Part shown: piece after piece, positions 1-64,000 of the stretch | How the letters are laid out: every line of letters begins with the position of its first letter | Position numbering within the stretch: position 1 is the stretch's first letter | NCBI GenBank assembly: GCA_015345905.1 | Contig: JADDTR010000015.1 | Location: forward strand, 725,186 to 789,185 | Source of the DNA: Aotearoamyces nothofagi | Lineage: Eukaryota; Ascomycota; Leotiomycetes; Leotiales; Tympanidaceae | DNA: 64,000 nucleotides | Reading direction: 5' to 3' | Made by a program: the position numbers and the translations under genes | Notes under the pieces: model-generated | Seen by the model: only the letters and a program-made list of their open reading frames with translations | Told to the model about the DNA's origin: nothing | The model's database searches: none

Positions 1-519
1 CACGCCCGAGCGAGCAAGGGCAGATACACAATGCGACCCAACACCACCCACGCCAACAACAGTGATATGTGCTTTTCGGAGTTTGGCAAGGCCCTCGTCC
101 TTAAGGAAGACTCGATTGCGCGCAAGCTGTTCGAGGATGAGTTCTGAAGGTCAGCCACGCTCAATCGGAAGTCACATAATAAGCCTACCGTCATCATAAT
201 CGCCAGCCTGTGCTCTCGCAGCAAGAGCAGCACCGCGCTCATCTTCCTTATTCAATTGTGCGTTCGGGGAGCCGGCTCCAAAATCAGTGAGCTTTGCAGG
301 TCAGCCTCGTCCTGAATATAACCCGCTAGGATGCCTTACCTTCTCGGCCTGGTACTCTCTACCGAGCTCTGGGATCGAGTGCTTCAGATCTTCCACCTTG
401 ACTTGCCTGCGGATATTCTGGTAGCCTAGGATTGCGACTGCGACTACAGCACCGGATACAATGGCGGTCCCGGCGAATTGAGCCTGGGTCGAAGACGTTG
501 TCCGAGAAAGCCACGACAT
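1..519 (-). CDS. tRNA threonylcarbamoyladenosine dehydratase (TCD1/TCD2-like), 5' part; gene runs off the window
   Basis: The family is an E1-like (ThiF/UBA fold) enzyme that uses ATP to dehydrate t6A to cyclic t6A at position 37 of ANN-decoding tRNAs; the yeast proteins sit on the mitochondrial outer membrane. Visible exons are 519-340, 291-189 and 143-1, with introns 339-292 and 188-144 (GT...AG, CTGAC branch sites). The start at 519 gives a short N-terminus with one hydrophobic segment (about residues 14-33, GTAIVSGAVVAVAILGY), fitting a membrane anchor; an upstream in-frame Met at 702 is less likely. Exon 3 contains LAKLRKAHITVVGVGGVGSH, the Rossmann ATP-binding glycine motif of ThiF/E1 proteins. 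The catalytic part and C-terminus lie outside the window. Assignment of the superfamily is firm; TCD rather than another ThiF protein rests on the anchor plus the sequence before the glycine motif. Confidence 0.85.
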
Positions 520-842
520 TTTTAGGACTGGGATTATGATGCCTCGGTTTGTGGTCAATTCAATCTTCTCTATTACAGCTATCGGATCGCTAATCCATTG
601 CTCTTGTCCATGTTGGCATTGAGTTGGTGTTTTTAAGAATCTTTCAAGAACGGATGCACGGCAATCTCCGTGATTTTGACATCGGCTTTTGATTTGCCCC
701 ATGTTTCGTCAGCCTTGCGTGATTGGTATCAGGTTGCACGCAGCCTCTCCATTCCTCGACTATAGTGATGATATAACACAAATGAAATTTGTCTGCAAAG
801 ATAGTACTGGAAAATGATTTTGATTTGAGTCGTGTGTTTATG

Positions 843-2714
843 CTAGCCGAAAACCGCCGACATTCTATGTCTCCAGAGTTCCTGTAATCGTCCTGCACAA
901 GCTATATCGTATAGAAAGAAGTCCAATAAAGCATCTTTAATTTTTTCCCAGTCAGTCCAGCCCAGAAGATTAACAGCATCCAACAGACTTGACATATGGG
1001 CGTCGAATATATTAGGGGCAAATTCACCATCGGCCCATATAGCTGATAGAATAGTGATCATAATTCGACTCCATGAAACACTTTCCGTCAGAAATATGCT
1101 TTTAAGGTGGTCCATGAACTCTTCTATCGATACACATCCGTTAGATCGCCCGGAAATAAAACTTGTGAATATAAGAGCTACAAGGTAATGAGATTGTTGG
1201 ATATAACGTCGGCGTATTTCACGTCGATTACTATTTGGATTTGGAACAGAAAAAGATCGATATAAGTCAGAATCGACGCGACTTATGAAAGCCGCACTTT
1301 TCGAGTGCTCGTTGGGTGAATTTGTTGATTGGTACACCGAGACGGCTTTCTGTAAGGTTTTGAAGAGGTTGCTAATGTCCTTTCGTAGATCGTAGCCATT
1401 TGGAAGACTGTTCAGAATATCCTCCGGAACGTTTGTTGGATCAGAATACAGAGAATGAGCCAAAGGGGAGAACCGAGATGTTGCGATCATGTTACATGAA
1501 CAGGAGTAGTCGTACCTGGAATAATCATAAATTAATCCGTTACAAGGTACAGGCGGGACCGAAAAGGAATCTAAGCTCACCATGATATTAGGGAGTACAA
1601 TTGATGATTCTCGGTTTTCAAAGCCTGGATTCCTCCTATCATGTCTATCATGCTAGATAAACCATCCATGTGCATCTTGTAGCTCTGGGGTGTCCCAAAG
1701 AGCAGCTATATGAAGTTATACTTAGTTAAGCTTCATTAAGATACCATCGGGTATGAATACTGATTCCTGATTAAAAATGAACTAACCTCATGACCTACAA
1801 AGGAAGCGACAGATGCCAATATTGCATGACTTGGAGGCCCTACTAGGTGTAATAGGCTTTCATTTATAAGATGTATCGCAGTACTACAATGTAGACTCGA
1901 CTGCGTTGATTCTTGTTTTCCATGACGCATTGCAATATCTTTTGCGGCAGCTGAAAGCACAATATGTGTGCCCGCTATATCGGTTAGAGCGACACGAAGT
2001 ATGAGAGTCCTTACAGGCTGGAAGCTGGCACGGATGTCAAAGATAAAGCTCGCCGGAGAGACGGCGGTACAGACTAGTACAATCAGCACAACAAAATCTA
2101 GCAGGTCTTGTCTCCATGATAGCCTTACAGTGATCCAAAAGTGCATGGCTTCCGGGTGTTGGGGGTAGCACGCTAGATATGAATGAATCTGTCCAGCCAG
2201 ATGCTAAAGTTCCACGAAGTAGCGCAGTTGGCGTTTGTCCCTCAACAGAAACTTCCACATTGGAGACTGGTCCATACTGCACGGGCGGCTTCTTCATCAC
2301 CGTGGCTGCAGAAGTGGTAGACTTAGAGTCTTTATAGGAAGCAACTAGAGAGCGCTCCTCAATCTTGGCGTCTTTCTTTAAAAGCTTCGTCTGGTCAGCC
2401 TTGTGACGCTCTCTGAAGCCTCTAGTTATATGTGATCGAGCGCGGCGACGTGCATTTGCATCTCCATGCTGTATCCATTCAAACTTCTGCGGTGCTCGAC
2501 GCTGGAACGGTTGTTGAACAGGCACGCTGTCCAGCACTGGAATTAAAACACCTGGTTCCGGACTAATGATGGGCACGCCTGCTTCGTTGGGCAGTTCTAA
2601 GTGAGGCTGATCTCTGCCGATTCCTATTTGACAACGGAAAATGCCCGTTCAGTAAGGATAGCCTACTTCAGCTGGTAGAGGCTCACCTGTGAGGCTATTA
2701 TCGTTCCCGGTCAT
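843..2714 (-). CDS. fungal-specific regulator of the DUF3468/Fungal_trans_2 (tachykinin-like) family
   Basis: Five exons assemble in one frame to 535 residues: 2714-2687, 2623-2129, 2073-1787, 1705-1581 and 1515-843. The N-terminal part carries FEWIQHGDANARRRARSHI, the basic 'RSH' block that opens this family. The middle has SPASFIFDIRASFQPVRTL, followed by LISWYDYS near an aromatic-rich junction, and the C-terminal half is helical, as in the Fungal_trans_2 domain. I see no Zn2Cys6 cluster, which is common in this subgroup, so DNA binding is not demonstrated. The Met at 1583 that opens the last long reading frame lies inside an intron (1580-1516): splicing TCATG to GTACGAC keeps the conserved SW junction in frame. 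The first exon is only 28 nt, so the start is the least certain part. Target genes are unknown. Confidence 0.72.
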
Positions 2715-4044
2715 GGTAGAAATGTGAACAGTTGCTGTGGTGGTGCGACGTAGGAGCAGCAATCGACAAAATAGGCATTTAATGAACTCGGGTGTTGTAG
2801 GATTACTCATGTATTCTTGGGGTTTGGTTTGGCCCGGATCGGCGCACACTTGGGATGGTTGCACAAGCCAATGACCGATCCTGTATTGTCATGGATAGAA
2901 GCAACATCAGGCCAACGAGCGCATGACAGCGAGTTTGCCAAGATCCAAGAATCCAAGACTGCTCTATTTGGGGTCAGTATGCATGTAAGCTTTGGGGTCT
3001 GACAGAGTGCAGCCATCGGCGGGGAAGTCTGCTGAGTCAGTACAGTCCTGTCGGCCCTCCCATCCTCCCCCGGACCCTGAGCTGTGTGGTAGTGTAAAGG
3101 GCGTAAAGCGGGTAGTGGATCGACGACAGAATCAAGGACAGAATCAAGAATGGGATAGTGCTTCTCGCAATATATGCCGGTATGCGGTATGTGAGGGGCG
3201 ACTTGATCAAGAGAACTGCGCGAGTAGATATCCTCAAGGAGACAGAATGCTTGATAATATACAAGTACTGAGGCATTCCGGGATACATGTTACTCGTACA
3301 AGATAGCAACGATAACTCCTGCTGGGGTAGAGTGGCGGGGTAGTGAAGTGTTGCCGACTATTCTCGGCACTGACTCGAGGGCGGAGCATAGTAATCCCGT
3401 CCAGGTAACTGTACCTCTTCTTCCTCGCAGTCTTCTCCATCTTCCTTCCTTCTCCGTCATGATGCTCCCCGGACTCGCCCACCACCGTACATTCAATTCG
3501 GCGATAATCATAGTTCTCGGATTTACGTATGCTTGCTACCTTGCTTCCGTTCGTATTTCGTAGGCCAGATCCCAAGAGACTACTTGCTTACAGTGCGATG
3601 CCAAAATAGAGTCAGTCCTGCATCGCAGATGGGGGACGGCATGACGCCTAGGTCTCGGGCCATTTAGCAGCGAGTCTGACACAGACGTCATCCTACTGCT
3701 GCGAGAGCAGCCAGCATGCGTCGAAAACTCTTTAGGGAATATGAACAGGATTACGAGTGACATGATGGGATTTTCGGCATCTAGGGCGCCAGCATATTGC
3801 TGCCGGCAGATATCTACTTGGGTTCTAGAAATCAGATGAACTCTCGTGCAGTAGCACAGAACGAGATTCAATTATCAGCAACTAATGTAAGTGGTATAAC
3901 ATCACACGGCATCTTCTAGTAAGATCACGACCCAGAATCCCAGCCTATCCGTACCATTAAAATTCTTGTTACTTTTCCAAAACTCCCCAAACCCCAAACA
4001 ATCCGACCCTTCAATGCCCGTCCTGTCACGTCCCAACCCACATT
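2715..4044. other. intergenic, no supported gene
   Basis: Several short open frames occur on both strands (for example 3234-3575 and 3536-3871, minus), but none has family resemblance, plausible splicing or consistent codon use. A pyrimidine-rich stretch lies at about 4020-4120, over the 3' end of the bZIP gene. Confidence 0.6.
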
Positions 4045-5057
4045 CTACATTCTCCCATCACAACTTCCCCCTCTCTCCAACATCACCCCATAATCTACCA
4101 ACTCCTCATCCCCCTCCCCAGTCTGCCACCCGATCCCATTCTCCTCTTCCATCGTCAGTTCACTAGGAGAAGAATTCTCATCCAGGTTGTCGCTCCCCTT
4201 CTGCAGCATCAAAGCCTTGCGATACGCAATTTCAAGCTTCGTATAATCTCTCTGCAGCGACTCATACCGCGCTGCCATATCCTCCAACACGTGCTCCAGA
4301 GTCTCAGTGCGTTGGCGCTGGCGCTCGCGGTATGCGCGCTGTGCTTCGCGGTTTTGGTTGCGGCGTCTCTGTGACTTAAATCAGATTAATCGATCAGTGA
4401 TATTATATCAAAGGAGATACGAGTAAACTGTAAATAGAACGGTAAATGGAAGTAGATATCAGGAAATCCAACCAGAATATATCAACAATTCGAGACTCGA
4501 CAGGCCAGGCCGAAAATAGCAGAAATAGAATAAAATAAACTCACGGCCGTCCGCTGATTAATCAGACTGGTCCCCGTTCTCGGCCCCCCAAGCTGTGCTC
4601 CCCGAATTGACCGGCTTCTGCCCAGTTCCAGAGTTTTCGAAAGCCTATCATTATACGATTCCACATCATCATAAGGCATCAATTGCGAAGCCGGCACCGT
4701 TGATGTAATCGGCGAGCTGTGCGTTGTTATCATCCTCGGCGAGTCCCCACTGATGTGATAATACATCGCAGATGAAGTCTCGGGCGTGGTGGGGCAAGAT
4801 TCGCAGGATTCTTGGGTCGCAATTTGAGGAGGCTGCTGGGTGATTCGGGTTTGTTGATGGCCTTGCTGCTGCTGTTTCTGCTGTGAGTAAGGCAAGCAAG
4901 CGAGATGGTGGAAGGAGAGCTGGATGAAAGGGGGAACGGAGAGGGTTGGAAAGAGTGGCATGGTATGGATTACCTCGAGAAAACTCCAGCTGAAATCTAA
5001 TGATGCGGCATCGAAGAGTGGGAAATCTGGAGAGGCGAGGAATTGAGCGGTTTCCAT
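4045..5057 (-). CDS. bZIP transcription factor (YAP/AP-1-like basic region)
   Basis: Three exons (5057-4974, 4880-4545, 4368-4045) give 247 residues with phase-0 junctions. The basic region spans the second junction: NQRTA from exon 2 joins RRRNQNREAQRAYRERQ in exon 3, matching the N-x2-(A/E)-AQR-x-(F/Y)RER pattern of Yap-type bZIPs. A heptad region (LEHVLEDMAARYESLQRDY) follows directly. This junction strongly supports the 176-nt second intron, which is long for this window. The N-terminal half is Ser/Thr/Gln/Pro-rich with a polyQ run and is probably an activation region. The C-terminus is acidic. Without the cysteine-rich domains of Yap1 it is not obviously an oxidative-stress sensor; targets cannot be read from sequence. 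An AT dinucleotide run at about 5121-5145 lies just upstream. Confidence 0.85.
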
Positions 5058-6608
5058 ATCTCCGGGGGACGAAGGCAGATTAAACTGTCGAAACGGTGCT
5101 ATTAGATGGAGTCTGTGGATATATATATATATAATATATATAGCCAGACACGAGAACTTGTTTTCGATAGCGTACAAATATAGAGATAGAAAGTCAAGAA
5201 GTCAGTCAGTCAATTAATACAGCCGGGCAAGTAAGGTGAGGTAGTTGGCAATTCTATCTCGAGTACACACATCAAGCACCCACAAAGCCTCCACCACATC
5301 GACGAGGCTCCGTCTTCTTTATATAAGCATCCGACTTACCCACCGCCTCCATCCACCCCAAAAGCCCGCCCAGCACAGCTCCAAACGGGAGCAAAGTAAA
5401 AATGCGACGAGAGCAGGACAAGAACTGCGTCATTCATCCCTGGGCGACCCGTATGTGTCAACCAGCCGGATCGAGAACTGGTGGCATATAAGCATTGTCC
5501 CTTGGAGAGGCCGGATGGGCCGGGCCAGGAACAAGAGAGGGTGGATGGATGTGGCGGCACTTGGGGGGAGATGGGATGGACGAGGTGAGCACAGAGAGAC
5601 CTGCCTGCTTGGGTGTGGGTATACCTTCACGGACGTGCAGTAAGTAGGGCATGCACCGGCGCCTGTACGGAACCCCATAGCATAGCATGCTACAGCATGG
5701 CATGGCATGAGTGTCCTCGGCCTTACGGCAAGGCAGAGAGAGCAGGGCAGGGAGAAGGGGGGGCAGCTCGCTCGGAGATTAGAGCAGGCGTGCATCGACG
5801 CCAGCCTATCTCCGTCCCATACCTGCTTATACCCGGGAAACCGTCCGGCGCCGCAGCCGTCAAGAATTGGCCGCCTGCTGGTATTTCTTGCACTCTACGC
5901 AGCGCACACCGAGGACCTCTCACGGCAGGCCTTATCGCGCCCTGGACATGCCCTGCGCGGAGAGCTGGGTCTAGGTCTCAGCAGTGCGTCGCCATGCTAC
6001 ATCCAGTATCTGACGCGAGGTAGGTGAGTAGTGGAGCTGGATGGTAGCTACTACAGAGTGCACCCATCGCAGTAACTTCGTTTGCTTCCTCTTCTGGAGC
6101 GGTGGTTTAAGGAAGGCGGTGTGCCTGTCTATTATTCTTTGACTGATGGTATTATCATGAGGAGATTTTATAGTTTAATAAATTGGTAATCTATTAATGT
6201 TCCAAGAATTCAAATTTCATAACTTGATTTATGATAATTAGTGTATTATAATTATATCCAATTCAATCAGACAATCAGAGTTGCTCACCTTGCCATTGTC
6301 TACGGCCTACTCATCGCGCTCTCTAACAGCACGGCACTTTGCGTTTATTTAAAGCCAGCGCGTAGGTCTGGGTTTGTAGTGCCACTGTTTACATAGTCGT
6401 CGCTATCAACATTTCATTACTGTAATGCCACTAGAGACCCTTAGCACCATGCGAGGCAGGATGGATGCCCCGCAATCTACCTAATATACAGAGATGTAAT
6501 CACTACGAAGAATCGCTGAGATGACCTAAACTCCCCCTGTATGCTATGCACCTGATGCATATGATTTCTTGACAGGGCCGACATGCTTTTAATACAACTC
6601 CCGAGCAT
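5058..6608. other. intergenic, no supported gene
   Basis: Contains many overlapping open frames in all frames between about 5245 and 6030, typical of GC-rich low-complexity DNA and not of a gene. A short tandem of catagcatgg-like units lies at about 5680-5712. An AT-rich stretch spans about 6160-6260. Confidence 0.55.
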
Positions 6609-7885
6609 TTAAATCTCTCTTTCGGCGCGCCACAACCCGAATGATCCCTGAACGTTCTTCCACATCTTGATGGTTCCGTCTTCACTACCGGTAGCGTAGA
6701 GCTTTCCATCAGGACTGAACGAAATGCTCCATATAGGGCCATGATGGCCTTTGTGCACATCTAAGCGGGTCAGTATTTAGTCATTCACGCTTAGCTGGGA
6801 AAAGGGGGCTTACCGATTTCCCTCTCAGTATCATAGTCGTACACCTTAGCCCAAGTATCCTTGATTCCACCAGTAACAAACTTGCGTTGCTTCGCATGAA
6901 GAGCTACACTTGCAACCTCGTATGGTAGATTGACAGATTTGAGTAGAGTCCGAGCATCCTTTCCACCATAGAAATACACAGTCTTTCCAGCAGCGATTGA
7001 AAGTACAGGCAAGCCTCCACCGATATCCTCTGGGCCAGTGGGAACCACATTGAACTCACAGGATCCAATATCTCCGTTAACTGGCTGCTCTTGTATCACG
7101 GTTCGGCCTGCAAGATCCCACCAGCGAATAACCTTATCGTCTGCGGCGGTGACAAGAACGTTGGGATCATGCGTCCAAATAATGGCCTTGATAGCTCCTT
7201 GATGGACGCCAGGACCAATTTCAAAACCACTATCGGCATTAATTGCAGGGGGTTCAGAGGAACCTCCGTTGCTTGCGCCATTTCCATTCTGTGTAGTCTG
7301 CGCTAGGGTAGATGTGACATTGGTCAGATCGAAGATGCGAAGTTTCTTTTCCATACCACCTGTCGCAACAAGGTTACCGGTAGTCGGGGGGAAAGCAACA
7401 GCGCGGACAATGTGGTGGTGTTGAAGGGTATAAAGAGTTTCGCCAGTATGCGTGTCCCATACTTTCCTGGAGGCACATCTCTATTAGCGTACGAGGTAGA
7501 AAAAGAGACATTGGACTCACGCAGTGAAATCTGCAGATGCCGTAGCAGCAAGAGATGCATCAGGGGATAGGCGCGCTTGATACACTGCACCCTTATGGCC
7601 GAAAAATGTACCAATCCTTCAGTTTGTTAGCTTCAATCGACAATGTCGCCAGAGTACCTACCAATCGCCTGTAACGCCATCTCTCAACATAGGGTTATTG
7701 TCTAGCATACGTCAGCTTTGAAACACACGCGACAAGCGCGTATAATTACCTTTGCAAGCTGAAATGAGGTAATATTCTTCGCGGTTGTCACCGATGAAGC
7801 CAGAAAAGCTAAGATGGGTGACGGGGCGGGAGTGACCGTGACATGTCAAGGGAACGTATTGCTTGGATATCTCAGTGGATGCCAT
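6609..7885 (-). CDS. WD40-repeat protein, STRAP (serine/threonine kinase receptor-associated protein) homologue
   Basis: Five exons (7885-7750, 7701-7662, 7616-7521, 7466-6814, 6760-6609) give 358 residues, close to the usual STRAP length, forming a single seven-bladed propeller. Repeats are visible as [11 protein letters not shown] near the N-terminus, [14 protein letters not shown] with [27 protein letters not shown] with KVIRWWD, and [15 protein letters not shown] ending in TIKMWK. In animals STRAP acts with the SMN complex and TGF-beta receptors; the fungal role is less clear, probably a scaffold in RNA handling. The fourth exon carries a Ser/Gly/Asn-rich insertion in a loop. The last intron (6813-6761) is needed to finish the final repeat. 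It is divergently transcribed from the DOA1-like gene. Confidence 0.87.
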
Positions 7886-8475
7886 GATTGCGGACGTTAT
7901 ACTGTCAAGTAGAGAAGGTGATAAAGTTCCGGATCTAGACCGTACTGGTCTGTAGTCGAAAGTAAAAGGTGGCTTAAAGAGTGGATATAGAGTCGATATG
8001 AACGAGCGAGATCGATCTGACGTCGGGGTACGGTGAAGCTGTAAAGGTAAAGCTGCCAAGCTGTGAAGTCGATGAAGGTATTCAAGACAAGAAGATTCGT
8101 GTATAGTCGTTAATGCCGTCAGTAATATCCACTGGTCCTCATAAACAATGTTCCCTCAACGATGCTGGTGTTGTGTCTGCAACTCGACTCCCTCTCTGCG
8201 CTTGTGAATAGTTCATCTTAATCTGATTGCGCCCGCACCGACCGCCTACGCTAGCAGCTGTAGGACCAGGGTTCTCGGTCTTTCATTATTCCGTATCTGT
8301 AGTTCGGAGTCCAGCTGTTTATGTCATCAAACACCCTGGAAGATCATAGAATATATTGACAGCGAAAGGCGACTGAAAGGAAATTGTCCGATGGAGTGAA
8401 TAAGAAGTGAAGTTGAGAGATAAAAGAAAAGACAAGTAGTATCCAAACTACTGCAAGTCCAAATTGCAGCTCAAT
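7886..8475. promoter_or_regulatory. shared divergent promoter region of the two WD40 genes
   Basis: This 590-bp gap separates the start codons of the STRAP-like gene (minus) and the DOA1-like gene (plus), so both promoters must lie here. I recognise no specific binding site. The short open frames in it are not convincing. Confidence 0.5.
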
Positions 8476-11011
8476 ATGGGAGACTTCAAGCTCTCCGCAT
8501 CTTTGGTGGGGCATGATGATGATGTGAGTGCTTCTTATTCCACGCTGCACATCTGTAACGATGCAAAACTATGACGAGGCTGGATGACGGAGTTGGGAGC
8601 GAGTTATGTCTGCCGTGGAGTCTAATCAGCCTGTAGGTTCGTGCTGTCGCCTTTCCATCACCAAACGTGGTAATATCAGCCTCTCGAGACGCCACAGTTC
8701 GATTATGGAAGATCGTATCCTCACCTCCTCCAATTTTCGATGCCAATATTTCCTCACACGGCACTTCATTTATCAATGCTGTCGCATATGTGCCACCATC
8801 TACCAAATTTCCTGAAGGCCTGATAATCTCTGGCGGGAAGGACACCATCATTGAGGTTCGGGAGCCGAGTAAGGCCCCGGACGCAAATGCTGAGGCGCTT
8901 CTACTTGGGCATAGTAGCAATGTATGTGCACTCGACGTTGATCCCGCTGGAAACCTTATTGTAAGCGGAGGATGGGATGGACAGGCACGAATATGGCTCG
9001 TGGGAAAATGGGAGTGCGATGCTATTCTAGAGGGACACGAAGGCTCTGTATGGGCAGTGCTCGCGTATGACTCGAAAACCATCATTACCGCTTCCGCCGA
9101 CAAGCTGATTCGAGTTTTCGATATTTCTGGCAAGCTTTTGCGGACCATACGAGGCAGTACAGATGTTGTGAGAGCTCTAGCTCGAGTACAAAAGGGCCAT
9201 CCCTCTGGCGCCGACTTTGCTTCGGCAGGAAACGACAGTGTCATTCGATTATGGACAATAGAAGGGCGTCAAGTAGGAGAGCTTAGGGGTCATGAGAGCT
9301 TCATCTACTCTTTAGCTTCTCTCCCAACCGGGGAGCTTGTTAGCGCAGGGGAAGACCGTACAGTCAGAATATGGAGTGGCAGTAATTGCATCCAGACAAT
9401 CACACACCCAGCTATCTCTGTTTGGGGAGTTGCGGTATCTGTTGAAAGTGGTGATATTGTTAGCGGTTCTAGCGATCGGATAGTGCGCGTCTTTAGTAGA
9501 AGTACGGAGCGGGTTGCAGACCCAGAGACAATTCGTCTATTCGAAGAGTCTGTCAAGACTTCTTCTATTCCACAGCAACAAGTTGGTGACATAAACAAGG
9601 AGAATTTACCTGGACCAGACTTTCTTCAAAATAAGTCTGGAACGAAAGAAGGCCAAGTTCAGATGATTACTGAGCACGATGGATCTGTTACAGCACATCA
9701 ATGGTCAACTAGTAGGTATTCAATCGATATCTCTAGCATCCTACTAACAGCTGATTAGGCCAGCAACAATGGGTTAGTATAGGTACAGTCGTTGATGCCG
9801 TGGGTAGTAGTGGCAAAAAGGTAAATCATTGCCCAAGTATCCATCACAAAGCTAATAATATATAGGTCGACTACTTAGGAAAGGATTACGACTATGTCTT
9901 TGATGTTGATATTGAGGATGGCAAGCCTCCGTTAAAGCTCCCCTACAATCTATCTCAAAACCCATACGAAGCAGCTACGAAGTTTATTGAGAACAACAAG
10001 CTCCCCATTACTTATCTTGACACAGTTGCCAATTTCATCACTACAAACACAAAGGGTGCTACTTTAGGAGCTTCCCAAAGTCGAGGTCCTCCGCCCGTGG
10101 GACATGATCCGTGGGGTACAGAGTCAAGATATCGTCCCGGTGGTGAGCAACCAGCTCCTAGTGCGCCACCCCCGGCGCCAAAGATTTTGCCTCAAAAGGA
10201 ATACTTGTCGATTTTGGTCGCTCGATATGATGCCATGCAGAAGAAAATCGAGGAGTTAAATCAAAAACTCATCGCATCTGGACAAAAGGATGTATCCTTG
10301 AACCCTACAGAACTCTCTGTTCTTCACAACCTGCGCAAGCATCTCGAATCTGCTGGCGCTACACAAACGTCGCAGGTTATTGTGGGAGGACTTGACCTGG
10401 CCATCAAGCTTTCAACCGAGTGGCCTTACAGCGACCGTCTTCCAGGTCTTGATCTTCTCCGTCTTCTTGCAGTAGCTCCCGAGACTGCTACCTTCAGGCA
10501 TCCCAGAGCCGGCAGCATCATTGACCTCCTAGAGGTGAGTGTGACAGAGAAGCAGCCACCTGCGGAAAACAACATCATGATGGCCATCCGAGCTTCCGCC
10601 AATCTCTTCGGATCAAAAGAAGGCCAGGCGCTTGCCCTTGCCGAATTCGACAAAATCCAAAACCTAGTGCGAAACTCCGTAGCTGCTGGCACCAGTAACC
10701 GTAACCTCCTCGTCGCCATCACCACGCTGTACATCAACTACGCCGTCCTCCTATCCTCATCACCCGACTCCTTCGAGCACGCCCTCGCCATCCTAGAAAC
10801 CCTCAGCAAGATCCTCAGCTTCCAGACCGATTCCGAAGTCATCTACCGCGCCCTCGTCGCCACAGGCACACTGCTCACCCTGGGCGAAGAAGTCTGCACT
10901 GCAGCTAAGGAGGTCTACGGCATCGACGGTGCGGTTGCAAAGGCGGCAGGCAAGGCGGCGGATCCTCGCATCAGGAATGTCACGGGTGAGATCAGAGCGC
11001 TTTTGATATAA
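8476..11011 (+). CDS. DOA1: DOA1/UFD3 (PLAA) homologue: WD40, PFU and PUL domains
   Basis: Exons 8476-8523, 8637-9711, 9759-9820 and 9866-11011 give 776 residues. The family binds ubiquitin through WD40 and PFU domains and Cdc48 through the C-terminal PUL (armadillo-like) domain, controlling ubiquitin levels, ERAD and mitochondrial protein turnover. Seven WD repeats occupy roughly residues 8-300 (GHDDDVRAVAF, SASRDATVRLWK, SGGWDGQARIW, SAGEDRTVRIW). The PFU region follows around VDYLGKDYDYVFDVDI. A Pro-rich linker leads to the helical PUL domain ending DPRIRNVTGEIRALLI. The tiny first exon is fixed by the phase-0 join GHDDD to VRAVAF, the usual beginning of the first WD repeat. The second intron has a perfect CTACTAAC branch site. 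Length and domain order match the family. Confidence 0.93.
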
Positions 11012-11895
11012 GATGGGGATCAATGAATGTTATGAAATAGAGCGCTGTGCATTGAGATGGGATGGGATGGCATGGCATGGCGTGGGCTGCATGAGCGAGC
11101 GCGCAAAGCATAGAAGAGCGACTGTAGACGATAGCGAGCGATATGAAGGAAAGTAAATAAGCAATAAATAAACAAGTAGCGAATGAACCGCCGCGATTAC
11201 TGAGCGGCGTCAATCATGACTTGACACTCTGCCGACATTCATTTTGCTGTCTCGCACATGCCGTTCTAAGACTTCCGACGACTCGGAAAACGCGACTCCA
11301 GGTCTAGCCAAGCACTGCTCTGCTCTGCTCTGTTCTGTTCTGTTCTGTTACTACTGATTGGACGGATGCAGGAGATCCGAGAAGACCCGGCTTGATTAAA
11401 ACGTAGTATTCCTATATTCTTCATACAAAGGGGCAAAGGCACGGCGAGGCACGGCGAGGCACGGCGCGGCACGGCGCGGCAGGGCACAGGACGGCAAGTT
11501 CCCCGATGCCCCGAAGCGCAGCGCAGCGCAGCGCCGACGCGGCGACTATTGCAAGACGCAAAACTCAGACCCAGACCCAGACCCAGGACCCGTAGAACGC
11601 CAAAGCCCGTCCCCCTTTCCAGATCCCAAACCCTCCTCGTCCCGCTCCGGGGGGAAATATACAATGGGGAGAAGAAGAAGAAGAAGAAGAAGAAGAAGAA
11701 GCGTCCTGTCTCCCCTTCCTTCTGGCGGCCTGCCTGGTGGGGGTTTTGGTTTTTGCTCGAGTGGTTGGGGGTGGTGCGGTGCGGTGCGACCAGGCGGGCG
11801 TCTCTTGTCTGCTCTTGGTTTTCGCGGTGTTGCGTGCGTGGCATTGGGTGAGTTGGGATCCCGCGAACCGTGTGCTGCTGGGCGTGGCTTTCGCG
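11012..11895. repeat. intergenic low-complexity block with microsatellites
   Basis: Holds a ctgctctgtt-type tandem at 11309-11349, a 10-bp acggcgaggc/acggcgcggc tandem at 11439-11485 and a (GAA)n run of about ten units at 11669-11701. The open frames here, including one on the minus strand with a polyphenylalanine run, come from these repeats. The right end overlaps the 3' flank of the next gene. Confidence 0.7.
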
Positions 11896-12904
11896 CTACG
11901 ACATGGACGATATGCCCCAGACCAGCAGCGGTATGAGCGTGATATAGTGTAGCGTCCAGGGTATCGACATGGCGCTCTGGGCTGCGGAAACGGAACTGGT
12001 AGAGTAGACGTTGTTGAAGCCGATGTCGCTGCTGTTGAAACAGTTTGAGCTATTCACCTCTGCTACGTTCTCCGGTTCGGCGAAGGTGATGTCAACACAC
12101 TACGCCATCTCTATCAGCACTGTTCGATCTCTGGGTTGTGAGAAGTTAGATGTTAATAGGCTAGACTTACATTAAACAACGAGGCTCCATGCACAGCGAC
12201 CTCGACGACCTGAATGGTGGCATTGTCGCCTACCTTGACCGTCGTGTTTGCCGGGAGTGGCACTTGTGGCAGGCAGAATGTCCCCGGATAAGGACCTGAG
12301 CTCGGGCCGGTGATTTGGAAGACGGGGAGCATGGGGAATGACATGTTTTGCGGGCCGCCATCAGGACCGTCGGTGCCGAAGCCGAGATTGATGTACATGA
12401 AGGCTGTGGCGTGGCCCTGGAACCAGCCGGGTTGCATAGCAATGGCGCCGCCTAATAGGGGCCAAGTGGTGCGGTTGCGGGAGGTGCCCATTCCGCCACC
12501 TGGAGAGGATGTCAGTTCGGAGCGAGGATGGTGTTGAAATGATAGAGTGACGGCACAGAATGAAAGAAGCAAACAATGGAGAAATGCATCATGGAATCAA
12601 ATATAGAGAGATTGGAAAACGGCCATGTCGGAAGTGCTGTGCAGTCACGTGCTTGGCATCTCTGCGCTCCATCTAGTGCTTATATCTGACACTGCGTAAA
12701 ACCTCGGTCGACGGCGAAGAGCTGTCGAAGTCGCGAGAAGGGAAAACAGGACTACTCACAAGGATACATCCATTGCATGCCATACGGGAAGGTGTCGTTG
12801 GTGATGAGGTTATCTCCTCGCCATCCCGGGTAAGTGATAACGGTGTGTGCAGATATCAGAGGGGCACAGCACAGGGCGATAAACGATAGCAGTTGGAGAT
12901 ACAT
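11896..12904 (-). CDS. BIM1/X325-type LPMO-like copper protein, secreted, probably GPI-anchored
   Basis: Exons 12904-12760, 12499-12171 and 12099-11896 give 225 residues. The family resembles lytic polysaccharide monooxygenases in fold and N-terminal copper histidine but is implicated in copper uptake and the cell surface instead of polysaccharide cleavage. Residues 1-19 form a signal peptide (MYLQLLSFIALCCAPLISA), leaving His as the mature N-terminus (HTVITYPGWRGDNL), as required for a histidine brace. Conserved blocks are MYPCGGMG across the first junction, QPGWFQGHATAFMYINLG and CVDITFAEPENV. The C-terminus has a Ser/Thr-rich stretch and a hydrophobic tail suited to GPI attachment. The 260-nt first intron is unusually long here, but the join P-C-G-G-M-G is the family signature. 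An upstream Met at 12949 would spoil the signal peptide. Confidence 0.85.
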
Positions 12905-13579
12905 GTCGGTCTCGGCGAAGATGCCACGGTCGATAAGCCAGCTATGCAAACGAGAGGATGCTCATATATACGGCGAGTCCAGTAGGGTATACAGTCGTCG
13001 CCGGCGTTGTCGTCGTCGTCGTCGTCTCTGCTGCAGATATCGCGATGGGCAGGAGAGAAGCAGAGATGTCGTTGAAGTGAAGAAGGCCTCGAAATAGTCG
13101 CCCGGCACAGGCTGGGGCTTCGAAGCGTATTTGACTGACGGCCTCCCATGGCGGCGGCCCCGAGGCGGGCGGCTGTGAGCACACCGCTGGCAGCCAGTGA
13201 GGAGGGCGGACGGCAGTGACTGCAGCGTGCATGGTGAGCCTGGGGAGTAGGGGAGCCTAGAGGAGCGAAGCAGAGCTTACGGGAGCTTACAGTGGCTGGG
13301 CGGGGGGGGGCATCGCCAGTGGACATTTCACCCTGACAGGCCCTGGGTCCACAGGGTTCACAGGGTCCACAGGGTATACAGGGCGCGCCGGCGACGAGCA
13401 CCTGGAGCACCTGCAGCTGCGGTTGGTGCAGAGCAGGCAGCGGTACAGGCAGCGGTGCAGGCCAAAGTGCAGCGGTGCAGCAGCTGAGTGGAGGCCGAGC
13501 TGGCCTGGGGAGGAGGGGAGGGGAGAGGGGGGAGGGGCCCTTCTTTCCCTTTCTCACGGCAGATGCGGCCAGGGTGGTG

Positions 13580-13700
13580 GAGGGCGCTGCAGGGCGCTGG
13601 AGGACGCTGGAGGACGCTGTAGGGTGCTCTAAGGTGCTGTAGGGTGCTCGCTGTAGGGTGCTCCAGGGTGCTCCAGGGTGCTCTAGGGCGCTGTAGGAGT
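13580..13700. repeat. GC-rich minisatellite, about 10-bp unit
   Basis: About a dozen imperfect copies of AGGGTGCTCC / AGGGCGCTGG occur head to tail, with variants such as aggacgctgg and agggtgctgt. A related cacagggt repeat lies at about 13350-13383. Confidence 0.85.
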
Positions 13701-15177
13701 CCAGAACAGCAGGTGAGTCCAGTGCCGGTGCTGTCCTGTGCTGTGCTGTAGCAACCCCGCAGCACCGCGGACAGGGGACGGCGGTCGCTGCTGCCCCTTC
13801 TGCCAGGCCTGCCAGGTCTGCCGGCGCTTCGACGTTGTGATTGCCTCCCTCTCGCCTGCCAGCGGCGAATGGGATGCGCGGGACGGGTGCGCGACGGCTG
13901 CGCGTGCGAGCCATCCAGCGGGCTCCAGGGGTCTGGGCCATTCGCTTGCCAGCTGTAAGCGCCCGGGTTCTGGACGAGCAAGAAGACGACTGGCTGTGCA
14001 TCGCTGGCGACGGTCCAGCCCGTATCTCGGTAGGTCCGCACTGCAACTGCTCTGCTGTCTGTACATGCTCATGCTGGTGCTGGGCATGCGGATACTGGTA
14101 TGCGGATACTTGTATTGACGTCGGCGCATCGAGCATCGGCCTACGGCTTGCGGCACTTCTCTGCGGAACCTCAACAGCTCGGCCCATTCTTTTTGCCCAT
14201 GGTCGTCGCCGTCGGTGGAGACATGCCTCGCAGCTTCGTGCGCGTTCTTTGCGTCTCTGCGTCTCTGCGCCATTGTCGTCGTCGTCCTCGTCTTCGTCGT
14301 CCTCGTCGCAGCTGAGCGACTGGGCGATCCAATTGATTCGGGCTCTCCTACCCACTAACTTCCCCTCCGTGATGTTTGAATCCTCGTACCTGCATCAGCG
14401 CAAGGTGCTCGGGCACAGGTGGCGTTCAGGTAACTCCTAGCATTGTGTGTGGTCTGGCCCCAAAATAGATCCTGTTCAGATGGAGATGGAGAGTCAGGTA
14501 GATCCAGAATGCATGGCATGCTATTCTTCCGTGCACCGGCCCAAAATGGAAGACAGCATGAACTCGTCGTCAATTTCCACACATGATTAGTCTACGCATA
14601 CCATACTATACTGCCGTGGTTCATATGGCCCCGTGGGTCTGGCGAAGCGCCGGTATGAGATTATTGACGTGATAATGATACTGTAACATCAGCAACTTCA
14701 CATCGACTGATAGTCTGATAGTCTGATACTCCATGCTCCATGCTCCATGCTCCATCCTCGGTTCACATCAATACAGGTACTTGGATGCGCCGCCCCCTAT
14801 CACTTCCCCTCTCCCCCTCTCCCGTCACATTGTCGGCGCTTCCAGATGTCCTGATAACTCGAATGAGAGGAGCCGGAGTTCGCCAGCTATCGTTCCCTGG
14901 GCGTCGGCGGAATCTCGACCGCGCGACACGGTAGCGACCTTCGCCATCCCACACCCTTAAAGGCGGTGACGGGCCAGCAGATTATTCTGCCGTATCCATC
15001 CCGTCTTCGCATTTTTTTGCTACGTCGTCAACTCGGCGCCACACGTATACTGCACTGGCCCTTCTGTTCTTCTGTTACTTGAATTTACTAGCATTGGCCA
15101 TCTTTATTCGCCTCGAGCCTTCATTTCCGAATTTCTCGTGGTAGACTCTCGTTTGAACCAGCCTCGGTTCTCTCCAG

Positions 15178-15255
15178 GTAAGTAACCCCGCCGCCACCAA
15201 TCCTTCGCGCCCTTCTTGCTGCACTGCAACACTATCTGATCTTCTCTGTGCACAG
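15178..15255 (+). other. probable 5'UTR intron of the SRR1-like gene
   Basis: A CAG|GTAAGTAACC donor, a CTGAT branch-like site and a GTGCACAG acceptor bound 78 nt upstream of the start codon at 15485. No open frame is needed across it, so it would sit in the leader. Confidence 0.55.
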
Positions 15256-15484
15256 TCGTCCACTATCGCAGGTTTCGTACATATTCACCGCTTGGGCCTC
15301 AATCCCGTTACATAGTCAATCAACCAATTCAATCCACATATAACACTTCAACAATCACTCCAACTGGCAGCATTTTCGTAGCCGCCGAATTCGAGGACCT
15401 TGAACACATCACGATTCGTCCAACCTAAACTCCGCCGCGTTAAATTGTCATATTCGCCCAATCTTCACACCTACGTCCATCGCA

Positions 15485-16417
15485 ATGCCTCACACAAATC
15501 GCAAGAAGAAGGCCTCAGACAGCAACGCCCATTTGAAATCTCCCAAGACAACTCACATCAAGCGCCAAATCATTGAAGATACCAATGGCTGGGCACATGT
15601 CGTCGGAGATAGGAAGGTCCAGAAAGAGGCGATCATGAAGTCGGAAGTAAAGGAATTGTACACTGGTGACTTCTCGGTCAATGAAGCCCAATATGTAAAC
15701 AAAACCTTTGAACAGATGGTTTCTGAGCATGACCGCTTTCGAAAGCAATGGGAGACCAGCGAGGCTTGCGCAGAGTTGAAAGACCGTCTATCGCCTTATA
15801 ATGAGGGTGCACCGATGATCAAGAACATTGTGTGCTTGGGTCTGGGGTCACTACAACAGATGTCCAACCACTTCTGTCGGACAAGTCATACGCAGCTGGC
15901 GGCACTTTCGACCATCATGTCCTCTCTAGGTAAACTCTGTCCCCTCCTGACCTCAAATTCTCACGACTGATATCTCGCATAGGTGCCACGAATGTGCGAA
16001 AGGTAGTGCAGGATCCCCATTTCACCGAACTCGATAAAACCTTCCTTAAGTCTCTTGGCTACGAAGTCGCGGAAGACCCGGAGGCCTTTAATCAGATCGA
16101 TGGGACGTCATTGGTCTATGCTATTCATTGTTACCCTGGCCTATACCAGAAGGTTGGCGAGGGAGTTCGTCCGGCTATGCTGGTTGGTAATGACCTCAGC
16201 TATAACGCGCAGTGGGGATCGTAAGTTAGCTCTGAAACTGTGATGATGCATTATGAATGCTAATAGTGCCAACAGATTTGGTGGGGAAGCCATGGAAAAG
16301 GCCATTGATACCCTAAGACAAGACTATGACGAATTTCTTGAATTTCCACGATTCCGATATGACTTCTCCGATACTAAATTCTATACGCGGAAGGTCTCAG
16401 TCACAAAGGAATCTTGA
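15485..16417 (+). CDS. SRR1-like domain protein
   Basis: Exons 15485-15929, 15983-16220 and 16276-16417 give 274 residues. The SRR1-like domain is known from plant SRR1 (clock and light signalling) and yeast BER1 (microtubule and proteasome phenotypes); its biochemical activity is not established. The N-terminus is basic (NRKKK). The domain begins near IKNIVCLGLGSL and contains QLAALSTIMSSLGA across the first junction, then VVQDPHFTELDKTFLKSLGY and the family's late block HCYPGLYQKV with AMLVGNDLS. The second intron splits a Ser codon before FGGEA. It converges on the next gene with only 88 bp between stop codons. Confidence 0.85.
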
Positions 16418-16505
16418 ACCAACTCTCTAGTCGAAACCAATAAGTCGACTTGCTATTGTCATGAGTTTTTCGGTTGGATTCATTCTACATCGTATGACCT
16501 ATATC

Positions 16506-17181
16506 TTAATTGATGGAATCTGCCTTGACGATAGTTCCGAAACCATCCCCTAGCTCAGCCAACACGGTCTCGACCAACTCTTTGGCTTTTACGCCAGGAA
16601 TATCACGATCACCGACAGCGTCCTCTGCAATAATAACATCATATCCCTTCTCGGAAGCCTGCCTAGCGGTCGTGCTTACACAAATATGCGCCATATACCC
16701 GGTCAAAACGACCTTGTTCTTTCCCGTCCCCTGCAAGAATTCTTGCAAATCAGTACCCGTGAACGATCCAGGGAATTCCTTTGTGATCAACTTCTCCCCG
16801 CTCTTAGGCTCCAGCTCCGCGAATTCCTTTGCTAGGTCTGTGCCGGGCGTGAAGATTGGTGCTCCCTCGGGCGTTAGATGGACAATATGGACAATAGAGC
16901 CATTTGACTTTCGATATTTCTCTAGCAGCAATGCGATTGCCTTTCTTGTTGATGCCACATTCTCGGTTTTGAGATGGCCGGTGGCGTATCTGTGACCAGA
17001 GGTTAGCACGGCGTCCCGGAAGTATATATTCTTACTCTCGTCCCCCTGCTCAATACGTAGCCCAAAAAGTACATAGACAATAAACTTACTCATTCTGCGC
17101 ATCAATGATGATCAGCACGCTATCCGTGGTCGAAGCCGATGAAGGCGAGACGCCAACGATTTCTCTGAAGCCTTTCGCCAT
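16506..17181 (-). CDS. isochorismatase-fold cysteine hydrolase
   Basis: Two exons (17181-17090, 16989-16506) give 191 residues. The fold covers isochorismatases, nicotinamidases and related amidases. The expected triad is visible: Asp in LIIIDAQNE (about residue 27), Lys in [10 protein letters not shown] and Cys in [15 protein letters not shown]. The substrate cannot be told from sequence, and there is no aryl-carrier domain. The first exon is required, because the catalytic Asp lies in it and the join DAQNE|YATG restores the usual motif; the Met at 17105 that opens the longer reading frame is intronic. A second member of the same fold lies at 28931-29548 but is not closely similar. Confidence 0.85.
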
Positions 17182-18331
17182 GATGATGGAAGATGTAAGC
17201 TTAAATTTAGCAATTAAGCTTAATCCTTGAGAATGAGCGTTTCGATGGGGCCGTAAAGTCTATTTTCGCAGGCGAAACAGGAATGCAATATTTATTCGAA
17301 CATGTTCTTATAGATGAAACCCGAGGACTCCCTTGACACGCAGAGATTCCAGACGTAAGTAGATATATACCTGTAGAGGAGATGACGTGATGACCGCGGG
17401 GTCGAGGGAATCTATGATGACGAGATCGCGAGTCCCGCTATGATGTTACAGTACTGTACTGCAGCTTATCGCCAGACGCTAGAAATCGGGTCGCAGGCCG
17501 ATCGGGGCGCTATCTTGGTTGTTGCGGGGACGATGCGACCCGCTCTGCCGGCTGTCGACAAAGCTCGGGATTGCGACGAAGCGGCTGTTGCTGACCGAGG
17601 CGGAGGTTGGGGAATCGTTGCTCATATAGAGTAGATGGCTATGAGGGTCGCGGATATGATGCTGACTCTGATGGGTGGTGGGAAGACTTGCTCATGGGTC
17701 TTGGCTATGTGGCTGTCGGTTTCGAATGCAAGGCCATGTTGTACCGGCAACTGGTGGAAGATCTAGGCCTGTTACTCTCCGAGCAATTACCATCTATTAC
17801 GAACATCCCTTTGGACATCAATACAGCATATAGCAGGATCTCTTCTGGCTACTCACGCGCTGATGCGAGATGCCGGTGATATCTGCGAGCTTCCGACTAC
17901 ACGGTGTTTGCAGTTTGCAGCTAAATTTAGCCAAAGCTGGGGGGGCGAGGGGCTATGTCTTGCTGCCTGCCCCAGGATTATCTCTCGGTCAACGCCAACG
18001 GTAGACCAACCAACAAGACGCCCAAAAATCTAACACAGGGCCAAATCCTCAGTGGCTTAGAACTTGAATCCTCAGCCTCGAATTTCATTCACCGGAAAAC
18101 AAGCAAACTCTACAACAAGACAATCCAAACCAATCTATCTGCTCATCGTCCTCCTCTCATAATTACTTCACATTTACATTGTTACATCTTCAGCGATATA
18201 TCCCACTGACGACATTCCGAGAATTTAATGCGAACACCGGAACTTGGCTTGATACAAACACGAACGGCGCCTCAAATGAAGACGTAGCGACAATTACCTT
18301 CCGCATTTCAGCCTTCCGCATTCCATTCAGG
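17182..18331. other. intergenic, no supported gene
   Basis: Short open frames at 17440-17634 and 17607-17879 show no known motif. The part nearest 18331 is the leader of the GH17 gene, including an upstream in-frame stretch that extends its reading frame to 18179. Confidence 0.5.
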
Positions 18332-20533
18332 ATGCCACGATATTCCTTTGAGTCCGACGATGAACCGATCTCCCTCGTGTCTCCTCCCCAGCCACAACTG
18401 CCTCGACAACAACCACCACCTCCATACCCCGGAGCCCGCTCAGAAAGCGCCTTTGATCAACTTCGCTTGCAGCGGAGATGCAGCAGAGAACCGCAGCCTG
18501 ATTCAAGATCTCCACCGATCAGTCCTGTAAGTCCGCCTCTTGTGCCAGCGCACAGAGATACAGAGGGTAGACACTGGGGTCGTGAATTGGGGTATTCGAA
18601 TTCTGTCTTGTCAAATACAACACCGGGCGCGGATAATTTTGGTGCGGGTGCTGAGGGAGGTATTACGGGGATCGCAATGAGCGTTGCGGACCAGAACGCA
18701 CGGGAGAGTGGACTGGAGGCTATGAGAAATACACGAGGCTATGATCCAAGATACCAGAATGTGAGAGGACAGGGAAGTCCGCCTTTCGATACACGACAGG
18801 ATAATTCGAGCGATATTGGCAATATGAGCGGGCATTATTCAGGAGATAGGTCACCGTATGAGCAATATCAGTATGATCGTCCAAGCCCTCTACGGCTGGG
18901 ACACTCCTCGTCCTCTACAGCACCTTTGGGGGCTACTGCTGTGCCACCGGCTGCGTCTGGGTCTGGAGACCACTTGACAGCGAACCCGTACTCTGATAGT
19001 CCTTACAAACGGTATTCGAGAAATGTTGATCCAAATCTGGGGGCTTTAGATCCGAGCATTATTGAAGATGATGGTGATGATGGCTTGGAGTATATAAATC
19101 ACCAAAGAGGATCGATGCTAAGCTTAGGGCACAGTTCGAATCTTTCGAGCCGCCCAATCGCTGCTGGTGCTGCAGGTGGTGCTGCTCTAGGTGGGGTAAT
19201 GGGAACGCTAGGTAGTTTTGTCGGTCGTGTTGCAAGTGGGCGGCATGACACACCTCAGTATGATCCAGTGAGAGCTCAGCAGACCGCCTATGAGCCATCA
19301 ACTAGCTATTATGCCGGTCCCGAAGGTGAGAAGAGCGAATGGTTGCAGAAACAAAAGACCAGCGGAAAAAAGTGGAAATGGATCATTGGCATTGTCGTCG
19401 GCGCCTTGATTCTTGGAGGTATTGGTGGGGGTGTTGCTGCGTATTTCCTCACAATGAAGGATTCATCTTCGAAGGGAACTTCAGGCGGATCCGCTGCTGA
19501 TGATACGGAAGCAAATGGTGATCTGACCAAAGATAGCGCTGAGATAAAGGCGTTGATGGGCAATAAGAATCTTCATAAAGTCTTTCCGGGCATAGATTAT
19601 ACACCAATGTATACACAATACCCTGGCTGTCTGAGCTATCCTCCTAGTCAGAACAATGTCACAAGAGATGTGGCCGTATGTATTCCATTCCCTGTTTGCT
19701 GAAAGACTTCTAATGTCAGATAGGTTCTTTCACAATTAACCAACATCATCCGTCTCTACGGCACCGACTGTAACCAAACAGAAATGGTACTCCATAGCAT
19801 CGACGCCCTCGGTCTCAATGGCACCATGAAAGTCTGGCTCGGCGTCTGGCAAGACACCAACACAACTACCAACGCTCGCCAGCTTGATCAAATGTATACG
19901 GTTCTCGAAGACTATGGAACTAGCTCCTTCCTCGGCGCCATAGTCGGCAACGAGGTTCTCTACCGTCAAGACATGACTTCAACGGCCCTCGCGGCCCTTC
20001 TGACCTCTGTAAAATCCAACTTCACAACCCTAGGCTACGACCTCCCTGTCGCAACCTCAGACCTTGGCGACAACTGGACCGCTGAACTGGCTAACGTATC
20101 CGACTACGTAATGGCCAACGTGCACCCCTTCTTCACGGGCAAAACCATTGACGAAGCGGCCGATTTCACCTGGTCATTCTGGCAAAGCACAGATTTTGTC
20201 CTCAAGCCTGACCTCTCCAAAAACCTCATCAGCGAAACAGGCTGGCCGACAACAGGCGGCACAGACTGTGGCGACAATACAACGACATGCACATCCGGCT
20301 CGGTGGCCGGCACGACGGAGCAGAATTCCTTCATGGCGGACTGGGTCTGCCAGGCGCTGGCGAACGGGACGAACTACTTCTGGTTCGAGGCATTCGACGA
20401 GCCGTGGAAGATCCAGTTCGACTCGACGGGCCAGGCGTGGGAGGACCACTGGGGGCTGATGGACGTCAACCGGAACCTGAAGAGCGGGGTAGAGATTCCA
20501 GATTGTGGTGGGGCGAGCGTTGGAGCTGCCTAG
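18332..20533 (+). CDS. btgC: glycoside hydrolase family 17 glucan endo-1,3-beta-glucosidase, BtgC-like type II membrane protein
   Basis: Two exons (18332-19675, 19724-20533) give 717 residues. The family hydrolyses or transfers beta-1,3-glucan in the cell wall. The N-terminal 345 residues are Ser/Pro/Gly-rich and presumably cytosolic. A membrane anchor follows (about 350-374, [17 protein letters not shown]), then the GH17 barrel. The acid/base Glu is in IVGNEVLYR and the nucleophile Glu in [13 protein letters not shown]-glycosylation sites are frequent in the barrel, and the end reads [12 protein letters not shown], as in BtgC proteins. I chose the start at 18332 ([11 protein letters not shown]) because upstream in-frame residues look like translated leader. 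The single phase-0 intron joins DVA to [16 protein letters not shown]. Confidence 0.92.
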
Positions 20534-20823
20534 GCGGGAATTTGGGACGAGTAGCTGGGAACTGGCTGATATGGGATATGGGATATGAACTGTGCATGAT
20601 AATGTCGATAGCATTCGAACGAGGCGGAGCATTTACTGTATGATATAATATATTCGTGGCGTGGCATGGTCCGGCATGGCATGGCATCTCTAGCAAATGA
20701 GATTTTTCGGGAATCTAATGGAATATCTACACTGTCTACGAACCAGCAATCATTAAAGTCCCAACTAGACTACGACGACGATCAGCCAGGCTCCGCAGCG
20801 CCACGCGCCGACCCGCCCCACCA

Positions 20824-22939
20824 CTACTCGAACCAGGCCTCGAGATGCGACCTCAGATCCAGCTGCGCAGGGAGCTTCAGGTACGGCGTGAGATCGGCGC
20901 CCTCCTCGGTCTCCTTGCGCGTCCAGCCGTTGCCGACGTAGGCAAAGCGGTTCCCGGTGGCCGACGCGTACGTGTACTCGTAGTCCTCCCAGCGCGGGTC
21001 GCCGCGCACCTGGTTCGCCGCCGCGGCGCTGCCGGGGAACATGCCGTGGATCCGCGCGCCGGGCCGGCCGCCGTTGAACTGGAGGGGTTCGCCTGTCAGA
21101 CGGGGATGGGGAGGGGGAAGGGGGGGGAGAGAGAGGGGAGCGGGAGACGTACCCAGGACCGACAGTTGTCCTTCAGCACCGTGCGGTCGAAGAAGTCGTC
21201 CGAGAACGCCAGGAAGTCGTCCGCCGCCTCCTGCGACGGCGTGATGGTCCTGATGCCCTGCCGGCTCAGCTTCCGCAGCACCTTTGCGAAGTACGTGATC
21301 TGGTTCTCGACCGAGCTCGGCAGCGTGCCCGAGTGGCCCGAGCTGTTGGGGCCCAGCACGAAGAAGAGGTTGGGGAAGCGCGGCGCCGCGACGCCGAGGT
21401 ACGTGTAGGGGAAGCCGTAGAGGCCGCCGGGCTTCCACGCCGCGTGGAGGTCGATGCCGCGCGCGCGGATGGGGAAGGGCGGCGCGAAGTCGATGTTGGC
21501 GCCCGTGCTGCAGATGATGGCGTCGACGGCGCGCTCGGTGCCGTCGGCGGTCAGGATGCCCGTCGGCGTGATGCGCGCGATGGGCGTGCGGATGAAGGAG
21601 ACGTTGGGCTGCTGCAGGGCCTCGAGGTAGCCGGGGCCGGGCGTCAGCCGGCGACACATGGGCGGGAATTCGGGCAGGATCTGCTCCAGGATCTCGGGGT
21701 GCTCCTCGGTGCGCGCGCCCATCAGCCGCACGAACTCGTCGCGCAGGGCCTCGTTCTCCGCCGAGCCCCTGAAGATGGTGCCGAAGCGCCGCCAGAGCTT
21801 GTTCTCGATGCCCTTGCGGAACTCGAGGTACGTCGCCGGGTCGCGGAAGGACGCCAGCTGCTCGGCCGTGTACAGCTTGGGCTCCAGCGTGCGGTTCTCC
21901 CCGGCGAACGAGCCGGCTATCCAGGTCCTGCTGCGCGCGTAGTGGTCGAGATGGCTGGCGACCTTTTGCAGGTTGGGGACGACCTGGATCCCGCTGGCAC
22001 CGTTGCCGATGACGGCTATTCTCTTGCCTTTGGGGTCGAAATTTGGATCCCAGTTGGAGGAGTGGCGGAGGTGACCTTTGTAGTCCTGCAGGCCCGGGTA
22101 GTCGGGAAGACGCTGCGGACGATGTTAACGGCATGATTGGCAATACAGAGTCCTGAGTGTAAACTTGCCCATTCATTGAAATGCCCGATAGCTGTAATGA
22201 CAAAATCGTACTTGGTAGACTGCTTCACTCCAGACTCCAACACCTCGGTACTTATTGTCCACTTCGCCTCCTCATCATCCCACTGTGCACCCAGCACACG
22301 CGTTCCGAACTGGATATAACGATACACGTCGTACTTCCTAGCCACCCCTTGCCAGTACTCTAGAATCTCATGTCCCTGTGCATATTCTTCTGTCCACTGA
22401 GTGTTTGGCTCAAACGTGGACTGGTATGCATGGGCAGGAATATCACAGCGAACACCCGGGTACACATTCTCATACCAGGTGCCTCCCTGAAAGGATCAAT
22501 ACGCTTACTCGGGGAGGCTGGACACGCTACTTACGACGTCGTTGTTTTTCTCAATTATGGTCAGATCGATACCCGGAGCCTTGATGGGCAGCAGGATACC
22601 CGCCGTTATACCAGAGATGCCAGCTCCAATAACAGCGACCTGGGAGGATGTATCTTAGACGGCTAGTCGATGCGAGGGATGCTTTTGCCATACCTTCAAT
22701 ACCCGCCCCTCGTCGACGGGGTGGTTTCCAAATTTATATCGTAGCTGCGGACGGGAGTCCTTCTCCTTGCTAACGCCATCCGACTTCGGACCTTGAAATG
22801 AATCTACAGGAGCTGTAGGAGGTGCTTTGGTCTGTGTTTCACTTGTAGCAAGAACCGCATCGTCGACATCTCCAGGAACAGCAGGACTCTGTACCGGAGC
22901 AGGTGCCAGATCCTGAGGCAAGGCTTCAATTGATCCCAT
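20824..22939 (-). CDS. FAD-dependent Baeyer-Villiger-type monooxygenase
   Basis: Exons 22939-22694, 22639-22535, 22486-22169, 22112-21153 and 21078-20824 give 627 residues. Such enzymes use NADPH, FAD and oxygen to insert oxygen into ketones or oxidise heteroatoms. The first Rossmann motif is VAVIGAGISGI (exon 2); GGTWYENVYPGVRCDIPAH is the typical block after it. GHFNEW leads to a second Rossmann motif, KRIAVIGNGASGIQ. Late family blocks are STGANIDF, LFFVLGPNSSGHSG and CRSWFNGG. The 82-residue N-terminal extension is acidic and Pro-rich. The intron after GHFNEW uses a GC donor (22168-22113): only that join gives W|RLPDYPGLQDYKGH, the conserved motif. The last acceptor must be at 21079 to keep SW|FNGG in frame. 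The substrate is unknown; no biosynthetic cluster surrounds it. Confidence 0.9.
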
Positions 22940-23512
22940 ATTGTTTAAATAAAGCCGTCTTTGATAAGCTGATAGGTTCAAAGTCTTGAAAGTACAATGC
23001 CTCCGTCTCTGTCGTCCTGGAACTAGTGTCGCCTTTTGTACTTTATACGCTGAAGTCGTTCCCCATATTTGTTGTGGGGTTGGCGAACGGAATGGCTGCG
23101 ATGTTGCGTGATGGAGATACTAAAGCACAACACACGATCAAGCTTCTTTTATTCACCCAATCACCACCCGCGTCTATCGAGATACGGCTATACGGATCTA
23201 TAAATGAGCACGCAATATCAAGAGTAGACGAGTATATCTGATAGTGGATATTGTTTGTATTCGGCATCAAAAATATATCGTAGGTTCATGGAATGATTAC
23301 GATCTTCGGTAAAGGGTAATCATTAATGATTGGGGGGGTTCGAGACCACAGACGCGAGGTGTCGACCACATTGGCCTCTTGGCTAATGTCGTTCACATGT
23401 CGCTCTCACCAGACCCAGCTCTCTGTAATAATATAAGCAGCCTAGAAGCCATGGCAATGTTTCGGAATGATAGTGATTTGAAGTAAATCGGCATAAGCAT
23501 AAAGCATACAAT
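22940..23512. other. intergenic, no supported gene
   Basis: It lies between the 5' end of the monooxygenase gene and the 3' end of the agmatinase-like gene. I see only short random open frames. Confidence 0.5.
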
Positions 23513-24919
23513 TCACTGCCCGTCTGCTACGACAGGGACATCAACCATCAATGCTACCAAACTCCTCGCAACCTCTGCTGCAGCAATACAAGTCGTCTCA
23601 CCTACGTTATCATAAGCCGGCGCAACCTCAACAACATCTGCGCCGATGACTTTCAACCCTGATAGCCTATCCAGTATAGACAGTAATTCTCGAGTAGACC
23701 AGCCACCTGGTTCGGCCGTTCCCGTAGCCGGCGCAAAGGCGGGGTCTAAGACGTCGATGTCGACGGTTATATAGACGTTCCCATCGCCGACCCGGTCCTT
23801 GATCTTCTGCACAATGCCGTTAACCCCGATGTCGTCAATATCTCGGGCTTTAATGATCTCGAAGCCGCAGTTGAGGTCGTTATTGAGATCACGATGGTGT
23901 GTTCCGAGTGGAGCGCGGATTCCGCCGTGGATGGAGTGATTGTCAGATATAAGACCTTCTTCGTGGGCTATATGGAGGAATGTCCCGTGATTCACAGACC
24001 TGGTTTTAAGATTCGATGTGAGTATTCTTGTTGCAATTGAGATAGTGAGTGACGACTTACGCATATTCTGATACTCCACCGCCTGTTCGAAGTGACAGTT
24101 AGCATACAGCATACGGATTATTGCTATAGATGGACATACCAAGCAAGTTTGGATTCCAAGTATCGATATGAGAGTCAAAGTGAATGACATTAACTACTCC
24201 CCAATGATCAATTGTGGAACGCAATGCCGCAAGCGTTATAGTATGATCCCCGCCGAGCATAAGGATACGAGGGACTTTTGAAATGGAGGCATTGTTTGCA
24301 ACACGACCGGAGATAATCTAGACAAAATTAAGCAAAATACCGAGGAAGTAAAAGTTGGGCTGTAAAATACGAAGGAGCCTCGTCGGCAAGCTACCGGGCA
24401 AAAGAAATGATACGTGAAAAGAAGTTAGAATCCGAGTCCTACCTTATGCGCCTTTCCTAGCTGTTTCATTGCCATAGTATTATCAACAAATGTCAAAGGT
24501 GCATCTCCACAATCCACAATCTTGGCCCACTCCCCGAATGGATTGCGGCCAGTATAAACACTCCAAGAATGCGGCCCCCGAATCCTTCGCGACCCATCAC
24601 GAATCCCATGAGGTCCAAAGCGCGCGCCAGGTCGATATGACGTACCAGTATCAAACGGCGCTCCTAGGACTGCTATATCGTACTTATCGAGCTCCTCATC
24701 TGCCAGTGCAGAGAAGCACGCGACGTGAGGCAGGTGTGCGAAGGATGTTAGACCTGCCATGGAATCCGTGTCTAACGAAACTTCATCGTCGCTAGGAGAC
24801 TTGAATGCTCGCTGTGCTCCATCGTGTCCATATAGCTTGTTTACTGCTGCGACGGGTGGGAAGATGATTTCCCGGGCACACGCCGAGGAAATCAGGAAGG
24901 CAATGATATGAGAGCGCAT
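23513..24919 (-). CDS. secreted agmatinase/ureohydrolase-family protein
   Basis: Four exons (24919-24443, 24317-24140, 24082-24061, 23999-23513) give 387 residues. Ureohydrolases cleave guanidino compounds such as agmatine to urea using a two-manganese centre. All metal-binding blocks are present: [14 protein letters not shown] (Ser in the usual DAHxD alanine position) and [22 protein letters not shown]. An N-terminal hydrophobic stretch ([15 protein letters not shown]) looks like a signal peptide, so the enzyme is probably secreted or vacuolar, unlike the cytosolic arginase. Exon 3 is only 22 nt; it is needed to join [10 protein letters not shown] to [15 protein letters not shown] in frame. 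The exact substrate is uncertain: agmatine, guanidinobutyrate or a similar compound. Confidence 0.88.
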
Positions 24920-26645
24920 GTTTAGACAAGGAAGTTGTCGAGATATTTTCAGCTTCTAGTACAGTAGAATAATCACAGGTGCAAGATTCCAAGAAAGGTA
25001 TCTCTAGCAAGAAAGTGAAGATAAGAAAGTCGCCCAAGATGGAGATGGACCTGGACTCGTCGTCCGGTCGGATCAGTCCGACGGCCTACCTCCAAGATGA
25101 GCCAACCGCCGACCAGCCGCCGAGTTAAGAGCCGAGCAAGTTTCCCTTTAGTAGCCATGGATTGCGAGTGTGATAGATATCGTTTATTGGGGTGTGGTAT
25201 GCCCCTCACACCACCGACTCCGCTACGGATTGAGGTTGTTGATAAGGGAGGAGGAGCATACAGGTGTGCAGGAGATATATCCATGGACGGGCTCCCGCGG
25301 TGCGTCAGCAGCATAAACAGGGATGACACCATGCTTGAAAAAGCAGCAGGTAAGTGGGAGCATAGAGAAGATATACGGAAGATATAAATACAGATAAGAG
25401 ATGTTGCAATTATGCACTAAGTAGTGGGTTGCTTGATTGTATGCTTGCTTGCCTGCTTAAGGCTTGAGTTTACAGGTTGGTAGGAATACCACCGCAGGTG
25501 GCTCCCGCTACTACTGCTGCCTAAGGCATTGACTGAATGACCGGTACCGGCCCTCGGATTTCAACAAGAGAGATAAGAAGATATCGACCTTCAGTCTCCG
25601 CCTTTACTCTTTGTAACCTCAATGGAAATATGCGACGGAGAAGAGATAGTACATGTACAGTACATCCCCTGTACACGGCCAGCGCGTCCGGGGCTTGATG
25701 CAGAGCGAGGACAAAGATAAGCGCCCGACCCGAGCGATAAACACGCCTTGATATGATGACAGGAGAAAATGCAAGACAAGAGAGCCCCATTGCCCTCGGC
25801 TTTGTGTCCTCTCAATCAGTTCAAGTCGATAAGTCCAAAGGACATTACCCTATCATGCCAGCTTTCCATCTATCGGTACGGATAGGCTCAACTGCCGCTC
25901 CATGTCTGCTCAATGCCGCTTTCAGAAATGCTTGGCCGAAATACTACCCTGTACTTTGCTTTCCTCGCGTCCTTCTACTTTTAGTCTAGTCCACTACAGT
26001 GATCTACAACCAAGCCGGATAGCACAAAGCTTGAAAACATCCTATCCGCAGAGCTTATATCCTCATGTGTACTCTGATATCTGAATACGGATTTCATGCC
26101 CGATAAGGATGGTTTAGCTCCTCTGCCAATGACATGGCACAGATATCAGTCTCAAGGTATGAATTTATTCTCTCATCGTGACCAGACGTATTGCTCTCTT
26201 ATTACACGTGCTGTAGAGTCTTGCCGATGGTGAGATAGCCGTGGCTTTTCTTTTCCTTTGAACGGAATGATCCTTTTTGGGTACTAGGAAGTTGAAGGAG
26301 AAGAGCTCCATAAATGCTCTTTTAGCAAGCATATTTCGTTCGATGAACAGTTGCTCTTCAATAGTAATAAAAGTGGGATGCCGGCTTACAGTAGAAGGTG
26401 GGTGCTCCCATTGTTTGCATCCCTCAAGACATATCTCATCTGGTAGATACGATATGCAAGAGACCTTGTAGGTGGGTATTAAGTGATGTAACCACTTAGC
26501 CTAATTTCTACCAAGATCTCCTTATCGTCAGTATTTCTGCCATGGTATGGAGATAAGGTGATGTTATAAAAAGGTTCCCTTTGGATACTCATCTATCTAC
26601 CGGAACCCCAAATTGTACGGTTTGTATTCGCCCCAAATAGTCACC
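24920..26645. other. intergenic, no supported gene
   Basis: About 1.7 kb between divergent genes (agmatinase-like, minus; MFS transporter, plus). Open frames at 24973-25332 and 25521-25815 lack motifs. Promoters of both neighbours must be here, but I recognise no defined element. Confidence 0.5.
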
Positions 26646-28588
26646 ATGCAAGCGAGTGAACAGCGCGATGATGAAGCTTGGCCTCCAGGAACAGTGAGAA
26701 TCGAAGGTAAGTCTCGAGCTCTGACTTGAAAAAGCATGAAGTATTCCTAGTCTGAAATCCATATGAAATGGGCAAGATTGATTCATTATTCAATGTCAAT
26801 GAAGCATACTTACATCTGATTTAGATCTCCAAAAGGCGGGTAAAAATGGCGAGATCATTCTCCAGCCAAGACCGAGTAGAGATCCCAATGATCCATTGGT
26901 AGGTCCAGACCCCTATATACCGATGACGTCCTAATATGATAGAATTGGCCTCGATGGCGTAAGCATTTGAATTTTGGACTCACCTCATTTTACACAATTA
27001 TGGTGTTTGCATTGTAAGTAAACTATATCGTAGGTTGAGATGTGTGCACTGGTTTACTTTTATTAGTATTGATGCTGCAACTCCCACCTGGAGTCCTATG
27101 CACGAGCAACTCGGCTTCAGCTACGACATACTCAACGATAGTTACGCAATTGGCTGTGGAACACTATGTATTGGCGCCTTCATGTTGATCCCATTTGCCC
27201 TCAAATTTGGTCGACGCCCCGTCTATATCATCAGCACAGCGCTTCAATTCGGAATAGCAATTTGGTCTGCTAAGCTCCAGACGGTGGCAGACATCTTACT
27301 TATCAACGCCTTCAGTTGCCTTATTGGAGCTCTGGCTGAGGTAATCGTCCAGATGACCGTTGCTGACATCTACTTTGTCCATGAACGAGGCCTTGTGAAC
27401 AGTTTCTATGTCTGGTTCTCGAATATTGGCGCTTACTTGGCGCCTCTGGCAGCCGGATACATCACCGTGTCTCAGGGCTGGCGTTGGGTCTGGTGGTGGA
27501 CAGCGATTTTCTTCGGAATCTCCTTCCTAGCTTACGTATTTCTCTATGAAGAGACTAAGTATGCTAAGGTCCATGACGCTATCGATCTTTTCCAGGCTCA
27601 AGACCCTCTAATGGAAACGCCTTCAAGCGACGACAACAAGGAATCTAAGGAATCTACGGAACCCAAACCATTAGCCACAGATTTAAAGACTGCAGAGGCG
27701 GGGATCAGTCTAGACGCCATCTCATGCTCCAACGTTGTTGATATTGATCGCAGCATTCCACTCAAAACTTACAGGGAACGTCTAGCACTTTGGTCCTCAT
27801 CACCAGGTTCTCTGCACCATTTTGCTCGTCACAGCTATCAGCCATTCATTCTCCTATTCACTATTCCAGCAGTCTTCTACATGTCTCTGGTCTATGGAAC
27901 TATGACTGCCGCGTCAACTGTAATGGTGACAACACTGTCGACGTACATGGCTGAAGAACCCTACAATTTTAATGCGTCGCAGATTGGTCTTATGAGTCTT
28001 GCATCATGGATCGGGATGACTCTTGGTATAATTGTCTGTGGGCCGCTGAGTGATTGGCTGATCCTATTCTTAGCAAAAAAGAATAATGGCATTTATGAGC
28101 CCGAGATGAGGCTTTGGGTCACTGTTCCTTTTATACCCTTTGTACCTGCTGGCATCTTCATGTTTGGGTTTGGGTTACACAATGGAGCACCGTGGCCAAT
28201 TCTAGCTGTTGGGTATGCAATATGCTCGTTTGGAACCGCTCCAGCTAGTAGTATCGCTTTGACGTATCTTACAGATGCTTATACAGAGGTATGCAATACT
28301 AAATATCCTCTCAGAATAAGCAGTAACAATATCTCATAGATTATCGCCGATGGTCTCGTTGGAGTGTCGTTCACTCGGAATCTCATCTCGACCATCTTCG
28401 TCTTTGTGCTCTCGCCATGGATTGCGAAGGTGGGTATGGCTAATGTGTTTGTAATCATCGGAGTCCTTCTGACTGTTGTCCTCCTGGGAGTATTCGTCTT
28501 CATTTACTATGGCAAGAAACTTCGGGTCATGACCACAAAGAGATATCGATACTATGCAGAACGACAGTTCCAATCCAGGGAGGTTTAA
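26646..28588 (+). CDS. MFS transporter (fungal DHA1-type)
   Basis: Exons 26646-26706, 26825-26898, 26943-27013, 27067-28288 and 28340-28588 give 558 residues. The protein has a hydrophilic N-terminus, then NWPRWRKHLNFGL before the first membrane helix, the subfamily block PTWSPMHEQLGFSYDILNDS, and FALKFGRRPVYIIST (motif A region). About twelve membrane segments are visible, with a charged central loop (roughly residues 240-300). The Met at 27035 lies in an intron; the join FA|FIDAATPTW is required. Drug/polyamine-type antiporters of this group export toxic compounds or take up small cations; the substrate is not predictable. Its 3' end faces the isochorismatase-fold gene. Confidence 0.88.
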
Positions 28589-28930
28589 TGCCGGTGGAAA
28601 TGGTGGTTTACCAGTAAGCTTCGGGATTCAATAGCGAACACATGCACAAAGATAGCAGAGGAACGGAGTTCGTTATAAGATAGAATGCAAAGGGAATAAA
28701 TTTATCGTCGTTTTTAAATCTACTGGAGCTCAAGTAGGCTCCGTCGTCAGATCAATCCTAGGCGATCCCAAAACTGCTGCTCAATTCTCTGTACTGGACA
28801 TTACCACAGACAGTACCTACGCAGAAAGACTTCAGCTCAAGCTTCAATCAAGCAGGGTGCTAAGGCTGCATTGGTAAGTTTCAACCTTCTCTCAGATGGG
28901 TGGTGTATCACCAGCTTTCAGGTATCATTG
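28589..28930. other. convergent 3' intergenic spacer
   Basis: Separates two convergent stop codons. I see no gene. Confidence 0.5.
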
Positions 28931-29548
28931 TCATACCCGCAACTCATTCACCACCTCAGCTGTGGTCTTCACTGTCGCAAACTCTTCCAAACTCTCTACA
29001 TGCACCGCGTGCACAGTCTCAGCATCAAACCGCCCACCAGCTTTCTCCCACGCCGCCGTTGCATCCCCCACCAACACCACCTCTCCCGGTACCACCACCT
29101 CCCTCCCATCCTCGCCCACCTCCACATGATCCGTCACGTGCAGATTCCCCGCCATCCGCGTCGTCGTGCTCACACAGTGATCCGTAGTCAACCCGGCAAT
29201 GAACAATTTCCAGATCTTCCTCTCGCGGAGAATCGCCTCGAGATTGGTGCCGATGAATGCGGAATTGACCTTTTTGACGACCAGGGGCTCGTCCGGGAGT
29301 GGCAACGACCACTCGAAGAGTTGGAAGCCGGGAGAGTCAGGGTGCAGCAGGGCGGACGGGGATTGTGAGCTGTGCTGGACGTGGATGATTAGTGGCTTTG
29401 GGCCGGGCAGGGAGCGGAAGGCAGAGAGAAGAGCCTTGGCGTTGGCTTCGTACGAGGGGTTGGAGCGCGCCGGGCCCCAGTAGGTCGGGTGCAGGAAGCC
29501 TTGTTGGTTGTCGATTAGGAGGAACGCCGTGTGCGAGTGGTCGGTCAT
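28931..29548 (-). CDS. isochorismatase-fold cysteine hydrolase (second copy of the fold)
   Basis: A single exon of 205 residues. Catalytic residues are recognisable: Asp in TAFLLIDNQQGF (about residue 13), Lys in LVVKKVNSAF and Cys in AGLTTDHCVSTTTRMA, with the typical cis-peptide region before the Cys. The long acidic and Val-rich segment HVEVGEDGREVVVPGEVVLV is a lineage-specific insertion before the conserved DATAAW. The likely role is hydrolysis of an amide or enol ether; substrate unknown. It is divergent from the 191-residue member at 16506-17181 and is not a recent duplicate. Confidence 0.88.
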   Translation of the reverse strand: MTDHSHTAFLLIDNQQGFLHPTYWGPARSNPSYEANAKALLSAFRSLPGPKPLIIHVQHSSQSPSALLHPDSPGFQLFEWSLPLPDEPLVVKKVNSAFIGTNLEAILRERKIWKLFIAGLTTDHCVSTTTRMAGNLHVTDHVEVGEDGREVVVPGEVVLVGDATAAWEKAGGRFDAETVHAVHVESLEEFATVKTTAEVVNELRV

Positions 29549-31217
29549 GATGGCTGTTTGGATGGGATGGTCAGGTGACTAAGAGCAGGTATTATAGCAA
29601 GTATTAGAACAAGCAAGTATTAGAGCAGCGGATGGAATGAAATGAGGCTTTGATATGGGAGTTAATTTATATAGTTCTAAAAGTTGATTGATAAGCTGCA
29701 AATTAGATCGTTTGTTTTGTCAGCGATTCAAGCCCCGAAAGTTTGACGGATGTTGATTAGAGGCTTATTTTACTGCCAGCACCCGAATTGTTCGCAATTA
29801 CCAGACATGCAGAATAGCAGCTTGCTGAGTTTTATAATTAATTGCCTCCTTTGTATAGAACCCAGTTCCAATTTATACTTAGATCCTAGATAAGTCGACC
29901 CTCTATCAATTACTGTCGCAATCTTTTAGTGATACTATTATAGAGCCTGAGAATGATCAGCCATTAAAGCAGGAATATCGTCACTTAAGCGAACACCTAT
30001 TCCCACCGTAACACGTAGACCTTAACATACCAATAACAAGACTTTACACTCGAAATTTGTAATATCAATATGATTAGATTGCCGAGAAGAAGTTTTCCCA
30101 GCTACAAATCATTACTGAATAATAGTACTTAAGAAATATATATGTAGTAGTCGAGCAATTGTCTGGAGCAAGGCCAACTCCAGCACGAGCAGATTCAGAC
30201 CGTGCTCTTCCACTAGTACACACTCTCTTTACAATATCAGTAGATATAATGCATACCTACAGTCACAAAATAACCGAAATCTCCACCTCTGTGGCTTTAT
30301 CAGCCTTCAATTTATCTGGAGTTCGTATTTGCGGGGATTGGAGAGACTTAAAGCAGTGACTAGTGTCCCATTGTAACGTTTCCTTGAAGCCTCGCCAAAG
30401 CCTGGGACCTGTCGATATCCAAGCCAACGCGAATATATGCTGACATGCACCTTCCAAATCAACAACAATAACAAGCCCTTCCGTTGCGATTACAAGATGT
30501 CAACAGCTTGGCCAATCAGTGTGTCATCGTGGCCTTAGTATGGTTTTAGAAAAATTGTCAAAACTTGATCAGCAAGAAGGAGTTCTTCATTCGTCATTTA
30601 TAGGGCTTGGCCAAATGCCGAGCCGAACTTGCATGCTTGGTTATCCTTTTTCGACATCAGCCAACTCTCACCACGTCACCATGTGCTTGGCAACAGCCTT
30701 TCTCTCTTGGCGTGAGATGGCTAAGACGGTGGCTCATAAAGAAATCCAGCATGCTTGTAACATTTGTGGCATAGGGACCGGAAAGACTTGGGCTGCTTTT
30801 ATCAATATATAAAATATGTTCTTGAATTAAAAATGGTTTGCCGCTTTATTTTTGTGCCTTGGGCATGCCAAGAATTCAGGAGAAGTAAGAGTAGTGGGGA
30901 AGCGAAGATCTCTTTTCAAGGTAGAAATACTGACTCACCACCTTCTCCATCCGGGGTAGTCTGCGCGGGGTATGAAGGAATAGTGTACCCCAGGAAGACA
31001 TCTCGGTATCCCCTTAGCTTCCCGCGTTTCATACTTCGAATAGTCAGATGGCTGAACACTACCTCTCAGTGCTAGCTGTCCTGTATCTTAAATAACGTTA
31101 TAGGATGTGTTATCTCGCCTTTCAGAATATATAAGGTGAAGGTTTTCCGCGTTGTTTTAGCCTCTTGTTAGTTTCTATAACGTACGCTCAAACATACTTT
31201 CCTAATACCACATCAAG
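29549..31217. other. intergenic, no supported gene
   Basis: AT-leaning from about 29650 to 30150. Open frames at 30159-30359, 30519-30812 and 30764-31075 have no recognisable domain. The right end is the promoter of the sugar-type transporter. Confidence 0.5.
31128..31135 (+). promoter_or_regulatory. possible TATA box of the MFS sugar-type transporter
   Basis: TATATAAG lies 83-90 nt upstream of the start codon at 31218, followed by a pyrimidine-rich leader. Position and sequence fit a TATA element, but there is no independent support. Confidence 0.35.
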
Positions 31218-33491
31218 ATGAAGCTTTCAACCACATACAATAATGATGTCGATACAGAAGGCAGAGGTATAATAAGTCATGTCGACTTAAACCACAATAT
31301 TAGCGGAAAGTAAGTCAAGTCTATCATACAATGAGAACAGCTACTTACCTACCACAACCCAGAATTGAGAATCCACTCGCTGATCTGTCAGAGGCGACTC
31401 TGCTGGCAGACGTCGATGATTTCGCCAATAAATACAACCTCCAAGACCTCCTCCCGCATTTGAAGAAGGGTGCTCTTGTCGCAGCAGATCCTGATAATTA
31501 CGCATCGATTTCTCAGCTTACTGATGCTGATAAGGAGGTGTTGGCATATGAAGCTGCACATAAATGGTCGCATCCTTTCTCGCTTTATATGACTATCTTC
31601 ATCTGTTCTATTGGCGCTGCGGTACAGTAAGTCGATGCTTTTAACTTCAGTTCAAGACGCATGCATACTAATTTGTCGTAGGGGGTGGGATCAAACAGGT
31701 TAGTATTCATAGTATCCGGTGACAATTAAGAATCTGATGCTAATTTCACATAGGATCGAATGGCGCAAACCTGTCATTCCCAAAGGAATTTGGCATCGGC
31801 GATGGAGGAACACCATCAAGTCCACATTGGGGCAAGTTGCACCTTTCGTTAATGATTGGCCGTGGTGCTTACATGAAATAGAACGTGACAACTGGCTAGT
31901 TGGGCTTGTTAACGCTGGCCCGTATCTCGGCTCTGCTTTTCTGTGAGTACTGATATGTCTTACTCTTCTATAGCTCGAGGTCTAGTAAAAGTTCTGAGTA
32001 CTAACTTCAAGAAGTGGCTGCTGGCTGTCTGACCCTATAAACTTCTACTTGGGCCGACGTGGAACAATCTTCGTGTCAGCAATCTTTTGTCTCGTCACAC
32101 CCATTGGTGGCGCTGTTACCCAAACTTGGGAACAGTTGTTTATATCCAGATTTTTGATGGGCATTGGAATGGGTCTGAAAGGCGCCACGGTACCTATATT
32201 TGCAGCAGAAAATTCCCCGGCCAAGATTCGCGGTGCCCTAGTCATGAGTTGGCAGATGTGGACTGCTTTCGGAATCTTTCTAGGCTTCTGTGCTAACCTC
32301 GCTGTCTTCCGAGTTGGCGATATAGCATGGAGGCTTCAAATTGGGTCGGCATTCATTCCTGCGGTTCCTCTCACTATTGGAATCTTTTTTTGCCCTGGTA
32401 CGTCACTATCTCGTGGGGCTTCATCTAGTATCATAATTAATTCCTGTGCAGAATCGCCTAGATGGTATATCAAGAAAGGTCGGTTCCGTAAAGCCTACCA
32501 GTCGCTCCTACGTCTCCGTCACCATGAGATCCAAGCTGCACGCGACCTCTACTATATTCATACACAGATTCAGCTTGAGCAAGCCATTATTGGCCAAAGC
32601 AACTATCTCAGCCGCTTCATCCAGCTTTTCACAATCCCTCGTGTCCGTCGCGCTACTCTGGCTTCTTTCATCGTCATGATCGCACAACAGATGTGTGGTA
32701 TCAACATCATTGCTTTCTATTCATCAACTATCTTCCGTGAGGCTGGTGCTACGGAGCTAAAGGCCCTCCTGGCCTCATTTGGATTTGGATTGGTCAACTT
32801 CGTCTTCGCGTGGCCCGCAATTTGGACCATCGATACTTACGGCCGGCGTTCACTGCTACTCTTCACGTTCCCGCAGATGGCATGGACACTATTGACAGCA
32901 GGATTCTGTTTCTACATTCCGAAGGATAGTCCTGCACAATTGGGACTGATCGCCTTGTTTATTTACCTCTTTGCGGCATTCTATTCTCCTGGTGAAGGCC
33001 CTGTACCATTCACCTACTCAGCCGAAGTATTCCCTCTTTCACACCGTGAAGTCGGCATGGGTTTTGCAGTTGCTACTTGCTTGTTCTGGGCCGCTGTCCT
33101 GTCCATGTCATTCCCACTCATCCTCGCTCGGTTTTCGGCAGTTGGAGCCTTTGGCTTTTATGGGTAAGTCTCTCCAATTCGCTTGCTTAATATATACTGA
33201 CACAGCCAAAGCGGCCTGAATATCGTAGCCTTTATATTGATTTTTCTTTTTGTACCGGAGACTAAACAGCGCACGCTCGAAGAGCTGGACTATATCTTCG
33301 CTGTGCCTACCCGTACCTTCACCCGGTACCAGCTCACGAAGGCTCTCCCACACTGGTTCCGAAGAACGGTACTCCGCCAAAGAAACACGACAGTAGAGCC
33401 ACTCTACCACTTCGAAAATGCACATAGAGAACGGAGTGGGAATGGTGGGTCAACAGAGAAGGTTGCCGAGAGCGGGGAGATTGAGCTGTAG
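31218..33491 (+). CDS. MFS sugar/inositol-type transporter
   Basis: Eight exons (31218-31309, 31363-31626, 31682-31698, 31754-31831, 31882-31942, 32015-32397, 32452-33163, 33212-33491) give 628 residues. The hydrophilic N-terminus carries [19 protein letters not shown], typical of a fungal subgroup. Membrane part markers are [75 protein letters not shown] and [16 protein letters not shown], the sugar-transporter signatures. Exon 3 is a 17-nt micro-exon carrying GWDQT. The intron at 31832-31881 has a GC donor (GCAAGT); it is the only join giving [14 protein letters not shown]. The last acceptor could be at 33205 or 33211; the second gives FYGGLNIVAF, closer to the family. Substrate not predictable. 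Confidence 0.88.
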
Positions 33492-34738
33492 ACAGAGCTA
33501 GTAAGCTGGAATAGATAATATTACGAAGATGAGAACTTGGATAGTTTAGCTCATTATAGCTAAGGTAGTATCATCAATCATTACTTGCCCAGCTCTGTAT
33601 AATGAAGTGGTCTGCTATACGAACTGGTCACGTGTTTGGTTGGCATTTACGTTGACAAGTCACCTGCCTCGCTGACAAATTGTCCACGAGTTACGTGCAG
33701 AGGTTCTCGAAACAACAGATCATGTATTGTCGATTGCAAATTCATTTCGGGAGAGAATAATTAGATTTCCATCGGTCGAGGCTTGAGGAGCGTGAGTGTA
33801 GTGTTTCCGTGGGTTTGGCGCGCGCTTCTGCGAATCATATCCAGCCATTCATGTTTCACATTCGTCTGGAACTACCAAAGGCATTGGAACCGAACTGCCT
33901 ATTAGCTCACACAGATGGGTCATCCTACGTTTCTAAACTCTTATGTCTCGTATGCATAGATATTCAGCCCTCGTGTTCACCATTTCGTCTCATGCACCGC
34001 ACCACCTGGTCACAGGTACACCACATACACTTCCGTTCCATACGGTATTCCTAAGATGCTTAGTAAGAGCCGTCTTACTGCGCCGTGCGCCGCATTCTAA
34101 AAGTCCAACAGCGTTGGTTTCGTGAAACTCCCACAACCTAGGAATGCAGAAATTGAAACGGCAAAGTTTCCCGGTCTCTCGGGCCATTCTGTATTTACCA
34201 CAAAGGTGCTTGTTCTATTATTGGGTTATTCCTTTGAAATGCCAGTAAAGATTGTATCTCTCTTCGATATTCGAAGACCCTCTTCAGCCATCAGACTCCC
34301 TCAATAAATCCAGATAAATTAGAAATTACATCCAAAGGTGCTATATTGTATTATAAAAGATTTGAGATATGTTCTGTCACGACAGCCAGCTGCAGTCGCT
34401 GTGATATTGCATCTGCCAACATGATCATGTATGATGGGTCCGCATATGCCCTTGTATATTTCGAATATAGACAGTAGCAGTATTATACTGTAACGCTTGT
34501 TCATTGGATCGATCCACAAATTCGGTTTGTGACTTGGTTGCAGTGTAAACGGCCTTGTGGCGCATACAGTGAAATTATACCGTGGTACCTTGCTGCATGT
34601 TTAGAACCGTTCCAACACAATCCGCGTACCTGACCGATCATCTCAAATTATAAGTACAGCAGTATTTCATCGATAATTACAAACGCCATTCTACTCAAAT
34701 AGTTTCTCAGCTCCCCGGTTTCTAGGCAGTCCCCAATC
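33492..34738. other. intergenic, no supported gene
   Basis: Only short scattered open frames. Presumably contains the terminator of the transporter and the promoter of the dynamin-like gene. Confidence 0.5.
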
Positions 34739-37367
34739 ATGGCAGAAAATAATCAACTCTCTCGCTCTAGATCGAATTCAGCCCATGGATCAGAGACAAC
34801 AGAACCTGCTGCTAGAACGTGGGATGAGGGCAATAATCCCACCCCGGAAAGCAACACCACGCCAGGTATCGAGGAAGAGAAACTCCCCGGCGGCATTCTT
34901 CAGGGAGATCCATTCAGTACTGATGCAAGCAGATTGCTGTTTGACGCCATTGATCGACTTCGGCATTGTGGCGCAGGGCAAGACCTTGATTTACCACAGG
35001 TAAGAAGCACGCTGATCCAACTATTTCATAACAATAAGCCTATGCTCATCACAAATAGCTCGTGATAGTTGGCAAGCAATCAGCCGGGAAGTCATCTTTG
35101 CTTCAAAGCCTGACGGATATTCCATTTCCCGTCGGTGGAAGATTATGTACTCGGTTTGCAACGAGGATCATTTCCCGGAGAACTTCACCCGGAACAATTG
35201 ATATGGTAAATGTATCAATCGAGCCTGGCGATGTTGACCCTTTTAACTATTCCGATGATGATTCTCGGACAGGATCCTTTAATCCTCCCATTACGGCTAT
35301 GACAGCAGAGGTATTCGAGGACGTAATTGGACAGGTACGTCTGTAGTCCATTGTGGCTTCATATTAAGACTGACCTTGTTAGGCTAGTGAAGTCATGGGA
35401 ATAACAAATAATACCGGGTTAATCCAGAAGAATTTCTCTAGCAAGGTCCTGAAGATAGAGCTATCCGGACCTACACGCTCCCACTTCGGTATATTAGACT
35501 TGCCGGGGATATTCTCAGCAGCACTGCCACCTATAACAAGACAGGAAATGAATGGGGTAAAGGCGATGGTCGTCTCTTACATGAAAAAACCGCAGAATAT
35601 TATCATGTGAGCTTGTCCATAGGCAATTGACTTTTTTATCTAACTCCATCTTAAAGATGCATCGCAGATGCAACCGATGATGTGGCAAATCAGCGTATTT
35701 TCACCTTGGCATCAGAACATGTCCCTCCAACCCGAATTGTCGGTGTTTTTACCAAGTGTGACCGAACAGAGCATCCGGATGAGGCAAGTAAAATGAAATT
35801 CCGTTCACCTCTATTATGTTTAATTTTATCCTAGATTGTTCGTATTGTACAAGGGAACAAAGGAACGACCGGCCAAGCGTTGCATCATGGCTGGTTTGTG
35901 GTTCGTAATCGTGGACCTAACGATAGCTCGTCTTTCGATCGTGAGAGGGAGGAAAACTTGACTTTTAGCAATGATCCGTGGTTAAGTATACCAGAGCAAC
36001 GCCGAGGCACTACGATGCTAAAGAGATTCCTTGCGAACATTTTATGCCAACATATTCGCGATGCCTTTCCTGAGATGCAGCATACTCTGGACAAGCTTAT
36101 AAAAACGGAGAGCGATCGGTTACATGGTCTCGGGCCTCCACGCCCAACTCACGCTCAGCAGCAACACTATCTTGTTGCTATCACCCAGAGATTCCAGATC
36201 CTGGCTCAGCAGGCGTTGAGATTTCCCGAGGAGCTACCATTTAACGATATGAAGTTGCGTGGAATGACGCAAAGGGTCAAGGATGACTTCGCAAGAGAGT
36301 TAATACGACATGGCCATCTTTACAAGTTCTCGAAGATAACACAGCATCCTTCATTGCAGGTGTCGTCGGGTGGACTGTTTGATGACGATGAGCCCAACGC
36401 AGACAAGGTATCCAAAAATTGGCAAGATAATGACGAGTATCAAGGTGCAGAGCTGCTGTACAACGAAATTCGAGAGCAAATTGGTGCGAATCGAGGAGAG
36501 GAGTTGCAAGGAATGGTCAACCCTGCAGTTTTGAAGCCTCTTCTACGAAAACAGGCAAGCAAATGGCCAGAGATAGCCATGAAGCATCTTAACAGGCTTC
36601 AAGACCTCACTGAAAAGGCAACGTCAAAGATACTAGAAACGGTTTGTCAAGAGTTATACATTGACAACTATGTCTGGGATGAGCTTGAAGCTACACTCAC
36701 CAACTTTGCATCCGATGCTAGGCAGCGTGCGTCAGATAGGCTGTCCCATATGTGGAATGAAGATGGTAATCTACCATTACAGACCAACAACCCGGATTTT
36801 ACTTCGAAGGTTCACGAGTTACAGCTTCTTCGCTTTGAGGCAGCGTTAGAGCGGTATAAAAGAAGGAATCCGCCAAAAATGTTTATCGAGACTCTCATAC
36901 CGGATAATCCCGAGAGCCTACAGCATGCTCCGAAAGATTATGAAGACTGGGCCATCATTGATGTGAATAATGTTGACGCTCTTTTCAAAGAGATACATGC
37001 ACGCGGGGCACGGAATACAGAAGACGAGATTCATGATCTTCTCAAGGCATATTATGAGGTACAATGTCCATTTAGCGCGTGAGTGCTCACGTACTAACAA
37101 TTACCATAGGTTGCACAGCAAACCTTCATCTACTTCGTGACCCGTCATATTGTAGAGCCTTATCTCCAGGACACCAATGGACCAGTGATGGGACTGTCTA
37201 CTCAATACGTACTCGGTCTTAGCGATGAACGGATCCAGGAACTAGGTGGTGAGCATGATTCGGTTCTTAACACTCGGCAGAATGTAAATTCCAAAATTGA
37301 AAGGCTGGAGACTGCAAAGAAGATTGCCCAGCAGACCTTGAGGAGGACTAGAGCACTTGATGTCTGA
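34739..37367 (+). CDS. dynamin-like large GTPase (Mx-like fungal group)
   Basis: Exons 34739-34999, 35059-35334, 35383-35606, 35657-35783, 35835-37058 and 37110-37367 give 789 residues. GTPase motifs are G1 LVIVGKQSAGKSSLLQSL, G3 LDLPG and G4 TKCD. A helical stalk follows, and a GTPase effector domain ends the protein (VAQQTFIYFVTRHIVEPYL to the C-terminus). No PH or proline-rich domain is seen, so it is not a classical endocytic dynamin; fungi carry many such Mx-like paralogues of unknown role. The first 80 residues are hydrophilic and low-complexity. The intron at 35784-35834 uses a GC donor (GAG|GCAAGT), the only way to join HPDE to IVRIVQGNKG in frame. Membrane target and function are unknown. 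Confidence 0.9.
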
Positions 37368-37902
37368 AGATAGTCGGTGAGGAAAAGACTTAAGGATTCA
37401 GATGGTGGATTGATGATGAGCTAGCGATGTAAAATTATTGACGTGTTGTGTTGCTAGTTGAAGTCTCTTTCGTAATATGTTTAGGGCTTGATATCTATTT
37501 CATCTATTTTATATCAGCAATAATTTCTAGTTCTAGAAATAACACTCTCGCTGAGCTCTTCGTTTTATTATGTACGCAGTAGCCATGGCCCCGGTAGTAT
37601 AGTCCACAGTGCTCGAATACCCGCCAATCCTGCACTGCTTGTATCTGAAATCTATACTACCTTCACACATGTGGTGGTGTTAGATAGAAGCGTCGATCTT
37701 TTAAAATTTCCAACTCGCCCAGTGCACTGTTTTCAAGTGGCTCTTCCGTTGATGATGTTACTACTTCAATCGTAACAACGACCAGCAATGATCGACAAAA
37801 ACTCCCTGTGCGGACATTCAATCCTTCCAATGCGACATAGTTTTCACCCTGGATTTGATCCAAGGGGCTCTTATATCGAAATAACAACTTGAGGTCCTCC
37901 AA
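37368..37902. other. spacer between dynamin-like gene and tRNA gene
   Basis: No gene seen; a minus-strand open frame at 37663-37917 has no motif. Confidence 0.5.
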
Positions 37903-37919
37903 GCCCGTGTAGCTCAATG

Positions 37920-37971
37920 GTTAGTTCAGTCCAATTCAACAAATAGCGGGGCTTCGTTAACAATTTCTCAG
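37920..37971 (+). other. putative spliceosomal-type intron in the tRNA-Thr D-loop
   Basis: 52 nt with donor GTTAGT, branch-like CGTTAAC and acceptor TTTCTCAG. It splits the conserved GG of the D-loop. After removal the D-arm reads GCTC-AATGGTA-GAGC. Confidence 0.7.
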
Positions 37972-38025
37972 GTAGAGCGCGTCACTAGTAACAAATGTGA
38001 TATGACGAGGTTGCCGGTTCGATTC

Positions 38026-38076
38026 GTAAGTTTATCTTATCTGTATAATTTACTTAATCTTTCTAACATTCATCAG
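38026..38076 (+). other. putative spliceosomal-type intron in the tRNA-Thr T-arm
   Basis: 51 nt with a perfect GTAAGT donor, TTCTAACA branch site and CATCAG acceptor. It lies one base into the 3' strand of the T-stem. Length and signals match introns of neighbouring protein genes. Confidence 0.7.
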
Positions 38077-38088
38077 CGTCCATGGGCA

Positions 38089-38697
38089 TATTCAATCTCT
38101 ATTTTTTCTCATCTTTTTGGGTTATACCCGACAAGATCTTGACCCTTTTTTGGCGGTGTTCGCTAATCGAAGTGGTCAGAATCTGACGATTGCTGAGTTC
38201 GCCGAAAAATAGGGCAAGAAAAAAAAACACTAAGATCAGAAGTAGTGCAAGAAGAGACGGAAAATATATGTTACGCTCTGGGGGGTACGTAAACGTTGTT
38301 GAGTCAAAATATCAAGTCAATCTCTCATATTTTGTGTCCTAAATGGAGGCAACATTCCTATAGCTATACAGAGTTCCACAATTATCCCGAAGCATCCCTC
38401 AGTATCGCAACTTGAGAACAGTGGCTCAATGAAGTTGGTGGCCTGATTTGATAACAGACAAGGGGCTCTAGTAGGTGGAGACTTCCAACTGTTGTAATTC
38501 ACATTGTAGCAGCGTTAAAGGTATCAAAGGCATGATACAGCCATCGTTGACGTAGTACATCTACGGCATATTGACTTAGTAGGGGGTAAGCGGGCCTTTG
38601 AAAGCTCTCGAATCTACTTTCCCTTTCGATAATTATCCTCTGGCGAAGGGCTTTTCACTACCAGCTACTATCCGTTACTAAGTCAAGTGTATAGTGG
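38089..38697. other. intergenic, no supported gene
   Basis: T-rich just after the tRNA. No gene seen before the 3' end of the MTG1-like gene. Confidence 0.5.
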
Positions 38698-39781
38698 TCA
38701 TGTAGACTCAAGATGCTTCAACTTTCCACGTTGTCTCTGCGCATCCTTCCTCTGCTTCCGTGCTTGACTGACACTCGTTCCCACTTCCTCCATCATCTTC
38801 TTTTGTAAGCCATCTTCTGTGACCTCATCGAGTACAAAGGTTCCGAGATGACCCTGACGCCATCTCTGGATCATCCATAATGCCGCAGCTTCAACATCAG
38901 GAACACCGCCCTTTTGCAGCCTTCCAGTCTTCTGGCAGACGGCATCCAAAAGTTCAGCAACATCATTTGTTGGCGCGCAGTATGAACTGTATGTCTCGGG
39001 CGACTGGCAGTTGATATGGTAGAGTAGATAATCTGCAAGGGTTGTAGGGGGAATGATTGTGTCCTTAACACTCCCGACCAGCGCAAGTTTCAGCATGCTC
39101 TCGGCATCGGGCACGTATGGCACAAATACACCAGGCGTATCCACCAAATAAACCCCTTCCCTATCTTTCTCAGGGTCCGGATCCACAATCTTCACTCCAG
39201 AAGCTATTTTTCTTGTAACCCCCGGCTGAGCGCCAGTGAACGCTGCTTTACCTCTATGGACACCCTCCATTCTTAGTGCGTTCAACAGCGATGACTTTCC
39301 AACGTTAGGCATACCTACCACTAGCATCCTCGAGCCAGTCAAAGATGCTATTCGAGTCGCATGGTCTTTGGCAAAGTCAAGGACTGCCTTGACATCTCGT
39401 TTCTTTTTATGATCAGAAAAGAGGACGGCGGATGGCCTATGCCAGTTTCGAATAGTTTCTTCGCGCTACACTCAGCATATTAGTAATGCCTTCCTCCGGT
39501 TCCTTGTTCCTGCTCACTTTCTTGTCTGCTGGCCTATCTTTGCTTCCTAAATCCCTCTTTGTGTATACAACCAGTCTCTCTTGACCAGCGAGAGATTCTT
39601 CAAATAGCGGATTTCGGGATGTTAATGGGACACGGTAATCCCGGCATTCGATAATAAGGTCAATGGATGAGAGCATCGTCTTCATCTTCGATAGACCAGC
39701 GGCATGATGGCCCAGGTAGTATGAACGTGGAAGGGAGAGCTGAGTGGGAAAGACCGCTCGAGGGACAAAAGAAGCTGCCAT
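38698..39781 (-). CDS. MTG1: mitochondrial ribosome-associated GTPase MTG1
   Basis: Two exons (39781-39518, 39465-38698) give 343 residues. MTG1 is a circularly permuted GTPase needed for assembly of the mitochondrial large ribosomal subunit at the inner membrane. The permuted order is visible: G4-type YTKRDLG comes first, then G1 LVVGMPNVGKSSLLNALR, the G2 Thr in GAQPGVTRKI, and G3 VDTPGVFVP. The N-terminus is basic and hydrophobic, as for a mitochondrial import signal. The single phase-0 intron joins PADKK to REETIRNWH. The C-terminus is strongly basic, suitable for rRNA contact. Confidence 0.92.
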
Positions 39782-40359
39782 ATATATGGCACGCTATAAA
39801 TACTATCGATACGCCGTAGTATACATTCTCACCGCCATGAAGACGTCGTGTATGTTCAATTGAATTCTAAAGGAGCGTAAGAGAGCGAGACGAGGCTGCC
39901 AAAAATCTGACGTTCGACGCGATTTCGCGAGGAATCTCTTGACCAATCATATTGGAGATGGCCAAGTGTCTTATGATCGGCAGCTGAATAAAAAATGTCT
40001 TCTCCCTCAAGTCAATTAATTGTGAGTCTTAACATGAAAAATATTTCTTGGGGCAGTGTTTCTTTCTTGCAGTGGTGTCTATAAACCGAAAAGTGTCTTG
40101 GACCTGATTCCTGTGGTTCAAGCTGGCTCCATTCTTGGCGCCACTCGTTTTCGAGAGCCCGGCACGTGTTAGCTAAACCGTGCCAAGAAACCCAATGTCA
40201 TCATCAGAACTCCAACAAAATACGTGAACCTTTTTATATTAAATTCACACCTAACTCCATTGCAGAGTTCTTACCCTAACACTCTGGCCTTGTAACCCTA
40301 AGTCTTCGACCTTCTCCTAGATGCGTAAACATAGCTAGAGAGGCCTTGCCGTTTCCAAT
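39782..40359. other. divergent promoter region of MTG1 and the Bor1-like gene
   Basis: 578 bp between divergent start codons. I see no defined element or gene. Confidence 0.45.
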
Positions 40360-42357
40360 ATGGCAAAAAGTGGCATATCGCCGTTAGAAGGAAATGGCCC
40401 TCTGGCCATAAATTTGGCTTCAGCAGTGATATCTCTATCTAGGAGATCGTCAGTATCTTCCATAGCAGAAAGGCGCGATGAGCACGTATCAAACGATGGG
40501 GGTGACATTAGTGCTGGCCACCGACCCGTCGCTGATCTGGAAAAATATGACAACGGTAGCAACGACGTTGCATATACTGGGATAAATCCGAGAACTAGAA
40601 AACTATTTTCAATCCAATTCCGAGCTTGGTTTGCACCAAAGGGAAAATTGAGGCCTTTCCGTCTCTTGCGACAAGATGTACGAAGCCTCAAGGAACGATA
40701 TATCTCAGACTGGACTCTGTTCAACCACGTCGTGTTTGCTAGCGCTGTGTATGCGTTTTTCACAAATATATTACCTGGCATTACATTTGCAAATGATTTA
40801 TATGTTCTTACTGGTATGAACTGGGGCACGATTGAGATTGTTTTCAGCACTGGGCTTTGTGGCGTAATCTTTTCTATGTAGGTGTTCACACTCCTATCCA
40901 GGTCTTACTCGTTACCTGCAGCTCATCTCTAACACCCTCATAGTTTTTCTGTCCAGCCATTGACTATTCTCGGCGTCACTGGACCATTTTCTGTCCTGGC
41001 AGAAACAATCTATTCTCTATGCATAAATTCGTTCCATGTAAGATCTACCTCCCAACTTATATATCTCTTAGCTAATAACTCTCAGGTAGACTTTCTCCTG
41101 GTTATGGCGTGGTCACTAATCCATTCAGCATGGATGCATTATCTCCTTGCCATATTTAACGCCCACGATTGGACGATGCAATATGTGACGGACTTCAGCG
41201 CTGAAATCTTCTCCCTTCTTAACAGTATCATCTACTTCCATAAAGCTGTGCAAGAGCTCCAACGCAACCATGATGCTGTCTCCTTCGCCTCGTTTCTATA
41301 TTCTATCATTGGCTCTGTGGGCACTTTCCTCTTAGCCCTCGCTCTCTCAAAAGCCAACTCTTGGAAGCCACTTCTTCGTCATTACATACGCGTGGGTTTG
41401 TCCGAATATGCTGCTGCAATTTCTATCATCATATTCATTGGTATGCCTCATATTGGCGAGCTCGCAGCACTGGATAAGCAGACTCTCAATGTTGAGACTT
41501 CATTTCGACCATCAAGTCCGGACCGTACCGTATTCTTCGTGCAATTTTGGAAACTTGAAGTCTCTTGGATATTCCTCTCTATCATTCCGGGAGCTATCAT
41601 AACAGTCCTCTTCTATTTCGATCATGAAATCAGCAGTATAATCTGCACTGTTGATCGTTATGGGACCAAGAAGCGTAGCGGCTTCGCATGGGATATCATG
41701 CTATTAGGTACAACCACTTCAATCTGCGGCATACTAGGCATTCCTCCTGCGAATGGACTGCTCCCGCAAGCGCCGTTACACTCGGAGTCGCTAATTCATA
41801 TCGAATGGGAGCAGAACGTTACTGCAGCCAACGAGCGTGTAGTAGAAATTAAAGAGGTAACCAGAGTTTACGAGCAAAGATGGTCTGCATTTCTCCAGGC
41901 AGGTGGCATCCTCCTCTTCACCTCGCCTTCCTTTCAACACGTTCTGGGTCTCACACCCACATCTGTCCTAGCCGGACTCTTCATGTTCATGGGTGAGCAA
42001 TCATTGGCCGTGAATCCCATTCTCTATCGCTTCTTCTATATTTTAACACCGCCCTCTGAACTACCACCATTGCCGCAAGGAGTGAAGTCGTATTGGGGGA
42101 TCCACGCATACACATTTCTGCAGATTTTCATGACGGGACTTGTATTTTACGTCACTTTGACAAAGGGAAGCCCTGCATTTCCGATTATAATAATCCTCCT
42201 TGTGCCCTCCAGGTTGCTACTGATGAGACGGTGGTGGAATAGGGAGACGCTACGCTATGTCGATAGATGGGCTTGTAAGCCTGGCACGCCGGAAGATGAT
42301 GAAGATCGAAACATAGGTGTTGCAGGGCCTGCTGATAATGAAATGCAGAGCAACTAA
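40360..42357 (+). CDS. Bor1/SLC4-family anion (borate/bicarbonate) transporter
   Basis: Exons 40360-40877, 40944-41037 and 41086-42357 give 627 residues. Yeast Bor1 exports borate. After a cytosolic N-terminus of about 120 residues, a dozen membrane segments follow, with family blocks ILPGITFANDLYVLTG, GVTGPFSVLAETIYSL, HAWMHYLL-like AWMHYLLAIFNAHDWTMQY and LFYFDHEISSII (the DHxxS segment of SLC4), plus GIPPANGLLPQAPLHSESL. The second intron (41038-41085) is 48 nt, a multiple of three without stop, so retention would add 16 residues; its GTAAGA and CTCAG ends and the family alignment HV|DFLLVMAWSL favour splicing. The substrate (borate or another anion) is inferred from the family. Confidence 0.9.
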
Positions 42358-42755
42358 GGTAGTTTCAAGAGATTACATTATATAGATTTCCGTTGAATAA
42401 AAGGGTAAAAATATCAATATATAAGGATACATATTCATTGCAGGTTGGCATTTTTGTGAGGATTAAGATAAGGCAGCCAGCCCCAGAAGAGAGAGCACGG
42501 ATTTTCAACTTAACCGTAATCCTACTTAGCCCATGGCACCATCTCTTGTTACTAGCTAGAGTGGTTGGAAGGTTTAGGCATATTCACGCAAATATTCATT
42601 ACAACGAATTAAGATGTAGATATAATGTAGAATTCGTGGAATTAGTGGTCGCCTACTATAATGTATCCCCTACAATCCCTAACTCCATAGGCCTATAGTA
42701 ACTCCTTCGATTGTAGTTAAAGTATCACAAGGTATATTAACACCGCAGTGACCAA
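42358..42755. other. convergent 3' intergenic spacer
   Basis: AT-leaning spacer between two convergent stop codons. A short open frame at 42393-42698 has no recognised motif. Confidence 0.5.
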
Positions 42756-43925
42756 TCAAACCGCCCAGTATATGTCCATCTTCACCCCTTCCACCTGGTT
42801 TCTCCATCCCGGAAAACGTGCCCGCGCCCAAACCGTTACAATATCTCCTACCTTCAGGTTTCGCACAAATTCTCCATTCCCGGTTGCCCTTCCTCTACCT
42901 TTCATCTCTAGTTCATCTGCTTCAGGAGACTCAGGGTCAATATTGTCATCATAAGCCCAAGTAATGGTATACTCCTGCGTCTGCTTCTTCGCAACCACAT
43001 TGGATTGTAGGCGTTCCCTACTAGGCAGAAGCGGGTGGTTGAATTTGTATTGGTTCATGGTGTCAGATCCAGCTATAACTGGAGGCTTAATTGGCCGCAA
43101 TCCGTAGGCTATAGGAGATAACTTTTCTGTGGCATGCGTACTTTCACCTACTACATTACCATCGAATTGTTGGAAGAAAGTAAACTGCGCTACATCTTTG
43201 TATGAAGCCTGGGAGGTGTCGATGGCTTCAAGACGTTCCAATCCCACATCAAACCACGAAAAAGATCCATGAAAGGTGCCATGGTCTCCGGCGGAACCTC
43301 CCCATCCTTGATCTCGGCTTCTGATAGTGAAGATTATTTTGCGAATTGGATGTTCTCCACGACATAGTGATTGGGCTGACCAGCTTGCTAGGATCTCCGA
43401 TGTTGTGTTTTTGACTGCGTCGCTAAAGTCGACATCGCTTGGAATAGAACTAGCTTTCGGCTCGGTGTAGATGTATTCTTTATCTGGGAAATTGAATTCG
43501 TAATCATCGGCTTCGTGGGGGACATAGCCAACGGGTAAGGAACGTAACTAAAGGCCGTCAGTAAATAGAACAGTCCCAGTAGTCCATCGTTGCTACTAAA
43601 ATAGCTAGGAACTTTTACATGAGAGGCGGCTTACAACGAAGGTATTTTCTACAGCTGAGTTTCTTTCCGAAGAAGTTTTGCCCCTGGCTAAAAAGGCACG
43701 ACTTGTCTTCACAGATGCGCATGGCCAGTATTCAGCGTAATCTATGATAGCATCGACAATTTCCATAGGAAGACTCGACACCTGTATAACTATATCTTTC
43801 ACTAAAAGGACTTGCTCGATTGAGGGCCCATCGAAGGGGTCCTTTGAGGAATCGCTGTCGCTGAGGTTTAGGGCAGACATGGCAGCAGATGCGGCATCGA
43901 TAAGAAAGCGGCCAATTACTGCCAT
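42756..43925 (-). CDS. conserved fungal protein of unknown function
   Basis: Two exons (43925-43635, 43547-42756) give 360 residues. I do not recognise a functional domain. The N-terminal part has SSLPMEIVDAIIDYAEYWP, which resembles the opening helix of F-box-like domains (LPxEI...I), followed after the intron by LRSLPVGYVPHEADDYEFNFP. A central block KIIFTIRSRDQGWGG and GSFSWFDVGLERLE looks like a beta-rich module. The C-terminus TWAYDDNID with a Trp/Arg-rich WARARFPGWRNQV is well structured. Codon use and the clean phase-0 intron support a real gene. The reading frame remains open across 43547-42756 with no stop. Confidence 0.75.
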
Positions 43926-44396
43926 ACAATAGCTATGTAGACAGAGCCCGGCGCGAGAATCAATCTAGTAACTAAGATATATGGTTTGGTAAAGCAATTG
44001 ATAAAGGGTTGTTGTGAAAATTGGAGCTGTATTGCGGTTTGTTGAAGACGAAGTCGGAAGTGAGCGAGGTGAAGATAGCTAGGGATAGTACGACCAATAT
44101 TGGGGATTTGCCCCACTGACGTCGCCCCGCAGTGCGTGTCGCGCAGCATCTATCACGCTAGAGACGGCTATACCCGAGATACCATACTGGAAAAGCGATC
44201 GATCACGTGCAATGGCATCATCACCATCGCTGCCCTTCTGGGTGTCGTACAAAGGGCATATTCTGCTGCCCGGACAGCCTGGGTTCTGCTGATAGATTTC
44301 GAAAGGATGGGTGTATATGGCTACGATAACCGTTATATCATTGCGAGCTAGGCTTGCTGTATCTTTCGACTATATTCAAGTCCGGAGAGTCACAAG
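43926..44396. other. divergent intergenic region
   Basis: 471 bp between divergent start codons; the open frames within are short and without motif. Confidence 0.45.
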
Positions 44397-45977
44397 ATGA
44401 GTACAAGCAGAGCTGTTGCCGCCTCGGTGCGGGTTGCAGTCTATGCGAAATCTACTCCAAACCCGTTTATTCGAATATGGGCACGCCAATTGTCGTCTAC
44501 GAATTCTTCCTCGCCCCGTCAGCCATCTCGATCAAAGGCAGCTCAGCATGTTGGCCAACGGTTGCATACGCAGCATCCCCGCAAGGCTCCAGCTGCAGAG
44601 GCCTCTAATCCCGCCATGGCCTTTCCTTGCCTTGACGCACTCGAAACTAAATCCGCGAATCTCGAAGCTCGATCTCTTTCAAGCGGCCCTGAACCATCCT
44701 ACACAAGTGGTCCTACGTTGAAGTATCACTGCGACAATCCATTGCAATTGGATTGGGGTGGAGTGTTGCCAGAGTTTGACATCGCGTATGAGACATGGGG
44801 AGAGATCAATGCCGACAAGTCCAATGTCATCCTCCTTCACACCGGCCTTTCAGCATCATCTCATGCGCATTCGACAGAAATGAACCCAATGCCAGGCTGG
44901 TGGGAGAAGTTTATAGGGCCAGGGGCGTGTTTAGACACGGATAAATACCACGTCATATGCACAAATGTTATTGGGGGCTGCTACGGCTCCACGGGCCCAA
45001 GTAGTATCGACCCAGCAGATGGAAAACACTACGCAACTCGATTTCCAATCTTGACAATGGAAGATATGGTAAGGGCACAGTTTCGGCTATTAGACGGTCT
45101 TGTTATCAAGAAACTATACGCCAGCGTTGGCTCCAGTATGGGTGGAATGCAGTCCCTTGCTGCTGGCGTCCTTTTCCCAGATCGCGTTGGACGGCTTGCA
45201 TCTATTTCTGGATGCGCACGATCACATCCTTACAGTATTGCCATGCGACATACTCAAAGACAAGTTTTGATGATGGATCCAAACTGGGCACGAGGCTACT
45301 ATTATGGACGTATTCCACCACATGCTGGAATGAAACTCGCGCGCGAAATCGCAACAGTGACATATCGCAGTGGCCCAGAATGGGAGCAACGCTTTGGTCG
45401 TAGACGTGCAGACCCAAGCCGACAGCCAGCTCTCTGTCCGGACTTTTTGATTGAAACTTACCTTGATCATGCAGGTGAAAAGTTCTGCCTCGAATATGAC
45501 CCGAATAGTCTATTGTATGTCAGTAAAGCAATGGATCTTTTCGATCTAGGGGCCGAGAATCAAATTGCAGCAGCTTCGCGCCGCGATACATTTGCTCAAC
45601 GCTTCGTATCTGGTACAGATGAGACTATTGATGGACCAACGTGCAGCCTTTCCCTCCCGGATACGCCATATGAGGAACAACCGGATCAGGCATGTATGGA
45701 TCTTAATGAGCCAGTGACTGTGTCCTCAGCACCGCCACCAGATCTTGTTAGAGGTCTTGCTCCCGCAAGAGATATTCCAGCCCTAGTTATGGGTGTTGCT
45801 AGTGACATATTATTCCCAGCGTGGCAACAAAGGGAGATAGCAGAGACGCTTAGAAGAGCAGGAAATAAGAGCGTCACCCATGTGGAACTTGGGGAAGATG
45901 CAAGCCTCTTTGGGCATGACACCTTCTTGTTAGATTTGGAACACGTAGGTGGCAACCTGAGGAGGTTCCTCCGTTAA
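44397..45977 (+). CDS. cysA: serine O-acetyl/succinyltransferase of the homoserine O-acyltransferase fold (CysA-like), mitochondrial
   Basis: One exon of 526 residues. In Aspergillus nidulans CysA and fission yeast Cys2, an alpha/beta-hydrolase related to homoserine acetyltransferase acylates serine for cysteine synthesis, replacing the hexapeptide-type CysE. The first 60 residues are basic, Ser-rich and without acids at the start, fitting a mitochondrial presequence. Catalytic residues: nucleophile Ser in [13 protein letters not shown], Asp in [12 protein letters not shown] and His in FGHDTFLL. The oxyanion-region block [14 protein letters not shown] and the tunnel motif [14 protein letters not shown] are typical. 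An insertion of about 70 residues before the Asp ([15 protein letters not shown] and beyond) is characteristic of fungal members. Other starts downstream are possible, but the presequence favours 44397. Confidence 0.9.
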
Positions 45978-46522
45978 TCCGTCCCTTTTGAAGCATCAGG
46001 AGCGTTCAAATTGGATCTTAGAGATATGGAGGTCTCATGCACGGCAGGCATTATAGCGTTCAATACACGGACGCCCTCTATCGTAGTATAACCTAAGAAA
46101 CAAGTCTACTGCTGCTCATCGCTGTATTCCACGATTGTTTCCTCGCTCTATGGACATACAATAATGCCTTCCGAGACTATTTCTACTATTTAAAAGCAAT
46201 GCAGCTTCCTTTTCGTCATGTATCTATCTGTCGCCTCAATTTTACATTTGAATCATGAAGGGATCGTTACAAATCTACATGGATTTCTCAAACAGAGAAA
46301 ACGGACAAGGCTATGAAGGCCACCAAGGCCGCCAAAGCTGAATGAACAACCCCACTTAGATAGACCCTTTCCCACACTCGCTTGTATGCGAGAATTCCCA
46401 AAGCGACAAAACAAAACGAGCGCACTCGCCAAAATACCTAATAAGTGAAATAAAAAAAAAAGGCAAAAAAGAAAGTGTTCGGTAATCAGAGTTGACTCTG
46501 ACTCGCAGAATGTTTTGCATTA
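45978..46522. other. 3' flank and spacer
   Basis: No gene. A-runs at 46452-46461 and 46465-46470 read as T-runs on the minus strand, 53-72 nt beyond the tRNA-Phe 3' end, and might serve as Pol III terminators. Confidence 0.45.
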
Positions 46523-46667
46523 TGCGGCTTCTGTGGATCGAACACAGTGCCTCCAGATGGACTGTCCGAAGTTGACTTCAGTCTGGCGCTCTCCCACTGA
46601 TTGTTGTGTTAGTGGATGTTCAGCTCATTGTTTGCGGCGGGGACTTCTTACAGTGAGCTAAAGCCGC
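46523..46667 (-). tRNA. tRNA-Phe(GAA) gene with a conventional anticodon-loop intron and a GT-AG spliceosomal-type intron in the D-loop
   Basis: On the minus strand the acceptor stem GCGGCTT (46667-46661) pairs perfectly with AAGCCGC, and discriminator A is at 46523. The D-stem GCTC pairs with GAGC once 46651-46597 is removed, giving loop ACTTGGGA. Anticodon stem CCAGA/TCTGG encloses CTGAAG...A; the anticodon GAA is at 46579-46577, followed by a 17-nt intron (46575-46559) at the canonical 37/38 site. T-arm CTGTG-TTCGATC-CACAG is perfect. The 55-nt D-loop insert begins GTAAGA, has CACTAACA and ends AATCAG. Every helix is intact, so this looks like a functional gene if the insert is spliced. 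A tRNA finder without GT-AG splicing would probably miss or misfold it. Confidence 0.85.
46597..46651 (-). other. putative spliceosomal-type intron in the tRNA-Phe D-loop
   Basis: 55 nt with donor GTAAGA, branch CACTAACA 14 nt before the acceptor AATCAG. Removal joins GCTCACT to TGGGAGAGC and restores a normal D-arm. It occupies a different D-loop position from the tRNA-Thr insert, and the two share no obvious sequence beyond splice signals. Confidence 0.75.
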
Positions 46668-48280
46668 TTATTGGTTGGTGACGAATTTGCTTATTTAAGG
46701 CTATAACAGGGACTTTCCAGATATTTATGGATTTTTGCTTTTTGGCTACGTGTCATTCAATGCCGCCGTCGATATATCTACATATAGTACAGTCTATAGC
46801 GGTTTTACATATCTGTAGTTGAAAGTCTCAAGTAAAGTTGGCAGTGTTGAGAGTTTGTTACTCGTTAAGCAAATTTTAACTGATTGTCTAATGCATCCAT
46901 TTTGACTTTGTAGATTTGCTAATAGTAAGAGCTATACGGCTGGGATACACAAGTCCTTTTAGAACAGAGAGGATGAGGCTGCCTTCCTTCTATCTCTAGC
47001 AGGTAGATACAAGGCGAGATTACAAAGACTCGATCTATTTCTACAACAAATCAGAGCTCCCTTTCCTTGATTGACATTAACTTCCGCCGTGGTAACCTCT
47101 TGTCTACCTTTGGGTCCACGGAGAAATATGGCCACAGGAATTTGCAAACCCCCCTATATAAACATCTACATCTACAAGTAAACGCGAGTTTCTACCTACA
47201 ACTCAGTCGTATACTTCAAAATATAAGAGAAAGCATAGAGGAACACCTATAGCTTCGGAAGTTGCCCTGAGCTGCTATTCAACAATTTTCCCGCTGTCTC
47301 TTGACGCTCAAGGCAGACTTTTCCACCTCGTCTCATCGGAATACAACGAATGACCTCCTACCTGCTTGTTGCCTTACAGAGAATCGTAACATATATACAG
47401 ATAGTAGTTTTCCGGATGTAATAGGCACAACCACCTAAGATTACTACCGTCTCCTCAACTGCTCATAAATCGGAACAAGGGAGTAGTGAGAATAAAAGAC
47501 AGCAGTAATATCCCAGGTTGCAATACTCCGACAATCGCGAGGCCAGCTGCTAGTAGACGCTTCGTTGTATATATGAGATCCTATCTAGCCACACAAGCTA
47601 CAGCACCTCGAACAGTATTTCTTTCGTCTGCTGCTGTACCGATTCCGATAAGGTTGAGAGCTGGACTACATGAAATAAAAATATCAACGCGGTGGTTATA
47701 TTGTATACTGTCTGTTGCATCTCAACGCCGATAATATTATATCTCTCGATAATGTTGAGAGCACTATAAATGGCCTTGACTGCAAATTCTGCCGCTGCTG
47801 ACTGCAATGCCTTGTCGATAGGTCTTGTAAAGTCAATACTGTCCGCCAATATAATAGTAGCATACTATATATCTAGTCACTGTCAAAAATAAAAAAATCG
47901 TACGTTTAACTTATAGTAGAATAAATATACAAAAGCGATAATAAATATCAGAATGAATAAGGCCAGTATACCAAAGGGGTAACTGTCAGAATTGACTATA
48001 GGTAGGGTTTCAATGTAAGTGCATTTGTACAATTATATAAGTGGCTTTTATAGTGCTGGATAAGTGTAAGAGGAGGAAATACATATACAAAGTACAGATG
48101 GCGGTGGTCGTGCTGCAGCCGACCGATGCTATCTCGAAGACGTAATGGCGTTTTGAATCTGCGAATCTTAGACTGCAATCGCATCCACCAAGTGATATTG
48201 TATTTGGGCTGAGTTTGTAGCAGCATATTTTTTTTATATTCGGACTTTGGTGATTGAAAGGAAAGCCGCATGGAAGAGTA
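46668..48280. other. intergenic, no supported gene
   Basis: Transition from gene-dense DNA to the AT-rich compartment. Open frames at 47486-47849 and 47996-48330 are short and without recognised domains. Confidence 0.5.
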
Positions 48281-48680
48281 TTGTAAAGCCCAGGAAATTC
48301 TATGCCTAAGGTACGCATATTATTAGTCACTTATTAGTAAGCGAGTGGTTCATGAAACCGCTCGCGAGGGGCGAGCTTTATACATCGATGTATCTTGCCA
48401 CCTCCGAATATACTCTCTTTTCAGTGTGCACCAACATTTTTTGTATAGGCCTTGGCGCGGATCACGCGTGATCCGCTGGGTTATAGAGATAGAGCGGCAT
48501 TGAAACCGCATCATTGAGCTTATTCAGGCCCTAAATTCTAGGGCCGGTAGAACCACTTTGAAATTATTGGGGTTATTGGTATTTTATAGTATAATACCGT
48601 TGAGGGCCTACACGGACCAAACCTTAAATCTCCTATACTAAATTATTGGTATTACAGCGTAATACCCGATAAATAGTATT
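48281..48680 (-). repeat. dispersed repeat family, largely unmutated copy
   Basis: Read on the minus strand this copy has four blocks. A is gggtattac... to the gccgctc region. B contains a perfect 20-bp palindrome, GCGGATCACGCGTGATCCGC (48457-48476). C is a short linker and D holds agctcgcccctcgcgag. Blocks A and B recur at 57.99-58.29 kb; D recurs at 57.87-57.97 kb, just upstream of the nuclease-kinase gene. A also recurs near 59.7, 60.05 and 61.83 kb. The other A and B copies differ mostly by C-to-T and G-to-A changes. Confidence 0.8.
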
Positions 48681-49875
48681 AGGATTTTAGAAGTATAAGA
48701 CTATCCTAGGTACTGATAGAATTGGGGTACTTTGGCCTGCCGTATTCCGAAACGGCATGGATAGAGAGGGTAGTAAAGAGATCGATCAGGAAAAGTTTGA
48801 AAATGCTGTCGGTGTTCAGGGTATCGAACAACTAGTTGGAGTAGGAGTGCAAGAAAATCGGGAAAGATAGAAGTTCTAGACGCGAGCTGTTGTCTGAGAT
48901 GAAATATAGATCATTGAATAACTGATTGACTTCCCTATACGAGATGATGACTAGGCCGCCTTTTGGCGTACAGACTTACACGGCGATCGAAACGCCTTGC
49001 AGCTACTCAAGAGCGGAATCTCCTTTGACTGCAAGACAGTTGGCTTGCTGCACGGATAATCCCACCGGGCGTTGAACCCTCTTCTACTGAAGAAGAGCAG
49101 ATGGCAGTTTTATCATCCTCCTTCTCACCTACTGGCGAATTCTTGAGCGGTGTTCACGCATTTGATCGAGGACACGGCCTTAAGATCCATGTTCGGAAGA
49201 GTGATAAGGATGGTGTCGTTCGTGCCATGGTAAGACGATAGATGCAGTGATGGATGAAGATGGACGGTAAGATCCGAGTTTAGATAGGATGTTGATAGAT
49301 AGAGACTTGATGGCTCTGCTTGGAAAGGAACTCGGGAACAGGAGGGGTTAGTCCAATTATGTTTCGAGGAATATTCGTGTACATCCAACAATTATACCGA
49401 CGTGAATATGAACGCTCCATTGGGTATCCAATTTCGATTGTCTCTATTACAAACCAGAAGCAGTATCCGTGGGCAAGGTCAGAAGGTATTATCTGAATTG
49501 GATCCGCCAACTTTAGCCATAAAGCACATAGAACCTCGATTACATCTATGCCCAAACCGGAAACACCACAGAAATACCCACGCCGGTTCTTGTATTCTCC
49601 ATCCTCCGAGATTGCACTTACAAGACTTGAAGAGAGGTACGAGACCGGAACAGCTGAGGAAATACTGGTCCGCTTATAAGTTTTGAATTAGGACCATCAT
49701 CTTGTATAACTTTCCCGAAATCCTCCAAAGCAAACAATCTGCCTCGCGGTGCTGATTTACGGTCAGAGGCTATTCACTGCCGATCCCGCTTCTTTGGCTT
49801 TTTGAATTCCCGCCTTTCAATCCTCTGAGACAGGGAAGTGTCTGAGGTAATATCTCCACCATCAGCACGGTTTGA
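48681..49875. other. intergenic, no supported gene
   Basis: Normal base composition but no convincing gene; open frames at 49125-49686 lack motifs. Confidence 0.45.
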
Positions 49876-51464
49876 TTAACTGTCGGCCTCTGGCAGAGAT
49901 GCAGCATCAACGCTTGAGAGATTGTGACTTTCTAACCCCTGCGAAAGTCCAGATTCCCCCGGCTTGGTTTGCGGCCAGGCCTCGATCATATCGGGTGACA
50001 ACGTATCGATAACTGAACAGATTCTTTTCAAGTGACTTGGCATCCATATATTGTAGATGCTCTTGGTGAACATATATGATATCCACTTCGACTCACCGTC
50101 TAGTTCCGTGAAGTCGAATTTACGGATAGGATGGCGGTAGAAGGTGGTCTCGTTCCTATCAATCACAGGATAATGGCCATAGATTCTTACTGTTTCGTGA
50201 TCATGTGAAATTGAGAAGGCGAGTATCTCCCGATGAAGCTCCTTTTCGCGATTTACAAGTCTAAAGAGTTCCACTGTGCCTCTCACTGCAAGTGTCATGC
50301 TGTGAGCATTCTGCCGATCGGCGATATCGAGAGCTGCAGCGCCACACTTTACTTCGCACGTTAGGAACGGGAAGTACATCTGCCAAGTCGCCATGAAAAT
50401 AGAGGTAAAAGTATCTGCTATCTCGCCAACAAAAGGCGTAAGCTTTTCGAGTTGAGTATTCGTGAACGCAGATCGGCCGAACCCCGCCGAATAATCAGGT
50501 TGTGGACAGGGACCACAGATAGGTCTTGCACAATTCCAGCCTTCATTGACACTCTCATTTAAAGGCTTGAGATGATTGGCACCATAAATCCTAAGGACTT
50601 GGGCGGGCGGACATATTAGTGGGGAAATGTCTCGAACAACCAGAGCCTCATTTCTCGCTCGTACACTCTTGCAAGTTTCGTCGAACAGATCGTCACGAAA
50701 CAGTGTATCTTGAGGGACTTGTTGTTTTGTATTAAGTAAAGTTTGACAGAGTTTCTTGCTCGTATTTGAGATACCCAAGCCGAATTTGCTCATGAAGCTA
50801 CCCTTGGTCGCGAGGATGGTCTCATAGCTTGGACGCGTATAAGGGGAACTGTTGGACTCCCTCGGCTTTTGATCACTTCCGGCAGAGCCAACTTCCGATG
50901 GTTTGCTACGAAGAGATGAAGATGATGTCTTTATCGCAAGCAGATAACTCATGTTAGGCCCTGATCGAAAGTACTCCTTAGGCCAACGGAATTCCTCGAT
51001 CTCCTCGCTGACGTCGGCCTCTTTGTTCTCGCTGATTGTATCCTCGAGAGGAGGGGATGTCCGCAGCCGCTTTTGAGAGGGAGAAGGGTGGGAAGCTTCG
51101 TCTTCTTGCGATCGTTCTCGTTCTCGTTTTCGTTTTCGTTTCTCAGCCTGTAGAAATTTAATTCGTTAGCTTTATAGCATAGCAGGAGGAGGGTATCATG
51201 CCTCTTTACCAGGAGCGTTGCGAGTTGTATAGAGAAGTGAGTGCTGGGGCTCGGTGTTCGTGCCCTTGGGTATATTTCGTTTTTGTAGACGTGCGCTTTT
51301 ACGAGAATGAAGTTGTGGTCGTTCTTTCTTGACACCTTGTAGCCGTGTTTCTCATTAACAATCAGTTAAAGTACACGCCCGGTGTGAATGGGTTATTTAC
51401 TCTCGTCTTGAGAGCGTTGCCGCCCAACTTTTCGGATGTTTCGTGTTGCTTGACAAGGGGCCAT
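49876..51464 (-). CDS. DUF7924 (PD-(D/E)XK-like) fungal protein; frame unresolved at second junction
   Basis: The C-terminal exon (51147-49876) carries the whole conserved region: FTNTQLEKLTPFVGEIADT, YFPFLTCEVKCGAAALDIAD (a D/ExK-like core), QNAHSMTLAVRGTVELFR, FSISHDHETVRIYGHYPVI and IYNIWMPSHLKRI. This is a common fungal family of unknown function. Upstream, exon 1 (51464-51401, MAPCQATRNIRKV) splices to exon 2 (51335-51210, KKERPQLHSRKSARLQKR), the usual basic N-terminus. The natural acceptor at 51148 then puts exon 3 out of frame by one base. An acceptor about 25 nt further in the gaaaac repeat would restore frame. Either that acceptor is used or the gene is damaged near the 5' end. The rest is intact. 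Confidence 0.7.
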
Positions 51465-54186
51465 ATCGATTGGGGGAGGAGGACCAAGAGGGTTGGTTTA
51501 TATTGCCGCTGGGGCCGAGGGGGTGCATCGACGCATGTGAGAAATATAGCGCAAGACGAGGATGATATAATGCACAGCATCTACTTACAGCTCAATGTTG
51601 GAGTTGGGGTGCCTGGGAGGATAAGTTGGGGCTAAATAAAGGTTAGTGGCTAGTTAGCCGATACTGTTGCCTGAGACAATTCAATTGCGGCCTGACATGC
51701 AAGGCGAAAGGACTGTAGATCAAAATTGATTAGCGGCATATAGCTTGCTATAAATTTATTCAAGACGTAACTGTATTGTGAACATTGTTAAATTTAGAGT
51801 ATAAACCTTGAGGTCACTCTAGCTATATACTCTTCTTAGATATACTGCCATTTGTATAAACAGTCTAATCTCAGCAGTAAAGTTATATTAAGAAAGAGGA
51901 AAATAGAATCTAGATTGCTATAAACTGCTTTGAGTTCTCTATAAGGAAGAAATTACCTTTGAAGGAGAGATATCTTACTGAGAAGTTTTATACAAATAAG
52001 AGATCTCTCAGCTATAAAGTTATATTCAGAGTAGCTTAGTAATCGATATATACTAGCAATAATAAGATTCTTATAGTAGCAAGTATATTAAAGAAGGATC
52101 AATAGCTTCTAATAGTAAAGATATCAACAGCTTTATTCTCTAGAGATTAGACAAGTATTACAATTATATATATCTAGTCTAACTTCTCTAGATATTATAT
52201 TATATATATATAAAACTCTATAGTATCTCTAAATAACCTTAATTCTTTTCTCCTTTACTAGTATTATTTGAATATCAATATTGATATAACTCTATCTTGC
52301 TAGAATCTATATAAATCTTCTAAAGCTACTTGATATAGTATTGCTGCTATATATCTCTCTATTTATCTATTTAATAATAGAGAGCTTTAATAGAGAAAGA
52401 CTTATATCAATAAGTAATTAGATAAATATTTTATTACTACTGAAAGAGAAGCTTAGAGAGTCTTAATATATTATTTCTCCTCTATCTCTATCTATACTAA
52501 AGATAATTTAGTTGATATATCAAAGAGATCAAGAGTATCTATTAATATATTAGAGAGATTAAAAATATCTATTAATATTAATATTATAGTCTTCTTTCTA
52601 AATAGTATTATAAGATCTTTATTTACTTATTATAATATAAAGTTGAATAATAATAATTTAGTAATAGTTGACCTTTTGGTTTATAAAAAATTAGAATATA
52701 AAGATATATTAGCTAAGGATTATCTAATTAGTATAGAAACTGATTTTTAAGAAATTAGAAAGCTTTAGAAGTTTAAAGCTCTTAAATATCTCTCTTCTAA
52801 ATAAGATACTACTATAGTAGTACTATAGTTAAAGTCTAGAGCTCTAGCTTCTAGATAATTATATAGCTCTAGAATACTAGCTTTAGATAATTATATATAT
52901 TAATTATATATATTTATAGAAAAGCTTTCTTATAAATTCTTCTAGAAGGCTAACTATTACTAGATTACTAATCTATTATTTCTATATTAATAAGACCTTA
53001 TAATATTATTAAGAAAGAAGGCTATAACTCTAGTTTTAATAAATACTTCTAACCTTTCTAATATACTAAATAAGTTGTCTTTAGTATAGTTGAAAATAGA
53101 AAAGGAACAATTTGTTAAAACTCTTTAAATCTTTTTATTAATAATAATAGAATACTCTTTTATATATTTACTAATATAGATCTTTCTTTACTAAAGCTCT
53201 CTTTAATTAAATAAAGAAAAATATACTTTATAGAGTAAAATATTTCAATAAATTATTATCTAATAAGTAGAAGAGATTTATAAACTATAGAAGTTTTAAT
53301 AAAAGAAAAGAGTTATTTATCTAGAAGAGTAAAAGTAGATCAATTAATAAATACTTGTAATAGAATAAAGAATATAGAAAATCTAGATATTAAATCTTCT
53401 AACTACAATTATACTATAATTTCTAAATAGTAGACTTAAAGATCTTTATATATTAAAGTCTTCTTAACTATTATTACTAAATATTAGTTGTCTATTAATA
53501 ATAGTTCTATAATTAAGTATACTATTATTAATATAATTCTCTTTTAGCTATAGCTTTGATTTATTCTAAATGAAATTAAAGAAGCCTTTAATATTTAGAA
53601 TAGAGAAGAGTAATATCTATTTCTAGATTATAGATATAGAGGATTACTTTATATAGAATTATATAGTAGATTTAATTCTTCAAATATTATATACTTTGAT
53701 TTTTAAATTGTCTATATTATAGTCTTTAGAACTAGACTATAAATAAATAGTCTAGTCTAGTTCTAGAGATCTTAGACTATTTCTTTTCTAAATACTCTAA
53801 TTACTACTTTTTTTACAATTCTAATACTAAAAGTATTACTATTAAATATTACTATTCTATATAGATAAGAAAAGTTATAAAACCCTTTTTCTAAAAATAG
53901 TTATAGAAGTTCTAAAAATAGCTCTTTATAGTCTAGATTAAACTATATAGTCTAGTTTAGTCTAAACTAAACTATTTCTAGAAATAGTCTCTATTTTCTA
54001 TTTAAGACTAGACTGTTTATTTATAGTCTAGTTTAGTCTAGACCTAAATAGTCTAGTCTTTAAAACAGTCTATAAATTACTTTTAAGACTAGATTAGACT
54101 AGACTATTAACTAGTCTATATTTTATACTAAATAAATATTAAATTAGCTAAGTAAAATATATCAAATTCTAAAGTATATATTAAGA

Positions 54187-54330
54187 ATAATACTCTTTAA
54201 AATAGTACTCTTTAAAATAGTACTCTTTAAAATAGTACTCTTTAAAATAGTACTCTTTAAAATAGTATAATTTAAAATATAGCTTTTTAAAATAGAGCTC
54301 TTTAAAGTAGTACTACTTAAAATAACATTT
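54187..54330. repeat. 16-bp tandem repeat
   Basis: Unit AATAGTACTCTTTAAA, repeated about five times almost perfectly and then with variants, so it arose after or escaped much of the surrounding decay. Confidence 0.9.
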
Positions 54331-54345
54331 AGAATAGATTTTAGA

Positions 54346-54492
54346 ATATATATATAGATAAATACCTTTATATTATTATATCTCTTAGTAGGTTTTAATA
54401 TATATATATAGACAAATATATCTCTTAATAGATTTTAGTATATAGATATAGACAAAGATATCTCTTAGCAGGTTTTAGTATATATATATAGC
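54346..54492. repeat. tandem repeat of about 48 bp, three copies
   Basis: Three copies of a unit with tatatatagacaaa, tatctctta and aggttttagta segments. The third copy keeps 'gcagg' where earlier copies have 'gtagg' or 'ataga', again transitions. Confidence 0.7.
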
Positions 54493-54696
54493 TTGTACCT
54501 TGATGTATTGATCTAAAGTACACTTAGCAAAACAGTCTTAATATATAAGATATATATATAAAAGAATGATAATTTTAAATAACAGAAGAGAGCTTAGAGA
54601 TAGCTACAGTACTATACGTTCTCAAAGAATCTTATACTAACGCCCTTCCCTCTATATCTTCTCATCTAGTAAAGAGACATCTAGTGATAATAGATT

Positions 54697-55269
54697 TGTT
54701 GGTGGCCTATAAGGCCTGATGGGACAGCGTTTTGAGGCGCATTGAGTCAATCTGATATACATCGGGGTATTGATTAGTCTCCTCGAAACCTAGGCGGTAA
54801 AGTGTGAGCGGTATATGCCTTACCCCAACAACGTGTATTCGTTGACCTCTGCTGGTAAGTTAGATGGAGCTCAGTGGTGTGTGGTGGCGGATGCAGCTAC
54901 TTGGCAGTCCTGACTCACCGCGGGCACTGGAACCTGTTCCGGTCTGGGTTCTGTTCTCAAATTCAGGCCCCGCTTGCTCTATTGGCTTTGTGTTCTATTC
55001 TTGGCCTTCTTACAATATCCATCATTACTTAGATCCTCCACTATAATTATCCAGCCACCGTAAGCTAAACTAGCCTTGAATGAGTCTGACACTGTGTTTC
55101 TACGTCGATCAGCCTTTGCACGCAACAATCCTTACTATACGCCTACTTTTACCTAGTCCGCGTTGACGTCAATTCGTTTTCGTGAGGCATCCCAAACACT
55201 CAGGATTGTAAAACTTGAATTCAAGTCTTAACTCACGGTATCTCCCGAGTTCCCATTCGGGGCGTTACA
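54697..55269. mobile_element. possible solo LTR or decayed retroelement end
   Basis: A 573-bp normal-GC island starts TGTTGG and ends GTTACA, so it has TG...CA ends. On the minus strand it begins TGTAACGCCCC, like some fungal Gypsy LTRs. I find no matching target-site duplication and no partner LTR, so this is tentative. Confidence 0.25.
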
Positions 55270-55529
55270 ATGAAAAGATTGCCCTGTTCGGCTCAAACGT
55301 ACTAAGTTACTAGACGTCCCAAAGACTTACACTCCCGACTGCATGCAATGGACTTGACGTGAACCCGCACACTTGATGCTAGATGAAACCCTGCATCAAT
55401 TAAGGTGCCTCCCTAGCTAATACTATACTTTATGCCCTAGCAATGCCCGCTCAATCTCCTCTTCGAACCGGGATCGCTTGCTCTCAAAAATACACAGTTG
55501 AACAAATATAAAACGACCTGAACATTGGA

Positions 55530-57791
55530 TTATATCTTCGTAAACACCCCACGGGAAATAACGTCGTGGATTTCTGCAACGTGTTGATCCGGTAAGATGC
55601 TGGAGCCGCCTGGTTTCTGCAATATTTTGAATGACCCATTCTCTTCCATCACGGTCTTCGGCCGGTCTCCCAGTTGGTTCGCGGATCTTTGCTGAAGCAC
55701 CATCCTGTGTCGGCCAGTGCCTTCGGGGTGTCGTTTGGGCGGGGATAAGCGAGCCCGCTCGAAATCAATCAACATTACCCCATCCCGCTCTCGGCTCCAG
55801 AGAATGTTGGGTCCACGGAGGTCACCGTGTACCACCCCCAAAAGAGAGATCTCTCCTGCCGACGACCGCACCTGCTCGTGAATGATTCGACGCGTGTCTT
55901 CCGTATCAGCCACCGCTTCTTCGCCCACCCACGCCAGCATCATCATGTGCTGGATTCGAACCCCCACATCCAGATAATATACCTTGGGCAGATCAATGTT
56001 TCCCAGATACACCGGAATGACAGAACCCTGAAGACGTTCCAGCCGTCGATAGACCCGCCCTTCATGGCGGAGATCGTTCACAAAAGCTTTGACTGTCCCT
56101 TTGGCCACCAGCGTGTACCCGAACCGTCTTAAGGTGATCTTGAAGAGAGCTCCCCGCGCCCCTTGCTTTCCCAACGGCTCGCAGTCATGGTCCCGGTCCT
56201 CTCCAAGCTGGTGTTCAATTAATCGCTTGAACTCGCGCCGGGCGATCGGATGCCCCTTATCGTTGGCGTTCTTCCGATGAAGTCTCACGTTTGGACAGTT
56301 CTCATCCAGCCCCGTTCGTCGTGTCAATCCCAGAAGACACGCTTGCGTGCAGTATTGTCGAGGTCCGGCGTCGACTTGTGGGTTCTTACCCTTCGGTCGT
56401 GCGATCTCCTTCCCTTTTGACGTTCCACTAGACTTCGTGGGCGTCTCGGGCCTGTCAGTGCTCTCATCTGAGTCATCCGACGAACGGTAAGCAGCATCCT
56501 CGGCGACCACTTCGTCACCACTGCAACTGCTCCGTGTCCGTCTTTTTCGAAGCAAATATGGCGACCGAGGATTGATGGGATATTGCCGACCCTTGAAAGC
56601 GGACGAACGAGGGGTGGCTTTTCGCTCCTCCTCGGGGATCTGTCGAAGCACTGCTTCGTAATCGACTTCATACCTCGGGAGCAGGCGGATCGCCTCGTCC
56701 CGCCACCGCTGACTGCGTGATGAAGACATCAGGGCCCTCAAGCAGAAGCCGAGCATTTGGGAGATCGCAGTGCGTGAATACAGAAACCCATGCTCGTCTT
56801 CGGTCTCAATCTCCAGATTTGGCTCGGCCAGGTGGTAGTACACTGTGGTCGGGTCATCTTCTCTCACTTGCAGGAAGACATGGGCAACTCCTGTGCTGAT
56901 GCAGCCGTATTCCACACCGCTCTCGATCATCTGCGAGAAGGTCTGCGTCACCACCGCTGCCGCAAGCAGGTCGGCGTTGTAGTTCAGCTTCTCCTCCTCA
57001 TCGGTAGGAATGGTCGTTCGGTTCACGACCTCTTCCAGCACATTCATGGCGCGCAATCCGGCCCGAAGATTATGGACCGAGAGTTTGTGAGGCGCTTTGT
57101 ATTCCAAGATCAACAGAAGACTGTCCATTCCCTCCGTTCTTCGGTACACACAGATCTGATCCGCGTACATCGGCTTCGCAGTCACCATGGCCGAAGGACT
57201 ACGATTTGGTGAGATGGCGCGTTCAAGGTGTAAGCGTTGTTGAACTTCCTCCGCCAAATCACTCAAGGTGTTGGTATGATTCTCAAAGAAGACACCATCA
57301 TCTAGGCCGAAAGACTCGCGAGCTTCTGGTATTGCGGACAGTTCCGACATGATCTCGCTGACATGATCCTCGACCGCAAAGCGCTCGTAGCTTTCTAGAT
57401 CTTTCTCGCTTGCCAGCTTCCGACCGCAAACCCGTCGACCCAGCTCCTCCAAGTATATGACCGGACCGAAAACTCGAGGGGGTGGTGTGGACGGAGGGTG
57501 AAAGTAGGAATACGCCTCGTCGAAATGCTGTTGCTGTGTCTGAGGGAATTCTTCCCATGGTCGCAGATGGACAGGACAGATTCGTCGCTTCGGGCTGGTG
57601 ATGCTGCCTTTTGTGCTCAGAGATTTGTTGGTCTGAACCTTCAATGGGTTGGAAAGATGGTTGTGGGCGCTTCTGATGAACTCTTTGAATGTCGTGGGCC
57701 TGTTCCGTTGACGTTCTTCTCGCGTTTCTTGCTCTGCTTGCTGTAGTTGTTCCAGAAGTCGTTGAACTTCCGATTCCCGTCGGGAAGCCAT
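55530..57791 (-). CDS. PD-(D/E)XK nuclease-like domain fused to a kinase-like domain
   Basis: A single exon of 753 residues, intact, with normal GC inside AT-rich flanks. Residues 1-30 look coiled-coil. Residues about 110-330 form a restriction-endonuclease-like domain: Asp211 in YADQICVY, then LILEYKAPHK with E230-x-K232, then SGVEYGCISTGVAHVFL. A charged disordered linker spans 385-475. A Cys/His cluster follows (YCTQACLLGL...CPN...LH, 480-505). The kinase-like domain has a Gly-rich loop at 541-548, Lys564 in LVAKGT, HGDLRGPNIL (H655, D657, N662) and LIDFERA (D676), so phosphotransfer is possible. Such nuclease-kinase fusions are expanded in fungi and have been linked to mobile elements and effector-like proteins; the function here is unknown. 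Block D of the repeat family lies 80 bp upstream and could supply its promoter. Confidence 0.8.
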   Translation of the reverse strand: MASRRESEVQRLLEQLQQAEQETREERQRNRPTTFKEFIRSAHNHLSNPLKVQTNKSLSTKGSITSPKRRICPVHLRPWEEFPQTQQQHFDEAYSYFHPPSTPPPRVFGPVIYLEELGRRVCGRKLASEKDLESYERFAVEDHVSEIMSELSAIPEARESFGLDDGVFFENHTNTLSDLAEEVQQRLHLERAISPNRSPSAMVTAKPMYADQICVYRRTEGMDSLLLILEYKAPHKLSVHNLRAGLRAMNVLEEVVNRTTIPTDEEEKLNYNADLLAAAVVTQTFSQMIESGVEYGCISTGVAHVFLQVREDDPTTVYYHLAEPNLEIETEDEHGFLYSRTAISQMLGFCLRALMSSSRSQRWRDEAIRLLPRYEVDYEAVLRQIPEEERKATPRSSAFKGRQYPINPRSPYLLRKRRTRSSCSGDEVVAEDAAYRSSDDSDESTDRPETPTKSSGTSKGKEIARPKGKNPQVDAGPRQYCTQACLLGLTRRTGLDENCPNVRLHRKNANDKGHPIARREFKRLIEHQLGEDRDHDCEPLGKQGARGALFKITLRRFGYTLVAKGTVKAFVNDLRHEGRVYRRLERLQGSVIPVYLGNIDLPKVYYLDVGVRIQHMMMLAWVGEEAVADTEDTRRIIHEQVRSSAGEISLLGVVHGDLRGPNILWSRERDGVMLIDFERARLSPPKRHPEGTGRHRMVLQQRSANQLGDRPKTVMEENGSFKILQKPGGSSILPDQHVAEIHDVISRGVFTKI

Positions 57792-57868
57792 AGTAGAAAT
57801 GTCTTATGAATGTTCACATATGTGATGGGTGGACGGCTCGGGTCATAAGTGAAGTTAAGTGCTGAGAA

Positions 57869-57973
57869 GAGAGTATAAGCTCGCCCCTCGCGAGTGGTTT
57901 TATGGCCACTCGCTTACTAACAATTGACTAATAATACCTGTGCCTGAGGTATAGAATTTCCTAGGCTTTATAG
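57869..57973 (+). repeat. block D of the dispersed repeat, upstream of the nuclease-kinase gene
   Basis: Matches 48281-48380 (opposite strand) closely: agctcgcccctcgcgagtgg, then cactcgcttactaa and tagaatttcctaggcttta. It lies between the gene start (57791) and block A. On the gene strand it contains gcttatac, a possible TATA-like element. Confidence 0.75.
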
Positions 57974-57993
57974 TCACCCCTCTAATACTATAT

Positions 57994-58290
57994 ATCGGGT
58001 ATTACACTGTAATACCAAAAAAATTTAGTGTGAAAAATAAGATATAGTCTATATAGATATCCAACTTTATTATACTATAATATCAATAACTCTAATAATT
58101 TCAAAGTATTCTTATAGACTCTAGAATTTAGAGTCTAAATATATTCAATAATATAGTTTCAATATTACTCTTAGAATTAGTATATCTATAATAGTTATTG
58201 AGTTATTTATATATCTAATTTCTATCTCTATAATCTAGCAGATTATATATAATCTATACTAAGGCCTATATAAAAAAATATTAGTATATA
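57994..58290 (+). repeat. blocks A and B of the dispersed repeat, RIP-mutated copy
   Basis: Aligned with the 48.3-48.7 kb copy, nearly every difference is C-to-T or G-to-A. The 16-bp palindrome core GGATCACGCGTGATCC is here AGATTATATATAATCT (58240-58255). Confidence 0.8.
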
Positions 58291-58423
58291 TATAGCTGCT
58301 AGTATATTATATCAGATCTGTATACTAGATTGGCTAGACTAGACTATAAATAAACAGTCTAGACTAGACTGAACTATAAAAAGTAGTCTAGTCTAGTCTT
58401 TGAATACCTTGATTTTTAAATAG

Positions 58424-59140
58424 TCTATATTAGACTATCTCTATAATCTAGTAGATTATATATAATCTATACTAAGACCTATATAAAAAATATTAGTATA
58501 TATACAGCTGCTAGTATATTATATCAGATCTATATACAAATGCTATAGTAAGTTACTATAAGGTAATATAAAGGTCTTAGTACTTATTAGATATATGAAA
58601 TTCAAAGGAGGTATATATATCCAAATCTATCTAATTTGTTTAAGTAATACTCTTTGTACAACTTCTTTGATATTTATAAATATATATCTTGAATCTCCAG
58701 TAGTATCTATTCTTAAACAACTCAATTTATTAAATTATAATAAATATTTATCTAGTAGTATATATTAAAGTACTATATCTTATTGTAATTTACTATATAT
58801 TACAATAGCTTATAATAACTTACTATAAGATATAGTAAGAATAACTGCAGTTATAGAATATATACAATTCTAAAGACTATATATATTCCAATCTATATAA
58901 TTTACTTAAGTAATATATTTTATACAACTTATTTAATATTTACAAGTATATATATTGAAACTCTAGTAGTCTATATACTTCAATTTACCAAATTACTCTA
59001 AAGATTTATTTAGTAGAGTGTAATATATTACAATAATCTATTATAAGATATAGTTTATTATAGTAACTTACTATAAGATACTGTATATTACAATAATCTA
59101 CTATAAGATACTATATATTATAATAATCTACTATAAGATA
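58424..59140 (+). repeat. direct repeat, left copy (about 0.7 kb)
   Basis: Aligns with 61158-61835 along its whole length, from the block B palindrome through aggtaata...aaggtct, ttcaaaggaggtata and gaataactgcagttata. This copy has more T and A at the variable sites. Confidence 0.8.
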
Positions 59141-59450
59141 CTATATACAACATTTAGACTCTTAGCAAAGATCAATTGCTGCTAGTTCTATAATTTACTC
59201 CTTTACTATATCTCTATAGTATACTATACTTGATAACTGTAGTTATAGTATATTGTATAGATATATAATAATTGCAGTTATAGTACATTGAATAGACACT
59301 TGATAACTATAGTTATAGTATATTGAATAGACTTTTAGTAACTACAGTTATTATATATTAGATAGGTACTTTATAACTGTAGTTATTATATATCAGATAG
59401 GTACTTTATAACTGCAGTTATTATATATCAGATAGATACTCTCTCTATAT
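59030..59450. repeat. two tandem arrays: about 32 bp and about 36 bp units
   Basis: 59030-59150 repeats a unit with tactataagatactatatattacaataatc about four times. 59225-59450 repeats a unit with taactgcagttattatatatcagataggtac about six times; each unit holds a small ctgcag-type palindrome. Confidence 0.75.
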
Positions 59451-59694
59451 TAGAGTCAAAAAAATCGATTGTCTAAAAGCTAAATAGATATCTAACAATG
59501 TCTAAAACAGCCAACTTCTAATCTATAATACCATTTATAAAACAACTTACTCTACTTCAATATACTATTCTATATCTTTACAGCTAATATACTACCTCTT
59601 TTTTAGAGAAGGCTTACTCTCTACTATACTATATACTACTCTTGTAGGCCTCTTTTGTTTTCTATCTACCTCTTCAGCTGCTTTCTCTAATACT

Positions 59695-60290
59695 AGTACT
59701 CTAGTATTATACTATAATACCAATTTTTTACTATAGGAGATTTAAGATATAGTCTATATAGACATCTATTAGTATTATACTATAATACCAATAACCCTAA
59801 GAATTTCAATATAGTCCTATAGGCTCTAGAATTTAGGGCCTAAATATACTCAATAGTATAGTTTCAATACTGCTCTTAGAATTAGTATACCTATAATAGT
59901 TGTTGAGTTATTTATATTTTTAGTTTCTAGAGTTGTCTGTTCTTCAGTTGTATATACTACCAAGTATACTACTATATATATATACTGAATTCCTAAATAG
60001 AGTTGTCTAAGTATATAGGTACTCAATTTCTAGAGAGTGTATATATCCAATTCCTAATACTAGTACTCTAGTATTACACTATAATACCAATTTTTTACTA
60101 TAGGAGATTTAAGGTATAGTCTATATAGGCACCTATCAATATTATACTATAATACCAATAACCCTAAGAATTTCAATATAGTCCTATAGGCCCTAGAATT
60201 TAGGGCCTAGATATACTCAATCGTGTAGTTTCATTGCTACTCTCAGAATTAGTATATCTGTAGTGGTTGTTGAGTTATTTATATATTTAG
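59695..60290 (+). repeat. two block A copies of the dispersed repeat
   Basis: Copies at 59695-59935 and 60050-60290 both carry ctagtattayactataatacc, taggagatttaag and tagaatttagggcct. They differ from each other mainly by transitions and are separated by a tatatac-rich segment. Confidence 0.8.
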
Positions 60291-60329
60291 TTCCTAGAAT
60301 TGCCTGTTCTTTAGTCGTGTATACTACCA

Positions 60330-61140
60330 AGTACACTACTGTATATATACACCGAATTCCCAGATAGGGTTGCCTGAGAGTATAGGCACCTAATTCCTAG
60401 AGAGTATATATACCCAATTCCTAGAGAGTATATATACCCAATTCCTAGAGAGTGTATATACCCAATTTCTAGAGAGTGTATATATCCAATTCCTAGAAGT
60501 GTATATATCCAATTTCTAGAGAGTATATATATCTAATTCCTAGAGAGTGTATATACCTAATTCCTAGGAGTATATATACCCAATTTCTAGAAAGCAGTAT
60601 ACACCTAATTCACTCAATTCCTAAGAGTGTATATACTACTGAGTGTATATACCGAATTCTTAAATGGGGTTGCCTGAGTATATAGGCAACCCAATTCCTA
60701 GAGAGTGTATATACCCAATTCCTAGAGAGTGTATACTCCTATTTCTAGAAAGTGTATATATACCCAATTCCTAGAGAGTATATATACCCAACTCCTAGAG
60801 AGTATATATACCTAATTTCTAGAGAGTGTATATACCCAATTCACTCAATTCCTAGGAGTGTATATACTACCGAGTATATATACTAAATTCCTAAATGGAG
60901 TTGTCTAAGTATATAGGCAATCTAATTCCTAGAGAGTATATATATCCAATTCCTAGATAGTAGTATATACCCAGTTTACCCAATTTCTAGAAAGTATACA
61001 CCTAATTCCTAGAGAGCTGTTGTACTCAATTCACTCAATTTCTAGGAAGTATACACTGAATTCCTAGAGAGTAGATATACTCAATTCATTCAATTTGTAG
61101 AGGCGGATATCCTAAGTATTAGAGTTGCCTGATTATATAG
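60330..61140. repeat. minisatellite, AATTCCTAGAGAGTGTATATACCC-type unit
   Basis: About thirty degenerate units of roughly 20-24 bp, each with (c)ccaattcctag followed by a g/t/a-rich spacer. Confidence 0.85.
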
Positions 61141-61157
61141 GCACCGAATTCCTAGAG

Positions 61158-61835
61158 AGTATATATATCTATCTCTATAATCTAGCAGATTATATATAAT
61201 CTATACCAAGGCCTATACAAAAAATGTTGGTATATATACAACTGTTAGTATATTACATCAGATCTGTATACAAATGCTATAGTAAGTTACTATAAGGTAA
61301 TACAAAGGTCTTGGCACTTATTAGATATATAAAATTCAAAGGAGGTATATACACCTAAATCTATCTAATTTGCCTAAGTAATACCCTTTGTACAACTTCT
61401 TCGACATTTACAAGTATATACCTTGAATCTCCAATAGTGTCCATCCTTAAACAACTCAATTCATCGAATTACAACGAATATTTATCTAGTAGTATATATT
61501 AAAGTACTATATCTTATTGTAATTTACTGTATATTACAATAGCTTATAGTAACTTACTATAAGGTACAGTAAGAATAACTACAGTTATAGAATGTATACA
61601 ATTCTAAGGACTATATACATTGCAATCTATATAATTTGCTTAAGTAATACATTTTATACAACTTATTTGATATTTACAAGTATATATATTGAAACCCTAA
61701 TAGTCTATATACTTCAATTCATCGAATTACTCTGAAGATTTACTTAGTAGAGTGCAATATATTACAATAACCTATTGTAAGATATAGTATATTATAGTAA
61801 CTTATTGTAAGATACTGTATATTACAATAATCTAA
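61158..61835 (+). repeat. direct repeat, right copy (about 0.7 kb)
   Basis: Right partner of 58424-59140; retains more C and G (for example aaggcctatacaaaaaatgttgg) and so is less mutated. Confidence 0.8.
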
Positions 61836-62065
61836 CACTAGTACTCTAGTATTATACTATAATACCAATTTTTTACTATAGGAGATTTAAGGTATAGTCT
61901 ATACAGGCACCTATTAGTATTATACTATAATACCAATAACCCTAAGAATTTCAACGTGCTCCTATAGGCTCTAAATTCTAAGGCCTGAATATACTCAATA
62001 GTGCAGTTTCAATACCGCTCTTAGAATTGGTGTATCTGTAGTGGTTGTTGAGTTATTCATGTATT
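61832..62065 (+). repeat. block A copy of the dispersed repeat
   Basis: Same start (ctagtactctagtattatac) and internal marks as the copies near 59.7 and 60.05 kb. Confidence 0.8.
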
Positions 62066-62099
62066 TAGTTCTTGGGGTTGGCTCTCCTTTGGTTGTATA

Positions 62100-63800
62100 T
62101 ACACCACCAAGTGTATATATTGAATTCCTAAATGGGGTTGCCTGAGTATATAGGCACCCAATTCCTAGAGAGCATCTGTACCCAATTCCTAGGAAGTATA
62201 TATACACCCAATTCCTAGGAAGCGGTATACATCCAATTCACTCAATTCCTAGAAGTGTATATACCCAATTCCTAGAGAGTGTACACTTCTATTCTTAGGA
62301 AGTGTAACTCCTATTCCTAGGAAGCAGTGTACACCCAATTCACTCAATTCCTAAGAGTGTATACACCCAATTCCTAGGAAGTGTATACTCCTATTTCTAC
62401 AAAGCGGTATATACCCAATTCACCCAATTCCTAGAAGTGTATATATCCAATTCCCAGAAGTGTAGGAACCCAATTTATAGGAGTGTATATACCCAATTTC
62501 CAGGAGTATAGGAACCCAATTTACAGGAGCGTAGAGAGTATAGGGTCCCAATTCCCAGGAGTGTAGGGTCCCAATTTATAGGAGTATAGGAACCCAATTC
62601 CCAGGAGTATAAAGACCCAGTTTGTAGAAGTGCAGGGACCCAATTTCCAAGAGTGCAGGGACCCAATTTATAGGAGTATAGACATCCAATTCCCAGGAGT
62701 ATAGGAACCCAATTTACAGGAGTGTAGGGACCCAATTCCCAGGAGTATAGAAACCCAATTTACAGAAGTATAGGAACCCACTTCCCAGGAGCGTAGGGTC
62801 CCAATTCCTAGGAGTATAGGAACCCAATTTACAGGAGTATAGGGAGTGTAGGGTCCCAATTCCCAGGAGCGTAGGGTTCCAATTCCCAGGAGTGCAGGAA
62901 CCCAATTTATAGAAGTGCAGGAACCCGATTTATAGGGGCGTAGAGACCCAATTCCCAGGAGTGTAGAGACCAAATTTATAGGAGTGTAGGAACCCAATTC
63001 CTAGGAGTGTAGGGACCCAATTTATAGGAGTATAGACACTCAATTTATAGGAGTGTAGGGTCCCAATTTCTAGGAGTGTAGAGACCCAATTCCTAGGAGT
63101 ACAGGAACCCAATTTACAGAAGTGTAGAAACCCACTTCCTAGAAGTGTAGGGTCCCAATTCCTAGGAGTATAGGAATCCAATTTATAGGAGTGTAGAGAG
63201 TGTAGGGTCCCAATTCCGAGGAGTATAGGGTCCCAATTTATAGGAGTATAGGAACCCAATTCCCAGGAGTGTAAAGACCCAGTTTGTAGAAGTGCAGGGA
63301 CCCAATTCCCAGGAGTGCAGAGACCCAATTTATAGAAGTATAGACACCCAATTTATAGGAGTGTAGGGACCTAATTCCCAGGAGTATAGAAACCCAATTT
63401 ACAGAAGTGTAGAAACCCACTTCTCAGGAGTATAGGGTCCCAATTTATAGAAGTGTAGGAACCCGATTTATAGAGGTGTAGAGACCTAATTCCTAGAAGT
63501 ATAGGGACCAAATTTATAGGAGTGTAGGAACCCAATTCCCAAGAGTGTAGAGACCCAATTTATAGGAGTATAGGCACTCAATTTATAGGAGTGTAGAGTC
63601 CCAATTCCTAGAAGTATAGGGACCCAATTCCCAGGAGTATAGGAACCCAATTTACAGAAGTGTAGAGAGTGTAGGATTCCAATTCTAAGGAGTGTAGACA
63701 CCCGATTTATAGGAGTGTAGGGACCCAATTCCTAGGAGTATAGGGTCCCAATTTCCAAGAGTGTAGAGTCCCAATTCCCAGGAGTGTAGAGTCCCAATTT
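62100..63800. repeat. large minisatellite, about 23-bp unit
   Basis: About seventy units of the form CCCAATT(CCCAG/TATAG)GAGTGTAGGGA, with two alternating cores (ttcccagg and tttatagg). On the minus strand this gives long frames made of repeated NWVPTLLGIGTLHS-like segments. These frames are a by-product of a unit lacking stops, and I do not annotate them as genes. The array gets richer in G and C to the right. Confidence 0.9.
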
Positions 63801-64000
63801 ATATAAGTGCCCAAGTATAGAGTGATTTTCCTAGCCAGGCTGGGAAAATAATATAAGCTATCTTTAAGTAGAATTTTATATAGAAAGTCAAGTAGAAAGT
63901 AGATTAAAGTAGAGCTAATACTAGTTATAAAGTAGAAGTTTAAAGTATATAATTAAATAGATAATTAGATTTATATATTAAAAGCAATAATAGAAGTACT
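63801..64000. other. AT-rich sequence at window end
   Basis: Low-GC sequence without open frames; probably continues the decayed block. Confidence 0.5.

Follow-up and report, generated by a model that had tools for sequence, protein, structure and literature searches.

According to textbooks, the excision of tRNA introns is the task of a dedicated endonuclease and a ligase. Introns of the mRNA type are reportedly found in U6 snRNA genes, both in Schizosaccharomyces pombe and in surveys of fungal U6; U6 is a product of RNA polymerase III, and rDNA transcripts come from RNA polymerase I. Spliceosomal introns in the nuclear rDNA of ascomycetes are the subject of a 1993 title cited in PMC11782384. 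As to tRNA genes themselves, the available parts of two sources describe ectopic introns in the D- and T-arms for Cyanidioschyzon merolae and the Guillardia theta nucleomorph (PMC3978253, PMC4090602), while a 2026 review, in its available part, classes tRNA splicing as spliceosome-independent (PMC13149111). Spliceosomal introns are known in other non-coding RNA genes; tRNA genes as their hosts are, to our knowledge, new, and among titles and abstract openings, with most subscription papers outside the coverage, we recognised none that describes spliceosomal introns of tRNA genes.

The locus described here lies in a window of 64,000 nucleotides of Aotearoamyces nothofagi DNA. Positions 46523..46667 hold a tRNA-Phe(GAA) gene with two introns on the reverse strand; the original prediction of such a gene with a GT-AG insert in its D-loop was correct in both sequence and coordinates. 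Read along the reverse strand, the gene consists of exon 1 (nt 1-16, GCGGCTTTAGCTCACT, 46652..46667), a D-loop GT-AG intron of 55 nt that splits the A box (GTAAGA...CACTAACA...AATCAG, 46597..46651), exon 2 with the anticodon GAA (nt 17-37, TGGGAGAGCGCCAGACTGAAG, 46576..46596), a canonical 37/38 intron of 17 nt (46559..46575) and exon 3 (nt 38-73, ATCTGGAGGCACTGTGTTCGATCCACAGAAGCCGCA, 46523..46558). The 55-nt insert contains CTAAC, with the branch A 12 nt before the 3' end, and ends in CAG. Removal of both inserts leaves a 73-nt tRNA whose stems are paired at 7/7, 4/4, 5/5 and 5/5 positions. On the same strand, an ATAAGC element lies upstream at -27 to -22 (46689..46694), and a T6 run, probably an RNA polymerase III terminator, follows 52 nt 3' of the gene (46465..46470).

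In the unprocessed window no tRNA is reported by ARAGORN, and none by Rfam at the gathering cut-off; with Rfam extended down to E = 10 there were 11 matches, none of them a tRNA. ARAGORN names the gene only once the GT-AG insert has been removed, and then calls tRNA-Phe(gaa) with a 17-nt intron. When TTCRA T-loops served as anchors for a scan across the whole window, Phe scored 55 and the runner-up 38, and when any NTC T-loop was accepted, two candidates from an AT-rich block came out at 43 and 45. Scanning the window for GT-AG segments with loose stems yielded Phe, at 62, as the sole candidate scoring at least 45. The Phe cloverleaf in the window is more than chance.

The window also contains a tRNA-Thr(AGT) gene with three introns (37903..38088, forward strand). 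Here the original prediction was right about the gene and about the presence of a GT-AG intron, and wrong about their number, which is two rather than one. The first, of 52 nt, lies in the D-loop after nt 17 (GTTAGT...TTAAC...CAG, 37920..37971); the second, of 51 nt, lies in the T-arm after nt 60 and splits the B box (GTAAGT...CTAAC...CAG, 38026..38076). The canonical 37/38 intron of this gene has 11 nt (37991..38001), with ends that are ambiguous by one base, and all three lie on the forward strand; a single predicted precursor would thus carry two GT-AG introns together with one of the endonuclease type. The gene was located by BLAST of the 52 tRNAs recovered up to then. T-arm-anchored scans had missed it because the second GT-AG intron splits its T-arm, and scans for intact T-arms also missed three further T-arm cases, namely Ser-AGA, Asn-GTT and Ala-TGC.

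The search was extended to the genome (25.5 Mb in 55 contigs). Loci were collected with the Rfam tRNA profile, with B-box patterns and by BLAST of mature tRNAs, and part of these loci were then examined. The Rfam tRNA search, in which 63 of 791 candidates were scored, missed regular genes such as Asp-GTC. Genes were evaluated with a purpose-written cloverleaf scorer: uninterrupted genes were counted at a score of at least 45, while the scan for interrupted genes allowed one or two GT-AG segments and demanded GT-AG ends and a branch motif. This incomplete search of the genome found at least 19 tRNA genes with 20 GT-AG inserts, versus at least 37 genes without, and the suggestion of a genome-wide habit is thereby borne out. 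The interrupted genes are those for Phe (two), iMet, Cys, His, Gln-TTG, Gln-CTG, Lys-CTT (two), Thr-TGT, Thr-AGT, Leu-AAG, Ala-AGC, Ala-TGC, Ser-GCT, Ser-AGA, Asn-GTT, Gly-CCC and Arg-TCG; Trp, Val-AAC, Ile-TAT and Arg-CCT are among the anticodons for which the incomplete search located no gene. The GT-AG scan gave no match on reversed versions of the same sequences. The plain B-box pattern alone proves nothing, because it gave no more matches than the reversed control (151 vs 152, 85 vs 86 and 63 vs 133), and only folded, scored genes were counted.

The expectation that annotation would under-count such genes held as well: ARAGORN named none of the 19 interrupted genes correctly as they stand and called five of them something else, and after removal of the inserts it was right for 18, which then show a full cloverleaf with the conserved bases. 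Ala-TGC is weak, with one mismatch in the acceptor stem, and ARAGORN stays silent on it even after removal. Canonical 37/38 introns are present in 32/37 uninterrupted and in 14/19 interrupted genes; the longest of this kind that we saw measure 72 nt and 83 nt (loci L033 and L117).

The 20 GT-AG inserts are 50-76 nt long, with a median of 55.5. All of them run from GT to AG with an extended 5' splice site, GT-AG having been demanded by the scan. Their 5' ends read GTAAG(T/C/A) in 13 cases, GTATG(T/G) in three, GTTAGT in two, and GTCAGT and GTGAGT in one each, and they end in CAG (10), TAG (7) or AAG (3). A CTRAY motif whose A lies 9-15 nt before the 3' end occurs in 17/20 (shuffles: mean 0.9, maximum 5), and strict CTAAC in 11/20 (shuffles: mean 0.35, maximum 3); both counts are partly selected, because the branch motif belonged to the search rule, and the free-ends tests described below were made without it. 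As a yardstick, two mRNA introns of an HCO3-transporter gene, also in the window, are built in this way: one has 66 nt (GTAGGT...CTAAC, with the branch A at 11 nt from the 3' end; 40878..40943, forward strand), the other 48 nt (GTAAGA...CTAAT, with the branch A at 10 nt from the 3' end; 41038..41085, forward strand), and the joined reading frames are open for both. A WD40 gene has two likely introns of 43 and 45 nt, with CTAAC/CTAAT at 11 and 10 nt; they start with GTATTC and GTAAAT, and remain putative insofar as joined frames were shown for the HCO3-transporter introns only.

In the free-ends test, any segment of 45-80 nt could be removed from 106 T-arm candidates in the examined loci, and 256 end pairs were compared. 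Thirty-seven candidates were already tRNAs and were set aside, 15 became tRNAs upon removal, and 54 did not. Removal of a GT-AG segment works in all 15, compared with 7 for the next best end pairs and a mean of 1.4 over the 256 pairs. When the same 15 genes were analysed at finer resolution, GT-AG was among the top-scoring removals in 12, with at most four removals tied in seven of them; for Ala-AGC, Thr-TGT and His, a different removal scores slightly above the GT-AG one. In the T-arm inserts of Ser-AGA, Asn-GTT, Ala-TGC and Thr-AGT, GT-AG falls within the 5, 2, 2 and 1 top removals, respectively. The free-ends test is a better control than excision with shifted ends: when the ends of the removed segment are shifted by 5-12 nt, ARAGORN still names 2-12 of the 15 genes, because the length of the D-loop is flexible, and the cloverleaf alone therefore does not fix the ends of the inserts.

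The inserts follow mature nucleotides 8, 9, 10, 13, 15, 16, 17, 17, 18, 18, 18, 23, 23, 26, 27, 28, 52, 56, 59 and 60. The A-box stretch (8-19) accounts for eleven of them; the last four belong to the T-arm and lie inside the B box or on its border. The A box or the B box is split in many interrupted genes. In Gln-TTG, the tRNA part of the first exon is 8 nt long. None of the 20, among which T-arm cases are under-detected, lies in the acceptor stem or in nt 29-51; such sparing of the anticodon arm would fit with keeping the substrate of the endonuclease intact. Upstream of the genes, an exact ATAAGC is found in 5/19 interrupted and 17/37 uninterrupted genes, and in 1.9% of shuffles. With up to one mismatch the figures are 14/19 and 34/37, a match that 31% of shuffles also give and that is hence common by chance, and five of the 19 interrupted genes are without a clear upstream element. 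A T5 run occurs within 70 nt 3' of all 19 interrupted genes, a count made without a random control. Both U6 loci above the Rfam cut-off (C3:1443403-1443509 and C1:1441107-1441217) contain a GC-AG insert (GCAAGTCG...CTAAC...AG) after CAATTTGAAACG.

Whether the interrupted genes serve the cell was approached through their copies and their exons. BLAST with the 14 mature tRNAs then known, a query set that leaves Ser-AGA copies outside and from which diverged uninterrupted copies could escape, returned one locus each, interrupted, for iMet, Cys, His, Gln-TTG, Gln-CTG, Thr-TGT, Gly-CCC and Arg-TCG, and two of two interrupted loci for Lys-CTT. Uninterrupted Phe genes that cover the need, which according to the original prediction would make the locus in the window just a disrupted copy, have so far not turned up: BLAST gave two Phe loci in all, and each of them is interrupted. 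Neither BLAST nor the incomplete genome scan gave an uninterrupted copy of iMet, Phe, Cys, His or Gln. Leu-AAG, Ser-GCT, Ala-AGC, Ala-TGC, Asn-GTT and Thr-AGT do have uninterrupted sister genes, and the interrupted copies of these six could therefore be dispensable.

The mature tRNAs of the two Phe genes are identical at 73/73 positions, their canonical introns at 16/17, and their trailers are partly conserved, while their GT-AG introns have diverged and are offset by one base. Between the two Lys-CTT genes there are differences at 3/73 nt, two of which form a compensated pair in the anticodon stem (G31-C39 / A31-T39). Thr-AGT and its uninterrupted sister (L009) differ at 4/72 nt, all in the acceptor stem, where both affected pairs are still paired: one goes from C-G to T-A, a full compensation, and the other from T-A to G-T, and the two halves of these pairs flank both GT-AG introns. 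Identity and compensation of this kind characterise genes whose mature product remains under selection. The 3' trailers of both Phe genes also share a conserved possible hairpin (CTGCGAGTCAGAGTC.ACTCTGATTA) ahead of the T run, in the window at 46471-46522 and in the second gene at locus L167.

Judging from the sequence, we consider it very probable that these are functional nuclear tRNA genes of RNA polymerase III with U2-type spliceosomal introns, and that their transcripts are processed by the spliceosome as well as by the tRNA endonuclease. The direct basis consists of the anatomy of the genes, the grammar of the splice signals, the preference for GT-AG over all other ends, the conservation of the exons, and several tRNAs for which no uninterrupted copy was detected. 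From the anatomy and the parallel with U6 we infer the splicing itself, the spliceosome as its agent, the polymerase and the order of the steps. RNA polymerase III would transcribe the genes by means of a TATA-like element upstream (ATAAGC near -25), aided by the remaining box contacts, and a tolerated spacing of the boxes would keep transcription going in spite of a split A box or, in some genes, a split B box. The spliceosome would then take the GT-AG intron or introns, located either within the 5' half (after nt 8-28) or within the T-arm, out of the precursor, and the tRNA splicing endonuclease and ligase would take out the separate 37/38 intron where there is one, with the ends trimmed as usual. 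We further think it quite likely that this is a lineage whose tRNA production, including that from the sole initiator-tRNA gene found, depends on the spliceosome, and in which single precursors pass through both splicing machines.

The introns might instead be of a non-canonical kind, with the tRNA splicing endonuclease acting on bulge-helix-bulge motifs as it does in archaea and in the red alga C. merolae, and D- and T-arm introns of the endonuclease kind do occur in some algae, nucleomorphs and archaea according to the available parts of the sources (PMC3978253, PMC4090602); the 14 interrupted genes that also have a canonical 37/38 intron would fit with this. However, the bulge-helix-bulge motif (two 3-nt bulges and a 4-bp helix) is not seen, with 4.95/12 pairs formed compared to 4.57 (sd 1.61) in shuffled introns, and all 20 inserts have GT-AG ends, with a branch motif at the distance found in mRNA introns in 17 of them. 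Endonuclease introns are not known to follow a GT-AG or branch-site rule. We give this explanation next to no credence. That the interrupted loci are dead, disrupted copies, with intact genes elsewhere serving the cell, draws on the six classes with uninterrupted sisters, on the acceptor mismatch of Ala-TGC and on a gene search that was not exhaustive. It leaves iMet, Phe, Cys, His and Gln without an uninterrupted copy found, as well as exons that are identical or compensated while the introns diverge; moreover, decay would not have interrupted every one of these copies with a GT-AG segment of 50-76 nt, and we regard this possibility as highly improbable.

Spliceosomal splicing is generally coupled to transcription by RNA polymerase II, and 11/20 introns lie within the A-box stretch; the GT-AG introns could thus be real and yet belong to transcripts of RNA polymerase II, with the tRNA released from a longer capped precursor. 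The T5 runs within 70 nt of all 19 genes, the upstream element that many of them have in common with uninterrupted genes, and the presence of such an intron in U6 here all speak against this, so that we find it unlikely. Paralogues with and without an insert, together with the varying positions of the inserts, could also point to copies of a mobile or introner-type element that spread recently into tRNA genes. Yet each of the 15 introns (of 20) that were searched against the genome matches only its own locus, and their pairwise similarity is low, with best local scores of 17; no recent introner burst is thus seen among them, and we hold such a spread to be very unlikely, while an old origin of the introner type is possible. 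Since the GT-AG intron of the second Phe gene is offset from this one by a single base, both genes may have inherited the Phe intron from a common ancestor, and the recent independent insertion that had been supposed is not needed to account for it. For the six interrupted classes with an uninterrupted sister in this one genome, the pattern fits gain as well as loss.

Spliceosomal introns in tRNA genes, the reading that we prefer, would resemble the fungal U6 introns in being short, in having a branch site and an AG end, and in residing in small-RNA genes of RNA polymerase III, with both U6 loci here being of the GC-AG type. They would differ from them in that their hosts are tRNAs, which have splicing enzymes of their own, and in that many genes and positions are affected rather than one. 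With the introns in ascomycete nuclear rDNA they share the messenger-type form, a structural RNA gene as host and the occurrence in filamentous ascomycetes; rDNA is read by RNA polymerase I, whereas tRNA genes are read by RNA polymerase III and have their promoter inside the interrupted stretch. The ectopic introns of C. merolae and G. theta, as the accessible parts of the sources present them, are similar as regards inserts in the D- and T-arms, several introns per gene, a large share of interrupted genes and a tRNA-Phe with two introns. In contrast, the same parts give 3-24 nt for the Guillardia introns and tie those of C. merolae to the bulge-helix-bulge, while the inserts found here have 50-76 nt, GT-AG ends and a branch site, and lack that motif. 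Canonical eukaryotic 37/38 introns are present here too; the GT-AG introns differ from them in location and in the rules that they obey, and would require a different machine.

If true, this arrangement would join mRNA splicing to the capacity for translation, and would violate the rule by which the endonuclease is in charge of nuclear tRNA introns. The spliceosome would be required for essential tRNAs, acting on short and probably uncapped transcripts of RNA polymerase III. This would bear on how the spliceosome finds introns without coupling to RNA polymerase II, on how RNA polymerase III copes with a split internal promoter, and on the ways in which genes acquire introns. For annotation, it would mean that such genes are silently lost, and that a missing initiator, Cys or His tRNA inferred for such fungi could be wrong.

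Some further observations were made along the way. In a single-gene tree of 37 rows, the HCO3-transporter groups with Leotiomycetes and environmental sequences with a support of 100/100, and it falls outside the clade holding the named Leotiomycetes. The AT-rich block of the window (52001-56000) has 30% GC, compared to 45-57% in the preceding 4-kb blocks, and is possibly a mutated repeat region. A B-box match at position 55952 was rejected as a tRNA, as it sits within a long open frame. One locus (L035, C13:638000-638750) holds an adjoining pair of tRNA-Ala(AGC) genes, one with a GT-AG intron and one without. About 25-30 nt 3' of tRNA-His (L114) there is a T-arm-like stretch, GATGGTTCAAATCCATC, which is perhaps a tRNA remnant. 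Finally, two tandem tRNA-Gly(TCC)-like genes were read by eye at another locus (L139) and are outside the 37 counted; their acceptor stems have two adjacent T-T mismatches in common (GCTTCCG/CGGTTGC).
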